Assembly (NCBI GenBank): GCA_947504205.1
Contig: CANNGL010000002.1
Coordinates: forward strand, 1-64,000
From: an uncultured Litoreibacter sp.
GTDB taxonomy: Bacteria > Pseudomonadota > Alphaproteobacteria > Rhodobacterales > Rhodobacteraceae
Length of the DNA stretch: 64,000 nt
Direction: 5' to 3'
A program made the translations under genes and the position numbers. Positions 1 to 64,000 of this stretch are shown here, piece by piece. Below the pieces are notes generated by a model that saw only the letters and a program-made list of their open reading frames with translations, was not told the DNA's origin and did not search any database. The stretch's first letter is position 1. Each line of letters opens with the position of its first letter.

Positions 1-124
1 ACATCCCCATCCCGGCAAACAGGCTCACACCCCCGTGAGAACCCGATCACAGACCGTGAAACCCATGAAACAAATCCACCAAAGGGGCATTATGGGGGGC
101 GGCGTGAGTCTTGGACTCAGATCG

Positions 125-1237
125 TCAGCTATTAGGAATTCGATGATAGTCAGCCATCATATCGGTACCGATCTGGCGTTGTGACCTCAGTTCGAACCGC
201 TGCGCCTCGCCAAGCTGCGATAAGCCAAGCGCGCCTATTGACGGCAATCCTTCCGCTCCAATGGCGACGCCACCTGTGAAGTGAACCAGCCGATCCACAC
301 AATCGGTTTGCAGAAGGGACGCGGCCAACTGCCCTCCACCTTCACACAGAACGCGCGTCAGGCCTGCCTCTCCAAGCCGCTGCATCGCATGCGCCATATC
401 CAAAGTGCCGCCCGCGGATTTGGAAACCTCCAATAGGTTCGCCCCAGCATTGCTCCAGAACATTTGGCGCTCGCTCGACACGTCGGGTCCGTGCAGCAGC
501 CAAACCGGCCCGTCTTTCGCTGTTTCGGCCAGAGGTCCGGTCTGTGGAATATCCAACCGGCTCGACACCACGATGCGTACAGGCTGATGGGACACGCCCA
601 GATCGCGCACCGTAAGCGATGGTAGATCTGCGCGCGCGGTGCCTGCTCCGACCATCACGGCGTCATGGGTCGCGCGCAAACCGTGAACGACACGCCGCGC
701 TTGGGGTCCGGTGATCCATTGCGAATGTCCTGCCCCGGTCGCGATCCGACCATCCAGGGACACGGCCAATTTTAAGGTCATGCTTGGGCGACCAAGCGTT
801 ACCCGGCTCAAAAAGCCCGATTGAGCCGCTTGGGCTTCAGCATGCATCAAGCCTTCTACAACCTGAATGCCAGCGTCGCGCAGCATGGCCACGCCCTTGC
901 CATTGACCCTTGGGTCCGGGTCGCCAGTCGCCACAAGCACCCGGCCAACGCCAGCGGCGATCAAGGCCTCTGCACAAGGAGGCGTTTTGCCATGATGGGC
1001 GCAAGGTTCCAGCGTCACGAAGACATCTGCATCGCGCGCGGCTTTTCCGGCATGGGCGAGAGCCATCGTTTCGGCATGCGGGCGCCCACCATCTTGGGTC
1101 CACCCACGGCCCACGCAGCGGCCGTTCTGCACGATAACGCAACCCACAGCTGGATTTGGCCAGACGCGTCCAAGCCCTCGGCTACCTAGGCTGAGGGCGA
1201 GTGCCATCCAGCGCCGATCAGCGGCGGCGCTGCTCAT
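125..1237 (-). CDS. ribD: Bifunctional diaminohydroxyphosphoribosylaminopyrimidine deaminase / 5-amino-6-(5-phosphoribosylamino)uracil reductase
   Basis: 370 aa ORF with deaminase motif HAETMAL..VFVTLEPCAHHGKTPPC and RibD C-terminal reductase domain. Confidence 0.95.
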   Translation of the reverse strand: MSSAAADRRWMALALSLGSRGLGRVWPNPAVGCVIVQNGRCVGRGWTQDGGRPHAETMALAHAGKAARDADVFVTLEPCAHHGKTPPCAEALIAAGVGRVLVATGDPDPRVNGKGVAMLRDAGIQVVEGLMHAEAQAAQSGFLSRVTLGRPSMTLKLAVSLDGRIATGAGHSQWITGPQARRVVHGLRATHDAVMVGAGTARADLPSLTVRDLGVSHQPVRIVVSSRLDIPQTGPLAETAKDGPVWLLHGPDVSSERQMFWSNAGANLLEVSKSAGGTLDMAHAMQRLGEAGLTRVLCEGGGQLAASLLQTDCVDRLVHFTGGVAIGAEGLPSIGALGLSQLGEAQRFELRSQRQIGTDMMADYHRIPNS

Positions 1238-1240
1238 GAC

Positions 1241-1708
1241 TCAATCGTCTTTCGGAGCAGGTGGGCGCAGTTCTGACACGAACTCCTCAAAGTCGTCAGC
1301 CGCCTGGAAGTTCTTGTAGACCGATGCGAAGCGCACATAGGCAACGGTATCAATACGTGCCAGCGCTTCCATGACAATCTCACCGATTACCGGCGACTTG
1401 ATGTCAGTCTCACCCATGCTTTCCAAGCGGCGCACGATGCCTGAGATCATCTGGTCAATCCGCTCCGGCTCGACAGGGCGCTTCTGCATCGAAATGCGAA
1501 TGGAACGCTCTAACTTGTCGCGGTCAAAATCCTCACGCTTGCCGTTTGACTTGATGACAACAAGGTCGCGCAGCTGCACGCGCTCATATGTTGTAAACCG
1601 CCCACCGCAAGCCGGACAAAACCGACGACGGCGAATTGCGACATGATCTTCAGCTGGACGTGAATCTTTAACTTGTGTGTCGACATTTCCACAAAACGGA
1701 CAGCGCAT
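1241..1708 (-). CDS. nrdR: Transcriptional repressor NrdR
   Basis: [45 protein letters not shown]: Zn-ribbon plus ATP-cone; adjacent to ribD as is common. Confidence 0.97.
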
Positions 1709-1838
1709 GCTTGCTTCCCCTAATCTGCCTCTTGGGTGTTGATCCCCAGTTATCCACAGTTACTATAGGCCGGTATCTAGAGTTTGGGTAGTGGAGAATT
1801 GCCCCTACTAGATCAAGCCATGAGGGGCAGCAGCATAG

Positions 1839-2399
1839 ATGACACGGTTCTACAATCGCGTGGTGGCCAAGCGTACGACACAAAAATGGGTGAGTGCCCT
1901 CGGTCCAGAGAAGATGACCGCTGCTGAAATTTCCGGGAAACGTGGCAGCAAGTGGCCCTTCAAGAGCTACGAAGCGTTCTGGTATCCTGAATACGATATT
2001 TGCCAAAGTCCGATTATCGACGATGCAGGAAAAGTACGCAAATTCGATATAGTTATTGCAGATCAGGTCTGGGAACATCTCGAGTTCCCGTATCGTGGCA
2101 CCCAAAATGTGCTGCGCAACCTGAAGAAAGGTGGCTATTTCCTGGTCGTTACCCCCTTTTATGTAAAATATCATCCAGCTCCGACCGATTGCACCCGCTG
2201 GTCAGCCCGTGGCCTCAAAAACCTGCTGACCGAAGCAGGCTTTGATCCCGATCATATTAAATCCGCCCAATGGGGCAATCGCGCATGCGCTAAAGCAGAT
2301 TTCGGGAAGAACTGGGGGCGGTATGACAGCGAACGGGATTCATTGGAAAACGATCCTGAGTTTCCAGTGATGTCGTGGGCCTTGGCTCAGAAGGTCTGA
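1839..2399 (+). CDS. Class I SAM-dependent methyltransferase-like protein
   Basis: 186 aa; FDIVIADQVWEHLEFPYRGTQNVLRNLKKGGYFLVVTPF resembles methyltransferase motifs. Confidence 0.7.
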   Translation: MTRFYNRVVAKRTTQKWVSALGPEKMTAAEISGKRGSKWPFKSYEAFWYPEYDICQSPIIDDAGKVRKFDIVIADQVWEHLEFPYRGTQNVLRNLKKGGYFLVVTPFYVKYHPAPTDCTRWSARGLKNLLTEAGFDPDHIKSAQWGNRACAKADFGKNWGRYDSERDSLENDPEFPVMSWALAQKV

Positions 2400-2455
2400 T
2401 CGCGGACCTTTTTGCGCAGATGGGCGTTAGGCTGCGACAGCGAAAGGAACGCATA

Positions 2456-3127
2456 ATGACAAGAACACTATTCATCACCGGGGCCTCCTCGGGCATTGGT
2501 GCAGCAACAGCAAAAGCTGCCGCAGAGACTGGCTGGTCAGTCGGACTTTTTGCCCGCAGTGAAGACAGGCTTAAGAGGCTCGCCGAAAACATCGGCGATC
2601 AGGCGACAATATTTACCGGAGATGCGACCTCGTATGAGGCACAAAAAGAAGCGATCGACAGCTTTACCCAATCACATGGCAAGCTTGACGCCGTGTTTGC
2701 CAATGCCGGGCGTGGCACCTCGACGGCCGGAACCCAAAAGGGCAATCCTGAAGACTGGAAAGAGATGATCGACCTTAACGTCATGGGCGCGCTCTATACT
2801 GCGCACGCGGCTTTGCCGCACCTGCAAGAAACCAAGGGGCATTACGTTGTTACGGGCTCGCAAGCGGGCCGCGTGAACATTAGCGGCTCGATCTACGGCG
2901 CGACCAAATGGTTTATCCATGGCTTCGCAGGCAATCTGGCTCAGGAAATGAAAGAGTGGGGCGGGCGCTGCACTGTCATAGCACCAGGTATGGTCGACAC
3001 CGCCTTTTTCGATGAAGCCAAGCCGGACAAACTCAAACCGGAAAACGTGGCAGACGCGGTCATGCACGCGCTGAACGCGCCCGATCACGCCACCATACGT
3101 GAAGTCTTCCTGACCCCAACGCACTAA
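2456..3127 (+). CDS. Short-chain dehydrogenase/reductase
   Basis: MTRTLFITGASSGIGAATAKAAAE (TGxxxGIG), later YGATKW; internal Met chosen as start. Confidence 0.9.
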   Translation: MTRTLFITGASSGIGAATAKAAAETGWSVGLFARSEDRLKRLAENIGDQATIFTGDATSYEAQKEAIDSFTQSHGKLDAVFANAGRGTSTAGTQKGNPEDWKEMIDLNVMGALYTAHAALPHLQETKGHYVVTGSQAGRVNISGSIYGATKWFIHGFAGNLAQEMKEWGGRCTVIAPGMVDTAFFDEAKPDKLKPENVADAVMHALNAPDHATIREVFLTPTH

Positions 3128-3537
3128 CTGGCCGGCGTTATCATCGCCGTGACCCGGCGATGATGAGGGCTGTCACGATGCTCGAACAGGTAGATGCCCT
3201 GCCACGTGCCGAGTTGTAGCCGCCCCTCAATAACGGGAATTTGCAGCGATGTCGGCAGCAATGCTGACTTGATATGCGCCGGCATGTCATCCGGCCCTTC
3301 ATAGGTATGAGTCAGATAAGACATCGACGGATCGGTGGACGGTGGGACAAGACGGGAGAAGAACGCCGCCAGATCGCTTTGCACCTCCGGGTCGGCATTC
3401 TCCTGGATCAGCAGGGAACACGATGTATGCCGCACAAAGAGCGTTAGAAGACCCGTACCCTGCGCCCACTCACCTGCCTGATCTGTGAATTCGTAGAGAC
3501 CCGGGCCGTGTGTCGAAATATGAAATTCTGTTGCCAT
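3124..3537 (-). CDS. YjbQ family protein (secondary thiamine-phosphate synthase-like)
   Basis: 137 aa; FVRHTSCSLLIQENADPEVQSDL and GTWQGIYLFEHRDSPHHRRV. Confidence 0.9.
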   Translation of the reverse strand: MATEFHISTHGPGLYEFTDQAGEWAQGTGLLTLFVRHTSCSLLIQENADPEVQSDLAAFFSRLVPPSTDPSMSYLTHTYEGPDDMPAHIKSALLPTSLQIPVIEGRLQLGTWQGIYLFEHRDSPHHRRVTAMITPAS

Positions 3538-3563
3538 CTCGTCGGACAGCCTTGCACTGTTAT

Positions 3564-4094
3564 CTAACCTTCCACCAGTGCCTTGAGATTTGCCAAGCCG
3601 GCCTCGTAGTCAGGCCCGACCCAGCTGTCCATCATCAGCCCCATCCACCTGCCCATAGGGCCGGCCCCCATATCGGTATCGAGCGTCCAAGTAACTGTGG
3701 TGGCCCCCTGCGCTTCAGCAAGCAGGAATTTCGCCTGAGCCAATCCCATTTCACCAAAATCTAGAGCGGTGACCACGCTTTCGTTTAGATTGGACTCGAT
3801 GATTTCCTGCCGACCATTACCGACATCAGGTTGCTCAGAGGCCCATTCCATCGCGGCGCCGTCGCCGCTTTCAACCTCGTTATAGGTCAACTTCACTTCG
3901 GGATCGCGCGACAGCCACGGCGACCAGGCTTCCATAGCTTTGAGCGAATTCACATGGGGAAAAACATCTGCGGCAGCGGCATCAATTTCAATGGACCGGG
4001 CCACTGACACCTCGCGTGGGAGTAGCATACCGATCACCACCAAAGCCAAAATCAGCACAACTAGTGATCCTAGAAGCCATTTTAGGATACGCAT
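3564..4094 (-). CDS. SRPBCC / polyketide cyclase family protein
   Basis: N-terminal TM segment then VARSIEIDAAAADVFPHVNSLKAMEAWSPW. Confidence 0.8.
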   Translation of the reverse strand: MRILKWLLGSLVVLILALVVIGMLLPREVSVARSIEIDAAAADVFPHVNSLKAMEAWSPWLSRDPEVKLTYNEVESGDGAAMEWASEQPDVGNGRQEIIESNLNESVVTALDFGEMGLAQAKFLLAEAQGATTVTWTLDTDMGAGPMGRWMGLMMDSWVGPDYEAGLANLKALVEG

Positions 4095-4279
4095 TTCACT
4101 TCGCCCTCTCCAGTATGTTCAAGATCAAGCTTAGCACAGAAAATCGTTTATTTTGAGAGCCGATAGCAGCTTTTCTTCGCAATGGCTTGGAGCGGTCCGA
4201 AGGTGGCGCTCTGCTGGTCAAAAAACACCAGATTGCAAACCAGCTTTCAGACCGCTGTTTTCCGTTGATTGACCAAAGA

Positions 4280-4311
4280 AAAAGGCGCCGCTGAGGTGAG
4301 CGACGCCTTTT
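4280..4311 (-). terminator. Intrinsic terminator downstream of rpoD
   Basis: AAAAGGCGcCGCT gaggtg AGCGaCGCCTTTT stem-loop just after the rpoD stop on the minus strand, followed there by T-rich sequence. Confidence 0.85.
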
Positions 4312-4327
4312 CTAGATATCATCGGAT

Positions 4328-6316
4328 TTATTGATCCAAGAAGGATCTCAGCTTTCGGCTGCGGCTCGGGTGCTTCAGCTTCCGCAACGCCTTTGCTTCA
4401 ATCTGGCGAATACGTTCGCGCGTCACGCTGAACTGCTGTCCCACTTCTTCAAGCGTATGGTCAGTGTTCATCCCAATACCGAAGCGCATACGCAGCACGC
4501 GTTCTTCGCGAGGCGTCAGCGATGCCAGAACGCGGGTCGTTGTTTCTTTCAGATTTTCCTGAATAGCCGAGTCCAGCGGCAAGACCGCGTTTTTGTCTTC
4601 GATGAAATCGCCAAGCTGTGAATCTTCTTCATCGCCAATAGGTGTCTCCAGAGAGATTGGCTCCTTGGCGATCTTCATCACCTTGCGGACCTTCTCCAGC
4701 GGCATTTGCAGCTTTTCGGCCAATTCTTCGGGGGTCGGTTCACGACCGATCTCGTGCAACATCTGGCGCCCTGTCCGGACCAGCTTGTTAATCGTTTCGA
4801 TCATATGGACCGGAATCCGGATCGTGCGGGCCTGGTCGGCAATCGAGCGCGTGATCGCCTGGCGAATCCACCATGTCGCATAGGTGGAGAATTTATAGCC
4901 ACGGCGATATTCGAATTTATCGACCGCTTTCATCAGGCCAATATTACCTTCCTGAATGAGATCAAGAAATTGCAGGCCACGGTTCGTGTATTTCTTCGCA
5001 ATCGAGATCACGAGACGCAGGTTCGCCTCAACCATTTCTTTCTTGGCCTGACGCGCTTCTTTCTCGCCCTTTTGCACCTGCTGCACGATGCGGCGGAATT
5101 CAGTGATATCCACACCGACATATTGACCCACTTGCGCCATCTCGGCCCGTAGGTCTTCCACCTTCTCGCGCGAACGTTCAATCAGTGCCGTCCAGCCGCG
5201 ACCGGATTTCTCGGCAATGCGATCAACCCAGCCTGGATCAAGCTCGTATCCGCGGTATTCATCGATGAATTCACGACGGTTGATCCGGGCTTGGTCGGCC
5301 AGCTTCACCATGTTGGAATCAATCGACATAATACGGCGGTTGATGCCGTAAAGCTGATCGATCAGCGCTTCGATCCGGTTGTTATGCAGATGAAGCGAAT
5401 TCACTAGGTCGACGATTTCCTGACGTAGCTTTTGATAAGCCGTCTCTTCTTTGTCCGAAAATGTATCGTCGTGATTCAGGGCTGCCGAAATCCGCAAATC
5501 CTGCATGTCGGCCAACTTGGCGTAGTCGCCAGCAATGATATCGAGTGTTTCGAGGACCTGAGGCTTGAGCGCTGCCTCCATTGCGGCCAGTGACATATTG
5601 GCCTGCTCGTCTTCATCGTCTTCATCATCAGAGGCAATTGGATTGCCGTCGGCATCCAGTTCTTGCGTTTCTTCTTTCTTTTCGGAAGATGGCGCGCTTC
5701 CATCATTGGCGGGCGCAGCGACAAGCTCTTCCTCTTCGTCGTCTTCAAGAGAGTTGCCAAATGTTGTTTCGAGATCGATCACATCGCGCAGCAAAATGTC
5801 TTCGCTCAAAAGCTCGTCGCGCCAGATTGTAATCGCTTGGAAGGTAAGCGGGCTTTCACATAGCCCTGCAATCATCGTATTGCGACCGGCTTCAATCCGT
5901 TTGGCAATCGCGATTTCGCCTTCACGGCTCAGAAGCTCAACCGACCCCATCTCACGCAGATACATCCGCACCGGATCATCAGTTCGGTCCAGCTTTTCGG
6001 TCTCTGTCGTCGCAAGGACAACTTCCTTGGATTGCGAGCTTTCGACAACGGCCTTGCTTGAGCCATCATCGTCATCTTCGGCCTCTTCATCTTCGATAAT
6101 GTTGATGCCCATTTCTGACAGCATCGACATCACGTCTTCAATTTGCTCTGAGGACACCTGTTCAGGCGGCAAAACCTGATTCAATTCATCATAGGTGATG
6201 TAGCCCTTGGTGCGGGCCTCCGCGATCATCTTCTTGACAGCGGCCTGGCTCATATCGAGACCGTTTGCTTCGTCTTCGCGGTCTTGTTTTTGCTCGTCGG
6301 TGTCCTTCGGGGCCAT
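4328..6316 (-). CDS. rpoD: RNA polymerase primary sigma factor RpoD (sigma-70)
   Basis: 662 aa; region 1.1, [72 protein letters not shown], region 4 HTH. Confidence 0.99.
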
Positions 6317-6431
6317 CGGCGTTCTCCTCGCTCAAGAGACATCCCACAGCACCCTATAGTACCGCAGGCGAATCATTTCCGAATCAATACCGCGAATCAC
6401 ACTGATTCGCACGTCGTTAACTTGATTCTGT

Positions 6432-8372
6432 TTACTTAGGTTTCTTTAACCAAACCTCACCATCGATGAGGCTTTGCAGGTAGTCCGACATCGCCGAACG
6501 ATCCTCCCCGTCTTCAGCCCCATCCGACAAATTTGCCTGTCCGGCCTTGTCCATGGCGGCGGCGGCTTGAGCGACCCGCCAGGTCAGCCCCTCATCGGCC
6601 AGCCCGGCTAAATCTTCAACAGCTTCAGCTACTTCGCGCTGAACACCGCGCCTCGCTTCCAGCTTGGCAAGCTCTTCCGCGAGCGTCATTCGTGTAAGAT
6701 CATCGGCAGCCCCTGCCCGAACAGCAGGCGCAATTTGCACATGGCTCAGCGACCACAGTTTTTCAAGGGGTGCGGACCCGATTTCAGCTTCAAGGATGTT
6801 GCGTAAATGATCCGGTTCGGTCTCGTCAGCATGGCGCAGCAAGCCTGAAAGAATCGCCCTGTGATCGTTCCCATGCAGTTCCAGCGTCTCAAGATCACCT
6901 ATGAATGGATCGATCAGTTTGGGATGCGCCACTAGAATAGCAAGGATAACGGCCTCTCGGACGCGCTCCTCGACATCAGTGGACCGCGCCAGAAGCGAGT
7001 TGCGTGTGGTCGCCAAAGCAGCGCCTTTGGGTGCAAATTTACCCTTGGGTTGCCAGCCGTCACGCGACTTGTTCATGGCTGGTCGCCCTGTGTCGAACAG
7101 TTCAGAGCGGAGCCGCTTTATTTCATGTGCATAGTGATTGCGCAGCCTCGTATCACCGATCAGTCCCAGCGCCTTGCGCAAAGACTGATCGAGCGCCGCG
7201 CGACGCTCCGGGCTGTCGAACACCTTCCCGTCAGTCTCACGCTGCCAAAGCAGGTGCACCAACGGCTTTGCCGCCTCAACCAACCGACGCATCTCGGACG
7301 CGCCCTTCGCCTTGAGCAGATCATCCGGGTCCTGTCCCTCTGGAAGGATACAAAACCTCAGTGACTTCTGCGGCGCGACCATCGGCAAGGCCAAATCAAT
7401 CAACCGCATCGCCGCACGCATCCCTGCCGTGTCACCGTCAAGCGCAATGATCGGCTCTGTCGATATACGCCACATAAGTTCAAGCTGGTTTTCTGTTACA
7501 GCCGTTCCCAACGGTGCCACCGCGGCCTCAAACCCGGCGGAGGCCAAAGCGATCACGTCCATATATCCTTCGGCCACGATAAGCGGAGCGCCCTTGCCTG
7601 CCGCTTCGCGCGCTGGCCCGTGGTTGAATAGACTTCGCCCCTTATCGAACAATTCGGTTTCCGGTGAATTGAGATATTTTGCGTTATCCGCCGGATCCAT
7701 CGCGCGTCCGCCGAACGCAATACATCGGCCGCGCGGATCACGGATCGGGAACATGATCCGGTCGCGAAAAGTGTCATAGGGCTTCTTGCCCTGATTGGAT
7801 GGCTTGGCCAAACCAGCCGCCAAGATGAGCTCGTCCTTGACGCCCTTACCGGTCAGGTGATCCCACAGATTCTGCCAACCGGGCGGTGCAAAACCGATGT
7901 CCCAGCGCTCCAATCGCGGTTCGTCGAAGCCGCGTCCTGAAAGGTAATCTCGTGCCGCCGTACCAGCAGCTGTCTTGAGTTGCAGCCGGAAGAATTGAGC
8001 AGCCTGTTCCATGACATCGGCCAGCTGCGTTCGACGATCAGCTTTCTCCTGCGCCTTGGGATCGCGGGCAGGCATTTGCATCCCGGCCTCGCGTGCAAGA
8101 ATTTCTACCGCTTCCATGAACGAGACATTCTCGGTTTCTTTAATGAAACCGATCGCATCGCCCTTGGCATGGCACCCAAAGCAGTAGTAATAGCCCTTCT
8201 GATCATCGACGTGGAAAGAGGCGGTTTTCTCGTGATGGAACGGGCATGGCGCCCACATATCACCCTTGCCCTGATTGGACTTGCGCTCGTCCCAAACCAC
8301 TTTGCGTCCGACCACTTGCGCGATCGAACTTTGGGCACGGAGTTCGTCAAGAAAACCAGGGGGCAGACTCAT
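6432..8372 (-). CDS. dnaG: DNA primase
   Basis: MSLPPGFLDELRAQSSIAQVVGRKVVWD; zinc finger CPFHHEKTASFHVDDQKGYYYCFGCHAKGD; TOPRIM EGYMDVIAL. Confidence 0.97.
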   Translation of the reverse strand: MSLPPGFLDELRAQSSIAQVVGRKVVWDERKSNQGKGDMWAPCPFHHEKTASFHVDDQKGYYYCFGCHAKGDAIGFIKETENVSFMEAVEILAREAGMQMPARDPKAQEKADRRTQLADVMEQAAQFFRLQLKTAAGTAARDYLSGRGFDEPRLERWDIGFAPPGWQNLWDHLTGKGVKDELILAAGLAKPSNQGKKPYDTFRDRIMFPIRDPRGRCIAFGGRAMDPADNAKYLNSPETELFDKGRSLFNHGPAREAAGKGAPLIVAEGYMDVIALASAGFEAAVAPLGTAVTENQLELMWRISTEPIIALDGDTAGMRAAMRLIDLALPMVAPQKSLRFCILPEGQDPDDLLKAKGASEMRRLVEAAKPLVHLLWQRETDGKVFDSPERRAALDQSLRKALGLIGDTRLRNHYAHEIKRLRSELFDTGRPAMNKSRDGWQPKGKFAPKGAALATTRNSLLARSTDVEERVREAVILAILVAHPKLIDPFIGDLETLELHGNDHRAILSGLLRHADETEPDHLRNILEAEIGSAPLEKLWSLSHVQIAPAVRAGAADDLTRMTLAEELAKLEARRGVQREVAEAVEDLAGLADEGLTWRVAQAAAAMDKAGQANLSDGAEDGEDRSAMSDYLQSLIDGEVWLKKPK

Positions 8373-8489
8373 GCTGCATAATATCGGTATGAGGTGAGGC
8401 AAAGTCTAGAGCAGGAAGTGACCGCCCAAGCCGGTCCGCTGACACTAGCAAGGTCAATGCAGCCGCCGACGCTGCTTTGCCACGATCTC

Positions 8490-9032
8490 CTAATCGCTCA
8501 GGTGGGTCTGGGCATCCACAGATCGCATCGCGTCTTGCAACTCGTGCACAAGCGTTTTTGCAAACGCTCGGAAGACCATCAGCTCATAACCGTTATCGAT
8601 TTTAACAATGATCGCTGTCATATGGCCAAGCAAGCTTCTTGCAACGCTCCCGGTTTCCATGTTTCTCAGATCAAGTGGGCAAATTCTGGCAAGCACTGCT
8701 TCAACGTGCGCGCCTTCCAACGTCACGCAACACCAAGCGTCGGATTGATCCGTAACAGCAGCGTTCAGCTTGGCTGGCAAGCCAGAACCGACGAGAAAAT
8801 AGACATCCCGCCCCGCCCAAAGCAATTTTGCAGAACCAGTTCTGGTTGCGCGTCCAATAGGTGGCAAAGACATCTTCAGCGACTTCCTAAGTGCCGCGGA
8901 CACGGCCCGCTCCGCGCCCGAAAACGGAGCGATTGACCAGATTTCTTGGATATCACTCTCTTGCAGGACGAGATCGCCATGCGAAACGGGCAACAAGCCG
9001 GCGGCAGGGGATTTTGCGGCAAGATCAACCAC
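8490..9032 (-). CDS. soxG: Sarcosine oxidase gamma subunit
   Basis: ORF after soxA; GTG start preferred (AAGGAGG, 6 nt spacer, GTG) giving VVDLAAKSPAAGLLPV; overlaps soxA stop by 8 nt. Confidence 0.85.
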   Translation of the reverse strand: MVDLAAKSPAAGLLPVSHGDLVLQESDIQEIWSIAPFSGAERAVSAALRKSLKMSLPPIGRATRTGSAKLLWAGRDVYFLVGSGLPAKLNAAVTDQSDAWCCVTLEGAHVEAVLARICPLDLRNMETGSVARSLLGHMTAIIVKIDNGYELMVFRAFAKTLVHELQDAMRSVDAQTHLSD

Positions 9033-11955
9033 GCGCGCGCCCTCCTTCTGGATCGAAAAACACTGGAGAACATATCTCGACCAATGTTTCGACACCCCTC
9101 AAGTGATCAACCAACTTCAGTTGTTCACCGATCCGGCTCGGGCCATTTCTAACAAATGCCAGCGCCAGTGTGCTGCCCAGCGTCGGCGAGTAGCAAATTG
9201 AGCTTGTGTATCCCTGTTGATGTTCGCGCGTCGGCTCAGCATCCGGGGCAAACAGGAAGGCACCAGCATTCATCTCTTTCACCGATCCGACGGGTTTCAG
9301 GCCGACAAGCCTGTCCCGATCTTCAGAAATCAATGCAGATCGGGCAGCGGCCGTCTTACCAATGCAATCTTTCTTCGGCGAAATCATTCGCTCCATACCG
9401 ATGTCGAACGCGGTCACGCGGCCATGAATCTCAGCATGCGTAATGAACCCTTTTTCGATCCTGAGCACGTTAAGCGCCTCCATGCCGTAGGCACCCCCTT
9501 CCAGAGCGTCCGCTTGCGCTACAAGCAACTCAAACAGGCTCTCGCCATAACGCGAAGGAACGGCAATTTCGTAGGCGTGTTCGCCCGAGAACGAGATACG
9601 GAACAGCCGACCGTTGATACCACCAAGAGCCACTTCGCCACATGACATGAACGGAAAACTGCTGTTGTCGATCTCCTCGTCGAGAATCGAATTGAGCAAG
9701 CTGCGCGCTTGAGGCCCGGCCACGGCAAATTGCGCCCATTGCTCCGTTACCGAAATAAAGTTCACGTCCAGATCGGGTCGCAATACCTGACTGACGAACT
9801 CAAGATGCCGCATCACTTGCCCTGCGGCAGCCGTAGTCGTCGTCATGACGAAATGATCCGGAGCAAGGCGCGCAGTGGTGCCATCATCCATAACGAAACC
9901 GTCTTCGCGCAGCATAAGCCCGTAACGAACACGTCCCGTCTTCAGCGTCGAAAACGTATTGGTGTAGACGAAATCCAGAAATTCTGCGGCGCCCGGTCCC
10001 TGAATGTCGATCTTGCCCAAGGTCGAGACGTCACAAACGCCGACCGCATTGCGCACATAACCCACTTCCCTGTCACAGCTCTGGCGCCAATGGGTCTCGC
10101 CTGCAGCCGGGAAATAACTGGGCCGATACCAAAGACCCGCTTCGATCATCGGCGCCTCGCGGTCCACACTTACATCATGTGATGTAGTGAAACGTTGAGG
10201 TGCGAAACCATCGCCTTGCGCATATGCCCCCATCGCGGCAATCGAGACCGGCGTATAGGGCGGTCGAAAGGTTGTCGTCCCGGTATCCGGGATTGTTCGC
10301 CCGGTCGCGTCGGCCAATACGGCCAGTGCGTTGACGTTGGAGTTCTTGCCTTGATCCGGCGCCATTCCTTGCGTCGTGTAACGCTTCATGTGCTCTACCG
10401 AGCGGAAATTTTCCTGCGCCGCCAAATGCACGTCCTTGACCGTCACGTCGTTCTGGAAATCCAACCAGGCGCGGCCCTTGCCCGGCACGGCCCAAAGCGG
10501 TGATATCACGGTGGGTGCATCCTCCGCTTCAGGACAGTTGGGCGCGCGTGTCTTAAGACCAAGGGTTTTCAAAACCTCCTTCGCCCGGAAAATACCGGAT
10601 TTCAGGCAAGCCTTGGTTGAAAAGCTTCCGCCCGCGGCTCCCGCGACTTCTAGGCCCGGAACCATGCCCGGTATCGGTATGAACGCTGCAATGTTTTCGT
10701 TCCATTGCGGTCGTCCGCCCAAATGACAGGTCAAATGCACCGTCGGGTTCCATCCCCCTGAGATCCCAAGACAATCTGCATCGATCTGCAATGGATTTCC
10801 GCCACGATCAATGCGAATGGCATCGACACCACGACGTCCAATGACATCAGTAACAACGGCGCCTCGATAGATCGGAAAGTCGCCCGAGACCGTGCTATCG
10901 GCGCGACTGTCGATTACAGCCGACACCGTCACACCCGCCTCTTGCAGGTCTTTCGCCGTGTGGAAACAGTCGTCGTTATTGCCGAAAACGGCGACCTTAC
11001 GGCCCGGCGAAACCCCATATCGATTGACATAACCGCGCACAGCCGATGCCATCATAACGCCCGGCCGATCATTGTTACGAAACGCGATGGGGCGCTCCAT
11101 CGCGCCCGCAGCGTACACACAGCTTTTAGCGACTATCCGCCAAAACGTCTCAAGCGGTGCTGCGCCCGGCACCGCGACATGGTGTGAGACACGTTCCAGT
11201 GCGCCATAGGTTCCACCGTCATAAGCGCCAGTCACAGTTGTTCGCTTCATCAAACGAACGTTCTCCATATCAGCCAACTCACTGATTTTCGCTTTGGCCC
11301 AATCCGCACAGGGCATGCCGCCAATGTCATGAATCTCGGAGTTCAACCGGCCGCCAAACCTGAAATCCTCTTCGCAGAGGATCACGTCGGCCCCGGCCTT
11401 GGCTGCGGTCACCGCCGCCATGATCCCCGCAGGACCAGACCCGACAACCAAGACATCGCAATGCGCAAAGGCCTTGTCATATCTGTCGGTGTTGTGCGCC
11501 ATTGAGAGCGAACCCAACCCAGCCGCCCGGCGAATAAAAGGCTCATACACCTTTTCCCAAAAGCTCTTGGGCCACATAAAGGTTTTGTAATAAAATCCAG
11601 CGCCCAACCAAGGCGACAGTAGATCATTCAGCTCCAGCATGTCCCAATTGAGCGAGCCCCAGTAGTTCTGAGCGCGTGCATCCAACCCACCGTGCAATTC
11701 CTGCATGGTCATCCGCACATTCGGTGTGATCTGATCGCCTTTGTGCAGCTCGACCAAGCCGTTCGGCTCCTGAGAGCCGTCCGACATCAAACCTCGCGGT
11801 CGGTGATATTTGAAGCTGCGCCCAACCAATCTCACGTCATTGGCCAGCAGCGCAGAGGCCAAGGTATCCCCCTCAAATCCTGAGTAGGATCGGCCTTGGA
11901 ACCTGAACAAAATCTCTTTTTCGCGGTTGATCTGCCCGCCAGCGCTCAGCCTCAT
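9025..11955 (-). CDS. soxA: Sarcosine oxidase alpha subunit
   Basis: 976 aa; ferredoxin-like N-terminus, NAD-binding VVGSGPAGIMAAVTAAKAGADVILCEED, C-terminal aminomethyltransferase-like domain. Confidence 0.95.
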   Translation of the reverse strand: MRLSAGGQINREKEILFRFQGRSYSGFEGDTLASALLANDVRLVGRSFKYHRPRGLMSDGSQEPNGLVELHKGDQITPNVRMTMQELHGGLDARAQNYWGSLNWDMLELNDLLSPWLGAGFYYKTFMWPKSFWEKVYEPFIRRAAGLGSLSMAHNTDRYDKAFAHCDVLVVGSGPAGIMAAVTAAKAGADVILCEEDFRFGGRLNSEIHDIGGMPCADWAKAKISELADMENVRLMKRTTVTGAYDGGTYGALERVSHHVAVPGAAPLETFWRIVAKSCVYAAGAMERPIAFRNNDRPGVMMASAVRGYVNRYGVSPGRKVAVFGNNDDCFHTAKDLQEAGVTVSAVIDSRADSTVSGDFPIYRGAVVTDVIGRRGVDAIRIDRGGNPLQIDADCLGISGGWNPTVHLTCHLGGRPQWNENIAAFIPIPGMVPGLEVAGAAGGSFSTKACLKSGIFRAKEVLKTLGLKTRAPNCPEAEDAPTVISPLWAVPGKGRAWLDFQNDVTVKDVHLAAQENFRSVEHMKRYTTQGMAPDQGKNSNVNALAVLADATGRTIPDTGTTTFRPPYTPVSIAAMGAYAQGDGFAPQRFTTSHDVSVDREAPMIEAGLWYRPSYFPAAGETHWRQSCDREVGYVRNAVGVCDVSTLGKIDIQGPGAAEFLDFVYTNTFSTLKTGRVRYGLMLREDGFVMDDGTTARLAPDHFVMTTTTAAAGQVMRHLEFVSQVLRPDLDVNFISVTEQWAQFAVAGPQARSLLNSILDEEIDNSSFPFMSCGEVALGGINGRLFRISFSGEHAYEIAVPSRYGESLFELLVAQADALEGGAYGMEALNVLRIEKGFITHAEIHGRVTAFDIGMERMISPKKDCIGKTAAARSALISEDRDRLVGLKPVGSVKEMNAGAFLFAPDAEPTREHQQGYTSSICYSPTLGSTLALAFVRNGPSRIGEQLKLVDHLRGVETLVEICSPVFFDPEGGRARG

Positions 11956-12221
11956 TTCACTGCCCTTGCCACCGTTTCGGCCAACGCCACGGACCTGATC
12001 TCATGGGTACTCATGTTCCGCTCAACCACCAGCCACGCACCGCAACCGGCTTCGTGTTGCCAAAGCTCCGGTCCTAGGCCGGTCGGATTATCCCGGAGAT
12101 GCAAGTAACGATGCATGGCCTGATGATCCTGCTCTTGCGGACGGCGCATGTAGTCATCTGATCCCATATAGTAGAACTCGCGCCGATCACGCTTGCCACA
12201 GAGCGGACAGTTGATACGCAT
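11952..12221 (-). CDS. soxD: Sarcosine oxidase delta subunit
   Basis: MRINCPLCGKRDRREFYYMGSDDYMRRP. Confidence 0.95.
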   Translation of the reverse strand: MRINCPLCGKRDRREFYYMGSDDYMRRPQEQDHQAMHRYLHLRDNPTGLGPELWQHEAGCGAWLVVERNMSTHEIRSVALAETVARAVK

Positions 12222-12233
12222 CTCTCCCCTCCC

Positions 12234-13484
12234 CTAGTGCAGATTGTGCTGCGATCCAGTGCCTTCTTCATCCATAAGGTCACCGGTTTCAAAACGTTCG
12301 AATGTATGGCGTTCCGCCACTTCATGCGGACGATCTTCGGCCATCAGATGCGCCATACACCAGCCCGAGGCAGGCACCGCCTTGAAGCCGCCATAGCACC
12401 AACCGCAATCCATATAGAGGCCGTCAATCTCGGTCCGATCGATGATGAAGGACCCGTCCGGCGTCATGTCCATGATCCCGCCCCATGATCGCAAAACCTT
12501 TGCTTTGCCTATTGCGGGCATCAGCGTCATGGCGGCCTCCATCACATGTTCCATCATCGGCAGATTGCCCCGTTGGGCATAAGATGCGTAAAAATCCAGA
12601 TCGCCACCAAAGACCAAACCACCTTTGTCGGACTGGCTGATATAGAAGTGCCCCATTCCAAAACTGATAACGTTGTCGATGGTGGGTTTCAGCCCTTCCG
12701 AAACAAAGGCCTGCAATATATGGCTTTCTACTGGTATCTTCAGACCGGCCATCGCAGCCACTTGGCCAGATCGACCCGCCGTGACGATGCCCACCCGTTT
12801 TGCCCGGATGGGACCGCGCGAGGTTTGAACACCTGTGACACGCCCACCCTCAATATCGATGCCGCTCACCTCACAGTTCTGGATGATATCGACGCCCTGG
12901 CTATCTGCGCCGCGCGCATATCCCCACGCCACCGCGTCGTGGCGTGCGGAGCCACCGCGGGGATGATAAAGCCCGCCATAGATGGGGAACCGTGTATTCT
13001 CAAAATCAATGAATGGTGCGTGTTGACGCACACCGTCCGGGCTTAGCAAGATTGCATCGTCACCTTGATTGACCATCATGTTGCCGCGCCGTGCAAAGGC
13101 GTCACGCTGACCGTCTGAGTGAAACAGGTTAATGATCCCGCGTTGCGACATCATTGCATTGTAGTTGAGTTCTTGCTCAAGCCCCTCCCACAGCTTCAGG
13201 GAATGGCTGTAAAACTCTGAATTTCCGGGCAAAAAATAATTCGCGCGCACAATAGTCGTGTTACGCCCGACATTACCGCCGCCAATGTAGCCCTTCTCCA
13301 GCACAGCAACATTGGTGATGCCGTGGTTCTTCGCCAGGTAGTAGGCTGTAGACAACCCATGCCCGCCGCCGCCAATAATGATCACATCGTATTCGGCTTT
13401 CGGCTCTGGATCACGCCAAGCGGGACGCCAACCCTTGTTACCCGTCAGACCTTCTTTGAAAACACGAAAGGCATTGTATCCCAT
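12234..13484 (-). CDS. soxB: Sarcosine oxidase beta subunit
   Basis: 416 aa FAD oxidoreductase: DVIIIGGGGHGLSTAYYLAKNHGITNVAVLEKGYIGGGNVGRNTTIVR. Confidence 0.96.
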   Translation of the reverse strand: MGYNAFRVFKEGLTGNKGWRPAWRDPEPKAEYDVIIIGGGGHGLSTAYYLAKNHGITNVAVLEKGYIGGGNVGRNTTIVRANYFLPGNSEFYSHSLKLWEGLEQELNYNAMMSQRGIINLFHSDGQRDAFARRGNMMVNQGDDAILLSPDGVRQHAPFIDFENTRFPIYGGLYHPRGGSARHDAVAWGYARGADSQGVDIIQNCEVSGIDIEGGRVTGVQTSRGPIRAKRVGIVTAGRSGQVAAMAGLKIPVESHILQAFVSEGLKPTIDNVISFGMGHFYISQSDKGGLVFGGDLDFYASYAQRGNLPMMEHVMEAAMTLMPAIGKAKVLRSWGGIMDMTPDGSFIIDRTEIDGLYMDCGWCYGGFKAVPASGWCMAHLMAEDRPHEVAERHTFERFETGDLMDEEGTGSQHNLH

Positions 13485-13530
13485 GCCCGATCTCTCCCGC
13501 GATTGGTCACGGCGTATTCAGACATGAAAA

Positions 13531-13556
13531 CGGACGGGAGTTAAAGGTCCCGCCCG
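13531..13556 (-). terminator. Probable intrinsic terminator of the TadE/TadG-like operon
   Basis: Minus strand CGGGCGGGA cctttaac TCCCGTCCG followed by TTTT. Confidence 0.7.
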
Positions 13557-13597
13557 ACATTGATTTTTCTATTTACGACCCTCGGAGCAGGTAGCGT

Positions 13598-14230
13598 TTA
13601 GATACCGCTACCGTCACCCTCATCGTCGATATCGCCAGCGCCACCTGTGCCGGTTGGTTCATCGGTTTTCACCAGAGTTGGCGCGAAGCGAGGGCGAGTA
13701 ACCATGACGTTTTCAAAGATCTGATTGTCGATGCCAACGCGGAAAACCGGTTGGTAGAAGACAAAGCTCTCAGTGACCACGACCGTTTCATCATCACCCA
13801 TGACCGGGATCCAGGTGCTGTCGGAGTCAATATTGGCCTGGGTCAACTTGGGCTTGTCACCCGTGCTCCATGACCAATCGACGCGATATTTGTTGCTTGC
13901 AGTTGAGTCTTCATCATAGCGAATGAGCGTTACGCGCATCTTCGGTTCGGCGAAACTGTTGACCAGAAAGTCCATCGTGTCGTGCAAACCATCAAGATAA
14001 GGTTCGTCGATGGTTTCCTGACGCGAAATGATATCGCTGATCGTATAAGTCGCCTTCATTGCCAGCGTTTTGTTCCGAAAGGCATCGAACCAAACGAACG
14101 AGGCACAATACATCGCGGCAAGTGCTGGCATGATGATAACCGCCTCAACGGCGACCGAGCCACGATCATCGCGCAACCAGCGCGCGGCATCTCGAACACA
14201 TAGCGTTGCGTATTTCATACGTGCAAACAT
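13598..14230 (-). CDS. TadE/TadG-like pilus assembly protein
   Basis: RDDRGSVAVEAVIIMPALAAMYCASFVWFDAFRNKTLAMKATYTISD. Confidence 0.8.
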   Translation of the reverse strand: MFARMKYATLCVRDAARWLRDDRGSVAVEAVIIMPALAAMYCASFVWFDAFRNKTLAMKATYTISDIISRQETIDEPYLDGLHDTMDFLVNSFAEPKMRVTLIRYDEDSTASNKYRVDWSWSTGDKPKLTQANIDSDSTWIPVMGDDETVVVTESFVFYQPVFRVGIDNQIFENVMVTRPRFAPTLVKTDEPTGTGGAGDIDDEGDGSGI

Positions 14231-14766
14231 TACTTAGGCTCCTGTGCAAAGGCCGAACGTGCAACAAGTTGCATACGGCCACTTGGGTCGGTTTCTAGGA
14301 TCGCACCAAGACCAAATGTTGGATAAAGCGGATCAACAACGAAGCAGGCCCGGATAAACATCAGATCGTTTTGCTGACCGTTCGAGAAGGTCACAACCGG
14401 TTCGGCCGTTTCATTGCGGTCAATACATGTCGCCAACCCGTCAGGCATCAGCCAACTGCCCGTGTCGACAACACGCATTTCCACAAGCAAACTCTGGTCG
14501 CACTCTTTCAGAACTGCAGCCTTCTCGCAGATATTGTCGCGGATATCTTCCTTCGTGAAAGTCTGCCCGGTGCTCAAACGGATCTCGCGCATCGTGACGT
14601 CCAACGCGTGCTCCAGCATGGTTAGCCGGATCGTTGCCATCCCAAGCTCGAAGATTGACACGAAGAGCAGCAGGAAGACCGGCACAACGATCACAAACTC
14701 AACCGTTGCGTTGCCATCCTCTTTCCGCCGGAACCAGCGAGGTAGCAGTTTTGAAAGAACTTTCAT
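14230..14766 (-). CDS. TadE-like pilus assembly protein
   Basis: RRKEDGNATVEFVIVVPVFLLLFVSIFELGMATIRLTML. Confidence 0.85.
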   Translation of the reverse strand: MKVLSKLLPRWFRRKEDGNATVEFVIVVPVFLLLFVSIFELGMATIRLTMLEHALDVTMREIRLSTGQTFTKEDIRDNICEKAAVLKECDQSLLVEMRVVDTGSWLMPDGLATCIDRNETAEPVVTFSNGQQNDLMFIRACFVVDPLYPTFGLGAILETDPSGRMQLVARSAFAQEPK

Positions 14767-14783
14767 CGTTACATTCCCCGCGC

Positions 14784-16463
14784 TTAGTGTGTCAGTTTCA
14801 GACGTTGGATTGTCTTGGCGATAGCGTTGAACGCGTCAGAGATTTCAGTCCCTTCAACCCGGAAGAAGTTGCTCTCCGATGTTGCACAGTTGCGCATGAT
14901 ATTCGCTGAGCTGTCGCTGATTTCAAAGCCGATGGAGAAGATCACCATCGCGTTGCTTTTTGCGGCATCACAAGTGTCATCCAATCGGTTGTTCTTCTCG
15001 GACTGGTTGACTTGGTCAGTGACCTTGTTCCGCCATTCCCAGTAATCGTTGGAATTCCAGTTCTGCGCATAGTGGTGGTAGTATGCATTGTACCGCGTGC
15101 TCACCATGTTCCACAACTCGGGCCAGCTCAGGCGTTTTGCCTTACTCTGGTTCGGGTCGTGGTTGTAGTTCTGTGGGTGATCGTCCCAATAGTCATCATC
15201 AGCGCCGTCGCCATTATTGTCCCAGGTGTACATATCCGAGATGTAGAAGTCGGCATTGCTGTAGAACTGACCGCCATGTGAGTTGCCGCTATTGCCCTTC
15301 CATTCAAGGACCGAAAGCCAAGTGGATTCTTCATCCAACCATACATTGGACGGACCATCTTTATAATCGTCATCCAGCGTATATTGGGTGGTGTTCACAC
15401 CGTCAGTCATGACAACGATCACCTTGATCGCATCATCATCAGTATATGGGCGAGGACGGTCGACGAAGACCGGGTCTACACCCGATACCTTGCTGACAAT
15501 CCCGTTTGCGGATGGGTCCAGCAGGCCAGCCCCCCAACGCATACCCACGTCGATGGACGTGTTGCCACCAGCCGTTAGGGCATCAATTTTGTTCTTCAGA
15601 GCAGTCTTGTCCTGAGAGAACAGCATGATTTCCGAGGAAGACGTCGTCGGACACATAAACAGACGGGACGAGTTGTCGTCTGCTGTTGTGTTCGGGTGGT
15701 TCGAAGAATTCGTATAGAACGGGTCAAAATGCCCAGTCCGCTGATAGGTCGTGTACGAGCCCAAAGTTGTCGATTCGAACTGTGTTTCTGTGAAGTCGAC
15801 GCAGTTGGAATAACTATGTTCTGACGTCACGCTCATCTCATTCAAGATCGCTGCACCAGCATTAACCTGCATGTTGTAGGGAATAATGCTGATCGAAACG
15901 AGATCCTCATTCTGGGCAGTCAGAAGAGTGTCAACAAATTCTTTCGCCGCTGTCTTCAGGTTGGCGAGTTTTCCGTTGCGTCCCATCGATCCTGACACGT
16001 CGAGAACCAGGCTGATCTCAACCTTCTGAACTCGTTCCTCCGCGCCGCCAGCCGCATTTGCTTTCATTGTGTCAATGCCAAGCAGGTTGACGAAGAAGGT
16101 ATTCATCGTGGTGTTGGCGGTCGCCGAAACAGTCCGGTAGTTCAGGCCCTGATCCGGTGTGACGTTCAGATTGTAGTCCTTGACGTCAGACTTCGAGAAG
16201 TAGTCTTCAACCACATCCTCCGGCTGCAAGGGCTGCTGCAAAGCTGCCGCGGCAAGGATCGAACGGTCCAATGTATATTGGATATTCGCGCGTTCGTGCT
16301 CGTAGCGCATGAAGTCGACGGCCATACCGCCTGCGACCAGCATGATAACGAAGATGAACAGACCGAAGATGATCATCGCTCCGTTTTCCTCGCGCACAAA
16401 ACGCTTGGGCGTCGCAGGACGCTCAGTATTTTCGATCAGCCCCAGGCTTTTGTTGTCAGACAT
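14784..16463 (-). CDS. TadG-like protein with von Willebrand factor A domain
   Basis: REENGAMIIFGLFIFVIMLVAGGMAVDFMRYEHERANIQYTLDRSILAAA; VEISLVLDVSGSMGRNGKLANLKTAAKEFVDTLL (MIDAS DxSxS). Confidence 0.88.
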   Translation of the reverse strand: MSDNKSLGLIENTERPATPKRFVREENGAMIIFGLFIFVIMLVAGGMAVDFMRYEHERANIQYTLDRSILAAAALQQPLQPEDVVEDYFSKSDVKDYNLNVTPDQGLNYRTVSATANTTMNTFFVNLLGIDTMKANAAGGAEERVQKVEISLVLDVSGSMGRNGKLANLKTAAKEFVDTLLTAQNEDLVSISIIPYNMQVNAGAAILNEMSVTSEHSYSNCVDFTETQFESTTLGSYTTYQRTGHFDPFYTNSSNHPNTTADDNSSRLFMCPTTSSSEIMLFSQDKTALKNKIDALTAGGNTSIDVGMRWGAGLLDPSANGIVSKVSGVDPVFVDRPRPYTDDDAIKVIVVMTDGVNTTQYTLDDDYKDGPSNVWLDEESTWLSVLEWKGNSGNSHGGQFYSNADFYISDMYTWDNNGDGADDDYWDDHPQNYNHDPNQSKAKRLSWPELWNMVSTRYNAYYHHYAQNWNSNDYWEWRNKVTDQVNQSEKNNRLDDTCDAAKSNAMVIFSIGFEISDSSANIMRNCATSESNFFRVEGTEISDAFNAIAKTIQRLKLTH

Positions 16464-16787
16464 GACACCCTTCCTTGCGCCAGCACGCGCTAATGATCCC
16501 TCAGGACGCAGTTCGTCCAATCGGCATATGATATTTATACTGTGGCGAGATTTGGGCGGTTTTCAGCTGGTTTGGGGCACATTAACCGCAATTTTGGAAT
16601 AACTTATCTAACATCTTAACGACTGTTTCAGGATCAGCACCAATAGTTCTGGAATCAGCCGAAACCCCATGAATTGAACAACCAATCATTAAAAAATGCT
16701 TACGGATTCGCAGGATGCGGCTAGTCTGACTGCAGTCGCATCGGAAATTAACCTTCTTCTTGTCGATGCCCTACCAAGGAATGTTAA

Positions 16788-18218
16788 ATGAAACAAAACT
16801 CCGAACCATCTTTCCGCGACAGTGTGAACATGATGTTCAGCCGTGCTGTCAAACTCATGGATTTGCCCCCCGGTCTCGAGGAAAAAATCCGTGTTTGTAA
16901 CGCGACCTATACAGTGCGCTTCGGGGTGCGATTGCGGGGGCAAATTCAGACATTCACCGGTTATCGGGCGGTTCATTCCGAACACATGGAGCCTGTCAAA
17001 GGCGGCATCCGTTATGCCTCCAGCGTGAACCAAGATGAAGTCGAAGCGCTTGCAGCGCTGATGACCTTCAAATGCGCCTTGGTTGAAACACCGTTTGGCG
17101 GCTCCAAGGGTGGATTGTGCATTGATCCGCGCGAGTGGGACGAACATGAATTGGAACAGATCACCCGCCGCTTCGCTTATGAGTTAGCCAAGCGCGACCT
17201 TATTCATCCCTCCCAAAATGTCCCTGCGCCTGACATGGGCACGGGCGAGCGGGAAATGGCGTGGATCGCTGACCAATATGCCCGGATGAACACGACCGAC
17301 ATCAACTCGCGCGCCTGCGTGACCGGTAAGCCCATCAATGCCGGCGGCATTCAAGGGCGGACGGAGGCCACTGGCCGTGGCGTTGAATACGCCCTTCAGG
17401 AGTTCTTCCGCCATCCAGAAGACATTGCGAAAGCGGGCATGTCCGGCGATCTGGACGGCAAGCGCGTTATTGTTCAGGGCCTCGGGAATGTGGGCTACCA
17501 CGCCGCAAAGTTCCTAAGCGAAGACGATGGCTCAAAGGTCACCGGCGTGATCGAACGCGATGGTGCCATCGTCAACGAAGAGGGGATCGACGTCGAAGAA
17601 TTGCGGCATTGGATCGCGACACATGGCGGCGTCGCCAACTATCCCGAAGGCACGTTTGTCGAGGACGGCAGTTTGGTCTTGGAGCACGAGTGCGACATCC
17701 TGATCCCGGCGGCGCTTGAAGGCGTGATCCACCTTGGGAATGCAGCAAACATCAAAGCTCCATTGATCATCGAGGCCGCAAATGGCCCGGTTACGGCCGG
17801 CGCCGATGAAATCCTGCGCAAGAAAGGCACCGTGATCATTCCTGATCTATACGCCAACGCTGGTGGTGTGACGGTGTCCTATTTCGAATGGGTCAAGAAC
17901 CTCAGTCACATTCGCTTTGGCCGTATGGAAAAACGTCAGGAAGAAGCGCAACACCTGTTGTTGGTCAGCGAATTGGAACGTCTGTCTGCCGACAAGGAGT
18001 TGGGTTGGGAGCTTAGCAAGAACTTCAAGGACAAGTTCTTGCGTGGTGCGGGCGAACTTGAGTTGGTCCGCTCAGGCCTCGATGACACGATGCGCACAGC
18101 CTATCAGGCCATGCGTGAGGTTTGGCACGACCGCGATCAGGTCGAAGATTTGCGCATTGCCGGATATCTGGTGTCAATCGACAGGATTGCTTCAAGCTAC
18201 CGCGCAAAGGGCCTCTAG
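16788..18218 (+). CDS. Glu/Leu/Phe/Val dehydrogenase family (NAD(P)-glutamate dehydrogenase)
   Basis: 476 aa; VKGGIRYASSVNQDEVEALAALMTFKCALVETPFGGSKGGLCIDP. Confidence 0.93.
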   Translation: MKQNSEPSFRDSVNMMFSRAVKLMDLPPGLEEKIRVCNATYTVRFGVRLRGQIQTFTGYRAVHSEHMEPVKGGIRYASSVNQDEVEALAALMTFKCALVETPFGGSKGGLCIDPREWDEHELEQITRRFAYELAKRDLIHPSQNVPAPDMGTGEREMAWIADQYARMNTTDINSRACVTGKPINAGGIQGRTEATGRGVEYALQEFFRHPEDIAKAGMSGDLDGKRVIVQGLGNVGYHAAKFLSEDDGSKVTGVIERDGAIVNEEGIDVEELRHWIATHGGVANYPEGTFVEDGSLVLEHECDILIPAALEGVIHLGNAANIKAPLIIEAANGPVTAGADEILRKKGTVIIPDLYANAGGVTVSYFEWVKNLSHIRFGRMEKRQEEAQHLLLVSELERLSADKELGWELSKNFKDKFLRGAGELELVRSGLDDTMRTAYQAMREVWHDRDQVEDLRIAGYLVSIDRIASSYRAKGL

Positions 18219-18228
18219 ATAAGAAAAC

Positions 18229-18261
18229 TCAACGGAGCCTGCGTTTGCCACGCTCCGTTGA
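18229..18261 (-). terminator. Terminator-like hairpin between convergent genes
   Basis: TCAACGGAGC..GCTCCGTTGA perfect 10-bp stem; on the minus strand followed by GTTTTCTT. Confidence 0.65.
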
Positions 18262-18280
18262 TCCCAAAGCTGGTCTTAGA

Positions 18281-18772
18281 CTAACCATCTCCTTCTGAAG
18301 CGTCGCGCTGCGCCAGGAGCGCGCTGAGCGTATCCGCCATCATCTTCGCATGAGCCGGTTGCGTCACGCCGCCGACGCCCAAACGCTTTCCAACCCGCCA
18401 CCACATACCCGGAGACCAGCCAGCTGGCGCGGGTTCTTTCAGGCGAACCAGAAAGCCGTTGGACGGCTTGAATGCAAACATGCCTCGATCGCAGGCCGCG
18501 ATATCTTCCATTGCCGCAATTACCGAGCCGTCCGACTGAACAAGGCCTTTATCACTCAACTCTATGGTGTAGGCCGTGCCCTGCCACATAAAATATCCCA
18601 TGACCAAAGACCCTACCCCGACGCCAAGCAGAACAAAGGTCCAAATGAATTCTGCAGGTGGACGAGCCGCCGCCAGATAAAGCAGCAGGAAGCCCAGTGC
18701 GAGCAACACCCCGGTCCCCATCATACGGCGTGGGGTAGATGCGTTCAAAACCGCATAGCTTTCAGTAGACAT
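18281..18772 (-). CDS. Hypothetical membrane protein
   Basis: 163 aa with two predicted TM segments (VLLALGFLLLYLAAA; FVLLGVGVGSLVMGYF). Confidence 0.7.
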   Translation of the reverse strand: MSTESYAVLNASTPRRMMGTGVLLALGFLLLYLAAARPPAEFIWTFVLLGVGVGSLVMGYFMWQGTAYTIELSDKGLVQSDGSVIAAMEDIAACDRGMFAFKPSNGFLVRLKEPAPAGWSPGMWWRVGKRLGVGGVTQPAHAKMMADTLSALLAQRDASEGDG

Positions 18773-18837
18773 GGCAAGGGGCCTCCGAGGTAGACCCGAC
18801 CTGCTCTAGCCTGACCAACGACGCAATGCCAGTGCTT

Positions 18838-19794
18838 CTAGCCGCGATTTGGAACGACTTCGTAGCCTGGCTCTTCAGGTTCATCATCGACCATCTCTGC
18901 CGGGAAGCCCGGGGCGCGGATATCCAGACCTGTTGCATCTTCCAGACGTCTGATGATGTTTGGACTGAGTTCGCGCGGGCCATAACGTTCGATCCCGTCT
19001 TTGAAAATCTGGATCATCAGGGGGTTCATTTCCAAAGGCACCGCGGCGCGATCTGCAACCTCCTGAAACAGCCCGATATCCTTGAGCACAAGATCCATTG
19101 TGAATGAAATGTCGCGAGAGCCGTTCAGGATGACCTGACTTTCCGTCTCATGCACAAACGAGGTACCGGACGAAATCTTCATCGCTTCATAGGCGGTGTT
19201 AAGGTCCATTCCGGCAGCCTTGGCAACGGTCAGAGCTTCCGCGCATGTTATCAGGTTGGCTGTTGCCAGATAATTTGTAAGCACCTTCAGAACCGAGGCG
19301 GAACCAAGATCGCCCGTGTGCAGAACGCGCCGCCCCATAGTTGTCAGCAGCGGCAAGATGCGTTCGAAGGTGGCCCGGTTGCAGCCTGCAAATATCGAGA
19401 TATTCCCTGTGTCGGCTCTGTGACAGCCCCCCGAGACCGGGCAATCGACGGCTGCTGCGCCAGTCGCAAGCACCTTGCCGCCGAGACGCTTCACCTCGGC
19501 CTCATCGGTCGTAGACATTTCCATCCATATTTTTCCCGGCCCCAACGCCTCGAGCAAGCCATCAGCACCTTCCACAACCTCTGCGGAAATGGTCGGATGC
19601 GGCAGACAGGTGATGACGGCCTCGCAGGCCACCATCATCTCGCGCGGGCTGTTGGCAACCTTTGCCCCTTTCGCGACCGCTTCAGAGACAAGTGTCTCAT
19701 CGAGGTCGCGAACCATGACGTCATGACCATTGCGCAGCAGCGAGCCTGACAGCTTTCCGCCCACATTGCCCAATCCAATAAAGCCTACCCTCAT
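18838..19794 (-). CDS. NAD(P)-dependent oxidoreductase, 3-hydroxyisobutyrate dehydrogenase family
   Basis: MRVGFIGLGNVGGKLSGSLLRNGHDVMVRDLD; CPVSGGCHRADTGNISIFAGC. Confidence 0.9.
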   Translation of the reverse strand: MRVGFIGLGNVGGKLSGSLLRNGHDVMVRDLDETLVSEAVAKGAKVANSPREMMVACEAVITCLPHPTISAEVVEGADGLLEALGPGKIWMEMSTTDEAEVKRLGGKVLATGAAAVDCPVSGGCHRADTGNISIFAGCNRATFERILPLLTTMGRRVLHTGDLGSASVLKVLTNYLATANLITCAEALTVAKAAGMDLNTAYEAMKISSGTSFVHETESQVILNGSRDISFTMDLVLKDIGLFQEVADRAAVPLEMNPLMIQIFKDGIERYGPRELSPNIIRRLEDATGLDIRAPGFPAEMVDDEPEEPGYEVVPNRG

Positions 19795-19900
19795 CGCCCA
19801 AACTCCCTGTAGCTTGGGCGCGACGCTAGGGCGCTGTTACGACCTGTCGCTTCTATTTGCGACTACATTGACGGGAAACCAACCAATCGATCATCTTGGT

Positions 19901-20110
19901 TCAGTCAGCGCTCCAGTGCGAGCGGCGCACATTGCCGTGCCAATCCTCGATCACCGGTACAACCGGCTGCGCGACCTGGCCGACCCCAGCGGTGTCAATG
20001 AGTGGCGACTGGGCGAGCAGCAGACCCAGAACCACACCCATAGAGGTAAAGACAATCGCGTTGAGCGCACGTTCAGACCAAGCGGTCTGATGTGTTGAAG
20101 CATATGTCAT
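19901..20110 (-). CDS. Small hypothetical protein with one predicted TM helix
   Basis: 69 aa: LNAIVFTSMGVVLGLLLAQSP; divergent from pirin gene. Confidence 0.5.
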   Translation of the reverse strand: MTYASTHQTAWSERALNAIVFTSMGVVLGLLLAQSPLIDTAGVGQVAQPVVPVIEDWHGNVRRSHWSAD

Positions 20111-20191
20111 AACAAAAACCTTTCCGTCTAAGTGAAGTGTTGGTTTGAGAATAGCGGCGCCGAAATCATTCTAAAAACGAATTTATTTTTA

Positions 20192-20220
20192 ATTATACAT
20201 CAAATTTAATGATGTATAAT
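20192..20220. promoter_or_regulatory. Perfect inverted repeat, candidate operator upstream of pirin
   Basis: ATTATACATCA-aatttaa-TGATGTATAAT in divergent intergenic region. Confidence 0.65.
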
Positions 20221-20317
20221 CTCGCGATATCCCGCATTGCCGCACAGGATCGGTTCGCAGGCCAAGTTTGTTTGGAAGGCCTAGACGCCCTAAATGTTCA
20301 GCAAAGGAGTAACTGCC

Positions 20318-21229
20318 ATGTCTATCAGACCTGTCAAAAAAACCAGCCATGCCATTCCCACTATGGAAGGCGCGGGCGTAAAACTACATCGCGCGTTTGG
20401 GTTCGAGGATCCAAGCATGCTCGATCCATTCCTGCTCTTTGACGACTTTCGGAACGAACATCCGGAGGACTACGCGGCGGGTTTCCCCTGGCATCCTCAC
20501 AGAGGGATAGAAACCATCACCTATGTTCTGAATGGAACCGTCGATCACGGCGACAGCCTTGGCAACGAAGGCACACTCGGCGCGGGCGATGTGCAGTGGA
20601 TGACTGCGGGCTCGGGAATTCTTCATCAGGAGATGCCGAAAGGAAACGAAAAAGGACAAATGCACGGATTCCAGCTTTGGGCCAACCTGCCGGGCTCGAT
20701 GAAAATGACCGCGCCGCGCTATCAGGATGTCGAAGGCAAGGACATTCCCGAAGTGATCGATGACGACGGCACACGGGTGAAGGTCATCGTTGGCAGCTTC
20801 TGGGGCAAGACTGGTCCCGTCGATGGGATTGCTGCGGACCCGCAATACCTTGATATTTTCGTCCCCGCAGGCGTTCAAAAATCGTTCAAAGTCGACACCT
20901 ACCGCCATGCATTCGCCTATGTCTTTGACGGCTCAGGAACATTTCGCGATGCTTCCACGCCCACGGGCGTCCTACTCGAAAAAGAGGTGATGGGTGAGGA
21001 AGTCAACATACGTGACCTGTCCGGCGACAGGACGCTAGTCCAGTTCGACACCGGGGATGAGGTCACGGTCCAGGCAGGCGAAAACGGAATATGCTTTCTG
21101 CTGATCTCCGGTGCGCCACTGGAAGAGCCTGTGGCCTGGCACGGTCCGATCGTGATGAACACGCAAGACGAACTGATGCAGGCCTTCAAGGAGCTACGCA
21201 ACGGCACATTCATCCGCCCTGCGCATTAG
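20318..21229 (+). CDS. Pirin family protein
   Basis: PFLLFDDFRNEHPEDYAAGFPWHPHRGIETITYVLNGTVDHGDSLGNEGTLGAGDVQWMTAGSGILHQEMP. Confidence 0.95.
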   Translation: MSIRPVKKTSHAIPTMEGAGVKLHRAFGFEDPSMLDPFLLFDDFRNEHPEDYAAGFPWHPHRGIETITYVLNGTVDHGDSLGNEGTLGAGDVQWMTAGSGILHQEMPKGNEKGQMHGFQLWANLPGSMKMTAPRYQDVEGKDIPEVIDDDGTRVKVIVGSFWGKTGPVDGIAADPQYLDIFVPAGVQKSFKVDTYRHAFAYVFDGSGTFRDASTPTGVLLEKEVMGEEVNIRDLSGDRTLVQFDTGDEVTVQAGENGICFLLISGAPLEEPVAWHGPIVMNTQDELMQAFKELRNGTFIRPAH

Positions 21230-21249
21230 AAACCAGCAGTGGTGCGGCT

Positions 21250-21621
21250 TTACAGATAGCCGCGCCACCGCATCAAACCCACAAAGACGCCTGCGACTAT
21301 CAGAAATTGCAGTGCGATAAGCGCCAGTAGATTGATACGCTTGCGGGCGCGCTCGCTTGCAGCGTCAATCTCCTTCAACTCTCTTGCAGCAATCTCATAG
21401 GCCTTTGAGACATGCTCGGCGTCCAGCCGCATCAGCAACTTTGGATCCCGCGCCATAGTCTGGGCTTCAATCAAAACCTTGATCGGCTCGCGCGCCCGAC
21501 GGGGCACCAGACGCCCTGCCCTGCGAAATCTGGCCTCCAGCGTGCGACCGCGCACATTGAGCTTCTCGCCGAGCAGCGCGTGAATGCTGTCCGTCAACTG
21601 CTCGATCTTGGTGTTGTCCAT
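21250..21621 (-). CDS. Hypothetical protein with C-terminal TM segment
   Basis: 123 aa ORF, LLALIALQFLIVAGVFVGLM near the C-terminus. Confidence 0.6.
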   Translation of the reverse strand: MDNTKIEQLTDSIHALLGEKLNVRGRTLEARFRRAGRLVPRRAREPIKVLIEAQTMARDPKLLMRLDAEHVSKAYEIAARELKEIDAASERARKRINLLALIALQFLIVAGVFVGLMRWRGYL

Positions 21622-21710
21622 GGATGTGCGTTCCCGCCGTTGGTTGGAGGGCTTCTAGCGGGAAGACAGACCTCTTTCCAGTGCCGCGACCACCTGCTAC
21701 GCGTATTCCA

Positions 21711-22463
21711 ATGTTGAATGTCATTCGCCATGAAGGCCCCTCCGGTGCGCGCCCACTTGTAATCGCGCATGGATTGTTCGGATCGGGGCGCAACTGGGGG
21801 GTCATTGCCAAGCGCCTGTCTGACGAGCGCGAGGTCGTGGCCGTCGACATGCGCAATCATGGCGAGAGTTTTCGCGCCTCCACACAAAGCTATTCAGACA
21901 TGGCTGCTGATCTGGCCGAGGTCATCGACAACACCGGAGGAGCTGCAGATGTTCTGGGCCATTCCATGGGCGGCAAAGCTGCAATGGTTTTGGCCATCAC
22001 CCGACCAGAAATTGTTAACCGTTTGATTGTGGCGGACATCGCGCCGGTCACTTACGAGCATACGCAGATGGGGCCAATCGAAGCGATGCGCGGCGTTGAT
22101 CTTTCACGCGTGGAGCGCCGCTCGGATGCCACCGCCCAACTTTCGCATCTCGACGCGATGTTGCAGAGCTTTCTGACGCAATCGCTGGACGTACCTAACA
22201 AGCGCTGGCGGTTGAATCTCGATACTCTGGCCGCCGAAATGGATAAGATAATCGGCTTTCCGGAAATAGAAGGCCACTTCGATGGCCCTGCGCTTTTCCT
22301 GTCAGGTGGAACATCTGACTATGTGCAAGCAGAGCATCGCCCGAAGATCAAAGAGCTGTTCCCGAACGCCAAATTTGCGAAAATCCCCAATGCCGCACAT
22401 TGGTTACATGCCGACAAGCCGCGTGAATTCGAAGCCGCCGCACGGATATTTCTCAATAGTTAA
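21711..22463 (+). CDS. Alpha/beta fold hydrolase
   Basis: LVIAHGLFGSGRNWGVIAKRL..VDMRNHGES..DVLGHSMGGKAAM nucleophile elbow. Confidence 0.92.
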   Translation: MLNVIRHEGPSGARPLVIAHGLFGSGRNWGVIAKRLSDEREVVAVDMRNHGESFRASTQSYSDMAADLAEVIDNTGGAADVLGHSMGGKAAMVLAITRPEIVNRLIVADIAPVTYEHTQMGPIEAMRGVDLSRVERRSDATAQLSHLDAMLQSFLTQSLDVPNKRWRLNLDTLAAEMDKIIGFPEIEGHFDGPALFLSGGTSDYVQAEHRPKIKELFPNAKFAKIPNAAHWLHADKPREFEAAARIFLNS

Positions 22464-23143
22464 GCGCCAAAGAACTCCGCCATCTTCGCCTTGTAGAATG
22501 GATAGGTGATCGTCGCGCGATTGCCCGCATAGCCGTCATAATAGCTTTTCCCGGAAGAAGTGGGCAGACCGGCCCAGACCTTCGCCAGATTGTTCATGAA
22601 GCGCTTTCGGCTCATCCGCCCCTTCTGAAACCTCTGCAAGCCTGCATCGTTCAGCAATATATCTGCAAAAGCATCCTGCACAGCGGGCGAGAAGCGCGTG
22701 CTTGTTGCAAACTTCGCACGCTGAATAAGCACATCGAGCGTAGAAGGGATGATCTGGTAGCGCCCAATCGCATGAGGCTGTCCCGGCGTTTTTCTGATCC
22801 AAGTCCTGATCTCCGCCAGCGTCATCTGGGTCGGCGGCTTCGGTGGTCGCACACGGGCACCCACATGCACGGCATTATATCCTTTCGGACCGGCTTCCGC
22901 CAAAGCGATCAGGGATTTGAGACGACCAACGGGAGTGTCCCCCTGCAGCGTCTTGAACTCATAGGACTGAATTGCCCCACGACCGGCGCGCGCGCGTTCA
23001 ATGGGATCACCCGTGACCCAATCCTTGACGCCGAAGCTTTTCCACTTGGCGCGATCCTGCAAGGAATTGCCCAGCTCATAGCGAGCGGAATTTGCCAATA
23101 CGGGCGTTGATGTAAGAAGGAGAAGAGCAAGAACGCGGATCAT
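22460..23143 (-). CDS. Secreted lysozyme-like hypothetical protein
   Basis: Signal peptide MIRVLALLLLTSTPVLA; HAIGRYQIIPSTLDVLI resembles lysozyme/muramidase-type folds; stop overlaps the convergent hydrolase. Confidence 0.65.
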   Translation of the reverse strand: MIRVLALLLLTSTPVLANSARYELGNSLQDRAKWKSFGVKDWVTGDPIERARAGRGAIQSYEFKTLQGDTPVGRLKSLIALAEAGPKGYNAVHVGARVRPPKPPTQMTLAEIRTWIRKTPGQPHAIGRYQIIPSTLDVLIQRAKFATSTRFSPAVQDAFADILLNDAGLQRFQKGRMSRKRFMNNLAKVWAGLPTSSGKSYYDGYAGNRATITYPFYKAKMAEFFGA

Positions 23144-23439
23144 AGGTCTATTGTGCCAAAATCCGCGCTCGCCGACAAACGTAACCAAAAACTGGTTTTA
23201 AACGATAAGAACGAGGCAACTAATACAAATTATACAAGCACTTAACATGGTTGTTGATCGTAGCATGGTCATAACCCCCAGGTTGATGTTGCGATCTGGC
23301 ACGGGGTATAACGGGCTTCCGTCAACCCACATAGGGGGAAGAGAGCGGATTTTTGCTCATTTTTCGATGAATTGACCAAAACTGTTGCTGGGGTATATCT
23401 GGTAATATCCAATCCGCAGCAAGACGGGAGCACAGGCAA

Positions 23440-23565
23440 ATGAGACGAATTTTTCTAACAATTACAGTAATATCTGGTATTTTGGGCCTCAGCGCTTGTG
23501 AGACAGTAAAAGGCGTTGGCCGCGATATCACGCGTGGCGCCGAGGCTGTAGATCGCTCTTTCTGA
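23440..23565 (+). CDS. Entericidin-like small lipoprotein
   Basis: 41 aa below the ORF-track cutoff: MRRIFLTITVISGILGLSACETVKGVGRDITRGAEAVDRSF; lipobox LSAC + ETVKGVGRDI. Confidence 0.85.
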   Translation: MRRIFLTITVISGILGLSACETVKGVGRDITRGAEAVDRSF

Positions 23566-23640
23566 CGCTACGTCACCGACGCAAAATCGCAACACAGGCT
23601 CGAGCCGCAGTGGCGAAATCGTGTTGTTTTTAAGGCATCC

Positions 23641-23925
23641 CGGAGACAAAGAAAAAGGCGTCAGGGGCTTGGACCGAAATCCATGCCGTGCCTTGCGGCA
23701 CATCCTGACGCCTTCTCTTGAACCGATCATCCCCCCAGAGGGCGATTGCTGGCCCAGCTTGCTTGGAGAGTTACCTCTCTTTGCCGAGACACCCTGTCCG
23801 AAGACCTGAACATCCCCCGCATTGTCCTGATGCGCTGCCCTTTTGCTACGATCCTTTCAGATCCATGCACTTGGCATGCGCCCCTGTTGCCTTTGCGATC
23901 CGGACCTGACCCCGAAGGGCCTATC
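23641..23925 (-). ncRNA. Candidate structured RNA ending in an intrinsic terminator (approximate 5' end)
   Basis: Minus strand: three UUCG-type hairpins, a GCAA tetraloop hairpin and a terminal AAGGCGTCAGG/CCTGACGCCTT stem followed by TTTTTCTTT; no credible protein. Confidence 0.45.
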
Positions 23926-24249
23926 CCGTTCCGCTTGTGCCTCAAGGGGCCTTTGCGTCCACTGCTTTGTTCAAAGAACTCCGAAGCGGTGATAAGAAGG
24001 TGCGCCCTAACTGCTGGTCTTGCAACAGAAATCTGGCGTATTTCCGCAATTTCTTGGGGATAGAATACTGATTTTATTGGGGAAATCCCTGTGGATAGAT
24101 TGGGGATCGCTCCGAATTCCCCAGCAGATGGCGCAGGTTGCAGAAGGAAGAACACACCTCGACCTGCCGCGCGCCGACCGCGCCGGGAACCCAAAGACAG
24201 GTCACCGCGTTACCTCCCAGTAGCTCAATTTGCCCAAAGGAGTATCCCA

Positions 24250-24375
24250 ATGGCACGTATTCTCGTCATCCTGTCCCTCTTCGCTCTGGCCGCCTGCGAA
24301 ACCGTTGAAGGTGCAGGCCGCGATATTCAAAGCGCGGGCGAAGCGATCGAGAAAGAGGCTGAAGAGGCGTCCTGA
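24250..24375 (+). CDS. Entericidin-like small lipoprotein
   Basis: MARILVILSLFALAACETVEGAGRDIQSAGEAIEKEAEEAS; lipobox LAAC. Confidence 0.88.
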   Translation: MARILVILSLFALAACETVEGAGRDIQSAGEAIEKEAEEAS

Positions 24376-24414
24376 CGCCCCGGCCTCGCGCGGCACGATA
24401 CGTCTGCGCGAGGC

Positions 24415-24606
24415 TTAACCCTGCCGCGCGATCCGTCTGGCGATATACCACGACAGTGGCGCGGCCGCCAAAAATCCGGCCCCCGCGCTGACGAGGATCG
24501 CTGTGACGGACGTGTAGCCCATCGTCAGCGCCGCGATAACGCCGACCCCGGCCAAGGTCGAGCCGACGAAGATATGCAGGATCAATGTGAGTGTTGTGGT
24601 TGGCAT
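24415..24606 (-). CDS. Small hypothetical membrane protein
   Basis: MPTTTLTLILHIFVGSTLAGVGVIAALTMGYTSVTAILVSAGAGFLAAAPLSWYIARRIARQG; two hydrophobic segments. Confidence 0.65.
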   Translation of the reverse strand: MPTTTLTLILHIFVGSTLAGVGVIAALTMGYTSVTAILVSAGAGFLAAAPLSWYIARRIARQG

Positions 24607-24709
24607 GAGTGCGCCCTCCGCTAGGGGTTCGCGCGAAGGGTAGCGCGGCACCAGCCATCATGCGTTGACTTGGGTCAAATCCTCGAAAATTTGCAGAGCC
24701 AGAGACGCC

Positions 24710-25153
24710 TCAATCGCCCTCAATCATCGCGACCCGCGTCGCGTGGCGTCCGCCTTCGAATTCCGCCGTCAGAAACGCCTCGACAATCTCCAGCGCCAGC
24801 CGTTCGCCGATGACACGCGCCCCGAGGGCGAGCATATTGGCATCGTTATGCTGCCGGATCATCTTGGCAGAGAAGATATCCGAGCAGACCCCGCAGCGAA
24901 TGCCCGCGACCTTGTTGGCCGCCATCATGATCCCCTGCCCTGTGCCGCACAGCACGATGCCAAGCGCACACTCGCCCGAGGCGACCTTCCCGGCCGCCGC
25001 CTGCCCGTGCTTCGGGTAATGGGTGCTCTCCGGGGTGGTGGGGCCAATATCGATGACCTCCCACCCCAGCGTTTCGGCGTGCTTGCCCACCGCCAGCCGC
25101 AGGTCAATCGCCGCATGATCGCTGGAGAGAACAAGGCGTTTCGAGGCGGTCAT
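24710..25153 (-). CDS. rpiB: Ribose 5-phosphate isomerase B
   Basis: LSSDHAAIDLR..GWEVIDIGPTTPESTHYPKHGQAAAGKVASGECALGIVLCGTGQGIMMAANKVAGIRCGVC. Confidence 0.96.
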   Translation of the reverse strand: MTASKRLVLSSDHAAIDLRLAVGKHAETLGWEVIDIGPTTPESTHYPKHGQAAAGKVASGECALGIVLCGTGQGIMMAANKVAGIRCGVCSDIFSAKMIRQHNDANMLALGARVIGERLALEIVEAFLTAEFEGGRHATRVAMIEGD

Positions 25154-25225
25154 GAGGCTGGTCCTTCGCGGGGTTTTCAGTGGGCCGCGTTGGAGCAGGT
25201 GGCGGGTGGTTTGTCAAATGTGGGG

Positions 25226-25272
25226 TCGCCGGGCTGCCCGGAAACTCTCCAGTGGAGAGTTTCGCCCGGCGA
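25226..25272. repeat. Nested hairpin upstream of the RAYT gene
   Basis: TCGCCGGGC[tgcccg]GAAACTCTCC-agt-GGAGAGTTTC GCCCGGCGA. Confidence 0.7.
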
Positions 25273-25322
25273 CGGGCGGAGCCCAGAGGGTTTGTTAACC
25301 ATCCACGTGGCATGTGGATGTC

Positions 25323-25841
25323 ATGCCGAATTACCGCCGCCCGAAGGTCACCGGAGCCTGCGTTTTCTTCACGGTCAATCTGGCCGAGCGAAGATCGTGG
25401 CTGTTGGTGCGGGAGATCGACCGGCTGCGGGAGGCCATCCGCATGACCCGCGCCGAGCGTCCATTTCATATCGATGCGTGGGTTGTCTTGCCGGATCACA
25501 TGCACTGCGTGTGGTCATTGCCCGCCGGGGATCGGGATTATGGAACGCGGTGGCGTTTGATCAAATCGCGGTTTTCGCGTGGTCTGCCCAAGAGCCGCCT
25601 CCGTGCCAGTCACATCGCCCGCAACGAGCGCGGGGTTTGGCAAAGACGGTTTTGGGAGCATCACATCCGCGACGAGGGCGATTACCGTGCGCATGTGGAA
25701 TATTGTTGGTTCAATCCCGTGAAGCATGGGTTTGTCGAGGACCCATTGGATTGGGAGTTTTCATCCGCGCATCGCGATGAGCGGTTCAGTAGGGTGCGTG
25801 ATTTCACGCACCGATTGGCCGGTGTTGGTGTGGGTGATTGA
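25323..25841 (+). CDS. REP-associated tyrosine transposase (RAYT, Y1_Tnp/IS200-like)
   Basis: MPNYRRPKVTGACVFFTVNLAERRSWLLVREIDRLREAI; HUH-type PDHMHCVWSLP; DEGDYRAHVEYCWFNPVKHGFV. Confidence 0.92.
   Translation: MPNYRRPKVTGACVFFTVNLAERRSWLLVREIDRLREAIRMTRAERPFHIDAWVVLPDHMHCVWSLPAGDRDYGTRWRLIKSRFSRGLPKSRLRASHIARNERGVWQRRFWEHHIRDEGDYRAHVEYCWFNPVKHGFVEDPLDWEFSSAHRDERFSRVRDFTHRLAGVGVGD
25789..25812 (+). repeat. REP element (GTAG head)
   Basis: GTAGGGTGCGTGATTTCACGCACC: 5' GTAG plus 9-bp stem/2-nt loop; lies in 3' end of the RAYT ORF. Confidence 0.85.
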
Positions 25842-25851
25842 TGTTGGTATT

Positions 25852-25875
25852 GGTGCGTGCAAGCACGCACCCTAC
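25852..25875 (-). repeat. REP element in inverted orientation (REPIN partner)
   Basis: GGTGCGTGCAAGCACGCACCCTAC, i.e. GTAGGGTGCGTGCTTGCACGCACC on the minus strand. Confidence 0.85.
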
Positions 25876-26579
25876 TCCTTTGATCCGACGTCTTCTTCGT
25901 TGAATCCCAACGAACGCAAATGTGCCTTTATGTCCACTTCTGTTGACTTCAACTTCTTTGGCATCTCAAAAACTTGAGGAAGGTCAAAATCAACATCTCC
26001 GCCCTGGTTCAGGAGATGTCGCCTAAGCTGAAGTGGAGGAATGAAGCGAGCTAAGTTCGCAATTTCTAGCGAAACTCGGTTCATTTCTGACCCCGATATC
26101 TCGACATGCGCATATTGAGTGTCGGATTTACGAGAGGGTCTGATCCAGACTTTTTGATCTCCAGGTTGATCCTCAAGCGTCATCGTATGGGCCAACATGT
26201 TACGATTGATCCTACAAATTTCGAATGCCTTTATTGCAAACTCAGTGAGTTCGATGACGACCGGGTCGCTTTCAACCTTTCGCGCAAAAGTGCCGATCAA
26301 ATCTGAAACAGACCGCGAACCGAGTTGCGAGGTCAGTGAGTGCCCGTCTGCCAGATCGTCTGTTGCATATGCCCAAAGAAGAGTATTCAACTGATGTTCA
26401 GTGTAATTGAAATCCAAAACGATCCTACCAAGCATCCAGACGTAAGGTGCCCCGGCTGGGGTTTCATGAAAATCGACAATCTCAACATCCCAAAAATCCG
26501 GATCATCCCAAAAATCCGGATTTAGCCAAAACTCTTTGTCGTCCATGGCTTCTCTCCACGATTCAATCAGATGCTCCAC
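25872..26579 (-). CDS. Hypothetical protein; possible HEPN-like fold
   Basis: 235 aa; ICRINRNMLAHTM fits an Rx4H motif; N-terminal PDFWD repeat; start may be internal (MDDKEFW). Confidence 0.55.
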   Translation of the reverse strand: MEHLIESWREAMDDKEFWLNPDFWDDPDFWDVEIVDFHETPAGAPYVWMLGRIVLDFNYTEHQLNTLLWAYATDDLADGHSLTSQLGSRSVSDLIGTFARKVESDPVVIELTEFAIKAFEICRINRNMLAHTMTLEDQPGDQKVWIRPSRKSDTQYAHVEISGSEMNRVSLEIANLARFIPPLQLRRHLLNQGGDVDFDLPQVFEMPKKLKSTEVDIKAHLRSLGFNEEDVGSKE

Positions 26580-26624
26580 GGGGTGGGAACGCGCCCGTCT
26601 TCGCCGGACGCTGGCTCCCGCCGC

Positions 26625-26683
26625 CTTTCATCATCGCGTCAAAATGGACAGCTAGCTGTCCATTTTGAGAGCGCTGATGAAAG
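26625..26683. repeat. 59-bp inverted repeat across the lepA stop codon
   Basis: CTTTCATCA-TCGCG-[TCAAAATGGACAGCT|AGCTGTCCATTTTGA]-GAGCGC-TGATGAAAG; central 30 bp is a perfect palindrome. Confidence 0.9.
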
Positions 26684-28451
26684 CTTCCTGCGGGATGTCC
26701 ACCTTCCCGAACTGGCGCATCTTCTTCTTGCCCGCCTTCTGCTTGTCCAGCAGCTTGCGCTTCCGCGTCGCGTCGCCGCCGTAGCATTTGGCGGTCACGT
26801 CCTTGCGCAGCGCGGCGAGGGTCTCGCGGGCGATGATGCGGCCTCCGATGGCAGCCTGGATCGGGATCTTGAACATGTGGCGCGGGATCAGGTCTTTCAG
26901 CTTCTCGCACATGGCACGGCCACGCTGCTCTGCCCGGTCGCGATGGACCATGGTTGACAGCGCGTCGACCGGTTCGTCATTCACGAGAACCTGCATCTTC
27001 ACCAGATTATCCTCGCGATACCCTTCCATCTGATAATCGAAGCTGGCGTAGCCCTTGGTCACCGATTTCAGACGATCATAAAAATCGAAGACAACCTCGT
27101 TCAGCGGCAGGTCATAGACCACCATCGCGCGGGAGCCGGCATAGGTCAGGTCAAGCTGGATGCCACGGCGATCCTGACACAGCTTGAGCACGTCACCCAG
27201 GTAGTCGTCCGGCACAAGGATGGTGGCCTTGATCCGCGGCTCCTCAAGGTGGTCGACATGGGTCAGATCGGGCATGTCAGCAGGGTTGTGCAGCTCGATC
27301 ATCTCGCCGTCGCGCATATAGACATGATAGATCACCGATGGGGCCGTGGTGATCAGCTCGATATCATATTCACGCTCGATCCGGTCACGGATAACTTCGA
27401 GGTGCAGCAGGCCCAGGAAACCGCAACGAAAGCCGAACCCCAGCGCGGCGGAGGTCTCCATTTCGAAGGAGAACGACGCATCATTGAGGGCAAGCTTCTC
27501 AATCGCATCGCGCAAATCTTCGAACTGGGCGGAATCGACTGGAAAGAGGCCGCAGAACACCACGGGTTGCGCAGGCTGGAAGCCCGGCAGCGCGTCGTCC
27601 GTACCCTTTTTCTCATGGGTGATGGTGTCGCCCACGCGGGTGTCGCGAACCTGTTTGATAGACGCCGTGAGAAAGCCAATTTCCCCGGGGCCCAGCACAT
27701 CGATCTCGGCCATCTCAGGTTTGAACACGCCGATACGGTCCACATGATGCGTCGAGCTGTTGGACAGCATCTTGATCCGGTCGCCCTTTTTCAACTTGCC
27801 GTCGATGACGCGGACCAAGACAATCACGCCGAGATATGCGTCATACCAAGAATCCACCAGCATCGCCTTGAGCGGCGCATCCGGATCGCCCTGTGGTGAC
27901 GGCAAAAGCTGGACAATGGCCTCAAGCGTTTCATGGATGCCCTGCCCGGTTTTGGCGGACACGGCAATCGCACCGGACGCATCAATGCCAATGACATCCT
28001 CGATCTGTTCTGCCACGCGGTCGAGATCAGAGGCGGGAAGATCGATCTTGTTGAGGACTGGGACAATCTCGTGATCCGCATCGATGGCCTGATAGACATT
28101 GGCCAAGGTCTGGGCTTCGACCCCTTGAGTGGAATCCACCACCAGCAAAGAGCCCTCGACCGCACGCATGGACCGCGACACCTCATAGGCGAAATCGACA
28201 TGGCCCGGCGTGTCGATCAGGTTGAGCACATATTGCTCCCCGTCATCTGCAGTATAGTCGATGCGCACCGTGTTGGCCTTGATCGTAATGCCGCGCTCTC
28301 GCTCAATATCCATACTGTCGAGCAACTGCTCCTGCATGTCGCGATCCTTCACCGTGCCTGTCTCTTGGATCAGGCGGTCGGCGAGCGTGGATTTCCCGTG
28401 GTCGATATGCGCCACGATGGAGAAATTGCGGATTTTGTCGAGCGGTGTCAT
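26652..28451 (-). CDS. lepA: Elongation factor 4 (LepA)
   Basis: [47 protein letters not shown]. Confidence 0.98.
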
Positions 28452-28543
28452 GGCGGTGATATGTAGGGCTTTGGGGGTCTGGTCAATGGGGCTTGCGCGC
28501 GGAAACACTGGCGTTGCGGGGCTGCGAGGTGCAAGGTGACGCC

Positions 28544-28792
28544 ATGCCAGTCAAACTCCCCTTGCCCACAGCCGACATCCGCGTCCCGGTGAAACGCAAG
28601 AAAACGCTCGAACCTGATCGCGTCGAAGCCCTTGCCGAAGACATTCTGGAGAACGGGCAGACCACGCCGATCCGCGTGCGCGAGGACGGAGACGGCTACG
28701 TTCTGATCGAAGGGTATCACCGGCTGGAGGCGATGCTGGCCTTGGGCGAAGAGGTCATCGAAGGATACATCGTGCACGCGCGGCTGCATTGA
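28544..28792 (+). CDS. Small ParB/Srx-like nuclease-domain protein
   Basis: [72 protein letters not shown]. Confidence 0.8.
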
Positions 28793-28881
28793 GGGGCAAT
28801 CGTGGTTCGTTTCGGGCTTTGTTGAAGCGAGTTCTCTTTTAGACAGGTGCGCTTTCTCTTTATCTATCTTATTCATAGGTC

Positions 28882-30213
28882 ATGAACGCCGAACAAAAGA
28901 TTTCCTCGAATGCTGCTCTACTGAAGTGGTTCGAGGTGCAAGACATCGACATTCAGCGAGTATTTTCGGCGCGTTGTGCCTTACGAGTATTGCCCGCTGG
29001 CATGGAACTTCTGGCCGTGCCCGAGATTCCCAATGGTCATGAGATTGTTTTGGGCTTCTTTCGTACAACCCTTAATGCGGCGGTCGGAGCGAAGTACAAT
29101 GCACATATTGAGAAGCAACTTCCGAGGCACTTATTCACGGCCGCGAGCGTACAGATCAGCCAAGCTGATACAAAGCTTATCGAAAGACACCACCCCGGTG
29201 CATTCAATGCAGCTTCGGCGGCAAATGACTCAAACAGTTCATTCGATGACCCATTCGGGCTGCACCCGATTGGATCACTTCTCAAAGCGTCTCACGAAGT
29301 TATAAAATACCTTCGGCCCAACATCGAGAAGCCGCAAGAATATGCATTCGCTGATGCTTCATACATTTCAGAAATGGGCGTCGAAACTGCTCTGGACACA
29401 CCGATTTGGCTAGGTGGAGACCTCGCTGGGCCGCTAAGTAAAGAATGGGATCGATTTGTTGAAGAGACAAGCCGCACCGCCCATTGGGACTTCTGGAAAC
29501 GCTGGTATCAAGGAATATTACAAGGCAAACCACTGGACTGGAATTTGCAGCGCCATGTTGCTTTGGACGTCGGTAGCGATGTCTGGGATGCAGGTATTGA
29601 GGCCGTTGCAAAACGAGTTGCTGAGATTGAGGAAAAGTGGAGGTATGCAAACTCCGACAGCCACGAGATATCTCCTGAACCCGTTAGCAAGAACTCGGTC
29701 GCGGCACTCTTTGATCGCTCACCAGTAGTGATCGCTAGTATGAAAACCCTTTCAGAAACTGTATCATTGCGTGTCGATGCTTTTGACAGAATGGCTCGAC
29801 CAAATGAGTATGTTCCATTTCTCGAAACCTATCGGCGTCTTCCGCAGACAGCTGATCGCATCACTAAGGTGCTCGAGAATGGACCAGATGCCAAAAATTC
29901 TGAGACGCTGCTCGCACTCGAGGTCGGGCAACTGAGGGCTGAGATCGAGGCCCTAAGATTACAACTGAAAGATGCCTATGACGACCTTGCTGAATTAAGG
30001 AAAAAGCCTTGGTATAAGTCGTCCTCAATCCTCTGTACATTTGCGGTCGCTACAGGCCTTTGGGCCTTATCAGGTGACGAAAAATCACTTGAACAACGTT
30101 GGATCAAAATTAGTGCCGATTTTGAATTTCTGAATTCAGGGATTTGGCCAAATGGTTTGGAACGGATCGACGAACCATTGCGGCTGGAGTTACCCGAAAC
30201 CCAAGACGTGTAA
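28882..30213 (+). CDS. Hypothetical protein with coiled coil and C-terminal hydrophobic segment
   Basis: 443 aa; HWDFWKRWYQGILQGKPLDWNLQRHVALDVGSDVWDAGIEAVAKRVAEIEEKW; LRAEIEALRLQLKDAYDDLAELRKK. Confidence 0.7.
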   Translation: MNAEQKISSNAALLKWFEVQDIDIQRVFSARCALRVLPAGMELLAVPEIPNGHEIVLGFFRTTLNAAVGAKYNAHIEKQLPRHLFTAASVQISQADTKLIERHHPGAFNAASAANDSNSSFDDPFGLHPIGSLLKASHEVIKYLRPNIEKPQEYAFADASYISEMGVETALDTPIWLGGDLAGPLSKEWDRFVEETSRTAHWDFWKRWYQGILQGKPLDWNLQRHVALDVGSDVWDAGIEAVAKRVAEIEEKWRYANSDSHEISPEPVSKNSVAALFDRSPVVIASMKTLSETVSLRVDAFDRMARPNEYVPFLETYRRLPQTADRITKVLENGPDAKNSETLLALEVGQLRAEIEALRLQLKDAYDDLAELRKKPWYKSSSILCTFAVATGLWALSGDEKSLEQRWIKISADFEFLNSGIWPNGLERIDEPLRLELPETQDV

Positions 30214-30266
30214 TAATCTCCAAGGCGACGAGTCAGCCGCCAAAAGGGGACCTTAATCTGTTACTA

Positions 30267-30291
30267 CGCCTGGGCCTTTCAGGGCCCGGCG
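30267..30291 (+). terminator. Hairpin downstream of 28882..30213
   Basis: CGCC(t)GGGCC-tttcag-GGCCCGGCG followed by CTGTTTC. Confidence 0.45.
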
Positions 30292-30365
30292 CTGTTTCAT
30301 CACTTCGTTCAAAAGGACGAGACTTTGAGGCGGATTTGGTTCGGACGGAAGACCTCCTGAACCCG

Positions 30366-30399
30366 AATTTCGAGCGATTAAAAAGAATCGCTCGAAATT
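30366..30399. repeat. Long perfect inverted repeat in intergenic region
   Basis: AATTTCGAGCGATT-aaaaag-AATCGCTCGAAATT (14-bp arms). Confidence 0.85.
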
Positions 30400-30575
30400 T
30401 GGCAAAAATGTGTCAGTGTTTCCGGATATCTGACAATGTGGGCAATCTGCGCAGTTTAAGATGCGGTTTCCGGTCAGTTCGAGGTGAATTCAGGCAAAAC
30501 CTTGACCAAAACATGGCGGTTGTAAGAATGGCCGTCTGTTCATTTGCCTGTAACCTTGTGCGAGGAAACCATCCG

Positions 30576-30908
30576 ATGATCCGAACGACTTTTGCGGCGC
30601 TCTGCCTGGCCGCGCTCCCTATTTTTGTGTCTCAAACCGCCATTGCCGGGGACCAATCAAAGGGAGCACACACTCACATTGGCAGCCATGTGGTTGACGG
30701 CGCCAGCTTCCGCTCTCCGATCAACTATCGCCCACTCGGGAAGACCTCTTTTGTGCGGACCAAAGCCTATGATGAAGCTGACACGAAGGACTATCGTGTC
30801 GCTCAAGGCCTGATTTACTACAAGGAGCGCTCGCCATTGCTGGAGACAGCCCGCGCCAATAACCCAACCTGGCGTTCGGTCGTCTCTGTCGAGGAATTCG
30901 ACAATTAA
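30576..30908 (+). CDS. Secreted hypothetical protein
   Basis: Signal peptide MIRTTFAALCLAALPIFVSQTAIA, 110 aa. Confidence 0.65.
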   Translation: MIRTTFAALCLAALPIFVSQTAIAGDQSKGAHTHIGSHVVDGASFRSPINYRPLGKTSFVRTKAYDEADTKDYRVAQGLIYYKERSPLLETARANNPTWRSVVSVEEFDN

Positions 30909-31018
30909 GCTCAGACCTTGAGCGCCACACTGCCACCATGGCAAATTGTGAAGCCGCGACGATTGTATTCGGTCGCGGCTTCACTCATTCTGGACCCAAA
31001 TTCAGAGCGGATGGCTTA

Positions 31019-31360
31019 ATGCGATTTTTTCTTTTGTGTCTTTGTGTAGTGGGGCTGGCAGCCTGTGGATCATCACGCAGCACCGGCCCCGGCGTCACCC
31101 GAGGTGGCAGCGGCCCGATTGAGCGGGCCTGCAACGCGTCAGATCGCCGAGCCTCCGACCCCGTCTTGTGCAATTGCGTGCAACAGACCGCAGATCTGAC
31201 TTTGAGCGGCGGTGATCAATCGCTCGCAGCCACGTTTTTCAGCAACCCGCAGCGTGCGCAGGACATTCGGCAATCAGATCGGGCCTCGGACGAAGCATTC
31301 TGGACACGCTACAAGGAATTTGCCAATGCCGCGCGCACCTATTGTGGGTCGGTGGCCTGA
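31019..31360 (+). CDS. Hypothetical lipoprotein
   Basis: MRFFLLCLCVVGLAACGSSRSTG lipobox. Confidence 0.75.
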   Translation: MRFFLLCLCVVGLAACGSSRSTGPGVTRGGSGPIERACNASDRRASDPVLCNCVQQTADLTLSGGDQSLAATFFSNPQRAQDIRQSDRASDEAFWTRYKEFANAARTYCGSVA

Positions 31361-31806
31361 AGCTCAGCAAACAGACCCGGCAAACTATCCTGAATTCGAG
31401 CGATGACGGCTTCAAACCTGCCGGTATAGTAAGGATCGGGTATATCGGGGTTGTCATCCTGACCAAAGCTGCCAAGCAACGCGACTGGCGTTGAGTTGCC
31501 CGTTGGTCGACGCTGCTCGATGGCTTCCCGCACAGCCCGATCCAAAGCCACGATCATGTCGAATTGTTCGAAATCGCTTTCGCGCAGAACCCGTGCACGC
31601 TGATCTGATATATCCACGCCATGGCCGCGACCGGCAACTACGGCACGACCGTCAGGCGGATGCCCGTTATGCCACCCGCCGGTCGCCGCGCTGTCAAAAA
31701 ACAGCTCCGTCAGACCCTCAGTTTCAGCTTTAGACCGCGCTAACCCTTCGGCCAACGGCGATCGACATATGTTGCCTAAACAGACAAACAATACGCGTCT
31801 TTTCAC
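31339..31806 (-). CDS. Low molecular weight protein-tyrosine phosphatase
   Basis: RVLFVCLGNICRSPLAEGLAR (CxGNxCRS P-loop), DPYYTG. Confidence 0.95.
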   Translation of the reverse strand: MKRRVLFVCLGNICRSPLAEGLARSKAETEGLTELFFDSAATGGWHNGHPPDGRAVVAGRGHGVDISDQRARVLRESDFEQFDMIVALDRAVREAIEQRRPTGNSTPVALLGSFGQDDNPDIPDPYYTGRFEAVIARIQDSLPGLFAELQATDPQ

Positions 31807-31828
31807 AATGATAGCTCCCCAGCTGTCG

Positions 31829-31842
31829 TGACGTTAACGTCA
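31829..31842. promoter_or_regulatory. Perfect 14-bp palindrome between divergent genes
   Basis: TGACGTTAACGTCA between LMW-PTP and sirtuin genes. Confidence 0.55.
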
Positions 31843-31916
31843 GATACGTCCGAAAGACAAGCCCCTTTGCCGGAGCCATTGGCAAGATTCGGCCCAAGGC
31901 CTAAAACAGGAGGGCC

Positions 31917-32633
31917 ATGACCAAATCAGACAACCCGATCGAGCTCGTTATCCTGACTGGCGCAGGGATCTCCGCTGAAAGCGGCCTCGGCACGTTTCGC
32001 GACAAAGATGGGCTCTGGACGAAATATGATCTGGCAGAAGTCGCGAGCCCCAAAGGCTTTGCCGCAGATCCGGGAAAGGTCCACGACTTCTACAATGCCA
32101 GACGCAGGAACGCATCGGAAGCGAGCCCGAACGCTGCACATACCGCACTGGTCGAATTGGAAGCAAAACTCGGTGATCGCATGATGTTGATCACCCAGAA
32201 CGTGGATGATCTGCACGAACGCGCAGGGTCACGCTCCGTTCTGCATATGCACGGGGCGTTGTCTCGCGCGCGTTGCGCAGCCTGTGGCGCAACCTTCGAC
32301 GCGCCTCAAGTGATGTCAGCCGACGATCCCTGCCCGTGCTGTTGGAACAACGCCACTCGCCCCGACATCGTTTGGTTCGGTGAAATGCCAATGCACATGG
32401 ATCGCATCTATGCGGCCTTGGCAGAGTGCACGTTGTTTGTCGCAATTGGCACATCCGGAACGGTCTATCCCGCTGCGGGTTTCGTTGCCGAAGCGCGCGC
32501 TGGCGGCGCCGACACGCTGGAGCTGAACGCCGAACCCTCGGCCGTCGCCAGCGCATTCGCGGACGCGCACTATGGCCAGGCCAGCCAGATTGTACCGGCC
32601 TGGACCAGGGAGGTCTTAGCTCAGTTCGAGTGA
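31917..32633 (+). CDS. cobB: NAD-dependent protein deacylase (sirtuin)
   Basis: LTGAGISAESGLGTFRDKDGLW, LITQNVDDLHERAGS, Cys4 zinc site, GTSGTVYPAAGF. Confidence 0.93.
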   Translation: MTKSDNPIELVILTGAGISAESGLGTFRDKDGLWTKYDLAEVASPKGFAADPGKVHDFYNARRRNASEASPNAAHTALVELEAKLGDRMMLITQNVDDLHERAGSRSVLHMHGALSRARCAACGATFDAPQVMSADDPCPCCWNNATRPDIVWFGEMPMHMDRIYAALAECTLFVAIGTSGTVYPAAGFVAEARAGGADTLELNAEPSAVASAFADAHYGQASQIVPAWTREVLAQFE

Positions 32634-33109
32634 GTACCGTGGCCGCCATGCGCCCCGGCTTCAGGCTTACGATCCAGATCAACCGGCACATCGATCGTGA
32701 TGTCGCCAGCTTTCTCGAATGTAAGCGTGATGCTGACAGTCTCACCGTTCTCCAGCGGGTCATTCAGGCCCATCAACATCACATGCTTGCCGCCACGCGC
32801 GAGCATCAGGGTCTCGCCCGCCGGGATTTCAAACCCTTCTTCGACGTGAAGCATTTGCATGACACCATCACCCTTGTCCTTGTGGGTGTGCAGTTGTGTG
32901 ACTTTGGAGGCATCGGTTTGCGCGCCGATCAGGCGATCATCTTCGCCAGACATGTTCATGATCTGCATGAAGGCCGCGCCGGCTTTGGCCGCAGGGCTTG
33001 AGGCCCGGGCATAGGCATCCTCAATCATGAATTTGGCGTCGCCGGACATAGCGGCAGACGGCAAGATCAACAGGGCTGCGATGGCAGCAGAAATAGCAAA
33101 CTTGGTCAT
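32621..33109 (-). CDS. Copper chaperone PCu(A)C family
   Basis: DAYARASSPAAKAGAAFMQIMN...HTHKDKGDGVMQMLHVEEGFEIPAGETLMLARGGKHVMLMGL. Confidence 0.93.
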   Translation of the reverse strand: MTKFAISAAIAALLILPSAAMSGDAKFMIEDAYARASSPAAKAGAAFMQIMNMSGEDDRLIGAQTDASKVTQLHTHKDKGDGVMQMLHVEEGFEIPAGETLMLARGGKHVMLMGLNDPLENGETVSITLTFEKAGDITIDVPVDLDRKPEAGAHGGHGTHSN

Positions 33110-33153
33110 TTGGGTCCCTTTCAGGGCAATAGATATCTGAGGTTCTGGTTAGG

Positions 33154-33507
33154 TCAGATTTGAAAGGGAGGGGCACGTGGCGACGTGCGCCAAGTCGGAC
33201 GCTGATCCTGACGCAAGCTCGCGGGCAGGATCGGTTCAATTCGCGTGACAGACCACAGGGTCGCCGCCATGACCGCGACCGGTGGCAGGCTTGTTGCAGT
33301 CACGGAGGTGTCAGGGCAGTCCGGACTTGAATGAACCGGGTCACCGTTCGCATCAACGGTCAGGGTTTCAGTCCCCTGCCCGTTACAAATCACCAGCGTT
33401 ATTTGACCAAACTCGGACGGACCACGCATCACACCCTGTGCTGCCGTCAGGCTGACAATGAGCGAAATCAGAACAAATCCAGCAAGAAGGCGGAGGCGAT
33501 TGATCAT
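33154..33507 (-). CDS. Hypothetical (DUF2946-like) protein upstream of PCu(A)C
   Basis: 117 aa; TM N-terminus then ITLVICNGQGTETLTVDANGDP; co-directional with the copper chaperone. Confidence 0.55.
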   Translation of the reverse strand: MINRLRLLAGFVLISLIVSLTAAQGVMRGPSEFGQITLVICNGQGTETLTVDANGDPVHSSPDCPDTSVTATSLPPVAVMAATLWSVTRIEPILPASLRQDQRPTWRTSPRAPPFQI

Positions 33508-33602
33508 GACGCTCGCATAGCTTGAAGGCGCGAATTATCCAAGGGGGCAGATGCGCACAGCAGTTCACATCTTCACGGGCGGCAGCCGAGTACGGAAGAC
33601 AT

Positions 33603-34202
33603 CTATTCGACGATAATGACCTGTCCGGTCAGCCCGCCCTCGACACTTTTGGCGTAGGCCAGACCGACGCGTTTCGAGGAGACAGGTTCGTGGCCCGGAA
33701 ACCAAGCGCCATATCTCGGAGCAGACACCTCCAGCAAACCGGGGCTGACCACATTCACCCGCAGGCGCCGTGGCATCTCGATCGCGGCTCCCGTGACAAA
33801 GCCACCCAGCGCGCCGTTTGCGGTGGCGGCGCATGTCCCCATCTTGATGGGATCACGGTCCAGCACGCCGCTGGTCAAAGTAAAGGAGCCCCCTTCTGCA
33901 ACGTGGTTCAGTCCAGCCAGCACCAGATTGATCTGCCCCATAACCTTTTGACTGAGGCTTTTCATGACGTCCTGTTCCGTCAACTCCGCAAAATCTCCAA
34001 AATGCACGTCACCTGCCGTTGAAATGACCGCATCAATGGCACCGACCTTCTTATAGAGCGCATCGACAGATCCGCAGTCTGAGAGATCAACTTGAATATC
34101 GCCACTGGTGCGACCAACCCGGACAAGATCATGACGCTCGCCCAGCTCATCGCATACAGCACGGCCGATATCACCACTCGCACCGACTATAATGATCTTC
34201 AT
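33603..34202 (-). CDS. Short-chain dehydrogenase family protein
   Basis: MKIIIVGASGDIGRAVCDEL. Confidence 0.88.
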   Translation of the reverse strand: MKIIIVGASGDIGRAVCDELGERHDLVRVGRTSGDIQVDLSDCGSVDALYKKVGAIDAVISTAGDVHFGDFAELTEQDVMKSLSQKVMGQINLVLAGLNHVAEGGSFTLTSGVLDRDPIKMGTCAATANGALGGFVTGAAIEMPRRLRVNVVSPGLLEVSAPRYGAWFPGHEPVSSKRVGLAYAKSVEGGLTGQVIIVE

Positions 34203-34298
34203 ATCTTCTCTCCGATCTCACGTGTTTACTTTGACTTAAGTGTCCTGCTCGCGACTTGGAACCGGCCGCCGACCAAATCGAACTGTTTCAATAACCCG

Positions 34299-35483
34299 CT
34301 ACCCTTCCGCCTGCAGACTTCTCGCCCAAAGGGCCGCCAGCACCCCGGCGGCAGACACTGACAAAAGCAGTAATAACAAAACCGGCGCCGCCCCGTCCGG
34401 CGGCAATATCGCACCCGTAAGTGTCGTCAGCACCGCCCCCAGCGCAACGATAAATGCGCTGTTCAACCCCGCCGCAGTTCCCGCAAGCTTTGGGCGCACC
34501 GACATGGCCGCAGTATTGCTGCTGGGCATGCTGATGCCATTACCCAGACCGATAAATATCGTGCTTCCGAAGAAAAAAGCTGGGGATTGAAAGCCAAGAA
34601 GCAACATCGCCAAACCAATCGTCAGTCCGCCAAATGTAATGATGCGACCCGCCACCATCATCGTGGTCAGCCGGAACCGATGAGCGAGCTGACCCGAAAG
34701 AAACCCACCCAGCATGAAACCGGCGGTAATCGTGCCAATGTAAAACCCAAGCTCCGCTGTCGACACGCCAAAGGTGGTCTGAGCAACGAGCGGAGCGCCC
34801 GTGACAAAGATGTAGAAACCACCCGTCGAAAACGCACCGCACAAAGCACAGGCCCAGAACATCGGCTCCCTCAAAAGCACAAAGGCACTTTCACGAGGTT
34901 CATCCGGTTTTGCCGGGGATCGTGGATGGGTCTCACCCAAATCGAACCAGCACAGCGCCAAAATCACGAAGCCTGCAATGGAATAAAAGTAGAAGTTGGC
35001 CCGCCATCCAAACGCCGTATCAAGCAACCCGCCCAACATCGGCCCAAGCATTGGCGCGACCGCCATCGACATGCTGATATACCCGATCAGACTTGCCGCT
35101 TTGCGCTCGGACCTCGTGTCTCGCACAATCGCCATGGACAGGGTGAAGCCAGCGGTCACGCCCCCCTGCAGCATCCGAAAGATCAGGAATGTCCAGACAT
35201 TCTCAGCCGTTGCACACATGATCGATGCGACCACGAACAAGGTGAAAGCTGCCAGAAGAACCGGTCGCCGCCCAATACGATCCGACAAGGGACCAATGAT
35301 AAGCTGGATAATTGCAGTAATGGCGAGATACCCGGAAATCGCGAAGCTCACCATGGCGTAATCGGTATTCAGATCGTCAGCGATATTGGCCAATGACGGC
35401 GCAAACAGGTTCAGCGAAAGCGGCGAGAACCCCGCCAGAAAGATCAGCGTTATAAGATGCGGAGGTGTCGTCGGCCTACTCAT
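34299..35483 (-). CDS. MFS multidrug transporter, Bcr/CflA type
   Basis: MSRPTTPPHLITLIFLAGFSPLSLNLFAPSLANIADDL..GPLSDRIGRRPVLL; 12-TM-like. Confidence 0.92.
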   Translation of the reverse strand: MSRPTTPPHLITLIFLAGFSPLSLNLFAPSLANIADDLNTDYAMVSFAISGYLAITAIIQLIIGPLSDRIGRRPVLLAAFTLFVVASIMCATAENVWTFLIFRMLQGGVTAGFTLSMAIVRDTRSERKAASLIGYISMSMAVAPMLGPMLGGLLDTAFGWRANFYFYSIAGFVILALCWFDLGETHPRSPAKPDEPRESAFVLLREPMFWACALCGAFSTGGFYIFVTGAPLVAQTTFGVSTAELGFYIGTITAGFMLGGFLSGQLAHRFRLTTMMVAGRIITFGGLTIGLAMLLLGFQSPAFFFGSTIFIGLGNGISMPSSNTAAMSVRPKLAGTAAGLNSAFIVALGAVLTTLTGAILPPDGAAPVLLLLLLSVSAAGVLAALWARSLQAEG

Positions 35484-35508
35484 TTGCAACTGCTCCTGTC
35501 TCCAAAAC

Positions 35509-35538
35509 AAAAAAAAGCCCCCGAATTGCTTCGGGGGC
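35509..35538 (-). terminator. Intrinsic terminator inside the 5' leader of the MFS gene
   Basis: Minus strand GCCCCCGAA gcaa TTCGGGGGC TTTTTTTT; about 25 nt upstream of MFS ATG. Confidence 0.88.
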
Positions 35539-35563
35539 GCATGGCGTACGGATATGGATACCC

Positions 35564-35608
35564 CTACCGGACCATGCACCTCTCGCTCACCACGACATCA
35601 ATAATCAT
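35564..35608 (-). CDS. Candidate 14-aa leader peptide MIIDVVVSERCMVR
   Basis: AGGAG-aactcca-ATG ATT ATT GAT GTC GTG GTG AGC GAG AGG TGC ATG GTC CGG TAG; ends inside a hairpin abutting the terminator. Confidence 0.5.
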   Translation of the reverse strand: MIIDVVVSERCMVR

Positions 35609-35630
35609 TGGAGTTCTCCTATTTGCCGAC

Positions 35631-35659
35631 AGCGTATGGGCCAAAACCAGCTTTGACAA
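35631..35659 (-). promoter_or_regulatory. Candidate sigma-70 promoter of the MFS leader transcript
   Basis: TTGTCA-N17-TACGCT on the minus strand. Confidence 0.5.
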
Positions 35660-35816
35660 TGCTTCGATGCCACGGGGGCAAAGCTTGTTGCTCAAGGTTG
35701 CAGGCTGTCATGCGTCAAATTTCCCGCTTGCGCGCTCACGCTGAGCCTTTATTCCTAAGCGGTGTTGTTCTTGGGTATTCATTTCCTTTTCGCCATATAA
35801 ATAACGGCTCGCATCT

Positions 35817-36851
35817 ATGTCCCACCCTGCTGACACACGTGATTGGATCCGCGTTCTGGCGCAATATCGCGAACCCAGTCTGGCGCGTTCGCTCTGGGTT
35901 GTGACCAATACGCTCGTTCCGTTCTTTGCGATCTGGGCAGTGGCATGGTGGGCGCTCGATATCTCATATTGGATCAGCTTTGCCTGCGCGATTGTGCTCG
36001 GGTTTTTCCTGATGCGGATTTTCTGCATTCAGCATGACTGCGGGCATGGGGCGCTGTTCAAATCAAAGCGCGCCAATGACTGGCTCGGTCGCTTTGTGTC
36101 GATCCTGACAATCACGCCCTATGCAGTCTGGCGCAAGATGCACGCCGTTCACCACGAAACCCACGGCAATCTGGACCGGCGCGAGATGGGCGATGTCCGC
36201 ACCCTGACCGTCGAGGAATACTATGCTCGCGGTCCCGCAGGCCGCGCGCTTTACAGATTTTACCGCAATCCATTGTTCCTGTTCGGGTTGGCGCCGTTTA
36301 TTCTGTTTTTCCTGCAGTATCGGCTGCCGGTCGGCCTGTGGCATGATCGGAAATACTGGATAAGTGCAATGGGCCTGAACGCAATACTCGCCGTGCTTTT
36401 ATCAGCAATGTATGCGGCGGGTGGTTGGGCCCCTATCCTGATAATCTTCGTACCCTCCGTCTTGTTGGGCGCATTAGCCGGGGTCTGGACATTCTACGTG
36501 CAGCATCAATTTGAAGACACCGCATGGTCCCGCCCTCCGGACTGGCAGGTCCATGACGCCGCACTCTATGGATCTTCCTATGTCGCGCTGCCGCGCTGGT
36601 TTGCGTGGTTCACAGCCAATATCGGCATCCACCATGTTCACCATCTTTACGCCCGCATCCCCTTCTACCGACTGCCGGAGGTCATCGCGGATCACCCTGT
36701 CTTCGCCGAGACCAACCGCATGTCTTTCATGGACTCGCTGAAATGCGCAAACTTCCATCTTTGGGACGAACGGCAGCAGAAAATCCTGTCCTTTCGCGAA
36801 GCGCACCGGACCTATGGCACAGGGTCAATGGCGGTCGTCCCCGCCGAATAG
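35817..36851 (+). CDS. Fatty acid desaturase
   Basis: Histidine boxes HDCGHG, HAVHHETHG, HHVHHL. Confidence 0.93.
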   Translation: MSHPADTRDWIRVLAQYREPSLARSLWVVTNTLVPFFAIWAVAWWALDISYWISFACAIVLGFFLMRIFCIQHDCGHGALFKSKRANDWLGRFVSILTITPYAVWRKMHAVHHETHGNLDRREMGDVRTLTVEEYYARGPAGRALYRFYRNPLFLFGLAPFILFFLQYRLPVGLWHDRKYWISAMGLNAILAVLLSAMYAAGGWAPILIIFVPSVLLGALAGVWTFYVQHQFEDTAWSRPPDWQVHDAALYGSSYVALPRWFAWFTANIGIHHVHHLYARIPFYRLPEVIADHPVFAETNRMSFMDSLKCANFHLWDERQQKILSFREAHRTYGTGSMAVVPAE

Positions 36852-36854
36852 CCC

Positions 36855-37631
36855 TCAGAGTGGCGCATAAAGCGCGCGGCGATAGAGATGCCATGTGGCA
36901 TGGCCCAACACCGGCAGAACCAGAAACAGCCCTAAAAACATCGGTATCATGCCGACAAACAGCATCACGGCGATCAGTCCGGCCCAGATGCTGAGCACGC
37001 GCTTGTTGCGAAGAAACGTCTTCGCGGAGAGCAACATTGCCGTCACGAAATCCAGTTCGTGTTCCAGCAAAAGTGGGATCGCCACCACCGTCAGCGCGAA
37101 TGTCAAAAGCGCCACCGCGCCACCGACGAGAAACTCGAACAAGATCAGAAGCCGCCCATTCAGTGTGCCAAACACTTCCCATGAGGTCGAAATGTTCGTC
37201 AGGCTCATATTGCCGAGAAACAAGGCCAGCGACATATGTGCAAAGAAGCTCCAGAACAGGAAGATGATCAACAGGATCACGCCGATCCATGGCACCTGTC
37301 CGCCCCGCTCCAACCAGACCGCGCCGAGGATTTCCGACCAGACGAGCGGCTCATCGCTTTCAAGGCGGCGACTGACCTCATAAAGCCCAACAGCCGCGAA
37401 AGGCGTCACCAGTGGAAACCCCAGCGACAAAACAAGCGTCCAGGTGAACGTATCCGCGCCCAGCAGGATCAGAACAAATCCACACAGCACGTAAAACGCG
37501 CTGAAAAATATTCCGAAGATCGGCGCGCGCTTGAAGTCGTGCCACCCCGCCTTCAGAGATGCCAGAATGTCGGCAATTGTGATGTCCCCGATCTCGGGCA
37601 CGTCCGAGCGTCGCTTTATTTCGTCTGCCAT
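36855..37631 (-). CDS. DUF2189-type integral membrane protein
   Basis: MADEIKRRSDVPEIGDITIADILASLKAGWHDFKRAPIFGIFFSAFYVLCG. Confidence 0.85.
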   Translation of the reverse strand: MADEIKRRSDVPEIGDITIADILASLKAGWHDFKRAPIFGIFFSAFYVLCGFVLILLGADTFTWTLVLSLGFPLVTPFAAVGLYEVSRRLESDEPLVWSEILGAVWLERGGQVPWIGVILLIIFLFWSFFAHMSLALFLGNMSLTNISTSWEVFGTLNGRLLILFEFLVGGAVALLTFALTVVAIPLLLEHELDFVTAMLLSAKTFLRNKRVLSIWAGLIAVMLFVGMIPMFLGLFLVLPVLGHATWHLYRRALYAPL

Positions 37632-37752
37632 GCCTCCTCCTGCATGTATTCTGATCCGATCAGGCGGAATAGCACTTTGATCTCGATCAAACCGTTTTCC
37701 CCTGCGCCGTGTCTGGTATAAGCAAGAAAATCCACAGAATTTCGGAGCAAAC

Positions 37753-38457
37753 ATGACCATTCATATCGGCGCAAAACCTGGCGACATTGCAGAAACTGTC
37801 TTGCTTCCAGGCGATCCCTATCGCGCCAAATGGGCGGCCGAGACGTTTCTGGAAGACGCCAAACTGGTCAATGAGGTGCGCGGAATGCTGGGCTTTACCG
37901 GCACGTGGAGAGGGCACCGCGTTACGATCCACGGCTCAGGGATGGGCATGCCCAGCCTGTCGATCTACGTCAACGAACTGATCAAGGACTACGATTGCAA
38001 AACGCTGATCCGCATCGGCTCGACTGGCGCAATGCAGGCGAATGTCGGGCTGCGCGATGTGATTTTGGCGCAAACCTCATCAACATTATCGACCCCCTCG
38101 CGGGGCATCTTCAAAGAACTGAACTTTGCCCCGACAGCAGATTTCCACCTGCTGCACAAAGCCTATCACGCAGCCGAAAGCCGCGGCGTGACCACCCATG
38201 TCGGCGGCATCTATTCGTCGGATGTCTTCTACGATGAACGCCCCGATTTGAACGAGCAAATGACCCGCCACGGAATACTGGCTGTCGAAATGGAAGCGGC
38301 TGAGTTGTATACGCTGGCAGCGCGCTACGGGCGGCGCGCACTGGCGGTGCTGACCGTGTCTGATCATCTGCAAACCGGTGAGGCTTTACCATCTGAAGAT
38401 CGCGAAAAGAGCTTTGGCGAAATGGTCGAAATCGCGCTTGAGGCTGCCTTTTCCTAG
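37753..38457 (+). CDS. deoD: Purine-nucleoside phosphorylase DeoD-type
   Basis: [52 protein letters not shown]. Confidence 0.96.
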
Positions 38458-38620
38458 GGCCGACGGACCGGGTTAATTTTTCTTATCCAGACACGCGCTC
38501 AGGCGGGTGTTTTCCTAGGGTTTTCTCGAAATCTTGACTGCGAATCGCCTGACGGGTGAGCCGGGCTGGAGCGTCAACTACGCCTTCCCTGACCGTCGAA
38601 AATGTCTGAGTGTTTCCATT

Positions 38621-38638
38621 TTGGGGACAATACCCCAA
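38621..38638. promoter_or_regulatory. Inverted repeat upstream of VPLPA-CTERM gene
   Basis: TTGGGG-acaata-CCCCAA. Confidence 0.45.
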
Positions 38639-38758
38639 GAATTTAGGCGTAAGTCCGCACATTTGACCTAAAAACCGGCATTTCATCAAGAAAGGTGTTT
38701 TTTTTGTGTTGGTAACAGTTAATTTACCTCTGTCCGTTTTTGGTAGAAAGGTTACCTA

Positions 38759-39478
38759 ATGAATACTGTACTCAAAAAGTACGCTCTGTCGGCAGTCGCC
38801 GTCGGGCTTTTAAGCACAACAAGCGCATTCGCTGCGACTGTTTCAATCGCCACTGATAACTCCACACCATTCACAACCATGGGTATCGACACCTTCAACA
38901 CAGGTGGCGGCGACATGGATGGTATGATCATCACCGGCACATTTGCAGATGCAAGCTCGCAAGCACTGACGTTCAATGGCACAGGCGGCAACGCAGGGTC
39001 CACTGGCGCTGGTAATTTCAACGTGTCCTTCAATGGCTCTACGACTTTTAGCACTGCTTGGGATTTGAGCGTTTCCACTGGCAAGCTGGTTTCACTGGTC
39101 TTCCAGGGCGCTCCAGGCAGCACCATCTTCGATATCCTTCCTGGCAGCCCGAGCACGCCGGATAGTGCAAGTGGCAAACAGTTTGCAATCTCAGGGTCCA
39201 GCCCGGACGGCAATATTGCTGTGACGTATTCCAACCCAGTTGGCGTCGTACCAAATGTTCCGGTTGGAGATCTGTTCGCAACGATGACCGTTGACTTCTC
39301 CGGCTTGGCTTCTGGTGGTCTCGACGCTGGTACCAGCTTGTCGTTCTTCCAGGACACAGACAATTCGGCCAGCCGTGGTCCAATCGTTCCAGTCGACCCA
39401 GTTCCACTTCCAGCCGCTGGTTGGTTGCTGCTTGCTGGTCTCGGCGGTCTTGCAGCGGCACGCCGCAAGAAAAGCTAA
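38759..39478 (+). CDS. Secreted VPLPA-CTERM sorting-domain protein
   Basis: Signal peptide; C-terminus VPLPAAGWLLLAGLGGLAAARRKKS. Confidence 0.9.
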   Translation: MNTVLKKYALSAVAVGLLSTTSAFAATVSIATDNSTPFTTMGIDTFNTGGGDMDGMIITGTFADASSQALTFNGTGGNAGSTGAGNFNVSFNGSTTFSTAWDLSVSTGKLVSLVFQGAPGSTIFDILPGSPSTPDSASGKQFAISGSSPDGNIAVTYSNPVGVVPNVPVGDLFATMTVDFSGLASGGLDAGTSLSFFQDTDNSASRGPIVPVDPVPLPAAGWLLLAGLGGLAAARRKKS

Positions 39479-39499
39479 GCTTTAAGCTTCATCGAATAG

Positions 39500-39529
39500 A
39501 AAAAGGCGGGTCCACGACCCGCCTTTTTT
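39500..39529. terminator. Bidirectional intrinsic terminator
   Basis: AAAAAGGCGGGTcc acg ACCCGCCTTTTTT between convergent genes. Confidence 0.9.
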
Positions 39530-39555
39530 ATTTGGTGCAAGACAAACGCGCGGGT

Positions 39556-40335
39556 TTAAACCACGCGTTCAACCATCATCTTCTTGATCTCTGCAATCGC
39601 CTTGGCCGGGTTCAGACCCTTGGGGCAGGTCTTTGTGCAGTTCATGATCGTATGGCAGCGGTACAGCTTGAACGGGTCTTCCAGATCGTCCAGTCGCTCA
39701 CCCGTTGCCTCGTCCCGACTGTCGATGATCCAGCGATAGGCATGCAACAGAGCAGCAGGCCCCAGATACTTGTCGCCGTTCCACCAATAGGACGGGCAAG
39801 ATGTCGAGCACGACGCGCACATCACGCATTCATAAAGCCCATCCAGCTTTTCGCGGTCTTCAATCGACTGCCGCCATTCCTTGCGTGGCCGGTTCGTCTT
39901 GGTCTCAAGCCACGGCATGATCGACGCATGTTGAGCATAGAAATGCGTCAGATCCGGGATCAAGTCCTTGACCACCGGCATATGCGGCAGCGGGTAGATC
40001 TTCACATCGCCCTTGATCTCATCCATCCCGTAGATACAGGCAAGCGTATTGATCCCATCGATATTCATCGCACAGGACCCGCAAATGCCCTCCCGGCAGG
40101 AGCGGCGGAAGGTCAGCGTGGGGTCAATCTCATTCTTGATCTTGATCAGCGCGTCCAGAACCATCGGCCCACAGGTGTCCATATCCACGAAATAGGTGTC
40201 GACTTGCGGGTTCTTTCCATCATCGGGATTCCAGCGATAGATGCTGAACTTGCGAATATTGGTTGCGCCCTCTGGCTTCGGCCATGTTTTCCCGGTCTGA
40301 ATTCGGGAATTTTTGGGCAAGGTCAGTTGAACCAT
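39556..40335 (-). CDS. sdhB: Succinate dehydrogenase iron-sulfur subunit
   Basis: [49 protein letters not shown]. Confidence 0.98.
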
Positions 40336-40345
40336 ATCACATCTC

Positions 40346-40660
40346 CTAGGTGAGGAACGGGGCCAGCCCGTCCTTCAGCAAACATTGAATTGTCTCTGGG
40401 CGCGTCGCGATCTGCACGATCAGCTCCGCATCTGTCTGGGCCACGGTGGTGGCCCCCGCGCGGGCAAGCTGGAACAGCTCCGACGCGGTAGCATTGTCGA
40501 TCACGCAGTTTGTGGCGGGTTCAAGCGGCACTCCCGGAAAGCGCTCCGCCAAGACCGGGTTCACGGCCTTCTTCGCCTGCGCGCGGGCAATCTCGTCGGC
40601 CAGTGGCGTGTCACAGGCCGCAACGGCAAGTGCACAACTCAGAAAGACGACCACTCTCAT
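40346..40660 (-). CDS. Hypothetical lipoprotein-like protein in sdh operon
   Basis: [23 protein letters not shown]; 104 aa. Confidence 0.75.
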
Positions 40661-40959
40661 GTCTTGCCCCCGATAGAAATTCCGACTGTCGTGGGGGCCG
40701 GCTCCCCGTTCAGGCGCCGTGCGATGCAGTCACGCATGAACTCTTCTTCGGATTGCGGGTTGAAAACGCGGTCGGTGACGACGATGCCACCCCGTGCTTT
40801 CGCACCACCGGTTCCAACGCCAACCCCAACCCGGCCGGCGAACCCATCCGCCAAAGGCGCATCTTCACGGCACAACCGCTCCGCCCGTTCCGGCGTCATC
40901 GGGACAGGCGCGCAGGCCACCGCCAGAAGTGGCGTGATATAAATGAGAGTGCGGATCAA
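40657..40959 (-). CDS. Hypothetical lipoprotein-like protein in sdh operon
   Basis: [30 protein letters not shown]; 100 aa; overlaps neighbours by 4 nt. Confidence 0.75.
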
Positions 40960-42764
40960 TACACCCGTGCTTTCGGGGCGATCTTCTTCAGATCAATACC
41001 GCCCTCGTTATGCGAGGTCAGCGGCTCCAGATGAACGCCGCGATAATCGAGCTTGGGTTTCAGCCCCTTGAACCAAGTCAGCGAATGCTTGCGCCAGTTC
41101 TTGTCGTCGCGATCGGGGTAATCCTCATGCGCATGGGCGCCACGGCTTTCCTTGCGGGCCTCGGCGCTGACGATTGTCGCCACGGCGTTTGGCATCAGGT
41201 TGGCCAGCTCCAAGGTCTCCATCAGGTCGGAATTCCAGACGAGCGAGCGATCAGAAACCTCCAGATCGTCCATTTTGCCAGCAACGCCGTGCATCTTCTT
41301 GACGCCTTCGCCGAGAGTTTTGTCAGTGCGGAAAACAGCCGCGTCTTCCTGCATTGTCTTTTGCATCTCCAGACGCAACGCAGCCGTCGGAACAGCGCCC
41401 TTCGCATGGCGCAATCCGTCAAAGCGGTCCAAAGCCCGTTGCACGGAGATTTGGCTGATCGGCGGGTTTGCTTCGTTCGGGTCAACGATTTGTCCGGCGC
41501 GGATCGCAGCCGCCCGACCAAACACCACAAGGTCGATGAGGGAGTTTGATCCCAGACGGTTGGCCCCATGGACCGAGGCGCATCCGGCCTCGCCCACAGC
41601 CATCAGGCCCGGCGCGACGCGGTCAGGGTCGGACTTCGTTGGGCTGAGTACCTCACCCCAGTAATTCGTCGGAATACCGCCCATGTTGTAATGCACGGTC
41701 GGCAAAACCGGGATGGGTTCTTTCGTCAGATCGACGCCAGCAAAGATGCGTGCTGATTCAGAGATGCCCGGCAGCCGCTGCGCCAGCGTTTCCGGGGGCA
41801 AGTGGTTGAGGTGCAGGTGAATGTGGTCGCCATCTGCCCCAACGCCGCGGCCTTCGCGGATTTCCAGCGTCATGCAGCGAGAGACAACGTCGCGAGAGGC
41901 AAGGTCTTTGTAGGTGGGTGCATAACGCTCCATGAAGCGCTCACCTTCGGAATTGGTGAGATACCCCCCCTCCCCGCGTGCACCTTCGGTAATCAGACAA
42001 CCCGCGCCATAAATGCCGGTGGGATGAAACTGCACGAACTCCATGTCTTGCAGAGGCAAGCCTGCACGGGCCACCATGCCACCACCATCACCCGTACAGG
42101 TATGCGCCGACGTGGCCGAGAAATAGGCCCGGCCATAACCGCCTGTGGCAAGTACGACCATTTTGGCAGAGAAGAGATGCAGCGTACCATCATCAAGCTT
42201 CCAGCATAGAACGCCGGTGCATTGCCCATCGTCGGACATGATCAGGTCGATGGCAAAATACTCGATGTAGAACTCGGCCTGCTGCTTCAGGGATTGCCCG
42301 TACAGCGTGTGCAAAATCGCGTGTCCGGTCCGGTCCGCAGCGGCACATGTGCGTTGCACGGGTGGGCCTTCTCCGTACTCGGTCGTGTGGCCGCCAAAGG
42401 GCCGCTGGTAGATCTTGCCCTCCTCCGTGCGGGAGAACGGCACACCGTAATGCTCCAACTCGTAGACAGCCTTCGGCGCTTCTCTGGCGAGGTATTCCAT
42501 CGCGTCCGTATCACCCAGCCAGTCCGAGCCTTTGACGGTGTCATACATGTGCCATTGCCAGCTGTCCGGCCCCATGTTGCCCAACGAGGCCGCAATACCC
42601 CCCTGCGCCGCCACCGTGTGAGACCGGGTCGGGAAAACCTTGGTCACGCAAGCGGTGCGCAAGCCCTGTTCTGCCATGCCGAGGGTTGCGCGCAGTCCTG
42701 CGCCGCCAGCTCCAACGACAACGACATCATATTCATGTGTTTCGTACTCGTATTCCGCAGCCAT
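40956..42764 (-). CDS. sdhA: Succinate dehydrogenase flavoprotein subunit
   Basis: [54 protein letters not shown]. Confidence 0.99.
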
Positions 42765-42780
42765 GCGAAAAACCTCCGGA

Positions 42781-43152
42781 TTAAAGGGCGATGCGAGCGA
42801 TGGCGAAAAGCCCCGTGCCCGCAGCCGCGTAAGACAGACAGATCATGGCAACAAGCAACGGCTTGCGCGCTGCACCATGCACATAGTCTTCGATCAGAAC
42901 CTGCACACCGTCTTTGAAATGCAGAAAACTCACCACGATGGTCAGCGCCGCGACGATCGCCGGAAACGGTCGCGAGAAATAGGCGAGCACCTCGGCATGT
43001 GACGCGCCCAGAATGCTGCCAAACGTGAAGATGAACAGCGGGATCAGGACCGCCAGTGCGGCAGAGCTGATTGTCATATGCCAATGATGCAGCGTTCCGG
43101 ACTTTGCGGAGCCCATGCCCTCGGCGCGTTTGCGGTCAGTTAGATAAGCCAT
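42781..43152 (-). CDS. sdhD: Succinate dehydrogenase membrane anchor subunit
   Basis: [45 protein letters not shown]; internal Met chosen over ORF start. Confidence 0.92.
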
Positions 43153-43163
43153 GTCCCGCCCCC

Positions 43164-43547
43164 TCAGATCACAAGCAATGTTAAGATGGTCAGCACGAAA
43201 GAGCCGCCGATCAGCCCATAGGCCAGCTTCTCCGCCGTCTCCAGTTCGAGACCTCGACCGCTGTCCCAATAGAGATGTCGCAGCCCGGCCAGCAGGTGAT
43301 ACCAGACGGCCCAAAGCGACAATGTCATGACGATGTCACCAAACCACGACGTGATCACAGCATTCGCGGTTTCGAAATATGCCTCACTGTAGCTTGCCGC
43401 CAGAAACCACCAGACCACCAGCAAAGCCGATACCAGCAGAGCGTTTCCGGTGATCCGTGTGAAGATCGACGTCATGGAAGTGAATTGCGGACGATAGATC
43501 GACAAGTGCGGCGACAGCGGGCGATTGCCCCGGTTCACATCAGCCAT
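43164..43547 (-). CDS. sdhC: Succinate dehydrogenase cytochrome b556 subunit
   Basis: NRPLSPHLSIYRPQFTSMTSIFTRITG..HLLAGLRHLYWDSG. Confidence 0.96.
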   Translation of the reverse strand: MADVNRGNRPLSPHLSIYRPQFTSMTSIFTRITGNALLVSALLVVWWFLAASYSEAYFETANAVITSWFGDIVMTLSLWAVWYHLLAGLRHLYWDSGRGLELETAEKLAYGLIGGSFVLTILTLLVI

Positions 43548-43675
43548 ATGAGGTCCTTCGTGTTGGCATAGCTTTGTTTTCTTTCATTTATGCCGTGAAG
43601 CTAGGGCAGATGTCACGCCATGACAGCGCAAACATCCGCGATGAATTGGCACATTTAGATCAATTCTATGAATTA

Positions 43676-43706
43676 AGTGATCACTAGACCATAGGCGTGA
43701 TCACAA
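43676..43706 (-). promoter_or_regulatory. Twin GTGATCAC operator upstream of sdhCDAB
   Basis: In gene orientation TTGTGATCAC-gcctatggtcta-GTGATCACT; dyad centres 20 bp apart. Confidence 0.75.
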
Positions 43707-43707
43707 A

Positions 43708-44385
43708 TCATCTGACATCCAGCGAAGAGACCTGTTTGGTGATCTCTCTCAACAGTTTCTGGCGAATCCGCTTCGGGTAATCATCAAATGTGTCAGCCGT
43801 CACGGCGAACGCACCCGGCCCCCAGATCAGGTTTTCGCGGAAATACTCCGTCAGCCCCGGCTGACTTTCCTCGATCGCCAGACCATTGATGATAATACCG
43901 GACGCGCCCAACTTCTGTCGCACGTTTTCCGGCACAATCCCTTCGTTCGAAAAGCCGTCACCCGACACGTCGACCACATGACGCTTGCACTCTGCCACAT
44001 CGAGAAACGCCACCTCCGCGGCCAATAGCGCCTCGCCTATTGCTGTCGAGAAGTTCCGCCACACCCGCGGGGTTTCAGCGATACGCGCTGCAAGGGCGTC
44101 AGCGGTCTCGAAATCCTCGACGGCGGTCCACGGGATAGAAATTCTTTGTCGCGATGAGCCGGTCCATTGCAAAAGCAAGACCCGCGCCTTGGCAGCCACC
44201 AAGGCTTCCGACACGGCGCTATCGGCCATCGCATCTGCAAGCCCCTGCATCTGCACGCGATATTCCCGGCTATCAACCGAGCCTGAAACATCGACGGCCA
44301 GCACCAAGGCCAACTCGCACGCGCGCGCAGAAAGCGCACTGAAAAGCCAGCCCAATATGAAGATCGCAAATCGCATAAGCACCAC
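43708..44385 (-). CDS. DUF1194 (vWA-like) secreted protein
   Basis: ELALVLAVDVSGSVDSREYRVQMQGLADA..VDVSGDGFSNEG. Confidence 0.88.
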   Translation of the reverse strand: MVLMRFAIFILGWLFSALSARACELALVLAVDVSGSVDSREYRVQMQGLADAMADSAVSEALVAAKARVLLLQWTGSSRQRISIPWTAVEDFETADALAARIAETPRVWRNFSTAIGEALLAAEVAFLDVAECKRHVVDVSGDGFSNEGIVPENVRQKLGASGIIINGLAIEESQPGLTEYFRENLIWGPGAFAVTADTFDDYPKRIRQKLLREITKQVSSLDVR

Positions 44386-44426
44386 CTTACCCGCGGTGCC
44401 GGATTTGTAACCTCAATTTCAGATGA

Positions 44427-45218
44427 TCAGGTCGCGGTCAGCTTGCAAACCGTGGGATGGATGCCCCGACGGGTTTGACCAATTTCGAAAAACGAGGTTC
44501 TGAACCCCAACTCGTCGAAGCGCTGCAACTGAAACCACGCGTCTCGTGCAGATTCCAACAATTCCTGATTATCTGCGGTTTCAACTGGCAATGGATTGAA
44601 CCCAACCACAACCGTCTTGCGAGCGATCCGGCAAAACTCACGGATCGTATCCAGCCAGCCATCAGGATCGGAATAGGCCTCGATGGCCTGAAAACAGCAA
44701 ACAACGTCGAAGCTGTCATCATCGAAGGGGTAAGGTCGTTCTCCGCCATCGAACAGGCGGACATCCAGACCCAGGGACTCGATAATCGGCTGATAAGGCC
44801 ACCCCGGCACAACTTTTCCAAGCTTGCCCGTGTGGGACTGGTCGCGCACTTCATCGAGCAACTTGCGATGCCACGGCTTGCGAACGCCCTTATGTTTGAC
44901 TGATGCCCCATCTTCGGCGGTCCAGGCATAGTCGGTGCCCACCACGTTGTGCCCAAAGCTGCGCCAGATCTCCAGCATCGCACCATGCGCTGTTGAGAAT
45001 TCCAGAATATCCAGCGGCTCTTTCACGATCAGCGTTTCTGGAAGGTGGTGATTGATCCGCACCCAAGCCCGTTCGCAGTTATGCTCCCGAACCAGATACT
45101 TCCACATCACATCCTGAATACGGTCCTCTGAGAACTTGCCCAACGTATAGGGCTCGCGGAACTCCGCAGGTATTTCGGGGGTCCAGGACGCCCGGCTCGC
45201 TTGCTCAAATACTCTCAT
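44427..45218 (-). CDS. SAM-dependent methyltransferase domain protein
   Basis: DDDSFDVVCCFQAIEAYSDPDGWLDTIREFCRIARKTVVVGFNP; start uncertain (ORF extends to 45311). Confidence 0.7.
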   Translation of the reverse strand: MRVFEQASRASWTPEIPAEFREPYTLGKFSEDRIQDVMWKYLVREHNCERAWVRINHHLPETLIVKEPLDILEFSTAHGAMLEIWRSFGHNVVGTDYAWTAEDGASVKHKGVRKPWHRKLLDEVRDQSHTGKLGKVVPGWPYQPIIESLGLDVRLFDGGERPYPFDDDSFDVVCCFQAIEAYSDPDGWLDTIREFCRIARKTVVVGFNPLPVETADNQELLESARDAWFQLQRFDELGFRTSFFEIGQTRRGIHPTVCKLTAT

Positions 45219-45343
45219 TACACTTTGGTGCGCCAACCACGGCACAGCCCCCTGATATTGTTTCCAACATGGAAGCAATGCAGGCGATTTAAGTCGATTT
45301 TTTGACCTCAATTTGGGTAGTTTAAGGGTTTTTTCGGTCCGAC

Positions 45344-46378
45344 CTAGGTTGGCATCAGTGCCCAGTAATCAAAGTCCAGAAGAACCCCGTCAGCGTATTT
45401 CCCATCGGAATTGCGCAGCAAAAGCGGCTCGGCCTCTGCTTTTTGGGCGACCAGACGAAGACGAATTGCCGCCATGCCATCACGGCCGATCTCAGCCTTG
45501 TCCAAAACCTCGGACCACGCGCAAACGGTATCACCCGCAACCAACGGCGCGACGTGGCTGCCCGCATTGATACCAAGGATCATCTGCGCATTGGCCAATC
45601 CGTTAAAACTCAGCGCCCGCGCAAGTGAAATGACGTGCCCGCCATAGATCAATCGCGGTGCGCCTGCGCGCGCGGTCGTGTCGAAATGCACTTTTGCCGT
45701 GTTCTGCCATAGCCGTGTGGCCAGCATGTGATCGACCTCTTCGACCGTCACCCGGTCCACATGATCGATCTTTTCGCCCACCGCATAATCGGCCCAGCGA
45801 TGCGGTTCTCCGGATTGAACAAAGTCATATTGGTCGAAATTCAGATCGTCATGCAGCAGCAAATCTTGCGCCGCCACAGCATCCGCCAATTCAGGGATCA
45901 CGGTTGTTGGCGCAGGGCTTGAGGCATCTCGCTTGCGCACCATGACCCATCGCACATAGCTCAGAACATCCTCGCCCAATTGATTGGTGCCCGTCGTGCG
46001 CACCCAAACCACGCCTGTCTTGCCGTTGGAGTTCTCCTTGACGCCGATCACCTCAGAGGCCGACCGGATCGTATCACCCAGAAAAACAGGTCGGATAAAC
46101 CGCCCTTCTGCATAGCCCAGATTGGCCACCGCGTTCAGCGAGATATCGGGCACGGTTTTGCCAAACACCAGGTGAAAGGCGATCAGGTCGTCCATCGGGG
46201 CCTCATGCAGCCCGCAATCCCGTGCAAACTCATCTGATGAGTACAAGGCGTGACGTGCAGGATAGAGCGCATGGTAGATCGCGCGCTCGCCGCCCGACAC
46301 CGTGCGCGGCACCGCATGTTCGATCACATCACCGACGGCATAATCCTCAAAAAAGCGACCCGGATTGGTTTTCGACAT
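45344..46378 (-). CDS. MaoC-type dehydratase, probable mesaconyl-CoA hydratase
   Basis: MSKTNPGRFFEDYAVGDVIEHAVPRTVSGGERAIYHALYPARHALYSSDEFARDCG; duplicated MaoC fold; neighbour of malyl-CoA lyase-like gene. Confidence 0.85.
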   Translation of the reverse strand: MSKTNPGRFFEDYAVGDVIEHAVPRTVSGGERAIYHALYPARHALYSSDEFARDCGLHEAPMDDLIAFHLVFGKTVPDISLNAVANLGYAEGRFIRPVFLGDTIRSASEVIGVKENSNGKTGVVWVRTTGTNQLGEDVLSYVRWVMVRKRDASSPAPTTVIPELADAVAAQDLLLHDDLNFDQYDFVQSGEPHRWADYAVGEKIDHVDRVTVEEVDHMLATRLWQNTAKVHFDTTARAGAPRLIYGGHVISLARALSFNGLANAQMILGINAGSHVAPLVAGDTVCAWSEVLDKAEIGRDGMAAIRLRLVAQKAEAEPLLLRNSDGKYADGVLLDFDYWALMPT

Positions 46379-46582
46379 CTATTGTGCCCCCAGTTTCATC
46401 TCGGGATCATAGGTGCCATCGACCTCCTTGGTCACCGCCTGTCCGCAGCGCATAACACCGTTTGACGCGTCAAACGCGTAGGTCGGATCACCGTATAATT
46501 CCCAACCTTTGTCCAGCGCCTCTGTGACTTTGTGACAAAAAGCCGATGTGTCATCGTGGGTCAAAAACCGATAGAGCTTCAT
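46379..46582 (-). CDS. DUF1737-type small protein
   Basis: MKLYRFLTHDDTSAFCHKVTEALDKGWELYGDPTYAFDASNGVMRCGQAVTKEV. Confidence 0.8.
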   Translation of the reverse strand: MKLYRFLTHDDTSAFCHKVTEALDKGWELYGDPTYAFDASNGVMRCGQAVTKEVDGTYDPEMKLGAQ

Positions 46583-47142
46583 CACACGCCCCCAAACGGA
46601 TTGACGCCCAGCCAGATGTGGATGGCGGCGACAATGGAATACAGAACCAAAGTGATAACCACGAGGGTTATCTCTTTCTTCACCGGGGCTTGCGCCGGAG
46701 CGACCCAGGGACCTTCTGCGGCATTGATCACGCGTGCCACGATAATCGCCCAAATCAGCAATCCGCCGAACAGGATGATCGAGGCCAAATCACCGTTGGC
46801 CAGTAGGTGAGCGACGGCCCATATACCAAAACCGGTGAGCTGCGGATGGCGCAACTTCGTCCCGAGCCAGACCTTCGCAGGCTTCGCAGCCGACGCTCCA
46901 AAACAGTAAAAGGCCAGCAACATCAGAAGGTTATTGAGATGCCCAAAGAACGAAGGGGGCGACCAGACAAAGATGAAATCCGCCTGACGATAGCCCAGAA
47001 CCATCAGCACGATCGCACCGATTAGCAGGACCGTCACCAAACCCTTTCCGGGTTCTCCCAGCCGCGCGCGCGTCGCGGGCGCTATGCGTTTGAACGAATG
47101 TGCAAGAGCCCAAATCAGGACACCCAGAATGAGTAATGTCAT
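46582..47142 (-). CDS. NnrU family membrane protein
   Basis: MTLLILGVLIWALAHSFKRIAPATRARLG..GIWAVAHLLANGDLASIILFGGLLIWAI. Confidence 0.88.
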   Translation of the reverse strand: MTLLILGVLIWALAHSFKRIAPATRARLGEPGKGLVTVLLIGAIVLMVLGYRQADFIFVWSPPSFFGHLNNLLMLLAFYCFGASAAKPAKVWLGTKLRHPQLTGFGIWAVAHLLANGDLASIILFGGLLIWAIIVARVINAAEGPWVAPAQAPVKKEITLVVITLVLYSIVAAIHIWLGVNPFGGV

Positions 47143-47993
47143 GCTGTTTCCTCGATTTTCGCAATCGCCTCGACTTGAGCAAGCAGGCGTTTGGCAGTTT
47201 CGACGTGCAGGTTTTCGACGATTTTGCCATCGACGACGGCAACGGCTTCCCCTTGAGATATTGCATCATCATAGGCCGCGATCTGACGTCGGGCCAAGTC
47301 TGCCTCGTCGGCACTCGGCGCAAATACGCTGTTGGCGATGGCAATCTGTGCAGGGTGGATCAATGTCTTGCCATCCATTCCAAGGTTGCGACCGTCCAGA
47401 CACTCTTCCGATAGGCCGTCCTCGTCCTTGAACGCGTTGAAAACCCCATCGACACAAACCAGATCATTTGCCCGCGCGGCCAGCAGGCACATCTGCAAGC
47501 TGACCATCATGGCAGACCGGGTGCGAGCGCCCAAGTCCTTGGCCAGATCATTTGTGCCCATCACAAAGCCTTCAATCCCCGGCGCAGCGGCAATCCCAGC
47601 GGCATTCATTATGCCCTGTGGTGTTTCCATCATGGCCCAGATCTTGGTAGGCGCAGTCACAGATTCTGACGCCTTTTCAACATCCTCTGCCGATCCGACC
47701 TTTGGCAGCAAGATCGCGTCCGCGCCGGACTTGGCGAAGGCATCGAGATCAGCGTCATGCCACGGCGTCCCCGCGCCATTGATCCGCACAATCCGGTATC
47801 TCGGGCCAAAATCCTGAGCCTTCAGCGTCTGCACCAGGAGATCCCGCGCCGCCTCTTTTTCTGCAGGGGCTACGGCATCTTCGAGATCGAAAATAATGGC
47901 GTCCACCGGCAGTGATTTCGCCTTCTCCAAAGCCCGCTCTTTTGAGGCTGGAATGTACAACACAGATCGAAATGGTCGCGACGTCTGGCCCAT
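47139..47993 (-). CDS. CitE-like malyl-CoA lyase / (3S)-malyl-CoA thioesterase
   Basis: RSVLYIPASKERALEKAKSLPVDAIIFDLEDAVAPAEKEAAR. Confidence 0.9.
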   Translation of the reverse strand: MGQTSRPFRSVLYIPASKERALEKAKSLPVDAIIFDLEDAVAPAEKEAARDLLVQTLKAQDFGPRYRIVRINGAGTPWHDADLDAFAKSGADAILLPKVGSAEDVEKASESVTAPTKIWAMMETPQGIMNAAGIAAAPGIEGFVMGTNDLAKDLGARTRSAMMVSLQMCLLAARANDLVCVDGVFNAFKDEDGLSEECLDGRNLGMDGKTLIHPAQIAIANSVFAPSADEADLARRQIAAYDDAISQGEAVAVVDGKIVENLHVETAKRLLAQVEAIAKIEETA

Positions 47994-48271
47994 CGAATCT
48001 TTCCCTTTTCAACTTACCGCGTTGCTTTTGACCATTATTCCACGAAGAGCAAGTCGGACGCCGCGACGCAGAAAGGAACAGATCGTGAAAATTTTGCGTA
48101 AAACCCGCTGAAAGCGGTCGGTCGATTAACCATATATTCGCGCCTACCGGTGCAGCTTGGCGATACGAGCGCTGACACTCGGCCTATGAACGGGCTGAAA
48201 CCGGGGCGAAAACCCCAGCATCAATCCCGGTCGTCCTGCGCAGATAGAGAAACCACGTGTTCCCAGAATGG

Positions 48272-48328
48272 GCACGGGTAAGGCCGCCAGAAGGGCGGAT
48301 TGTGGCCCGTGCAGACGGGTCGCACGGG
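48272..48328 (+). promoter_or_regulatory. Candidate RNA switch: mutually exclusive hairpins in 5'UTR of 48342 gene
   Basis: GCACGGG (48272-48278) and GCACGGG (48322-48328) both complementary to CCCGTGC (48306-48312); second copy runs into GGGAAAGG-N8-ATG. Confidence 0.55.
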
Positions 48329-48341
48329 AAAGGTAACAGAT

Positions 48342-48662
48342 ATGAAACAAGAACTGTTTGGACTGTCCCTTGGATTTGCAGCACTGCTCTTCGCGACAGA
48401 AATCGCAAGCGCGCAATCCCGAAATCAATGCGCCGAACGCACCATGGTGATTGAACGACTGACCCAGAAATACGGCGAAACGCGTCAATCCATGGGGCTT
48501 GCGGCCAATAACGGCATTGTCGAAATGCATGCCTCCGCCGAAACCGGGTCGTGGACCATAACGGTCACTCACCCCAACGGCATCACATGTCTGGTGGCCG
48601 CCGGCACATCGTTTGAGACGATTGAAGAAGAACTGCCTGCGGCTTTGGGGGCGCCGGCATAA
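48342..48662 (+). CDS. Small secreted hypothetical protein
   Basis: Signal peptide; CAERTMVIERLTQKYGETRQSMGLAANNGIVEMHASAETGSWTITVTHPNGITCLVAAG. Confidence 0.85.
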   Translation: MKQELFGLSLGFAALLFATEIASAQSRNQCAERTMVIERLTQKYGETRQSMGLAANNGIVEMHASAETGSWTITVTHPNGITCLVAAGTSFETIEEELPAALGAPA

Positions 48663-48670
48663 GCCGCGCC

Positions 48671-49420
48671 TTAAGTCAGACCATCAAGCAAAAGCTTTCC
48701 ACCTGCGCCCAGTAAAAGGGCGTAGGTGATCCCGAAAAACAACCATTCCGGCACAATGCGATGGGCCCAGACCCCGACAAAGGCCGCCGCAACAGCCACC
48801 GGAGCAAGGAGCAGGTTGGCGTAAAGCGTTTCAGCTGTGAATATGCCCAAAAAGGCGTAAGGCACCGCCTTGAAGATGTTGATCACCCAAAACACCAGAA
48901 CCGTGGTGGCCTGATAGGTCGTCTTGTCGATCTTCTGGGACAAAAGATGCATGGCGACAGGTGGTCCGCCCGCATGACTGACAAAGCTCGTAAACCCGGC
49001 CACGGCCCCGGTGAAGACCCCGACTTTAGGGCGAAACGGGACGTGGCGATCTGACTTAAGCCGGGTTTTTGCGAGCTGGTAGATTACGAACAAGACCGAA
49101 ATACTGCCAATCAGCACCCGCAGCACATCAGCGCTGGTGATCTGGTAGAAGACCACAGCCACGATGACACCGATCAGCGCGCCCCACATCAGCGCCCGAC
49201 TGTTGGGCCAGTCCCATTTGCGCCAATAGGGTTTGAGATTGGCCACATCGATCAACATCAAAAGCGGCAGCATCAGGCCCAGCGCCTGCTCAGGCTCCAG
49301 CTTCAGAGCGAGAATCGGTGTCGCCACAAAGGCCGCCCCACTGCCAAATCCCCCCTTTGATATCCCCGCGATCATCACCGCAGGCACCGCGAGCGCAAAA
49401 AAGGCCAGATCCATTTCCAT
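48671..49420 (-). CDS. Sulfite exporter TauE/SafE family protein
   Basis: AVPAVMIAGISKGGFGSGAAFVATPILALKLEPEQALGLMLPLLMLIDV. Confidence 0.92.
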   Translation of the reverse strand: MEMDLAFFALAVPAVMIAGISKGGFGSGAAFVATPILALKLEPEQALGLMLPLLMLIDVANLKPYWRKWDWPNSRALMWGALIGVIVAVVFYQITSADVLRVLIGSISVLFVIYQLAKTRLKSDRHVPFRPKVGVFTGAVAGFTSFVSHAGGPPVAMHLLSQKIDKTTYQATTVLVFWVINIFKAVPYAFLGIFTAETLYANLLLAPVAVAAAFVGVWAHRIVPEWLFFGITYALLLGAGGKLLLDGLT

Positions 49421-49490
49421 AGACGCGAAGCTCTGCAAAAAACCAAAGGGCTTCAAGACTTAAAGAGACCTCCAAACCCTGCTCACCTGA

Positions 49491-50546
<1,056 letters not shown>

Positions 50547-50563
50547 ACCTTATAAAATTCGAA

Positions 50564-50595
50564 CAAAAAGGGCGCTCCATCGGGGTGCCCTTTTT
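50564..50595 (+). terminator. mdh terminator
   Basis: AAAAAGGGC..GCCCTTTTT stem-loop 18 nt after the mdh stop. Confidence 0.85.
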
Positions 50596-50684
50596 CTATT
50601 TTCCCTCTGAAATACCCAACGCTTGCCCCGTTTTAGACCGATTTGCCCCATCAGAATGAGCCAGATTTGAGTGAGGGTATTTAT

Positions 50685-52016
50685 ATGTCTGATGGCACAT
50701 CTCCACAGGCCGGGCGCGGAGCACGGCTGCAAAACCTGAAATTCATGGCCATCGGCGCGGCAGCGTTGCCCGTACTTTTGTTGCTCGCCCCGTTGGCAAT
50801 GACACGCGCAATCAGAAAGGTGCTCTTTTCGCCAAATCTGAAATCGCTCAGTGAGCCAGAGTTTGCAGATCAAATCACCTATACCACGACAGACGCCTCA
50901 CCGATGCAGGACCGCCATGCCGAGGTGAAAGAACTGGTGGCAGAGCTGGTCGAAGATTGTGATTGGAGCTCTTTGAGCGATCTGATCGAAGAATGGGACC
51001 AGAACCGCACCAAATGCCCGTCGGGCTATGCACTGGCCCCAATCGCAGCCAACCACGTGGTCGCGCTTCTGGCGGGCGACGATGGCCTGGAAGACGAGGA
51101 TTGCCGCCCAATGGCGCAGTCCAAGATCGCCAGCCAATTGGTCGATAAGTTCGAATTTCTCGCAGCCAGCCGTCACGAACGCTACCCGCTTGCCGCTTTG
51201 GCCGTACTTTTGCGCCTGCGTCAGGCGTGGGATCTGCGCGGCGGCGGCTTTGCCGATAGCGTACCCGACGCCGCTTGGCCGCAAATCGACGCCCATTACG
51301 AGAAGGCCGCATGGCTGCTCGACACGCACGATCCGGTCGAGCGGAACTCGCCGCTTCTGGCCGAGGTCCGCTTCGCCCTGTGCGATCACATGGATAGCGA
51401 CGAGGTCGCCTCGAAACTGCATATCTTCTACGATGACTGGGCAGGTCTCGATCTGGCAGACCAGACCTCCAGCGAGCATTACGCCTTCAAGCTGCTGCCC
51501 CGCTGGTACGGCACCTATGATGCACTAGAAGTCGCCGCACGCGCCGCAGCTGGGCGCGCTCAGACACTGATCGGGAACGTGCCTTACGCAGCTTTTTACC
51601 TTGCGACCGCACCACGCGACGATGGTGCTCTGTATCACATGGACATGGACTTATTCGCCGATGGAATGCGCGATCTGATGAAACTGCGCGGTCCCGATCC
51701 AGCCTTTCTGCCTCGCATGATCATGACCGTTCTTGAGCTCGCAAATGACTGCAATCACATCGCTGGTGAACGTCGCATGCCGAAGACGATCCGGGCCACG
51801 ATCAGCGACAAGGAAGCGACTTTGAAAGACCTTGCCCGCGAATTGGCCCGCAAACATCTAACCTCGATACACCCATCAGCATGGCCCTACGGAACCGAAG
51901 GCGCGCTCGATGTGATTTCCGAACTCTTTCAGGACGAGCTGGTTGCCGGTGCGACCTTTGCAATAGATGCGGACGGGCTAAGCGTCACCATGCCGGTTGT
52001 CGAAGAAGCGGCCTGA
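50685..52016 (+). CDS. Hypothetical protein with N-terminal TM segment
   Basis: 443 aa starting MSDGTSPQAGRGARLQNLKFMAIGAAALPVLLLLAPLAMTRA. Confidence 0.75.
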   Translation: MSDGTSPQAGRGARLQNLKFMAIGAAALPVLLLLAPLAMTRAIRKVLFSPNLKSLSEPEFADQITYTTTDASPMQDRHAEVKELVAELVEDCDWSSLSDLIEEWDQNRTKCPSGYALAPIAANHVVALLAGDDGLEDEDCRPMAQSKIASQLVDKFEFLAASRHERYPLAALAVLLRLRQAWDLRGGGFADSVPDAAWPQIDAHYEKAAWLLDTHDPVERNSPLLAEVRFALCDHMDSDEVASKLHIFYDDWAGLDLADQTSSEHYAFKLLPRWYGTYDALEVAARAAAGRAQTLIGNVPYAAFYLATAPRDDGALYHMDMDLFADGMRDLMKLRGPDPAFLPRMIMTVLELANDCNHIAGERRMPKTIRATISDKEATLKDLARELARKHLTSIHPSAWPYGTEGALDVISELFQDELVAGATFAIDADGLSVTMPVVEEAA

Positions 52017-52066
52017 CCCGGTTTTGATCCTGTGACCCGCCAGTGAGGCGAATCGCTATCGCGTAG

Positions 52067-52100
52067 AAAACCCTCGGAAATCTCTATTTCCGAGGGTTTT
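52067..52100 (+). terminator. Strong intrinsic terminator
   Basis: AAAACCCTCGGAAA tctcta TTTCCGAGGGTTTTT, perfect 14-bp stem. Confidence 0.93.
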
Positions 52101-52106
52101 TGAATA

Positions 52107-52138
52107 TTGTGATCACACTAAATTTCATGTGATCACAA
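52107..52138 (+). promoter_or_regulatory. Twin GTGATCAC operator upstream of sucC
   Basis: TTGTGATCAC-actaaatttcat-GTGATCACAA; dyad centres 20 bp apart; same spacing as at sdhC. Confidence 0.78.
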
Positions 52139-52235
52139 ATGTCGGAATTCTTGATGTATTCGAAAAAAGTAAGTTTCCTTAGTCCCTCGACAGTGGCTTA
52201 GCTTGCCAGAACAGCATTTTACCGGAGGCCATCCC

Positions 52236-53429
52236 ATGAATATCCACGAATATCAGGCAAAGGCGCTGTTGCGCCAATATGGGGCGCCTGTCTCCGATGG
52301 ACGCGTTGTTCTGCGGGCCGAAGAAGCCAAAACCGCTGCGGGTGAACTTGATGGACCTCTCTGGGTGGTCAAAGCGCAAATTCATGCAGGCGGACGTGGT
52401 AAAGGCACATTCAAGGAAACCGATGCAGGCGAAGCCGGCGGCGTGCGTCTGGCCAAATCTGTCGAGGAAGCCGCGACCGAGGCAAAGAAAATGCTTGGCC
52501 GCACATTGGTGACGAAACAGACCGGAGATAGCGGCAAACAGGTCAACCGCATCTATATCGAAGACGGTGCTGGCATCGAAACCGAGATGTATCTGGCCAT
52601 TCTGGTCGACCGCCAAACCTCCCGCGTATCGTTTGTCTGCTCGACAGAGGGCGGCATGGATATCGAAGAGGTTGCCGAAAAGACCCCTGAGAAAATTCTG
52701 AGCTTCTCCGTGGATCCGGCCACGGGGTACCAAGCCTATCACGGCCGCCGCATCGCATTTAATCTGGGTCTGAGCGGCAAGCAGGTAAAGCAATGCGTCG
52801 GCCTCATGGGCACGCTCTACAAGCTGTTTGTCGAAAAAGACTGCGAGATGCTGGAGATCAATCCGCTGATCGTGACCGACGAGGGCGACCTGAAATGCCT
52901 CGATGCCAAAATGGGCTTCGACAGTAACGCGGTCTATCGCCATGCCGATATCGCAGCCCTGCGCGACGAGACAGAAGAAGACCCCAAGGAATTGGCGGCT
53001 TCAAAATATGACCTCAACTACATCGCCCTCGATGGTGAGATTGGCTGCATGGTCAATGGCGCTGGTCTGGCAATGGCCACCATGGACATCATCAAACTCT
53101 ATGGCTCCGAGCCTGCAAACTTCCTCGACGTCGGCGGTGGCGCCACCAAGGAGAAGGTCACCGAAGCTTTCAAGATCATCACCTCCGACCCGAACGTCAA
53201 AGGCATTCTGGTCAACATTTTCGGCGGCATCATGCGCTGCGACGTGATTGCCGAAGGCGTGGTATCCGCCGTGAAGGAAGTGGGGCTGCAAGTGCCGCTC
53301 GTTGTCCGGCTGGAAGGCACCAATGTCGAAGAAGGCAAGAAGATCATCAATGAAAGCGACGTCGACGTGATCGCCGCGGATGACCTCAAAGACGGGGCCG
53401 AGAAGATTGTGAAAGCTGTTAAGGGGTAA
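52236..53429 (+). CDS. sucC: Succinyl-CoA synthetase beta subunit
   Basis: [42 protein letters not shown]. Confidence 0.99.
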
Positions 53430-53522
53430 GGCAGCCATGTTGGCCTTCACACTGCCAGACATGACTGGCGCAGCGGCTGTGCTGCGCGACAAATCACGGG
53501 GCGGCCACGCCCCGGTCATGTC

Positions 53523-54086
53523 GTGATCCGCGCAACTCTCATATCGCTTGGTCTTCTGACCAGCCCTCTGGCCGCTCAGCAATCCTATGACTTCGATCGG
53601 CATTTTGCGCTGTTCAATGAGTTCTGCGGAGCTGCGATGAAAGGGCTTGAACCCCTTAAAGCCGTGACACAGGTGCCCGGTCCGTCTGGGGAACGGGTCT
53701 TTGCGGTCTCGCCTGATGGCAATCTGATCACCTACCAGACCGGACGCGATGATTTTCTGATCATTGGATCGTTTCGCTATCAACCGGGTTTCGTAATCCG
53801 GGAATGCATGGTGCAGCAGATCGGCGCCAGCGTTCAAAAGCTGGATGAGATCGAGGCCGAGTTTCTGGCGCGTGCACCATCGGGCGACGGTATAAGCGCA
53901 ACCGGTGGACGCGTCGTCGAAGACATTCCCCCCGTCGGCGCCTTCGCTGTAAGCGGCGGAATGATCACCCGGCCACGCGCCTCCTACGTGATCTACGGCG
54001 CGATGGAACCTCAGGGCACAATCATGCAGTCCCACCTTGCGGATGGCATGTTCACCCTCAACGCCTTCGTGTTGGCCGCCCGATGA
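53523..54086 (+). CDS. Secreted hypothetical protein in suc operon
   Basis: 187 aa, N-terminal signal peptide; overlaps next gene by 4 nt. Confidence 0.75.
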   Translation: MIRATLISLGLLTSPLAAQQSYDFDRHFALFNEFCGAAMKGLEPLKAVTQVPGPSGERVFAVSPDGNLITYQTGRDDFLIIGSFRYQPGFVIRECMVQQIGASVQKLDEIEAEFLARAPSGDGISATGGRVVEDIPPVGAFAVSGGMITRPRASYVIYGAMEPQGTIMQSHLADGMFTLNAFVLAAR

Positions 54087-54631
54087 TCGGACGCGCTGCA
54101 TATCTCGCCCTCGGGTTTGGCCTTGTGGGGCAAGCGGCGGGCGCGCAGGCGCCACTCGATATGGCGGCTGCCAACATGCAACTCGCAATGCAGATCTGCC
54201 TGCAGAATTACGGCACACCCGATCAGATGGTCCCAAGCTTCAAGCAGGCCGGCTTTACCGAACGGGTCGAGGATTTCGGCGGCGGAAACATCATCCACTG
54301 GATGTCCGACCCTGCCCAGACCACGCTAGTCAATGTTCAGCCCGGTACGGAGCGCAGCTTTTGTGCCGTCAGCACGGAACTGTTCGGCGTCACGGCGGCA
54401 ATTCCCTACACAAAGCAGGTTTTGGGAAACATCTATCAGGGCGAAGTCTTCGAGGGTGGTCTGGAAGGCGGCGCGATTGTCCGCCCCGGCACACCCGCTG
54501 CGAACAATCAGCCCTGTTCGGGCTACAGTTTCATAGCGCCCCGCCGCCCGGTGCAGATCGATATCGGCAATGCCGGTCAGGATCCCCTCTGCATTGAAGA
54601 CGGCACCGTTCAGATCATGATGCGCATGTGA
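54083..54631 (+). CDS. Secreted hypothetical protein in suc operon
   Basis: 182 aa, signal peptide MIGRAAYLALGFGLVGQAAGAQA. Confidence 0.75.
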   Translation: MIGRAAYLALGFGLVGQAAGAQAPLDMAAANMQLAMQICLQNYGTPDQMVPSFKQAGFTERVEDFGGGNIIHWMSDPAQTTLVNVQPGTERSFCAVSTELFGVTAAIPYTKQVLGNIYQGEVFEGGLEGGAIVRPGTPAANNQPCSGYSFIAPRRPVQIDIGNAGQDPLCIEDGTVQIMMRM

Positions 54632-55440
54632 TGATGGCGGAAACCACATATCGCGACTGCCCCGCCTGTGAGGCCAGTCAGGCCAGCCTGATTGCAGAAT
54701 ACTCACCCGATGACTGGCAGGTCAGCAGCTGTGAGACATGCGACTTTGTCTATCTCAAAAATCCTCCGGCATACGAAGCTCTGGAAGAGGATTTTGCCTG
54801 GGAAAAAACCTATGTGGAGAAGCGCGAAAAGACGCGCGGATCCACGGCCTTCTCGCCGCTGCAACGCGCAGTGCGTAAAAAGACCCGGCTCTTCACGCGG
54901 GACAGATCCCAGAAGATGCGCGGCTGGTTCAGCGATGGTCATGTGCTGGATGTGGGTTGCGGCAATGGCGGGCGCATCCCCGAACCGATGGTACCCTATG
55001 GGATCGAGCTGTCACGCCAGCTACATGCCCACGCGGACGCCTATATGCGATCGCGCGGCGGATACTGTGCGTTCGGCCCCGGGGCTGAGGCGATCTGGGA
55101 TTTTGACGAAGGTCAGTTCGACGGCATCATCATGAATTCCTATCTGGAACATGAGACGGCCGTGATGAAAGTTCTGAAAGGGGCCGCGCGCTGCCTGAAA
55201 CCAGATGGCGCGATCTATATCCGCGTTCCAAATTTCGGATCGCTCAACCGCAAGCTGATCGGCAAGACATGGTGTGGCTTCCGCTATCCTGATCATGTCA
55301 ATTACTTCACCCTGACGTCTCTGCGCCAAGTCGCAGCGGCAGCAGGGTTCACCCTGTCGGTGGTCAATCCAGTGACCCTACCGATCGACGACAATATCAA
55401 CGCGTTGCTGCGAAAACGCGACCATCAAGGAAGAGCTTAG
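54631..55440 (+). CDS. Class I SAM-dependent methyltransferase with N-terminal Cys motif
   Basis: CPACEASQASL..CETCDFVYLKNPP; HVLDVGCGNGG; stop directly abuts sucD ATG. Confidence 0.88.
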   Translation: MMAETTYRDCPACEASQASLIAEYSPDDWQVSSCETCDFVYLKNPPAYEALEEDFAWEKTYVEKREKTRGSTAFSPLQRAVRKKTRLFTRDRSQKMRGWFSDGHVLDVGCGNGGRIPEPMVPYGIELSRQLHAHADAYMRSRGGYCAFGPGAEAIWDFDEGQFDGIIMNSYLEHETAVMKVLKGAARCLKPDGAIYIRVPNFGSLNRKLIGKTWCGFRYPDHVNYFTLTSLRQVAAAAGFTLSVVNPVTLPIDDNINALLRKRDHQGRA

Positions 55441-56322
55441 ATGTCAGTCCTCATCGATAAAGAAACCAAAGTCATCTGTCAGGGCCTGACCGGCTCACAA
55501 GGCACGTTCCACTCCGAACAGGCGATTGCCTATGGCACGCAGATGGTGGGCGGCGTAACGCCCGGCAAGGGCGGACAGACCCATCTCGACCTTCCGGTTT
55601 TCAACTCCTGCCACGAGGCCGTCGCAACGACGGGTGCAAATGCAACGGTGATCTACGTGCCACCACCCTTTGCCGCAGATTCCATCCTCGAAGCGATTGA
55701 CGCTGAGATCCCGCTGGTGGTGGCTATCACCGAAGGTATTCCCGTGCTCGACATGATGCGGGTGAAGCGCGCGCTTGAGGGCTCGTCCACAATCCTGATC
55801 GGTCCCAACTGCCCCGGCGTTATTACACCCGATGCCTGCAAGATCGGCATCATGCCGGGCCACATCCACAAACGCGGCTCGGTGGGCGTCGTGTCGCGCT
55901 CCGGCACACTGACCTATGAGGCCGTTAAGCAGACAACCGATGTGGGTCTCGGTCAGTCCACCTGCGTGGGCATCGGCGGCGACCCGATCAAGGGGACGGA
56001 ACATATCGACGTGCTGGAATGGTTCCTCGCCGATGACGAGACCGAAAGCATCATCATGATCGGGGAGATCGGAGGCAGCGCCGAGGAAGAAGCCGCGCAG
56101 TTCCTGAAAGACGAGGCCAAAAAAGGCCGCTCGAAACCGACCGCAGGCTTCATCGCCGGGCGCACCGCCCCTCCGGGTCGCCGCATGGGCCATGCCGGGG
56201 CGATCGTCGCAGGTGGCAAGGGCGGCGCCGAGGACAAGATCGAAGCCATGCGCTCCGCCGGGATCGTGGTCTCGGAAAGCCCCGCCGGTCTGGGCGAGGC
56301 GGTTCTGGAAGCCATCGGCTAA
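55441..56322 (+). CDS. sucD: Succinyl-CoA synthetase alpha subunit
   Basis: [45 protein letters not shown]. Confidence 0.99.
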
Positions 56323-56364
56323 ATGCTGAGTCGGTCGGGCATATGCCTTGAGGGAAGCGTCCGG

Positions 56365-56418
56365 CCCGAGGGTGGGCGTGAAGCGCCCGCCCTCGGGGGC
56401 GGGTCGGGCGCTGCCCGG
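56365..56418. repeat. GC-rich palindromic intergenic element, copy A
   Basis: CCCGAGGGTGGGCGtgAAGCGCCCGCCCTCGGGGGCGGGTCGGGCGCTGCCCGG; shares blocks with 61256-61347. Confidence 0.8.
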
Positions 56419-56720
56419 CGTTGCCGCCAGGCGATCGATCTACTGGCGTACGGACTGACCTCTACTCAAGTTGCGGCAACCCATCACTCCGAGGAATTTG
56501 CAGAAATTCCTGATGGGCTAAACGCTATTTTGTTCTCGACCTATGAAGAACCAAACGTGGTGGCCTACGATTCCGTTCGCGTCTCAGCACCGCGTCTGGC
56601 CGAGTTCGCAAATCACATTTGTGACCACGACCACGCTCATATCGAACCCGTTGCGCCGCGCTTGATTCAACACATTCGCGGCTACAAGCGCGCTCACATC
56701 TATTGTTTGGGAGACCCAAA

Positions 56721-59681
56721 ATGACCGACCAATCCCCCAATGACCAGTTCCATGCTTCCTCTTTCATGCAGGGGCACAATGCAGAGTATCTGGAACAGCT
56801 CTACGCCCGGTATGCCGAGAACCCCAATGCGGTGGACGAGGCATGGGCCGCTTTCTTCAAGGAGCTGGGCGATGCCGATCAGGCACAGGCCGAGGCGGCG
56901 GGACCGTCCTGGGCACGCAATGACTGGCCCCCTGCCCCTCAGGATGATCTGACAGCCGCGCTGGACGGGCAATGGCCGGCTGATCCGAAAGACGCAAACA
57001 AAGCCGCAGAAAAAATCCGCGCGAAGGCCGACGAGAAAGGTGTCGAGATTTCCGACACCGCCATCCGCAATGCGGTGCTCGACTCCATCCGCGCCATCAT
57101 GTTGATCCGGGCCTACCGGATCCGGGGGCATCTGGCCGCTGATCTTGACCCGCTCGGCATGCGCGAGGAAACCAGCCACCCGGAACTCGACCCAACATCC
57201 TACGGCTTCACCGAAGCGGATATGGATCGCCCAATCTTCATCGACAATGTCCTTGGGCTGGAAATGGCCTCGATGCGCGACATCGTGGCCATCGTCAAAC
57301 GCACCTATTGCGGCACCTTTGCCCTTCAATACATGCACATATCGAACCCCGAGGAAGCCGGATGGCTCAAGGAACGGATCGAGGGGTATGACAAGGAAAT
57401 CAGCTTCACCAAGAACGGCCGGAAAGCCATTCTGAACAGTCTGGTGGAGGCGGAAGGCTTCGAAAAATTCCTGCACGTCAAATACATGGGCACCAAACGC
57501 TTCGGTCTCGATGGTGGTGAGGCGCTCGTGCCGGCGATGGAGCAGATCATCAAACGCGGCGGCCAATTGGGCATCCGTGATATCGTCATCGGCATGCCGC
57601 ACCGTGGCCGTTTGTCGGTCCTCGCGAATGTGATGGAAAAGCCTTACAAAGCTATCTTCAACGAGTTTCAGGGCGGCAGCTTCAAACCCGAAGATGTCGA
57701 TGGCTCAGGCGATGTGAAGTACCATCTTGGCGCATCTTCGGACCGGGAGTTCGACGGCAACACCGTTCACCTGTCACTGACTGCCAACCCCTCTCACCTG
57801 GAGGCGGTCAATCCTGTCGTTCTGGGCAAGGTCCGCGCCAAGCAGGACCAGCTCAATGACGAGGACCGCACGGCTGTGATGGGCATCCTGCTTCACGGCG
57901 ATGCTGCGTTTGCCGGACAAGGCGTTGTGGCCGAAGGGTTTGGCCTTTCGGGCCTGCGCGGCCACAAAACCGGCGGCACTATGCACATTGTGGTCAACAA
58001 CCAGATCGGCTTTACGACCGCGCCGCATTTCTCGCGCTCGTCTCCCTATCCGACCGATATTGCGCTCATGGTGGAAGCCCCGATCTTCCATGTGAATGGC
58101 GATGACCCCGAGGCCGTCGTTCACGCTGCGCGCGTTGCCACCGAATTCCGCCAGAAATTCCACAAGGACGTGGTGCTCGACATCATCTGCTATCGCCGAT
58201 TTGGCCACAACGAAGGCGACGAGCCGATGTTCACCAACCCATTGATGTATAAGAAGATTAAGGGCCACAAGACGACGCTGACCCTCTATACCGAGCGCCT
58301 TGTGCAGGACGGTCTGATCCCCGAAGGTGAGATCGAGGACATGAAGGCAAGCTTTCAGGCTTACCTGAATGAGGAATTCGAAGCCGGAAAGGACTACAAG
58401 CCCAACAAGGCCGATTGGCTGGACGGGAAATGGTCCCATCTGGATGCGCGCGGAGAGGAATACCAACGCGGCAAAACGGCGATCAGCAAGGACACCTTCG
58501 ATCAGGTGGGCAAAGCACTTTGCGCCGCACCCGATGGCTTTCCACTGCACAAAACCGTGGGCCGATTGCTCGATGCCAAAAAGGCGATGTTCGAGAAAGG
58601 CGAAGGCTTTGACTGGGCGACAGGCGAAGCGCTGGCCTTCGGTTCACTTCTGACAGAGGGCTACCCGGTGCGTCTGGCCGGTCAGGATTCCACACGCGGC
58701 ACCTTCTCCCAGCGCCACTCAGGTCTGGTCAATCAGGAGACGGAGGAGCGCTACTACCCGCTGAACAATATTCGCGACGGGCAAGCCCATTACGAAGTGA
58801 TCGACTCGATGCTGTCGGAATACGCTGTGCTCGGCTTCGAATATGGCTACTCGCTGGCCGAACCCAATGCGCTGACGCTCTGGGAAGCGCAGTTCGGTGA
58901 CTTTGCCAACGGTGCGCAGATCATGTTCGACCAGTTCATCTCGTCTGGCGAAAGCAAATGGTTGCGAATGTCGGGCCTCGTCTGCCTTTTGCCGCACGGG
59001 TTTGAAGGTCAGGGGCCAGAGCACTCCTCCGCGCGTCTCGAACGCTTCCTGCAGATGTGTGGCGGGGACAACTGGATCGTTGCCAACTGTACGACGCCTG
59101 CAAACTACTTCCACATTCTGCGCCGTCAGATCCATCGCGATTTCCGCAAGCCGTTGATCATGATGACCCCGAAATCACTGCTGCGGCACAAGCTGGCGGT
59201 CTCCACCGCCGATGAATTCACCAATGGTTCAAGCTTCCACCGCGTGCTCTGGGATGACGCCCAACAAGGCAATTCCGACACCAAACTGGTGACCGATGAC
59301 AAGATCAAGCGCGTGGTGATGTGCTCCGGCAAGGTTTATTACGACCTGCTGGAGGAACGCGACGCCCGCGGCATCGACGATATCTACATCATGCGGTTCG
59401 AGCAGTTCTATCCCTTCCCCGCGATCTCCGCGGTCAAGGAACTGGAACGCTTCAAACAGGCCGATATGGTCTGGTGTCAGGAAGAACCCAAGAACCAGGG
59501 CGCCTGGTCTTTCATGGAGCCCAATATCGAATGGGTTCTGACCCGCATCGACGCCAAAAACACGCGGCCCAACTACGTTGGTCGCTCGGCCGCCGCCTCA
59601 CCCGCCACGGGTCTGGCCTCTCGACATAAAGCTGAACAACAAGCGCTCGTGAACGATGCGCTGACACTCGAAGGGAATTGA
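56721..59681 (+). CDS. sucA: 2-oxoglutarate dehydrogenase E1 component
   Basis: MTDQSPNDQFHASSFMQGHNAEYLEQLYARYAENPNAVDEAWAAFF; E1 thiamine-dependent core. Confidence 0.99.
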   Translation: MTDQSPNDQFHASSFMQGHNAEYLEQLYARYAENPNAVDEAWAAFFKELGDADQAQAEAAGPSWARNDWPPAPQDDLTAALDGQWPADPKDANKAAEKIRAKADEKGVEISDTAIRNAVLDSIRAIMLIRAYRIRGHLAADLDPLGMREETSHPELDPTSYGFTEADMDRPIFIDNVLGLEMASMRDIVAIVKRTYCGTFALQYMHISNPEEAGWLKERIEGYDKEISFTKNGRKAILNSLVEAEGFEKFLHVKYMGTKRFGLDGGEALVPAMEQIIKRGGQLGIRDIVIGMPHRGRLSVLANVMEKPYKAIFNEFQGGSFKPEDVDGSGDVKYHLGASSDREFDGNTVHLSLTANPSHLEAVNPVVLGKVRAKQDQLNDEDRTAVMGILLHGDAAFAGQGVVAEGFGLSGLRGHKTGGTMHIVVNNQIGFTTAPHFSRSSPYPTDIALMVEAPIFHVNGDDPEAVVHAARVATEFRQKFHKDVVLDIICYRRFGHNEGDEPMFTNPLMYKKIKGHKTTLTLYTERLVQDGLIPEGEIEDMKASFQAYLNEEFEAGKDYKPNKADWLDGKWSHLDARGEEYQRGKTAISKDTFDQVGKALCAAPDGFPLHKTVGRLLDAKKAMFEKGEGFDWATGEALAFGSLLTEGYPVRLAGQDSTRGTFSQRHSGLVNQETEERYYPLNNIRDGQAHYEVIDSMLSEYAVLGFEYGYSLAEPNALTLWEAQFGDFANGAQIMFDQFISSGESKWLRMSGLVCLLPHGFEGQGPEHSSARLERFLQMCGGDNWIVANCTTPANYFHILRRQIHRDFRKPLIMMTPKSLLRHKLAVSTADEFTNGSSFHRVLWDDAQQGNSDTKLVTDDKIKRVVMCSGKVYYDLLEERDARGIDDIYIMRFEQFYPFPAISAVKELERFKQADMVWCQEEPKNQGAWSFMEPNIEWVLTRIDAKNTRPNYVGRSAAASPATGLASRHKAEQQALVNDALTLEGN

Positions 59682-59684
59682 TCC

Positions 59685-61232
59685 ATGACTGATGTACGCG
59701 TACCGACCCTCGGCGAAAGCGTGACCGAGGCCACCGTCGCCACTTGGTTCAAGAAGCCCGGCGACAGCGTCGCCGTGGACGAGATGCTCTGCGAACTGGA
59801 GACCGATAAGGTCACCGTCGAAGTCCCCTCACCCGTCGCTGGCACCTTGTCAGAGATCGTCGCAGCCGAAGGGGAAACCGTCGGCGTCGACGCCCTGCTT
59901 GCGCAGATCAGCGAAGGCGACAGCGCCCCGGCCCCAAAGGCCGAGGAGAAACCCGCCGAACCCGCAGCCGCCGATGAAGCCCCCGCCGAGGCCCCCAAGG
60001 ACGCCCCCAAAGGCGGCTCGGATGTGCCCGTGATGGTCCCGACCTTGGGCGAAAGCGTCACGGAAGCGACCGTGTCGACATGGTTCAAGAAGGAAGGCGA
60101 TCAGGTCAATGCGGACGACATGCTCTGCGAGTTGGAAACCGACAAGGTTTCGGTCGAGGTCCCGGCCCCGGCCTCTGGCGTCCTGACCAAGATCATGGCG
60201 AAAGAAGGCGACACGGTCGAAGCTGGTGGACAACTGGCCGTGATGTCGGATGGCGGCAGCGGCGCAGTTGCCCACTCCGTCGAGGATGGCACACCCGAAA
60301 CAACCACCGCACCCGCCGCGCAGGGCGGCAAGGATGTCGAAGATGCTCCGTCCGCCAAGAAAATGATGGCGGAAAACAACCTGACCTCCGATCAGGTCAC
60401 GGGCACAGGAAAGGACGGGCGCGTGATGAAAGAAGATGTTCAGAAGGCGCTAGCCGCGGCACCCGCTGCCGCCAGCGCTCCTGCACCTGCCGCAGCAGCA
60501 GCGCCCCGTGCGCCAGTGCCCGCCGATGATGCATCGCGCGAAGAACGGGTCAAGATGACCCGCCTGCGCCAGACTATCGCCAAACGCCTGAAAGACAGCC
60601 AGAACACCGCCGCCATGCTGACGACCTATAACGAGGTCGACATGGGCGCGGTGATGGATTTGCGCAGCGAATACAAAGACTTGTTCTTGAAAAAGCACGG
60701 CGTAAAGCTGGGCTTCATGTCGTTTTTCACTAAGGCCTGCTGCCACGCGTTGAAAGAAGTGCCCGAGGTCAATGCAGAGATCGACGGCACGGAGATCGTC
60801 TACAAGAACTACGTGCATATGGGCATCGCCGCGGGCACGCCCACGGGCCTTGTCGTCCCGGTGATCCGTGACGCCGACAGCATGTCCTTCGCTGATATCG
60901 AGAAGGCAATTGCCGAGAAAGGCGCGAAAGCCCGCGACGGCAAACTGTCGATGGCCGAGATGCAAGGCGGATCGTTCACCATCTCAAACGGTGGCGTCTA
61001 CGGCTCGCTCATGTCCTCGCCGATCCTGAACCCGCCACAGTCCGGCATCCTTGGCATGCACAAGATTCAGGACCGCCCGATGGCCATCGGTGGAGAGGTC
61101 GTCATCCGCCCGATGATGTATCTGGCACTGTCCTACGACCACCGGATCGTCGACGGCAAAGGCGCCGTGACGTTCCTCGTGCGCGTCAAAGAGGCCTTGG
61201 AAGATCCGCGACGGTTGTTGATGGATTTGTAA
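59685..61232 (+). CDS. sucB: 2-oxoglutarate dehydrogenase E2 (dihydrolipoyl succinyltransferase), two lipoyl domains
   Basis: Two lipoyl sites ([14 protein letters not shown] and [14 protein letters not shown]), E3-binding, catalytic [13 protein letters not shown]. Confidence 0.98.
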
Positions 61233-61255
61233 TCGGATGACCCACACCAAACACA

Positions 61256-61347
61256 GGGCAGCGCCCGACCCGAGGGTGGGCGAGAAGCGCCCGCCCGTAA
61301 AACCGCAGGTTTTCCTTCGGCAAAACGAGGCGGGTCGGGCGCTGCCC
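61256..61347. repeat. GC-rich palindromic intergenic element, copy B
   Basis: Perfect 17-bp terminal arms GGGCAGCGCCCGACCCG / CGGGTCGGGCGCTGCCC enclosing AGGGTGGGCGagAAGCGCCCGCCC and AAAACC-gca-GGTTTT. Confidence 0.88.
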
Positions 61348-61436
61348 GGATCGCTATGCGACCGGGCTGTTTCTGGCAAACGCGAAGCAAATGATCTTGT
61401 TCATGCTCGAATTGAACCCTTAATCGGGCTCAGCTA

Positions 61437-61946
61437 ATGGCCCGTCGATCCAAAGAAGAATTGCTGGCTGAATTCCACCGCCTCTATGATATCTTCGAGG
61501 TTACTCTGGATATTCAGGATGAGTTGAATCCCGGCCTGTTTGATCGGAGATTGATCACAACCAGGGCCCACATGTTGGAGTGGGTTGATGCAAAACAAGC
61601 GACATTGAGCCAAGCGATTTCCGGTGCAAGAGAAGCCATCAACGACACGTATGAGACCTATCATTTCGGCGCCAGGAATCAGTCGCCAGAAGAGTCCAAA
61701 ATAACCGAGTATTTTCTAACCAGATATAGAGAAATCACCGGGCGTGACTACTTTGCGGATGCAGGGCGCGCTGATAGAATGGCCAAGAAGATCATCAAGC
61801 GTGGGCACATCAAGTCGCCCGAAGAGTTTCGTCTGCTCAACATGTTCGCCAGCGACGTGGACCAAACGTCACTAAGCAAAGAAGAGTACCAAACCGCAAA
61901 CCGTCTCATGTCCACATACGAAGACACAGCCAACCCAGAAACGTAG
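61437..61946 (+). CDS. Hypothetical protein
   Basis: 169 aa ORF between sucB and lpd; ends at a REP-like palindrome. Confidence 0.6.
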   Translation: MARRSKEELLAEFHRLYDIFEVTLDIQDELNPGLFDRRLITTRAHMLEWVDAKQATLSQAISGAREAINDTYETYHFGARNQSPEESKITEYFLTRYREITGRDYFADAGRADRMAKKIIKRGHIKSPEEFRLLNMFASDVDQTSLSKEEYQTANRLMSTYEDTANPET

Positions 61947-61963
61947 GGTGGGTTTCCCACCCA
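61943..61963 (+). repeat. REP-like element with GTAG head
   Basis: GTAGGGTGGGTTTCCCACCCA: GTA + GGGTGGG-ttt-CCCACCC. Confidence 0.7.
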
Positions 61964-61985
61964 CGCGCCAACAATGAGGTCCATC

Positions 61986-62375
61986 ATGCTCACCTCCGAA
62001 CTCTCCATCCTCGCCCTCTACGGTCTGCTTGTGGCGATCACGTTGATCCTGCAAGCCACGGGCACGATGAACCAACTTGGCATGGGCTACCTTCTGTCAT
62101 CGCGCGATGAGGGGCGCACCGCGCAAGGCATTGCCGCGCGGCTCGACCGGGCCTTGTCAAACTCTGTCACGGCAATGGCGCTGTTTGCCCCGGCGGTCCT
62201 TATCATAGCGCTGCGCGACCAGCCTTCCGGCTCCAGCCTGCTGGCCGCTCAGGTCTTTCTGGCGGCGCGCGTTGTCTATCTGCCCGCTTATGCCTTCAAG
62301 ATTACCGGCCTTCGCAGCCTCGCCTGGACCGTCGGCTTCTTCGCCACGGTTCTGCTTTACTTCATGGCGCTCTGA
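61986..62375 (+). CDS. MAPEG family membrane protein
   Basis: LQATGTMNQLGMGYLLSSRDEGR..ARLDRALSNSVTAMALFAPAVL..ARVVYLPAYA. Confidence 0.85.
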   Translation: MLTSELSILALYGLLVAITLILQATGTMNQLGMGYLLSSRDEGRTAQGIAARLDRALSNSVTAMALFAPAVLIIALRDQPSGSSLLAAQVFLAARVVYLPAYAFKITGLRSLAWTVGFFATVLLYFMAL

Positions 62376-62379
62376 GCGG

Positions 62380-62823
62380 ATGCGAGGCCTGCTTGTGAAA
62401 TTGCGTTTGTCGGGATTGGCGATCTGCCTCGCTTCGATCACCGCCCTGCCCGCCGTGGGACAAACGCAAGAGACATGGGCGAAAGCCGAGGCTCTGGTTG
62501 GCACGCATGCTGACCTCCATCGCGCGGCTCTTATGTGTTATGGCCATGACACGCCCGACTACGACCAGACCTTGACCGACTGGGAATTGCGGTTTCGGGC
62601 GACATTGCGTCTGTTGCAGCGCAACGGTTACTCTGATGAGGCGAGCTTGCGCCTGCGCGGTGATTATGGCCCGGCCGCCATCTTCCCGTCCCGGCTCTAT
62701 TCAAAAGCCGAACTCAAGGAGGGCTGCAAATCGATGCAGGTGCAATTCAAGCAGTTTGAAAATCGGGAGTTCACATCGCTTTTGACATCCGTCCGACGCC
62801 TGCTTCAGCAGGCCTCCAAGTAA
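62380..62823 (+). CDS. Secreted hypothetical protein
   Basis: Signal peptide; TWAKAEALVGTHADLHRAALMCYGHDTPDYDQTLTDWELRFR. Confidence 0.7.
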   Translation: MRGLLVKLRLSGLAICLASITALPAVGQTQETWAKAEALVGTHADLHRAALMCYGHDTPDYDQTLTDWELRFRATLRLLQRNGYSDEASLRLRGDYGPAAIFPSRLYSKAELKEGCKSMQVQFKQFENREFTSLLTSVRRLLQQASK

Positions 62824-62851
62824 CCCCAGAATCTCTTTCCGGAGCAGCCTA

Positions 62852-63262
62852 GTGACCACCGAGCTTTATGTCCTCACCCTCGCAGCCCTCTTGCAGGTCG
62901 TTCAATATGTCCTGATGGCCGTCCCCGCCAATCTCGAACTTGGCGTCGGCAAGACCCTGAGCCCACGCGATCCGGACCGGATGGACAAGCCCCTGCAAGA
63001 ACAGATGAGCCCCGTGACAGGCCGCCTCTACCGCGCGCTCAACAATCACTTCGAAGGGCTGATCCTGTTCACCATCGCCGTGGTCGTCGTCACGCTGGCC
63101 GATCAATCCAGCCCGGTGACGCGCTTTTGTGCTCATACCTATCTGATTGCCCGACTGATCTACATTCCGGCCTATGCTCAGGGTCTGCGCCCCTGGCGGT
63201 CGTTGATCTGGTTTGTCGGGTTTGCTGCGACCGTGACAATGCTGATCGCAGCGCTTATCTGA
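62852..63262 (+). CDS. MAPEG family membrane protein
   Basis: GTG start; GRLYRALNNHFEGLILFTIAVVVVTLADQSS..ARLIYIPAYAQGLRPWRSLIW. Confidence 0.87.
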   Translation: MTTELYVLTLAALLQVVQYVLMAVPANLELGVGKTLSPRDPDRMDKPLQEQMSPVTGRLYRALNNHFEGLILFTIAVVVVTLADQSSPVTRFCAHTYLIARLIYIPAYAQGLRPWRSLIWFVGFAATVTMLIAALI

Positions 63263-63305
63263 TGCAGAGCGGGCCTGAACATTCTGGCAAGATCGACCGG
63301 CAAGT

Positions 63306-63348
63306 GCCATACGCGAGCCATACGTCCAGCCATACGCTCTGCCATACG
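63306..63348. repeat. Short degenerate tandem repeat upstream of lpd
   Basis: GCCATACG at 63306, 63317, 63329, 63341 (spacing 11,12,12). Confidence 0.75.
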
Positions 63349-63383
63349 CAGTCTGGCGCCCCAAGAAGGTAAGGAGATACCCA

Positions 63384-64000
63384 ATGTCTAGCTACGACGT
63401 CATCGTGATCGGTTCTGGCCCGGGGGGCTATGTCTGCGCAATCCGCTGCGCTCAACTGGGTCTGAAAACCGCTTGTGTCGAAGGCCGCGAAACGCTTGGT
63501 GGCACATGTCTGAACGTCGGCTGCATCCCTTCCAAAGCACTGCTGCACGCCTCCCACATGCTGCATGAAGCCGAGCATAATTTTGCCGCGATGGGCCTGA
63601 AGGGCAAAAGCCCTTCAGTCGATTGGCCAGCGATGCTGGACTACAAGTCCAAAACGATCGGTCAGAATACGCAAGGCATTGAATTTCTTTTCAAAAAGAA
63701 CAAGATCGACTGGATCAAAGGATGGGCTTCAATCCCTGAAGCGGGCAAGGTCAAAGTTGGCGATGAGGTTCATGAAGCAAAGAATATCGTCATCGCCTCA
63801 GGCTCCGAAGTGGCAACTCTCCCCGGCGTCGAGATCGATGAGAAAGTCGTCGTCTCCTCTACCGGCGCGCTTGAGTTGGGCAAGGTACCAAAGAAGCTGG
63901 TCGTGATCGGCGCAGGCGTGATCGGGCTGGAGCTTGGCAGCGTCTACAAGCGCCTTGGATCAGAGGTAAAGGTGATCGAGTTCCTGGACCACATCACCCC
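63384..64000 (+). CDS. lpdA: Dihydrolipoyl dehydrogenase (partial, runs off window)
   Basis: [60 protein letters not shown]; absent from the ORF track because no stop is reached. Confidence 0.96.

Follow-up and report, generated by a model that had tools for sequence, protein, structure and literature searches.

The closest described counterpart of the system considered here is AkgR of Rhodobacter sphaeroides. Direct activation of TCA-cycle genes by AkgR has reportedly been established by Imam et al. in 2015 (mBio), and we take the AkgR of that study to be RSP_0981. This protein was predicted to control succinyl-CoA synthetase, succinate dehydrogenase and 2-oxoglutarate dehydrogenase, that is, sucCD, sdh and sucAB (PMC4344238), and GTGATCAC is given among the binding sites of AkgR, which is called a transcriptional activator (PMC6365646). 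The AkgR regulator, the GTGATCAC motif and the target genes are already known in one species. Here we describe two pairs of GTGATCAC dyads in the window, one preceding sucC and the other sdhC; by the window we mean the whole stretch of 64,000 nucleotides analysed. Judged by the DNA of this genome and its relatives, the two pairs are highly likely to be the operators of this bacterium's AkgR ortholog, a GntR-family protein of the FCD subfamily that is encoded right after lpd.

Two operator pairs and their surroundings

The twin operator on the sucC side (52107..52138, plus strand) reads TTGTGATCAC-N12-GTGATCACAA, its upstream and gene-proximal GTGATCAC dyads, assigned to neither strand, lying at 52109..52116 and 52129..52136. 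It stands 99 bp from the ATG (52236) of sucC (52236..53429, plus strand; NF001913), the first gene of a sucC..sucD..sucA-sucB..lpd cluster. Its partner on the sdhC side (43675..43706, minus strand) reads TTGTGATCAC-N12-GTGATCACTT, with the upstream dyad at 43697..43704 and the gene-proximal dyad at 43677..43684 (likewise unstranded). This pair starts 3 bp after the stop of a DUF1194 gene, and a distance of 129 bp separates it from the ATG (43547) of sdhC (43167..43547, minus strand; TIGR02970), which opens the sdhCDAB operon (sdhB end, 39556). The first-pass annotation had reported twin GTGATCAC palindromes with centres 20 bp apart at both genes, and this description holds for each pair. The window contains a fifth GTGATCAC, unpaired, at 43351 within the sdhC/D coding sequence.

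Directly 5' of the sucC pair and 3' of the preceding gene, a strong hairpin, formed by the inverted arms AAAACCCTCGGAAAT / ATTTCCGAGGGTTTT and accompanied by a T-run, occupies 52066-52100 and is probably the terminator of that gene. Immediately after the sucC proximal dyad (52137-52150), AAATGTCG followed by a T-rich run is seen in most relatives (L091-L120); the sdhC side does not share this element. Further downstream, two genes (54083-55440), including a predicted methyltransferase (PF13489), separate sucC from sucD, unlike the arrangement in G051, a probable C. sphaeroides, where sucC and sucD adjoin each other.

A whole-genome pattern search for exact GTGATCAC-N12-GTGATCAC returned two matches in 3,787,198 bases, at sucC and sdhC only, as against the roughly 0.003 pairs at exactly 20 bp expected by chance from the 111 single GTGATCAC sites of the genome, and the reversed-pattern control pair gave no match in the whole genome. 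For single sites the reversed pattern has little value as a control, because CACTAGTG includes the rare CTAG, and these were compared with the dinucleotide-shuffled window instead. The genome has eight copies of the 10-mer TGTGATCACA, of which sucC accounts for two, the regulator gene for one and the interior of unrelated coding sequences for five, and a relaxed pair (KTGATCA-N14-TGATCAM) adds one locus, C1:3075, with TTGATCAA cores.

Conservation in the Rhodobacteraceae

Relatives were sampled as 150 Rhodobacteraceae genomes, one per genus, and upstream regions were compared for the best 30 matches each to sucC, sdhC and the regulator gene. Among these best 30, the exact pair stands upstream of sucC in 30/30 and of sdhC in 29/30, and its distance to the sucC start codon is near-constant. 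When either N12 or N13 is allowed, at least one pair is found in 133 of the 150 genera, mostly exactly two per genome, while the reversed pattern has zero matches across the 150 family genomes. In the related upstream regions the dyads are spaced 21 bp from start to start in 49 of 59 pairs and 20 bp in the other 10, such that the 20 bp found in this genome is the minority form and 21 bp the usual one. The spacers vary between relatives and are AT-rich in the middle (70%), and the outer flanks are T-rich on the 5' side and A-rich on the 3' side, giving TTGTGATCAC...GTGATCACAAA. Of the two outcomes that the first-pass annotation named as refuting its proposal, a chance frequency of the pair genome-wide and a lack of conservation upstream of orthologous genes, neither was observed; its point that half-sites and spacing rather than spacers are conserved is borne out, with the refinement that 20 and 21 bp both occur.

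A third GTGATCAC lies 56-265 bp upstream of the sdhC pair in 8 of the 30 related regions (L122, L127, L129, L131, L139, L141, L142 and L145). Most of 80 named loci had no exact pair, chiefly because sucC and sdhC often fell outside the 10 kb flanks searched. In a class-wide sample two pairs were found in 4/4 family members and one pair in 2/285 other genomes, and the paired arrangement is therefore a Rhodobacteraceae trait.

The regulator gene and its identity

Within the window, lpd (63384..64000, plus strand) is cut by the window end; its stop lies at contig position 64772. Only 35 bp past that stop, and 0.8 kb beyond the window edge, the contig carries an akgR-like regulator gene (64807-65472, minus strand) whose product of 221 residues contains PF00392 (GntR winged-helix) and PF07729 (FCD effector domain), both above cut-off. 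The absence of a regulator next to the sites, as stated in the first-pass annotation, holds inside the window but does not extend past its edge, where the GntR/FCD gene directly follows lpd. A GTGATCAC site is situated at contig 65483-65490, 10 bases 5' of the regulator start codon, and a single dyad is found 5' of the regulator gene in 24 of its 30 best relatives, nearly always 18-50 bp before the match start.

Counting a regulator ortholog as present at E below 1e-80, regulator and pairs occur together in 129 of the 150 genera, the regulator only in 3, the pairs only in 4 and neither in 14 (Fisher p = 1e-13, in a test that assumes independence among genera, an assumption that related genera violate); with the sample restricted to genomes of 90% completeness or more, the counts become 118/2/2/11 (p = 1.6e-12). 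The four genera with pairs and no high-scoring regulator match are G019 and G115, whose genomes are fragmented, G097, whose genome is incomplete, and G033, in which a 48% regulator homolog adjoins sucC. Of the three with a regulator and no exact pairs (G040, G061 and G148), G040 has one-mismatch pairs at both sucC and sdhC, whereas in G061 and G148 neither sucC nor sdhC was matched. For 12 genera without the regulator, the sequences upstream of both genes contained no recognisable pair, the best candidates differing at 3 to 6 of 16 bases and lying away from the usual position. In the class sample, close orthologs (>60%) are limited to the Rhodobacteraceae, as are the pairs, regulator homologs outside the family being only 33-38% identical. 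By this shared distribution, and not by its adjacency alone, the GntR/FCD gene is identified as the regulator. The first-pass suggestion of a dedicated TCA-cycle regulator serving both operons is supported by this co-occurrence, by the match of the gene to AkgR and by the confinement of the pairs to sucC and sdhC.

The link to AkgR runs through one of the sampled genomes, G051, whose protein (C4:2739669-2740283) is the reciprocal best match of the regulator of the genome studied here (73%). Cereibacter (Rhodobacter) sphaeroides is the very probable identity of G051, because the gene order of G051 (sucC, mdh, five genes, sdhC-sdhD-sdhA-x-sdhB, then the regulator on the opposite strand) fits RSP_0966-0981, the R. 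sphaeroides locus numbers being 0967 for sucC, 0968 for mdh, 0974-0976 for sdh and 0981 for AkgR (PMC4344238); a Cereibacter ovatus protein 94% identical to the G051 regulator also supports the assignment. The sites described here match the published AkgR motif exactly (GTGATCAC, as quoted in PMC6365646), and the targets fit as well, with pairs at sucC and sdhC only, as in the predicted regulon (PMC4344238).

His146 and His189 of the FCD domain are invariant among AkgR orthologs. In this domain (L040:2308-2973) AkgR orthologs have Asn142, and at position 214 Gln (His here). In metal-binding FCD proteins, Asp is typical where AkgR orthologs have Asn142, and residue 214 is also a usual metal ligand. 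Two of the usual ligands thus look altered, and ligand sensing by AkgR may differ from that of the metal-binding proteins. By sequence, the closest solved relative is E. coli McbR (4p9f).

A model for AkgR action and its alternatives

Each GTGATCAC dyad would most likely be bound by one AkgR dimer, and with 20 or 21 bp between dyad centres, that is, two helical turns, both dimers would sit on the same face of the helix, where they could bind cooperatively. That the spacing is fixed at 20 or 21 bp while the spacers vary fits such a placement of two dimers on one helix face. A probable sdhC core promoter is found at 43586..43616 on the minus strand (-35-like GTGACA at 43616-43611, -10-like CATAAA/ATAAAT at 43592-43586), and related sequences aligned upstream of sdhC share GTGACA and TAT-A boxes, roughly 60 and 85 bp past the proximal dyad in the direction of the gene. 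Upstream of sucC, scans for a consensus promoter and terminator found nothing, and no core promoter was placed with confidence. Because the pair lies upstream of the sdhCDAB core promoter and in an equivalent position at sucC, AkgR probably acts from it as an activator of both sdhCDAB and the suc operon in this species as well. The single dyad overlapping the akgR start would in turn probably serve autoregulation.

Two other readings of the pairs deserve to be weighed against operators for AkgR. The pairs might belong to another regulator, either a GntR paralogue or a CRP/FNR-type protein reading TGTGA/TCACA half-sites, with the akgR-like gene a mere neighbour. Some 20 further GntR-type genes are indeed present in the genome, and TGTGATCACA includes the CRP-like half-sites TGTGA and TCACA, but CRP half-sites are 6 bp apart, whereas here the halves abut without a gap in every genome and at all sites, matching neither TGTGA-N6-TCACA nor the alternative TTGAT-N4-ATCAA. 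Moreover, the regulator and the pairs come and go together across genera, the same site is present at the regulator gene itself, and the R. sphaeroides counterpart has been tied by others to the same genes and motif (PMC4344238, PMC6365646). We thus regard a different regulator as very unlikely.

Hardly credible, in our judgement, is that the repeats form a hairpin in a leader RNA (an attenuator or a riboswitch), the copies of the palindrome pairing with each other. RNA of 52055-52145 does fold such that both dyads form an 11-bp stem, yet a stem of this kind arises from any palindrome that is present twice. At sdhC the -35/-10-like boxes are located downstream of the pair, which is then probably not transcribed from that promoter; in addition, the dyads are kept letter for letter without compensating changes, and the loop of a hairpin would not need a spacing constrained to 20-21 bp. 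On these grounds the RNA reading was rejected.

Returning to AkgR, we lean towards a minimal TCA-cycle switch common to the Rhodobacteraceae, in which two dimers would bind cooperatively to a two-turn pair almost exclusive to sucC and sdhC, a single dyad would provide autoregulation, and regulator and operators would be inherited or lost together. A strikingly conserved operator pair now has a named regulator, and in a family very abundant in marine and soil habitats two TCA-cycle operons appear to be controlled together by a circuit to which hardly any other gene belongs. Both cooperativity and the physiological role become directly testable through the rule of 20 or 21 bp and through the genera that naturally lack the regulator. 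The surprise is limited, regulator, motif and targets having been reported earlier in one species; what is added here, and was not found described in the literature examined, is the pairing at two helical turns across the family, a near-exclusive regulon made up of two operons and the regulator itself, and the inheritance and loss of regulator and sites together.

Comparison with known systems

Among described regulators, CceR resembles the system presented here in that it, too, acts on sdh and on central carbon metabolism, in R. sphaeroides (PMC4344238, PMC11323563), but it is a LacI-family protein with the motif GTT-N6-8-AAC. E. coli NanR is GntR-type, and its operator is bound by several dimers (PMC8012715), a precedent for the arrangement proposed here; unlike AkgR, it is a repressor of sialic acid genes that acts on (GGTATA)3 repeats. 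For PS417_07240, the GntR-type regulator of a deoxyribonate cluster in Pseudomonas simiae, GTGATCAC itself was predicted (PMC6365646), but the protein is only 32% identical to AkgR and serves a local catabolic cluster, with a single palindrome reported. With AkgR of R. sphaeroides the likeness covers the GntR/FCD architecture and the predicted targets sucCD, sucAB and sdh (PMC4344238) as well as the GTGATCAC site and the activator role (PMC6365646). The self-site found here is without an exact counterpart in G051, and the regulator gene follows sdhB there and lpd here. Pairs nevertheless stand upstream of both sucC and sdhC in G051 as they do in this genome, with dyads spaced 21 bp there and 20 bp here.
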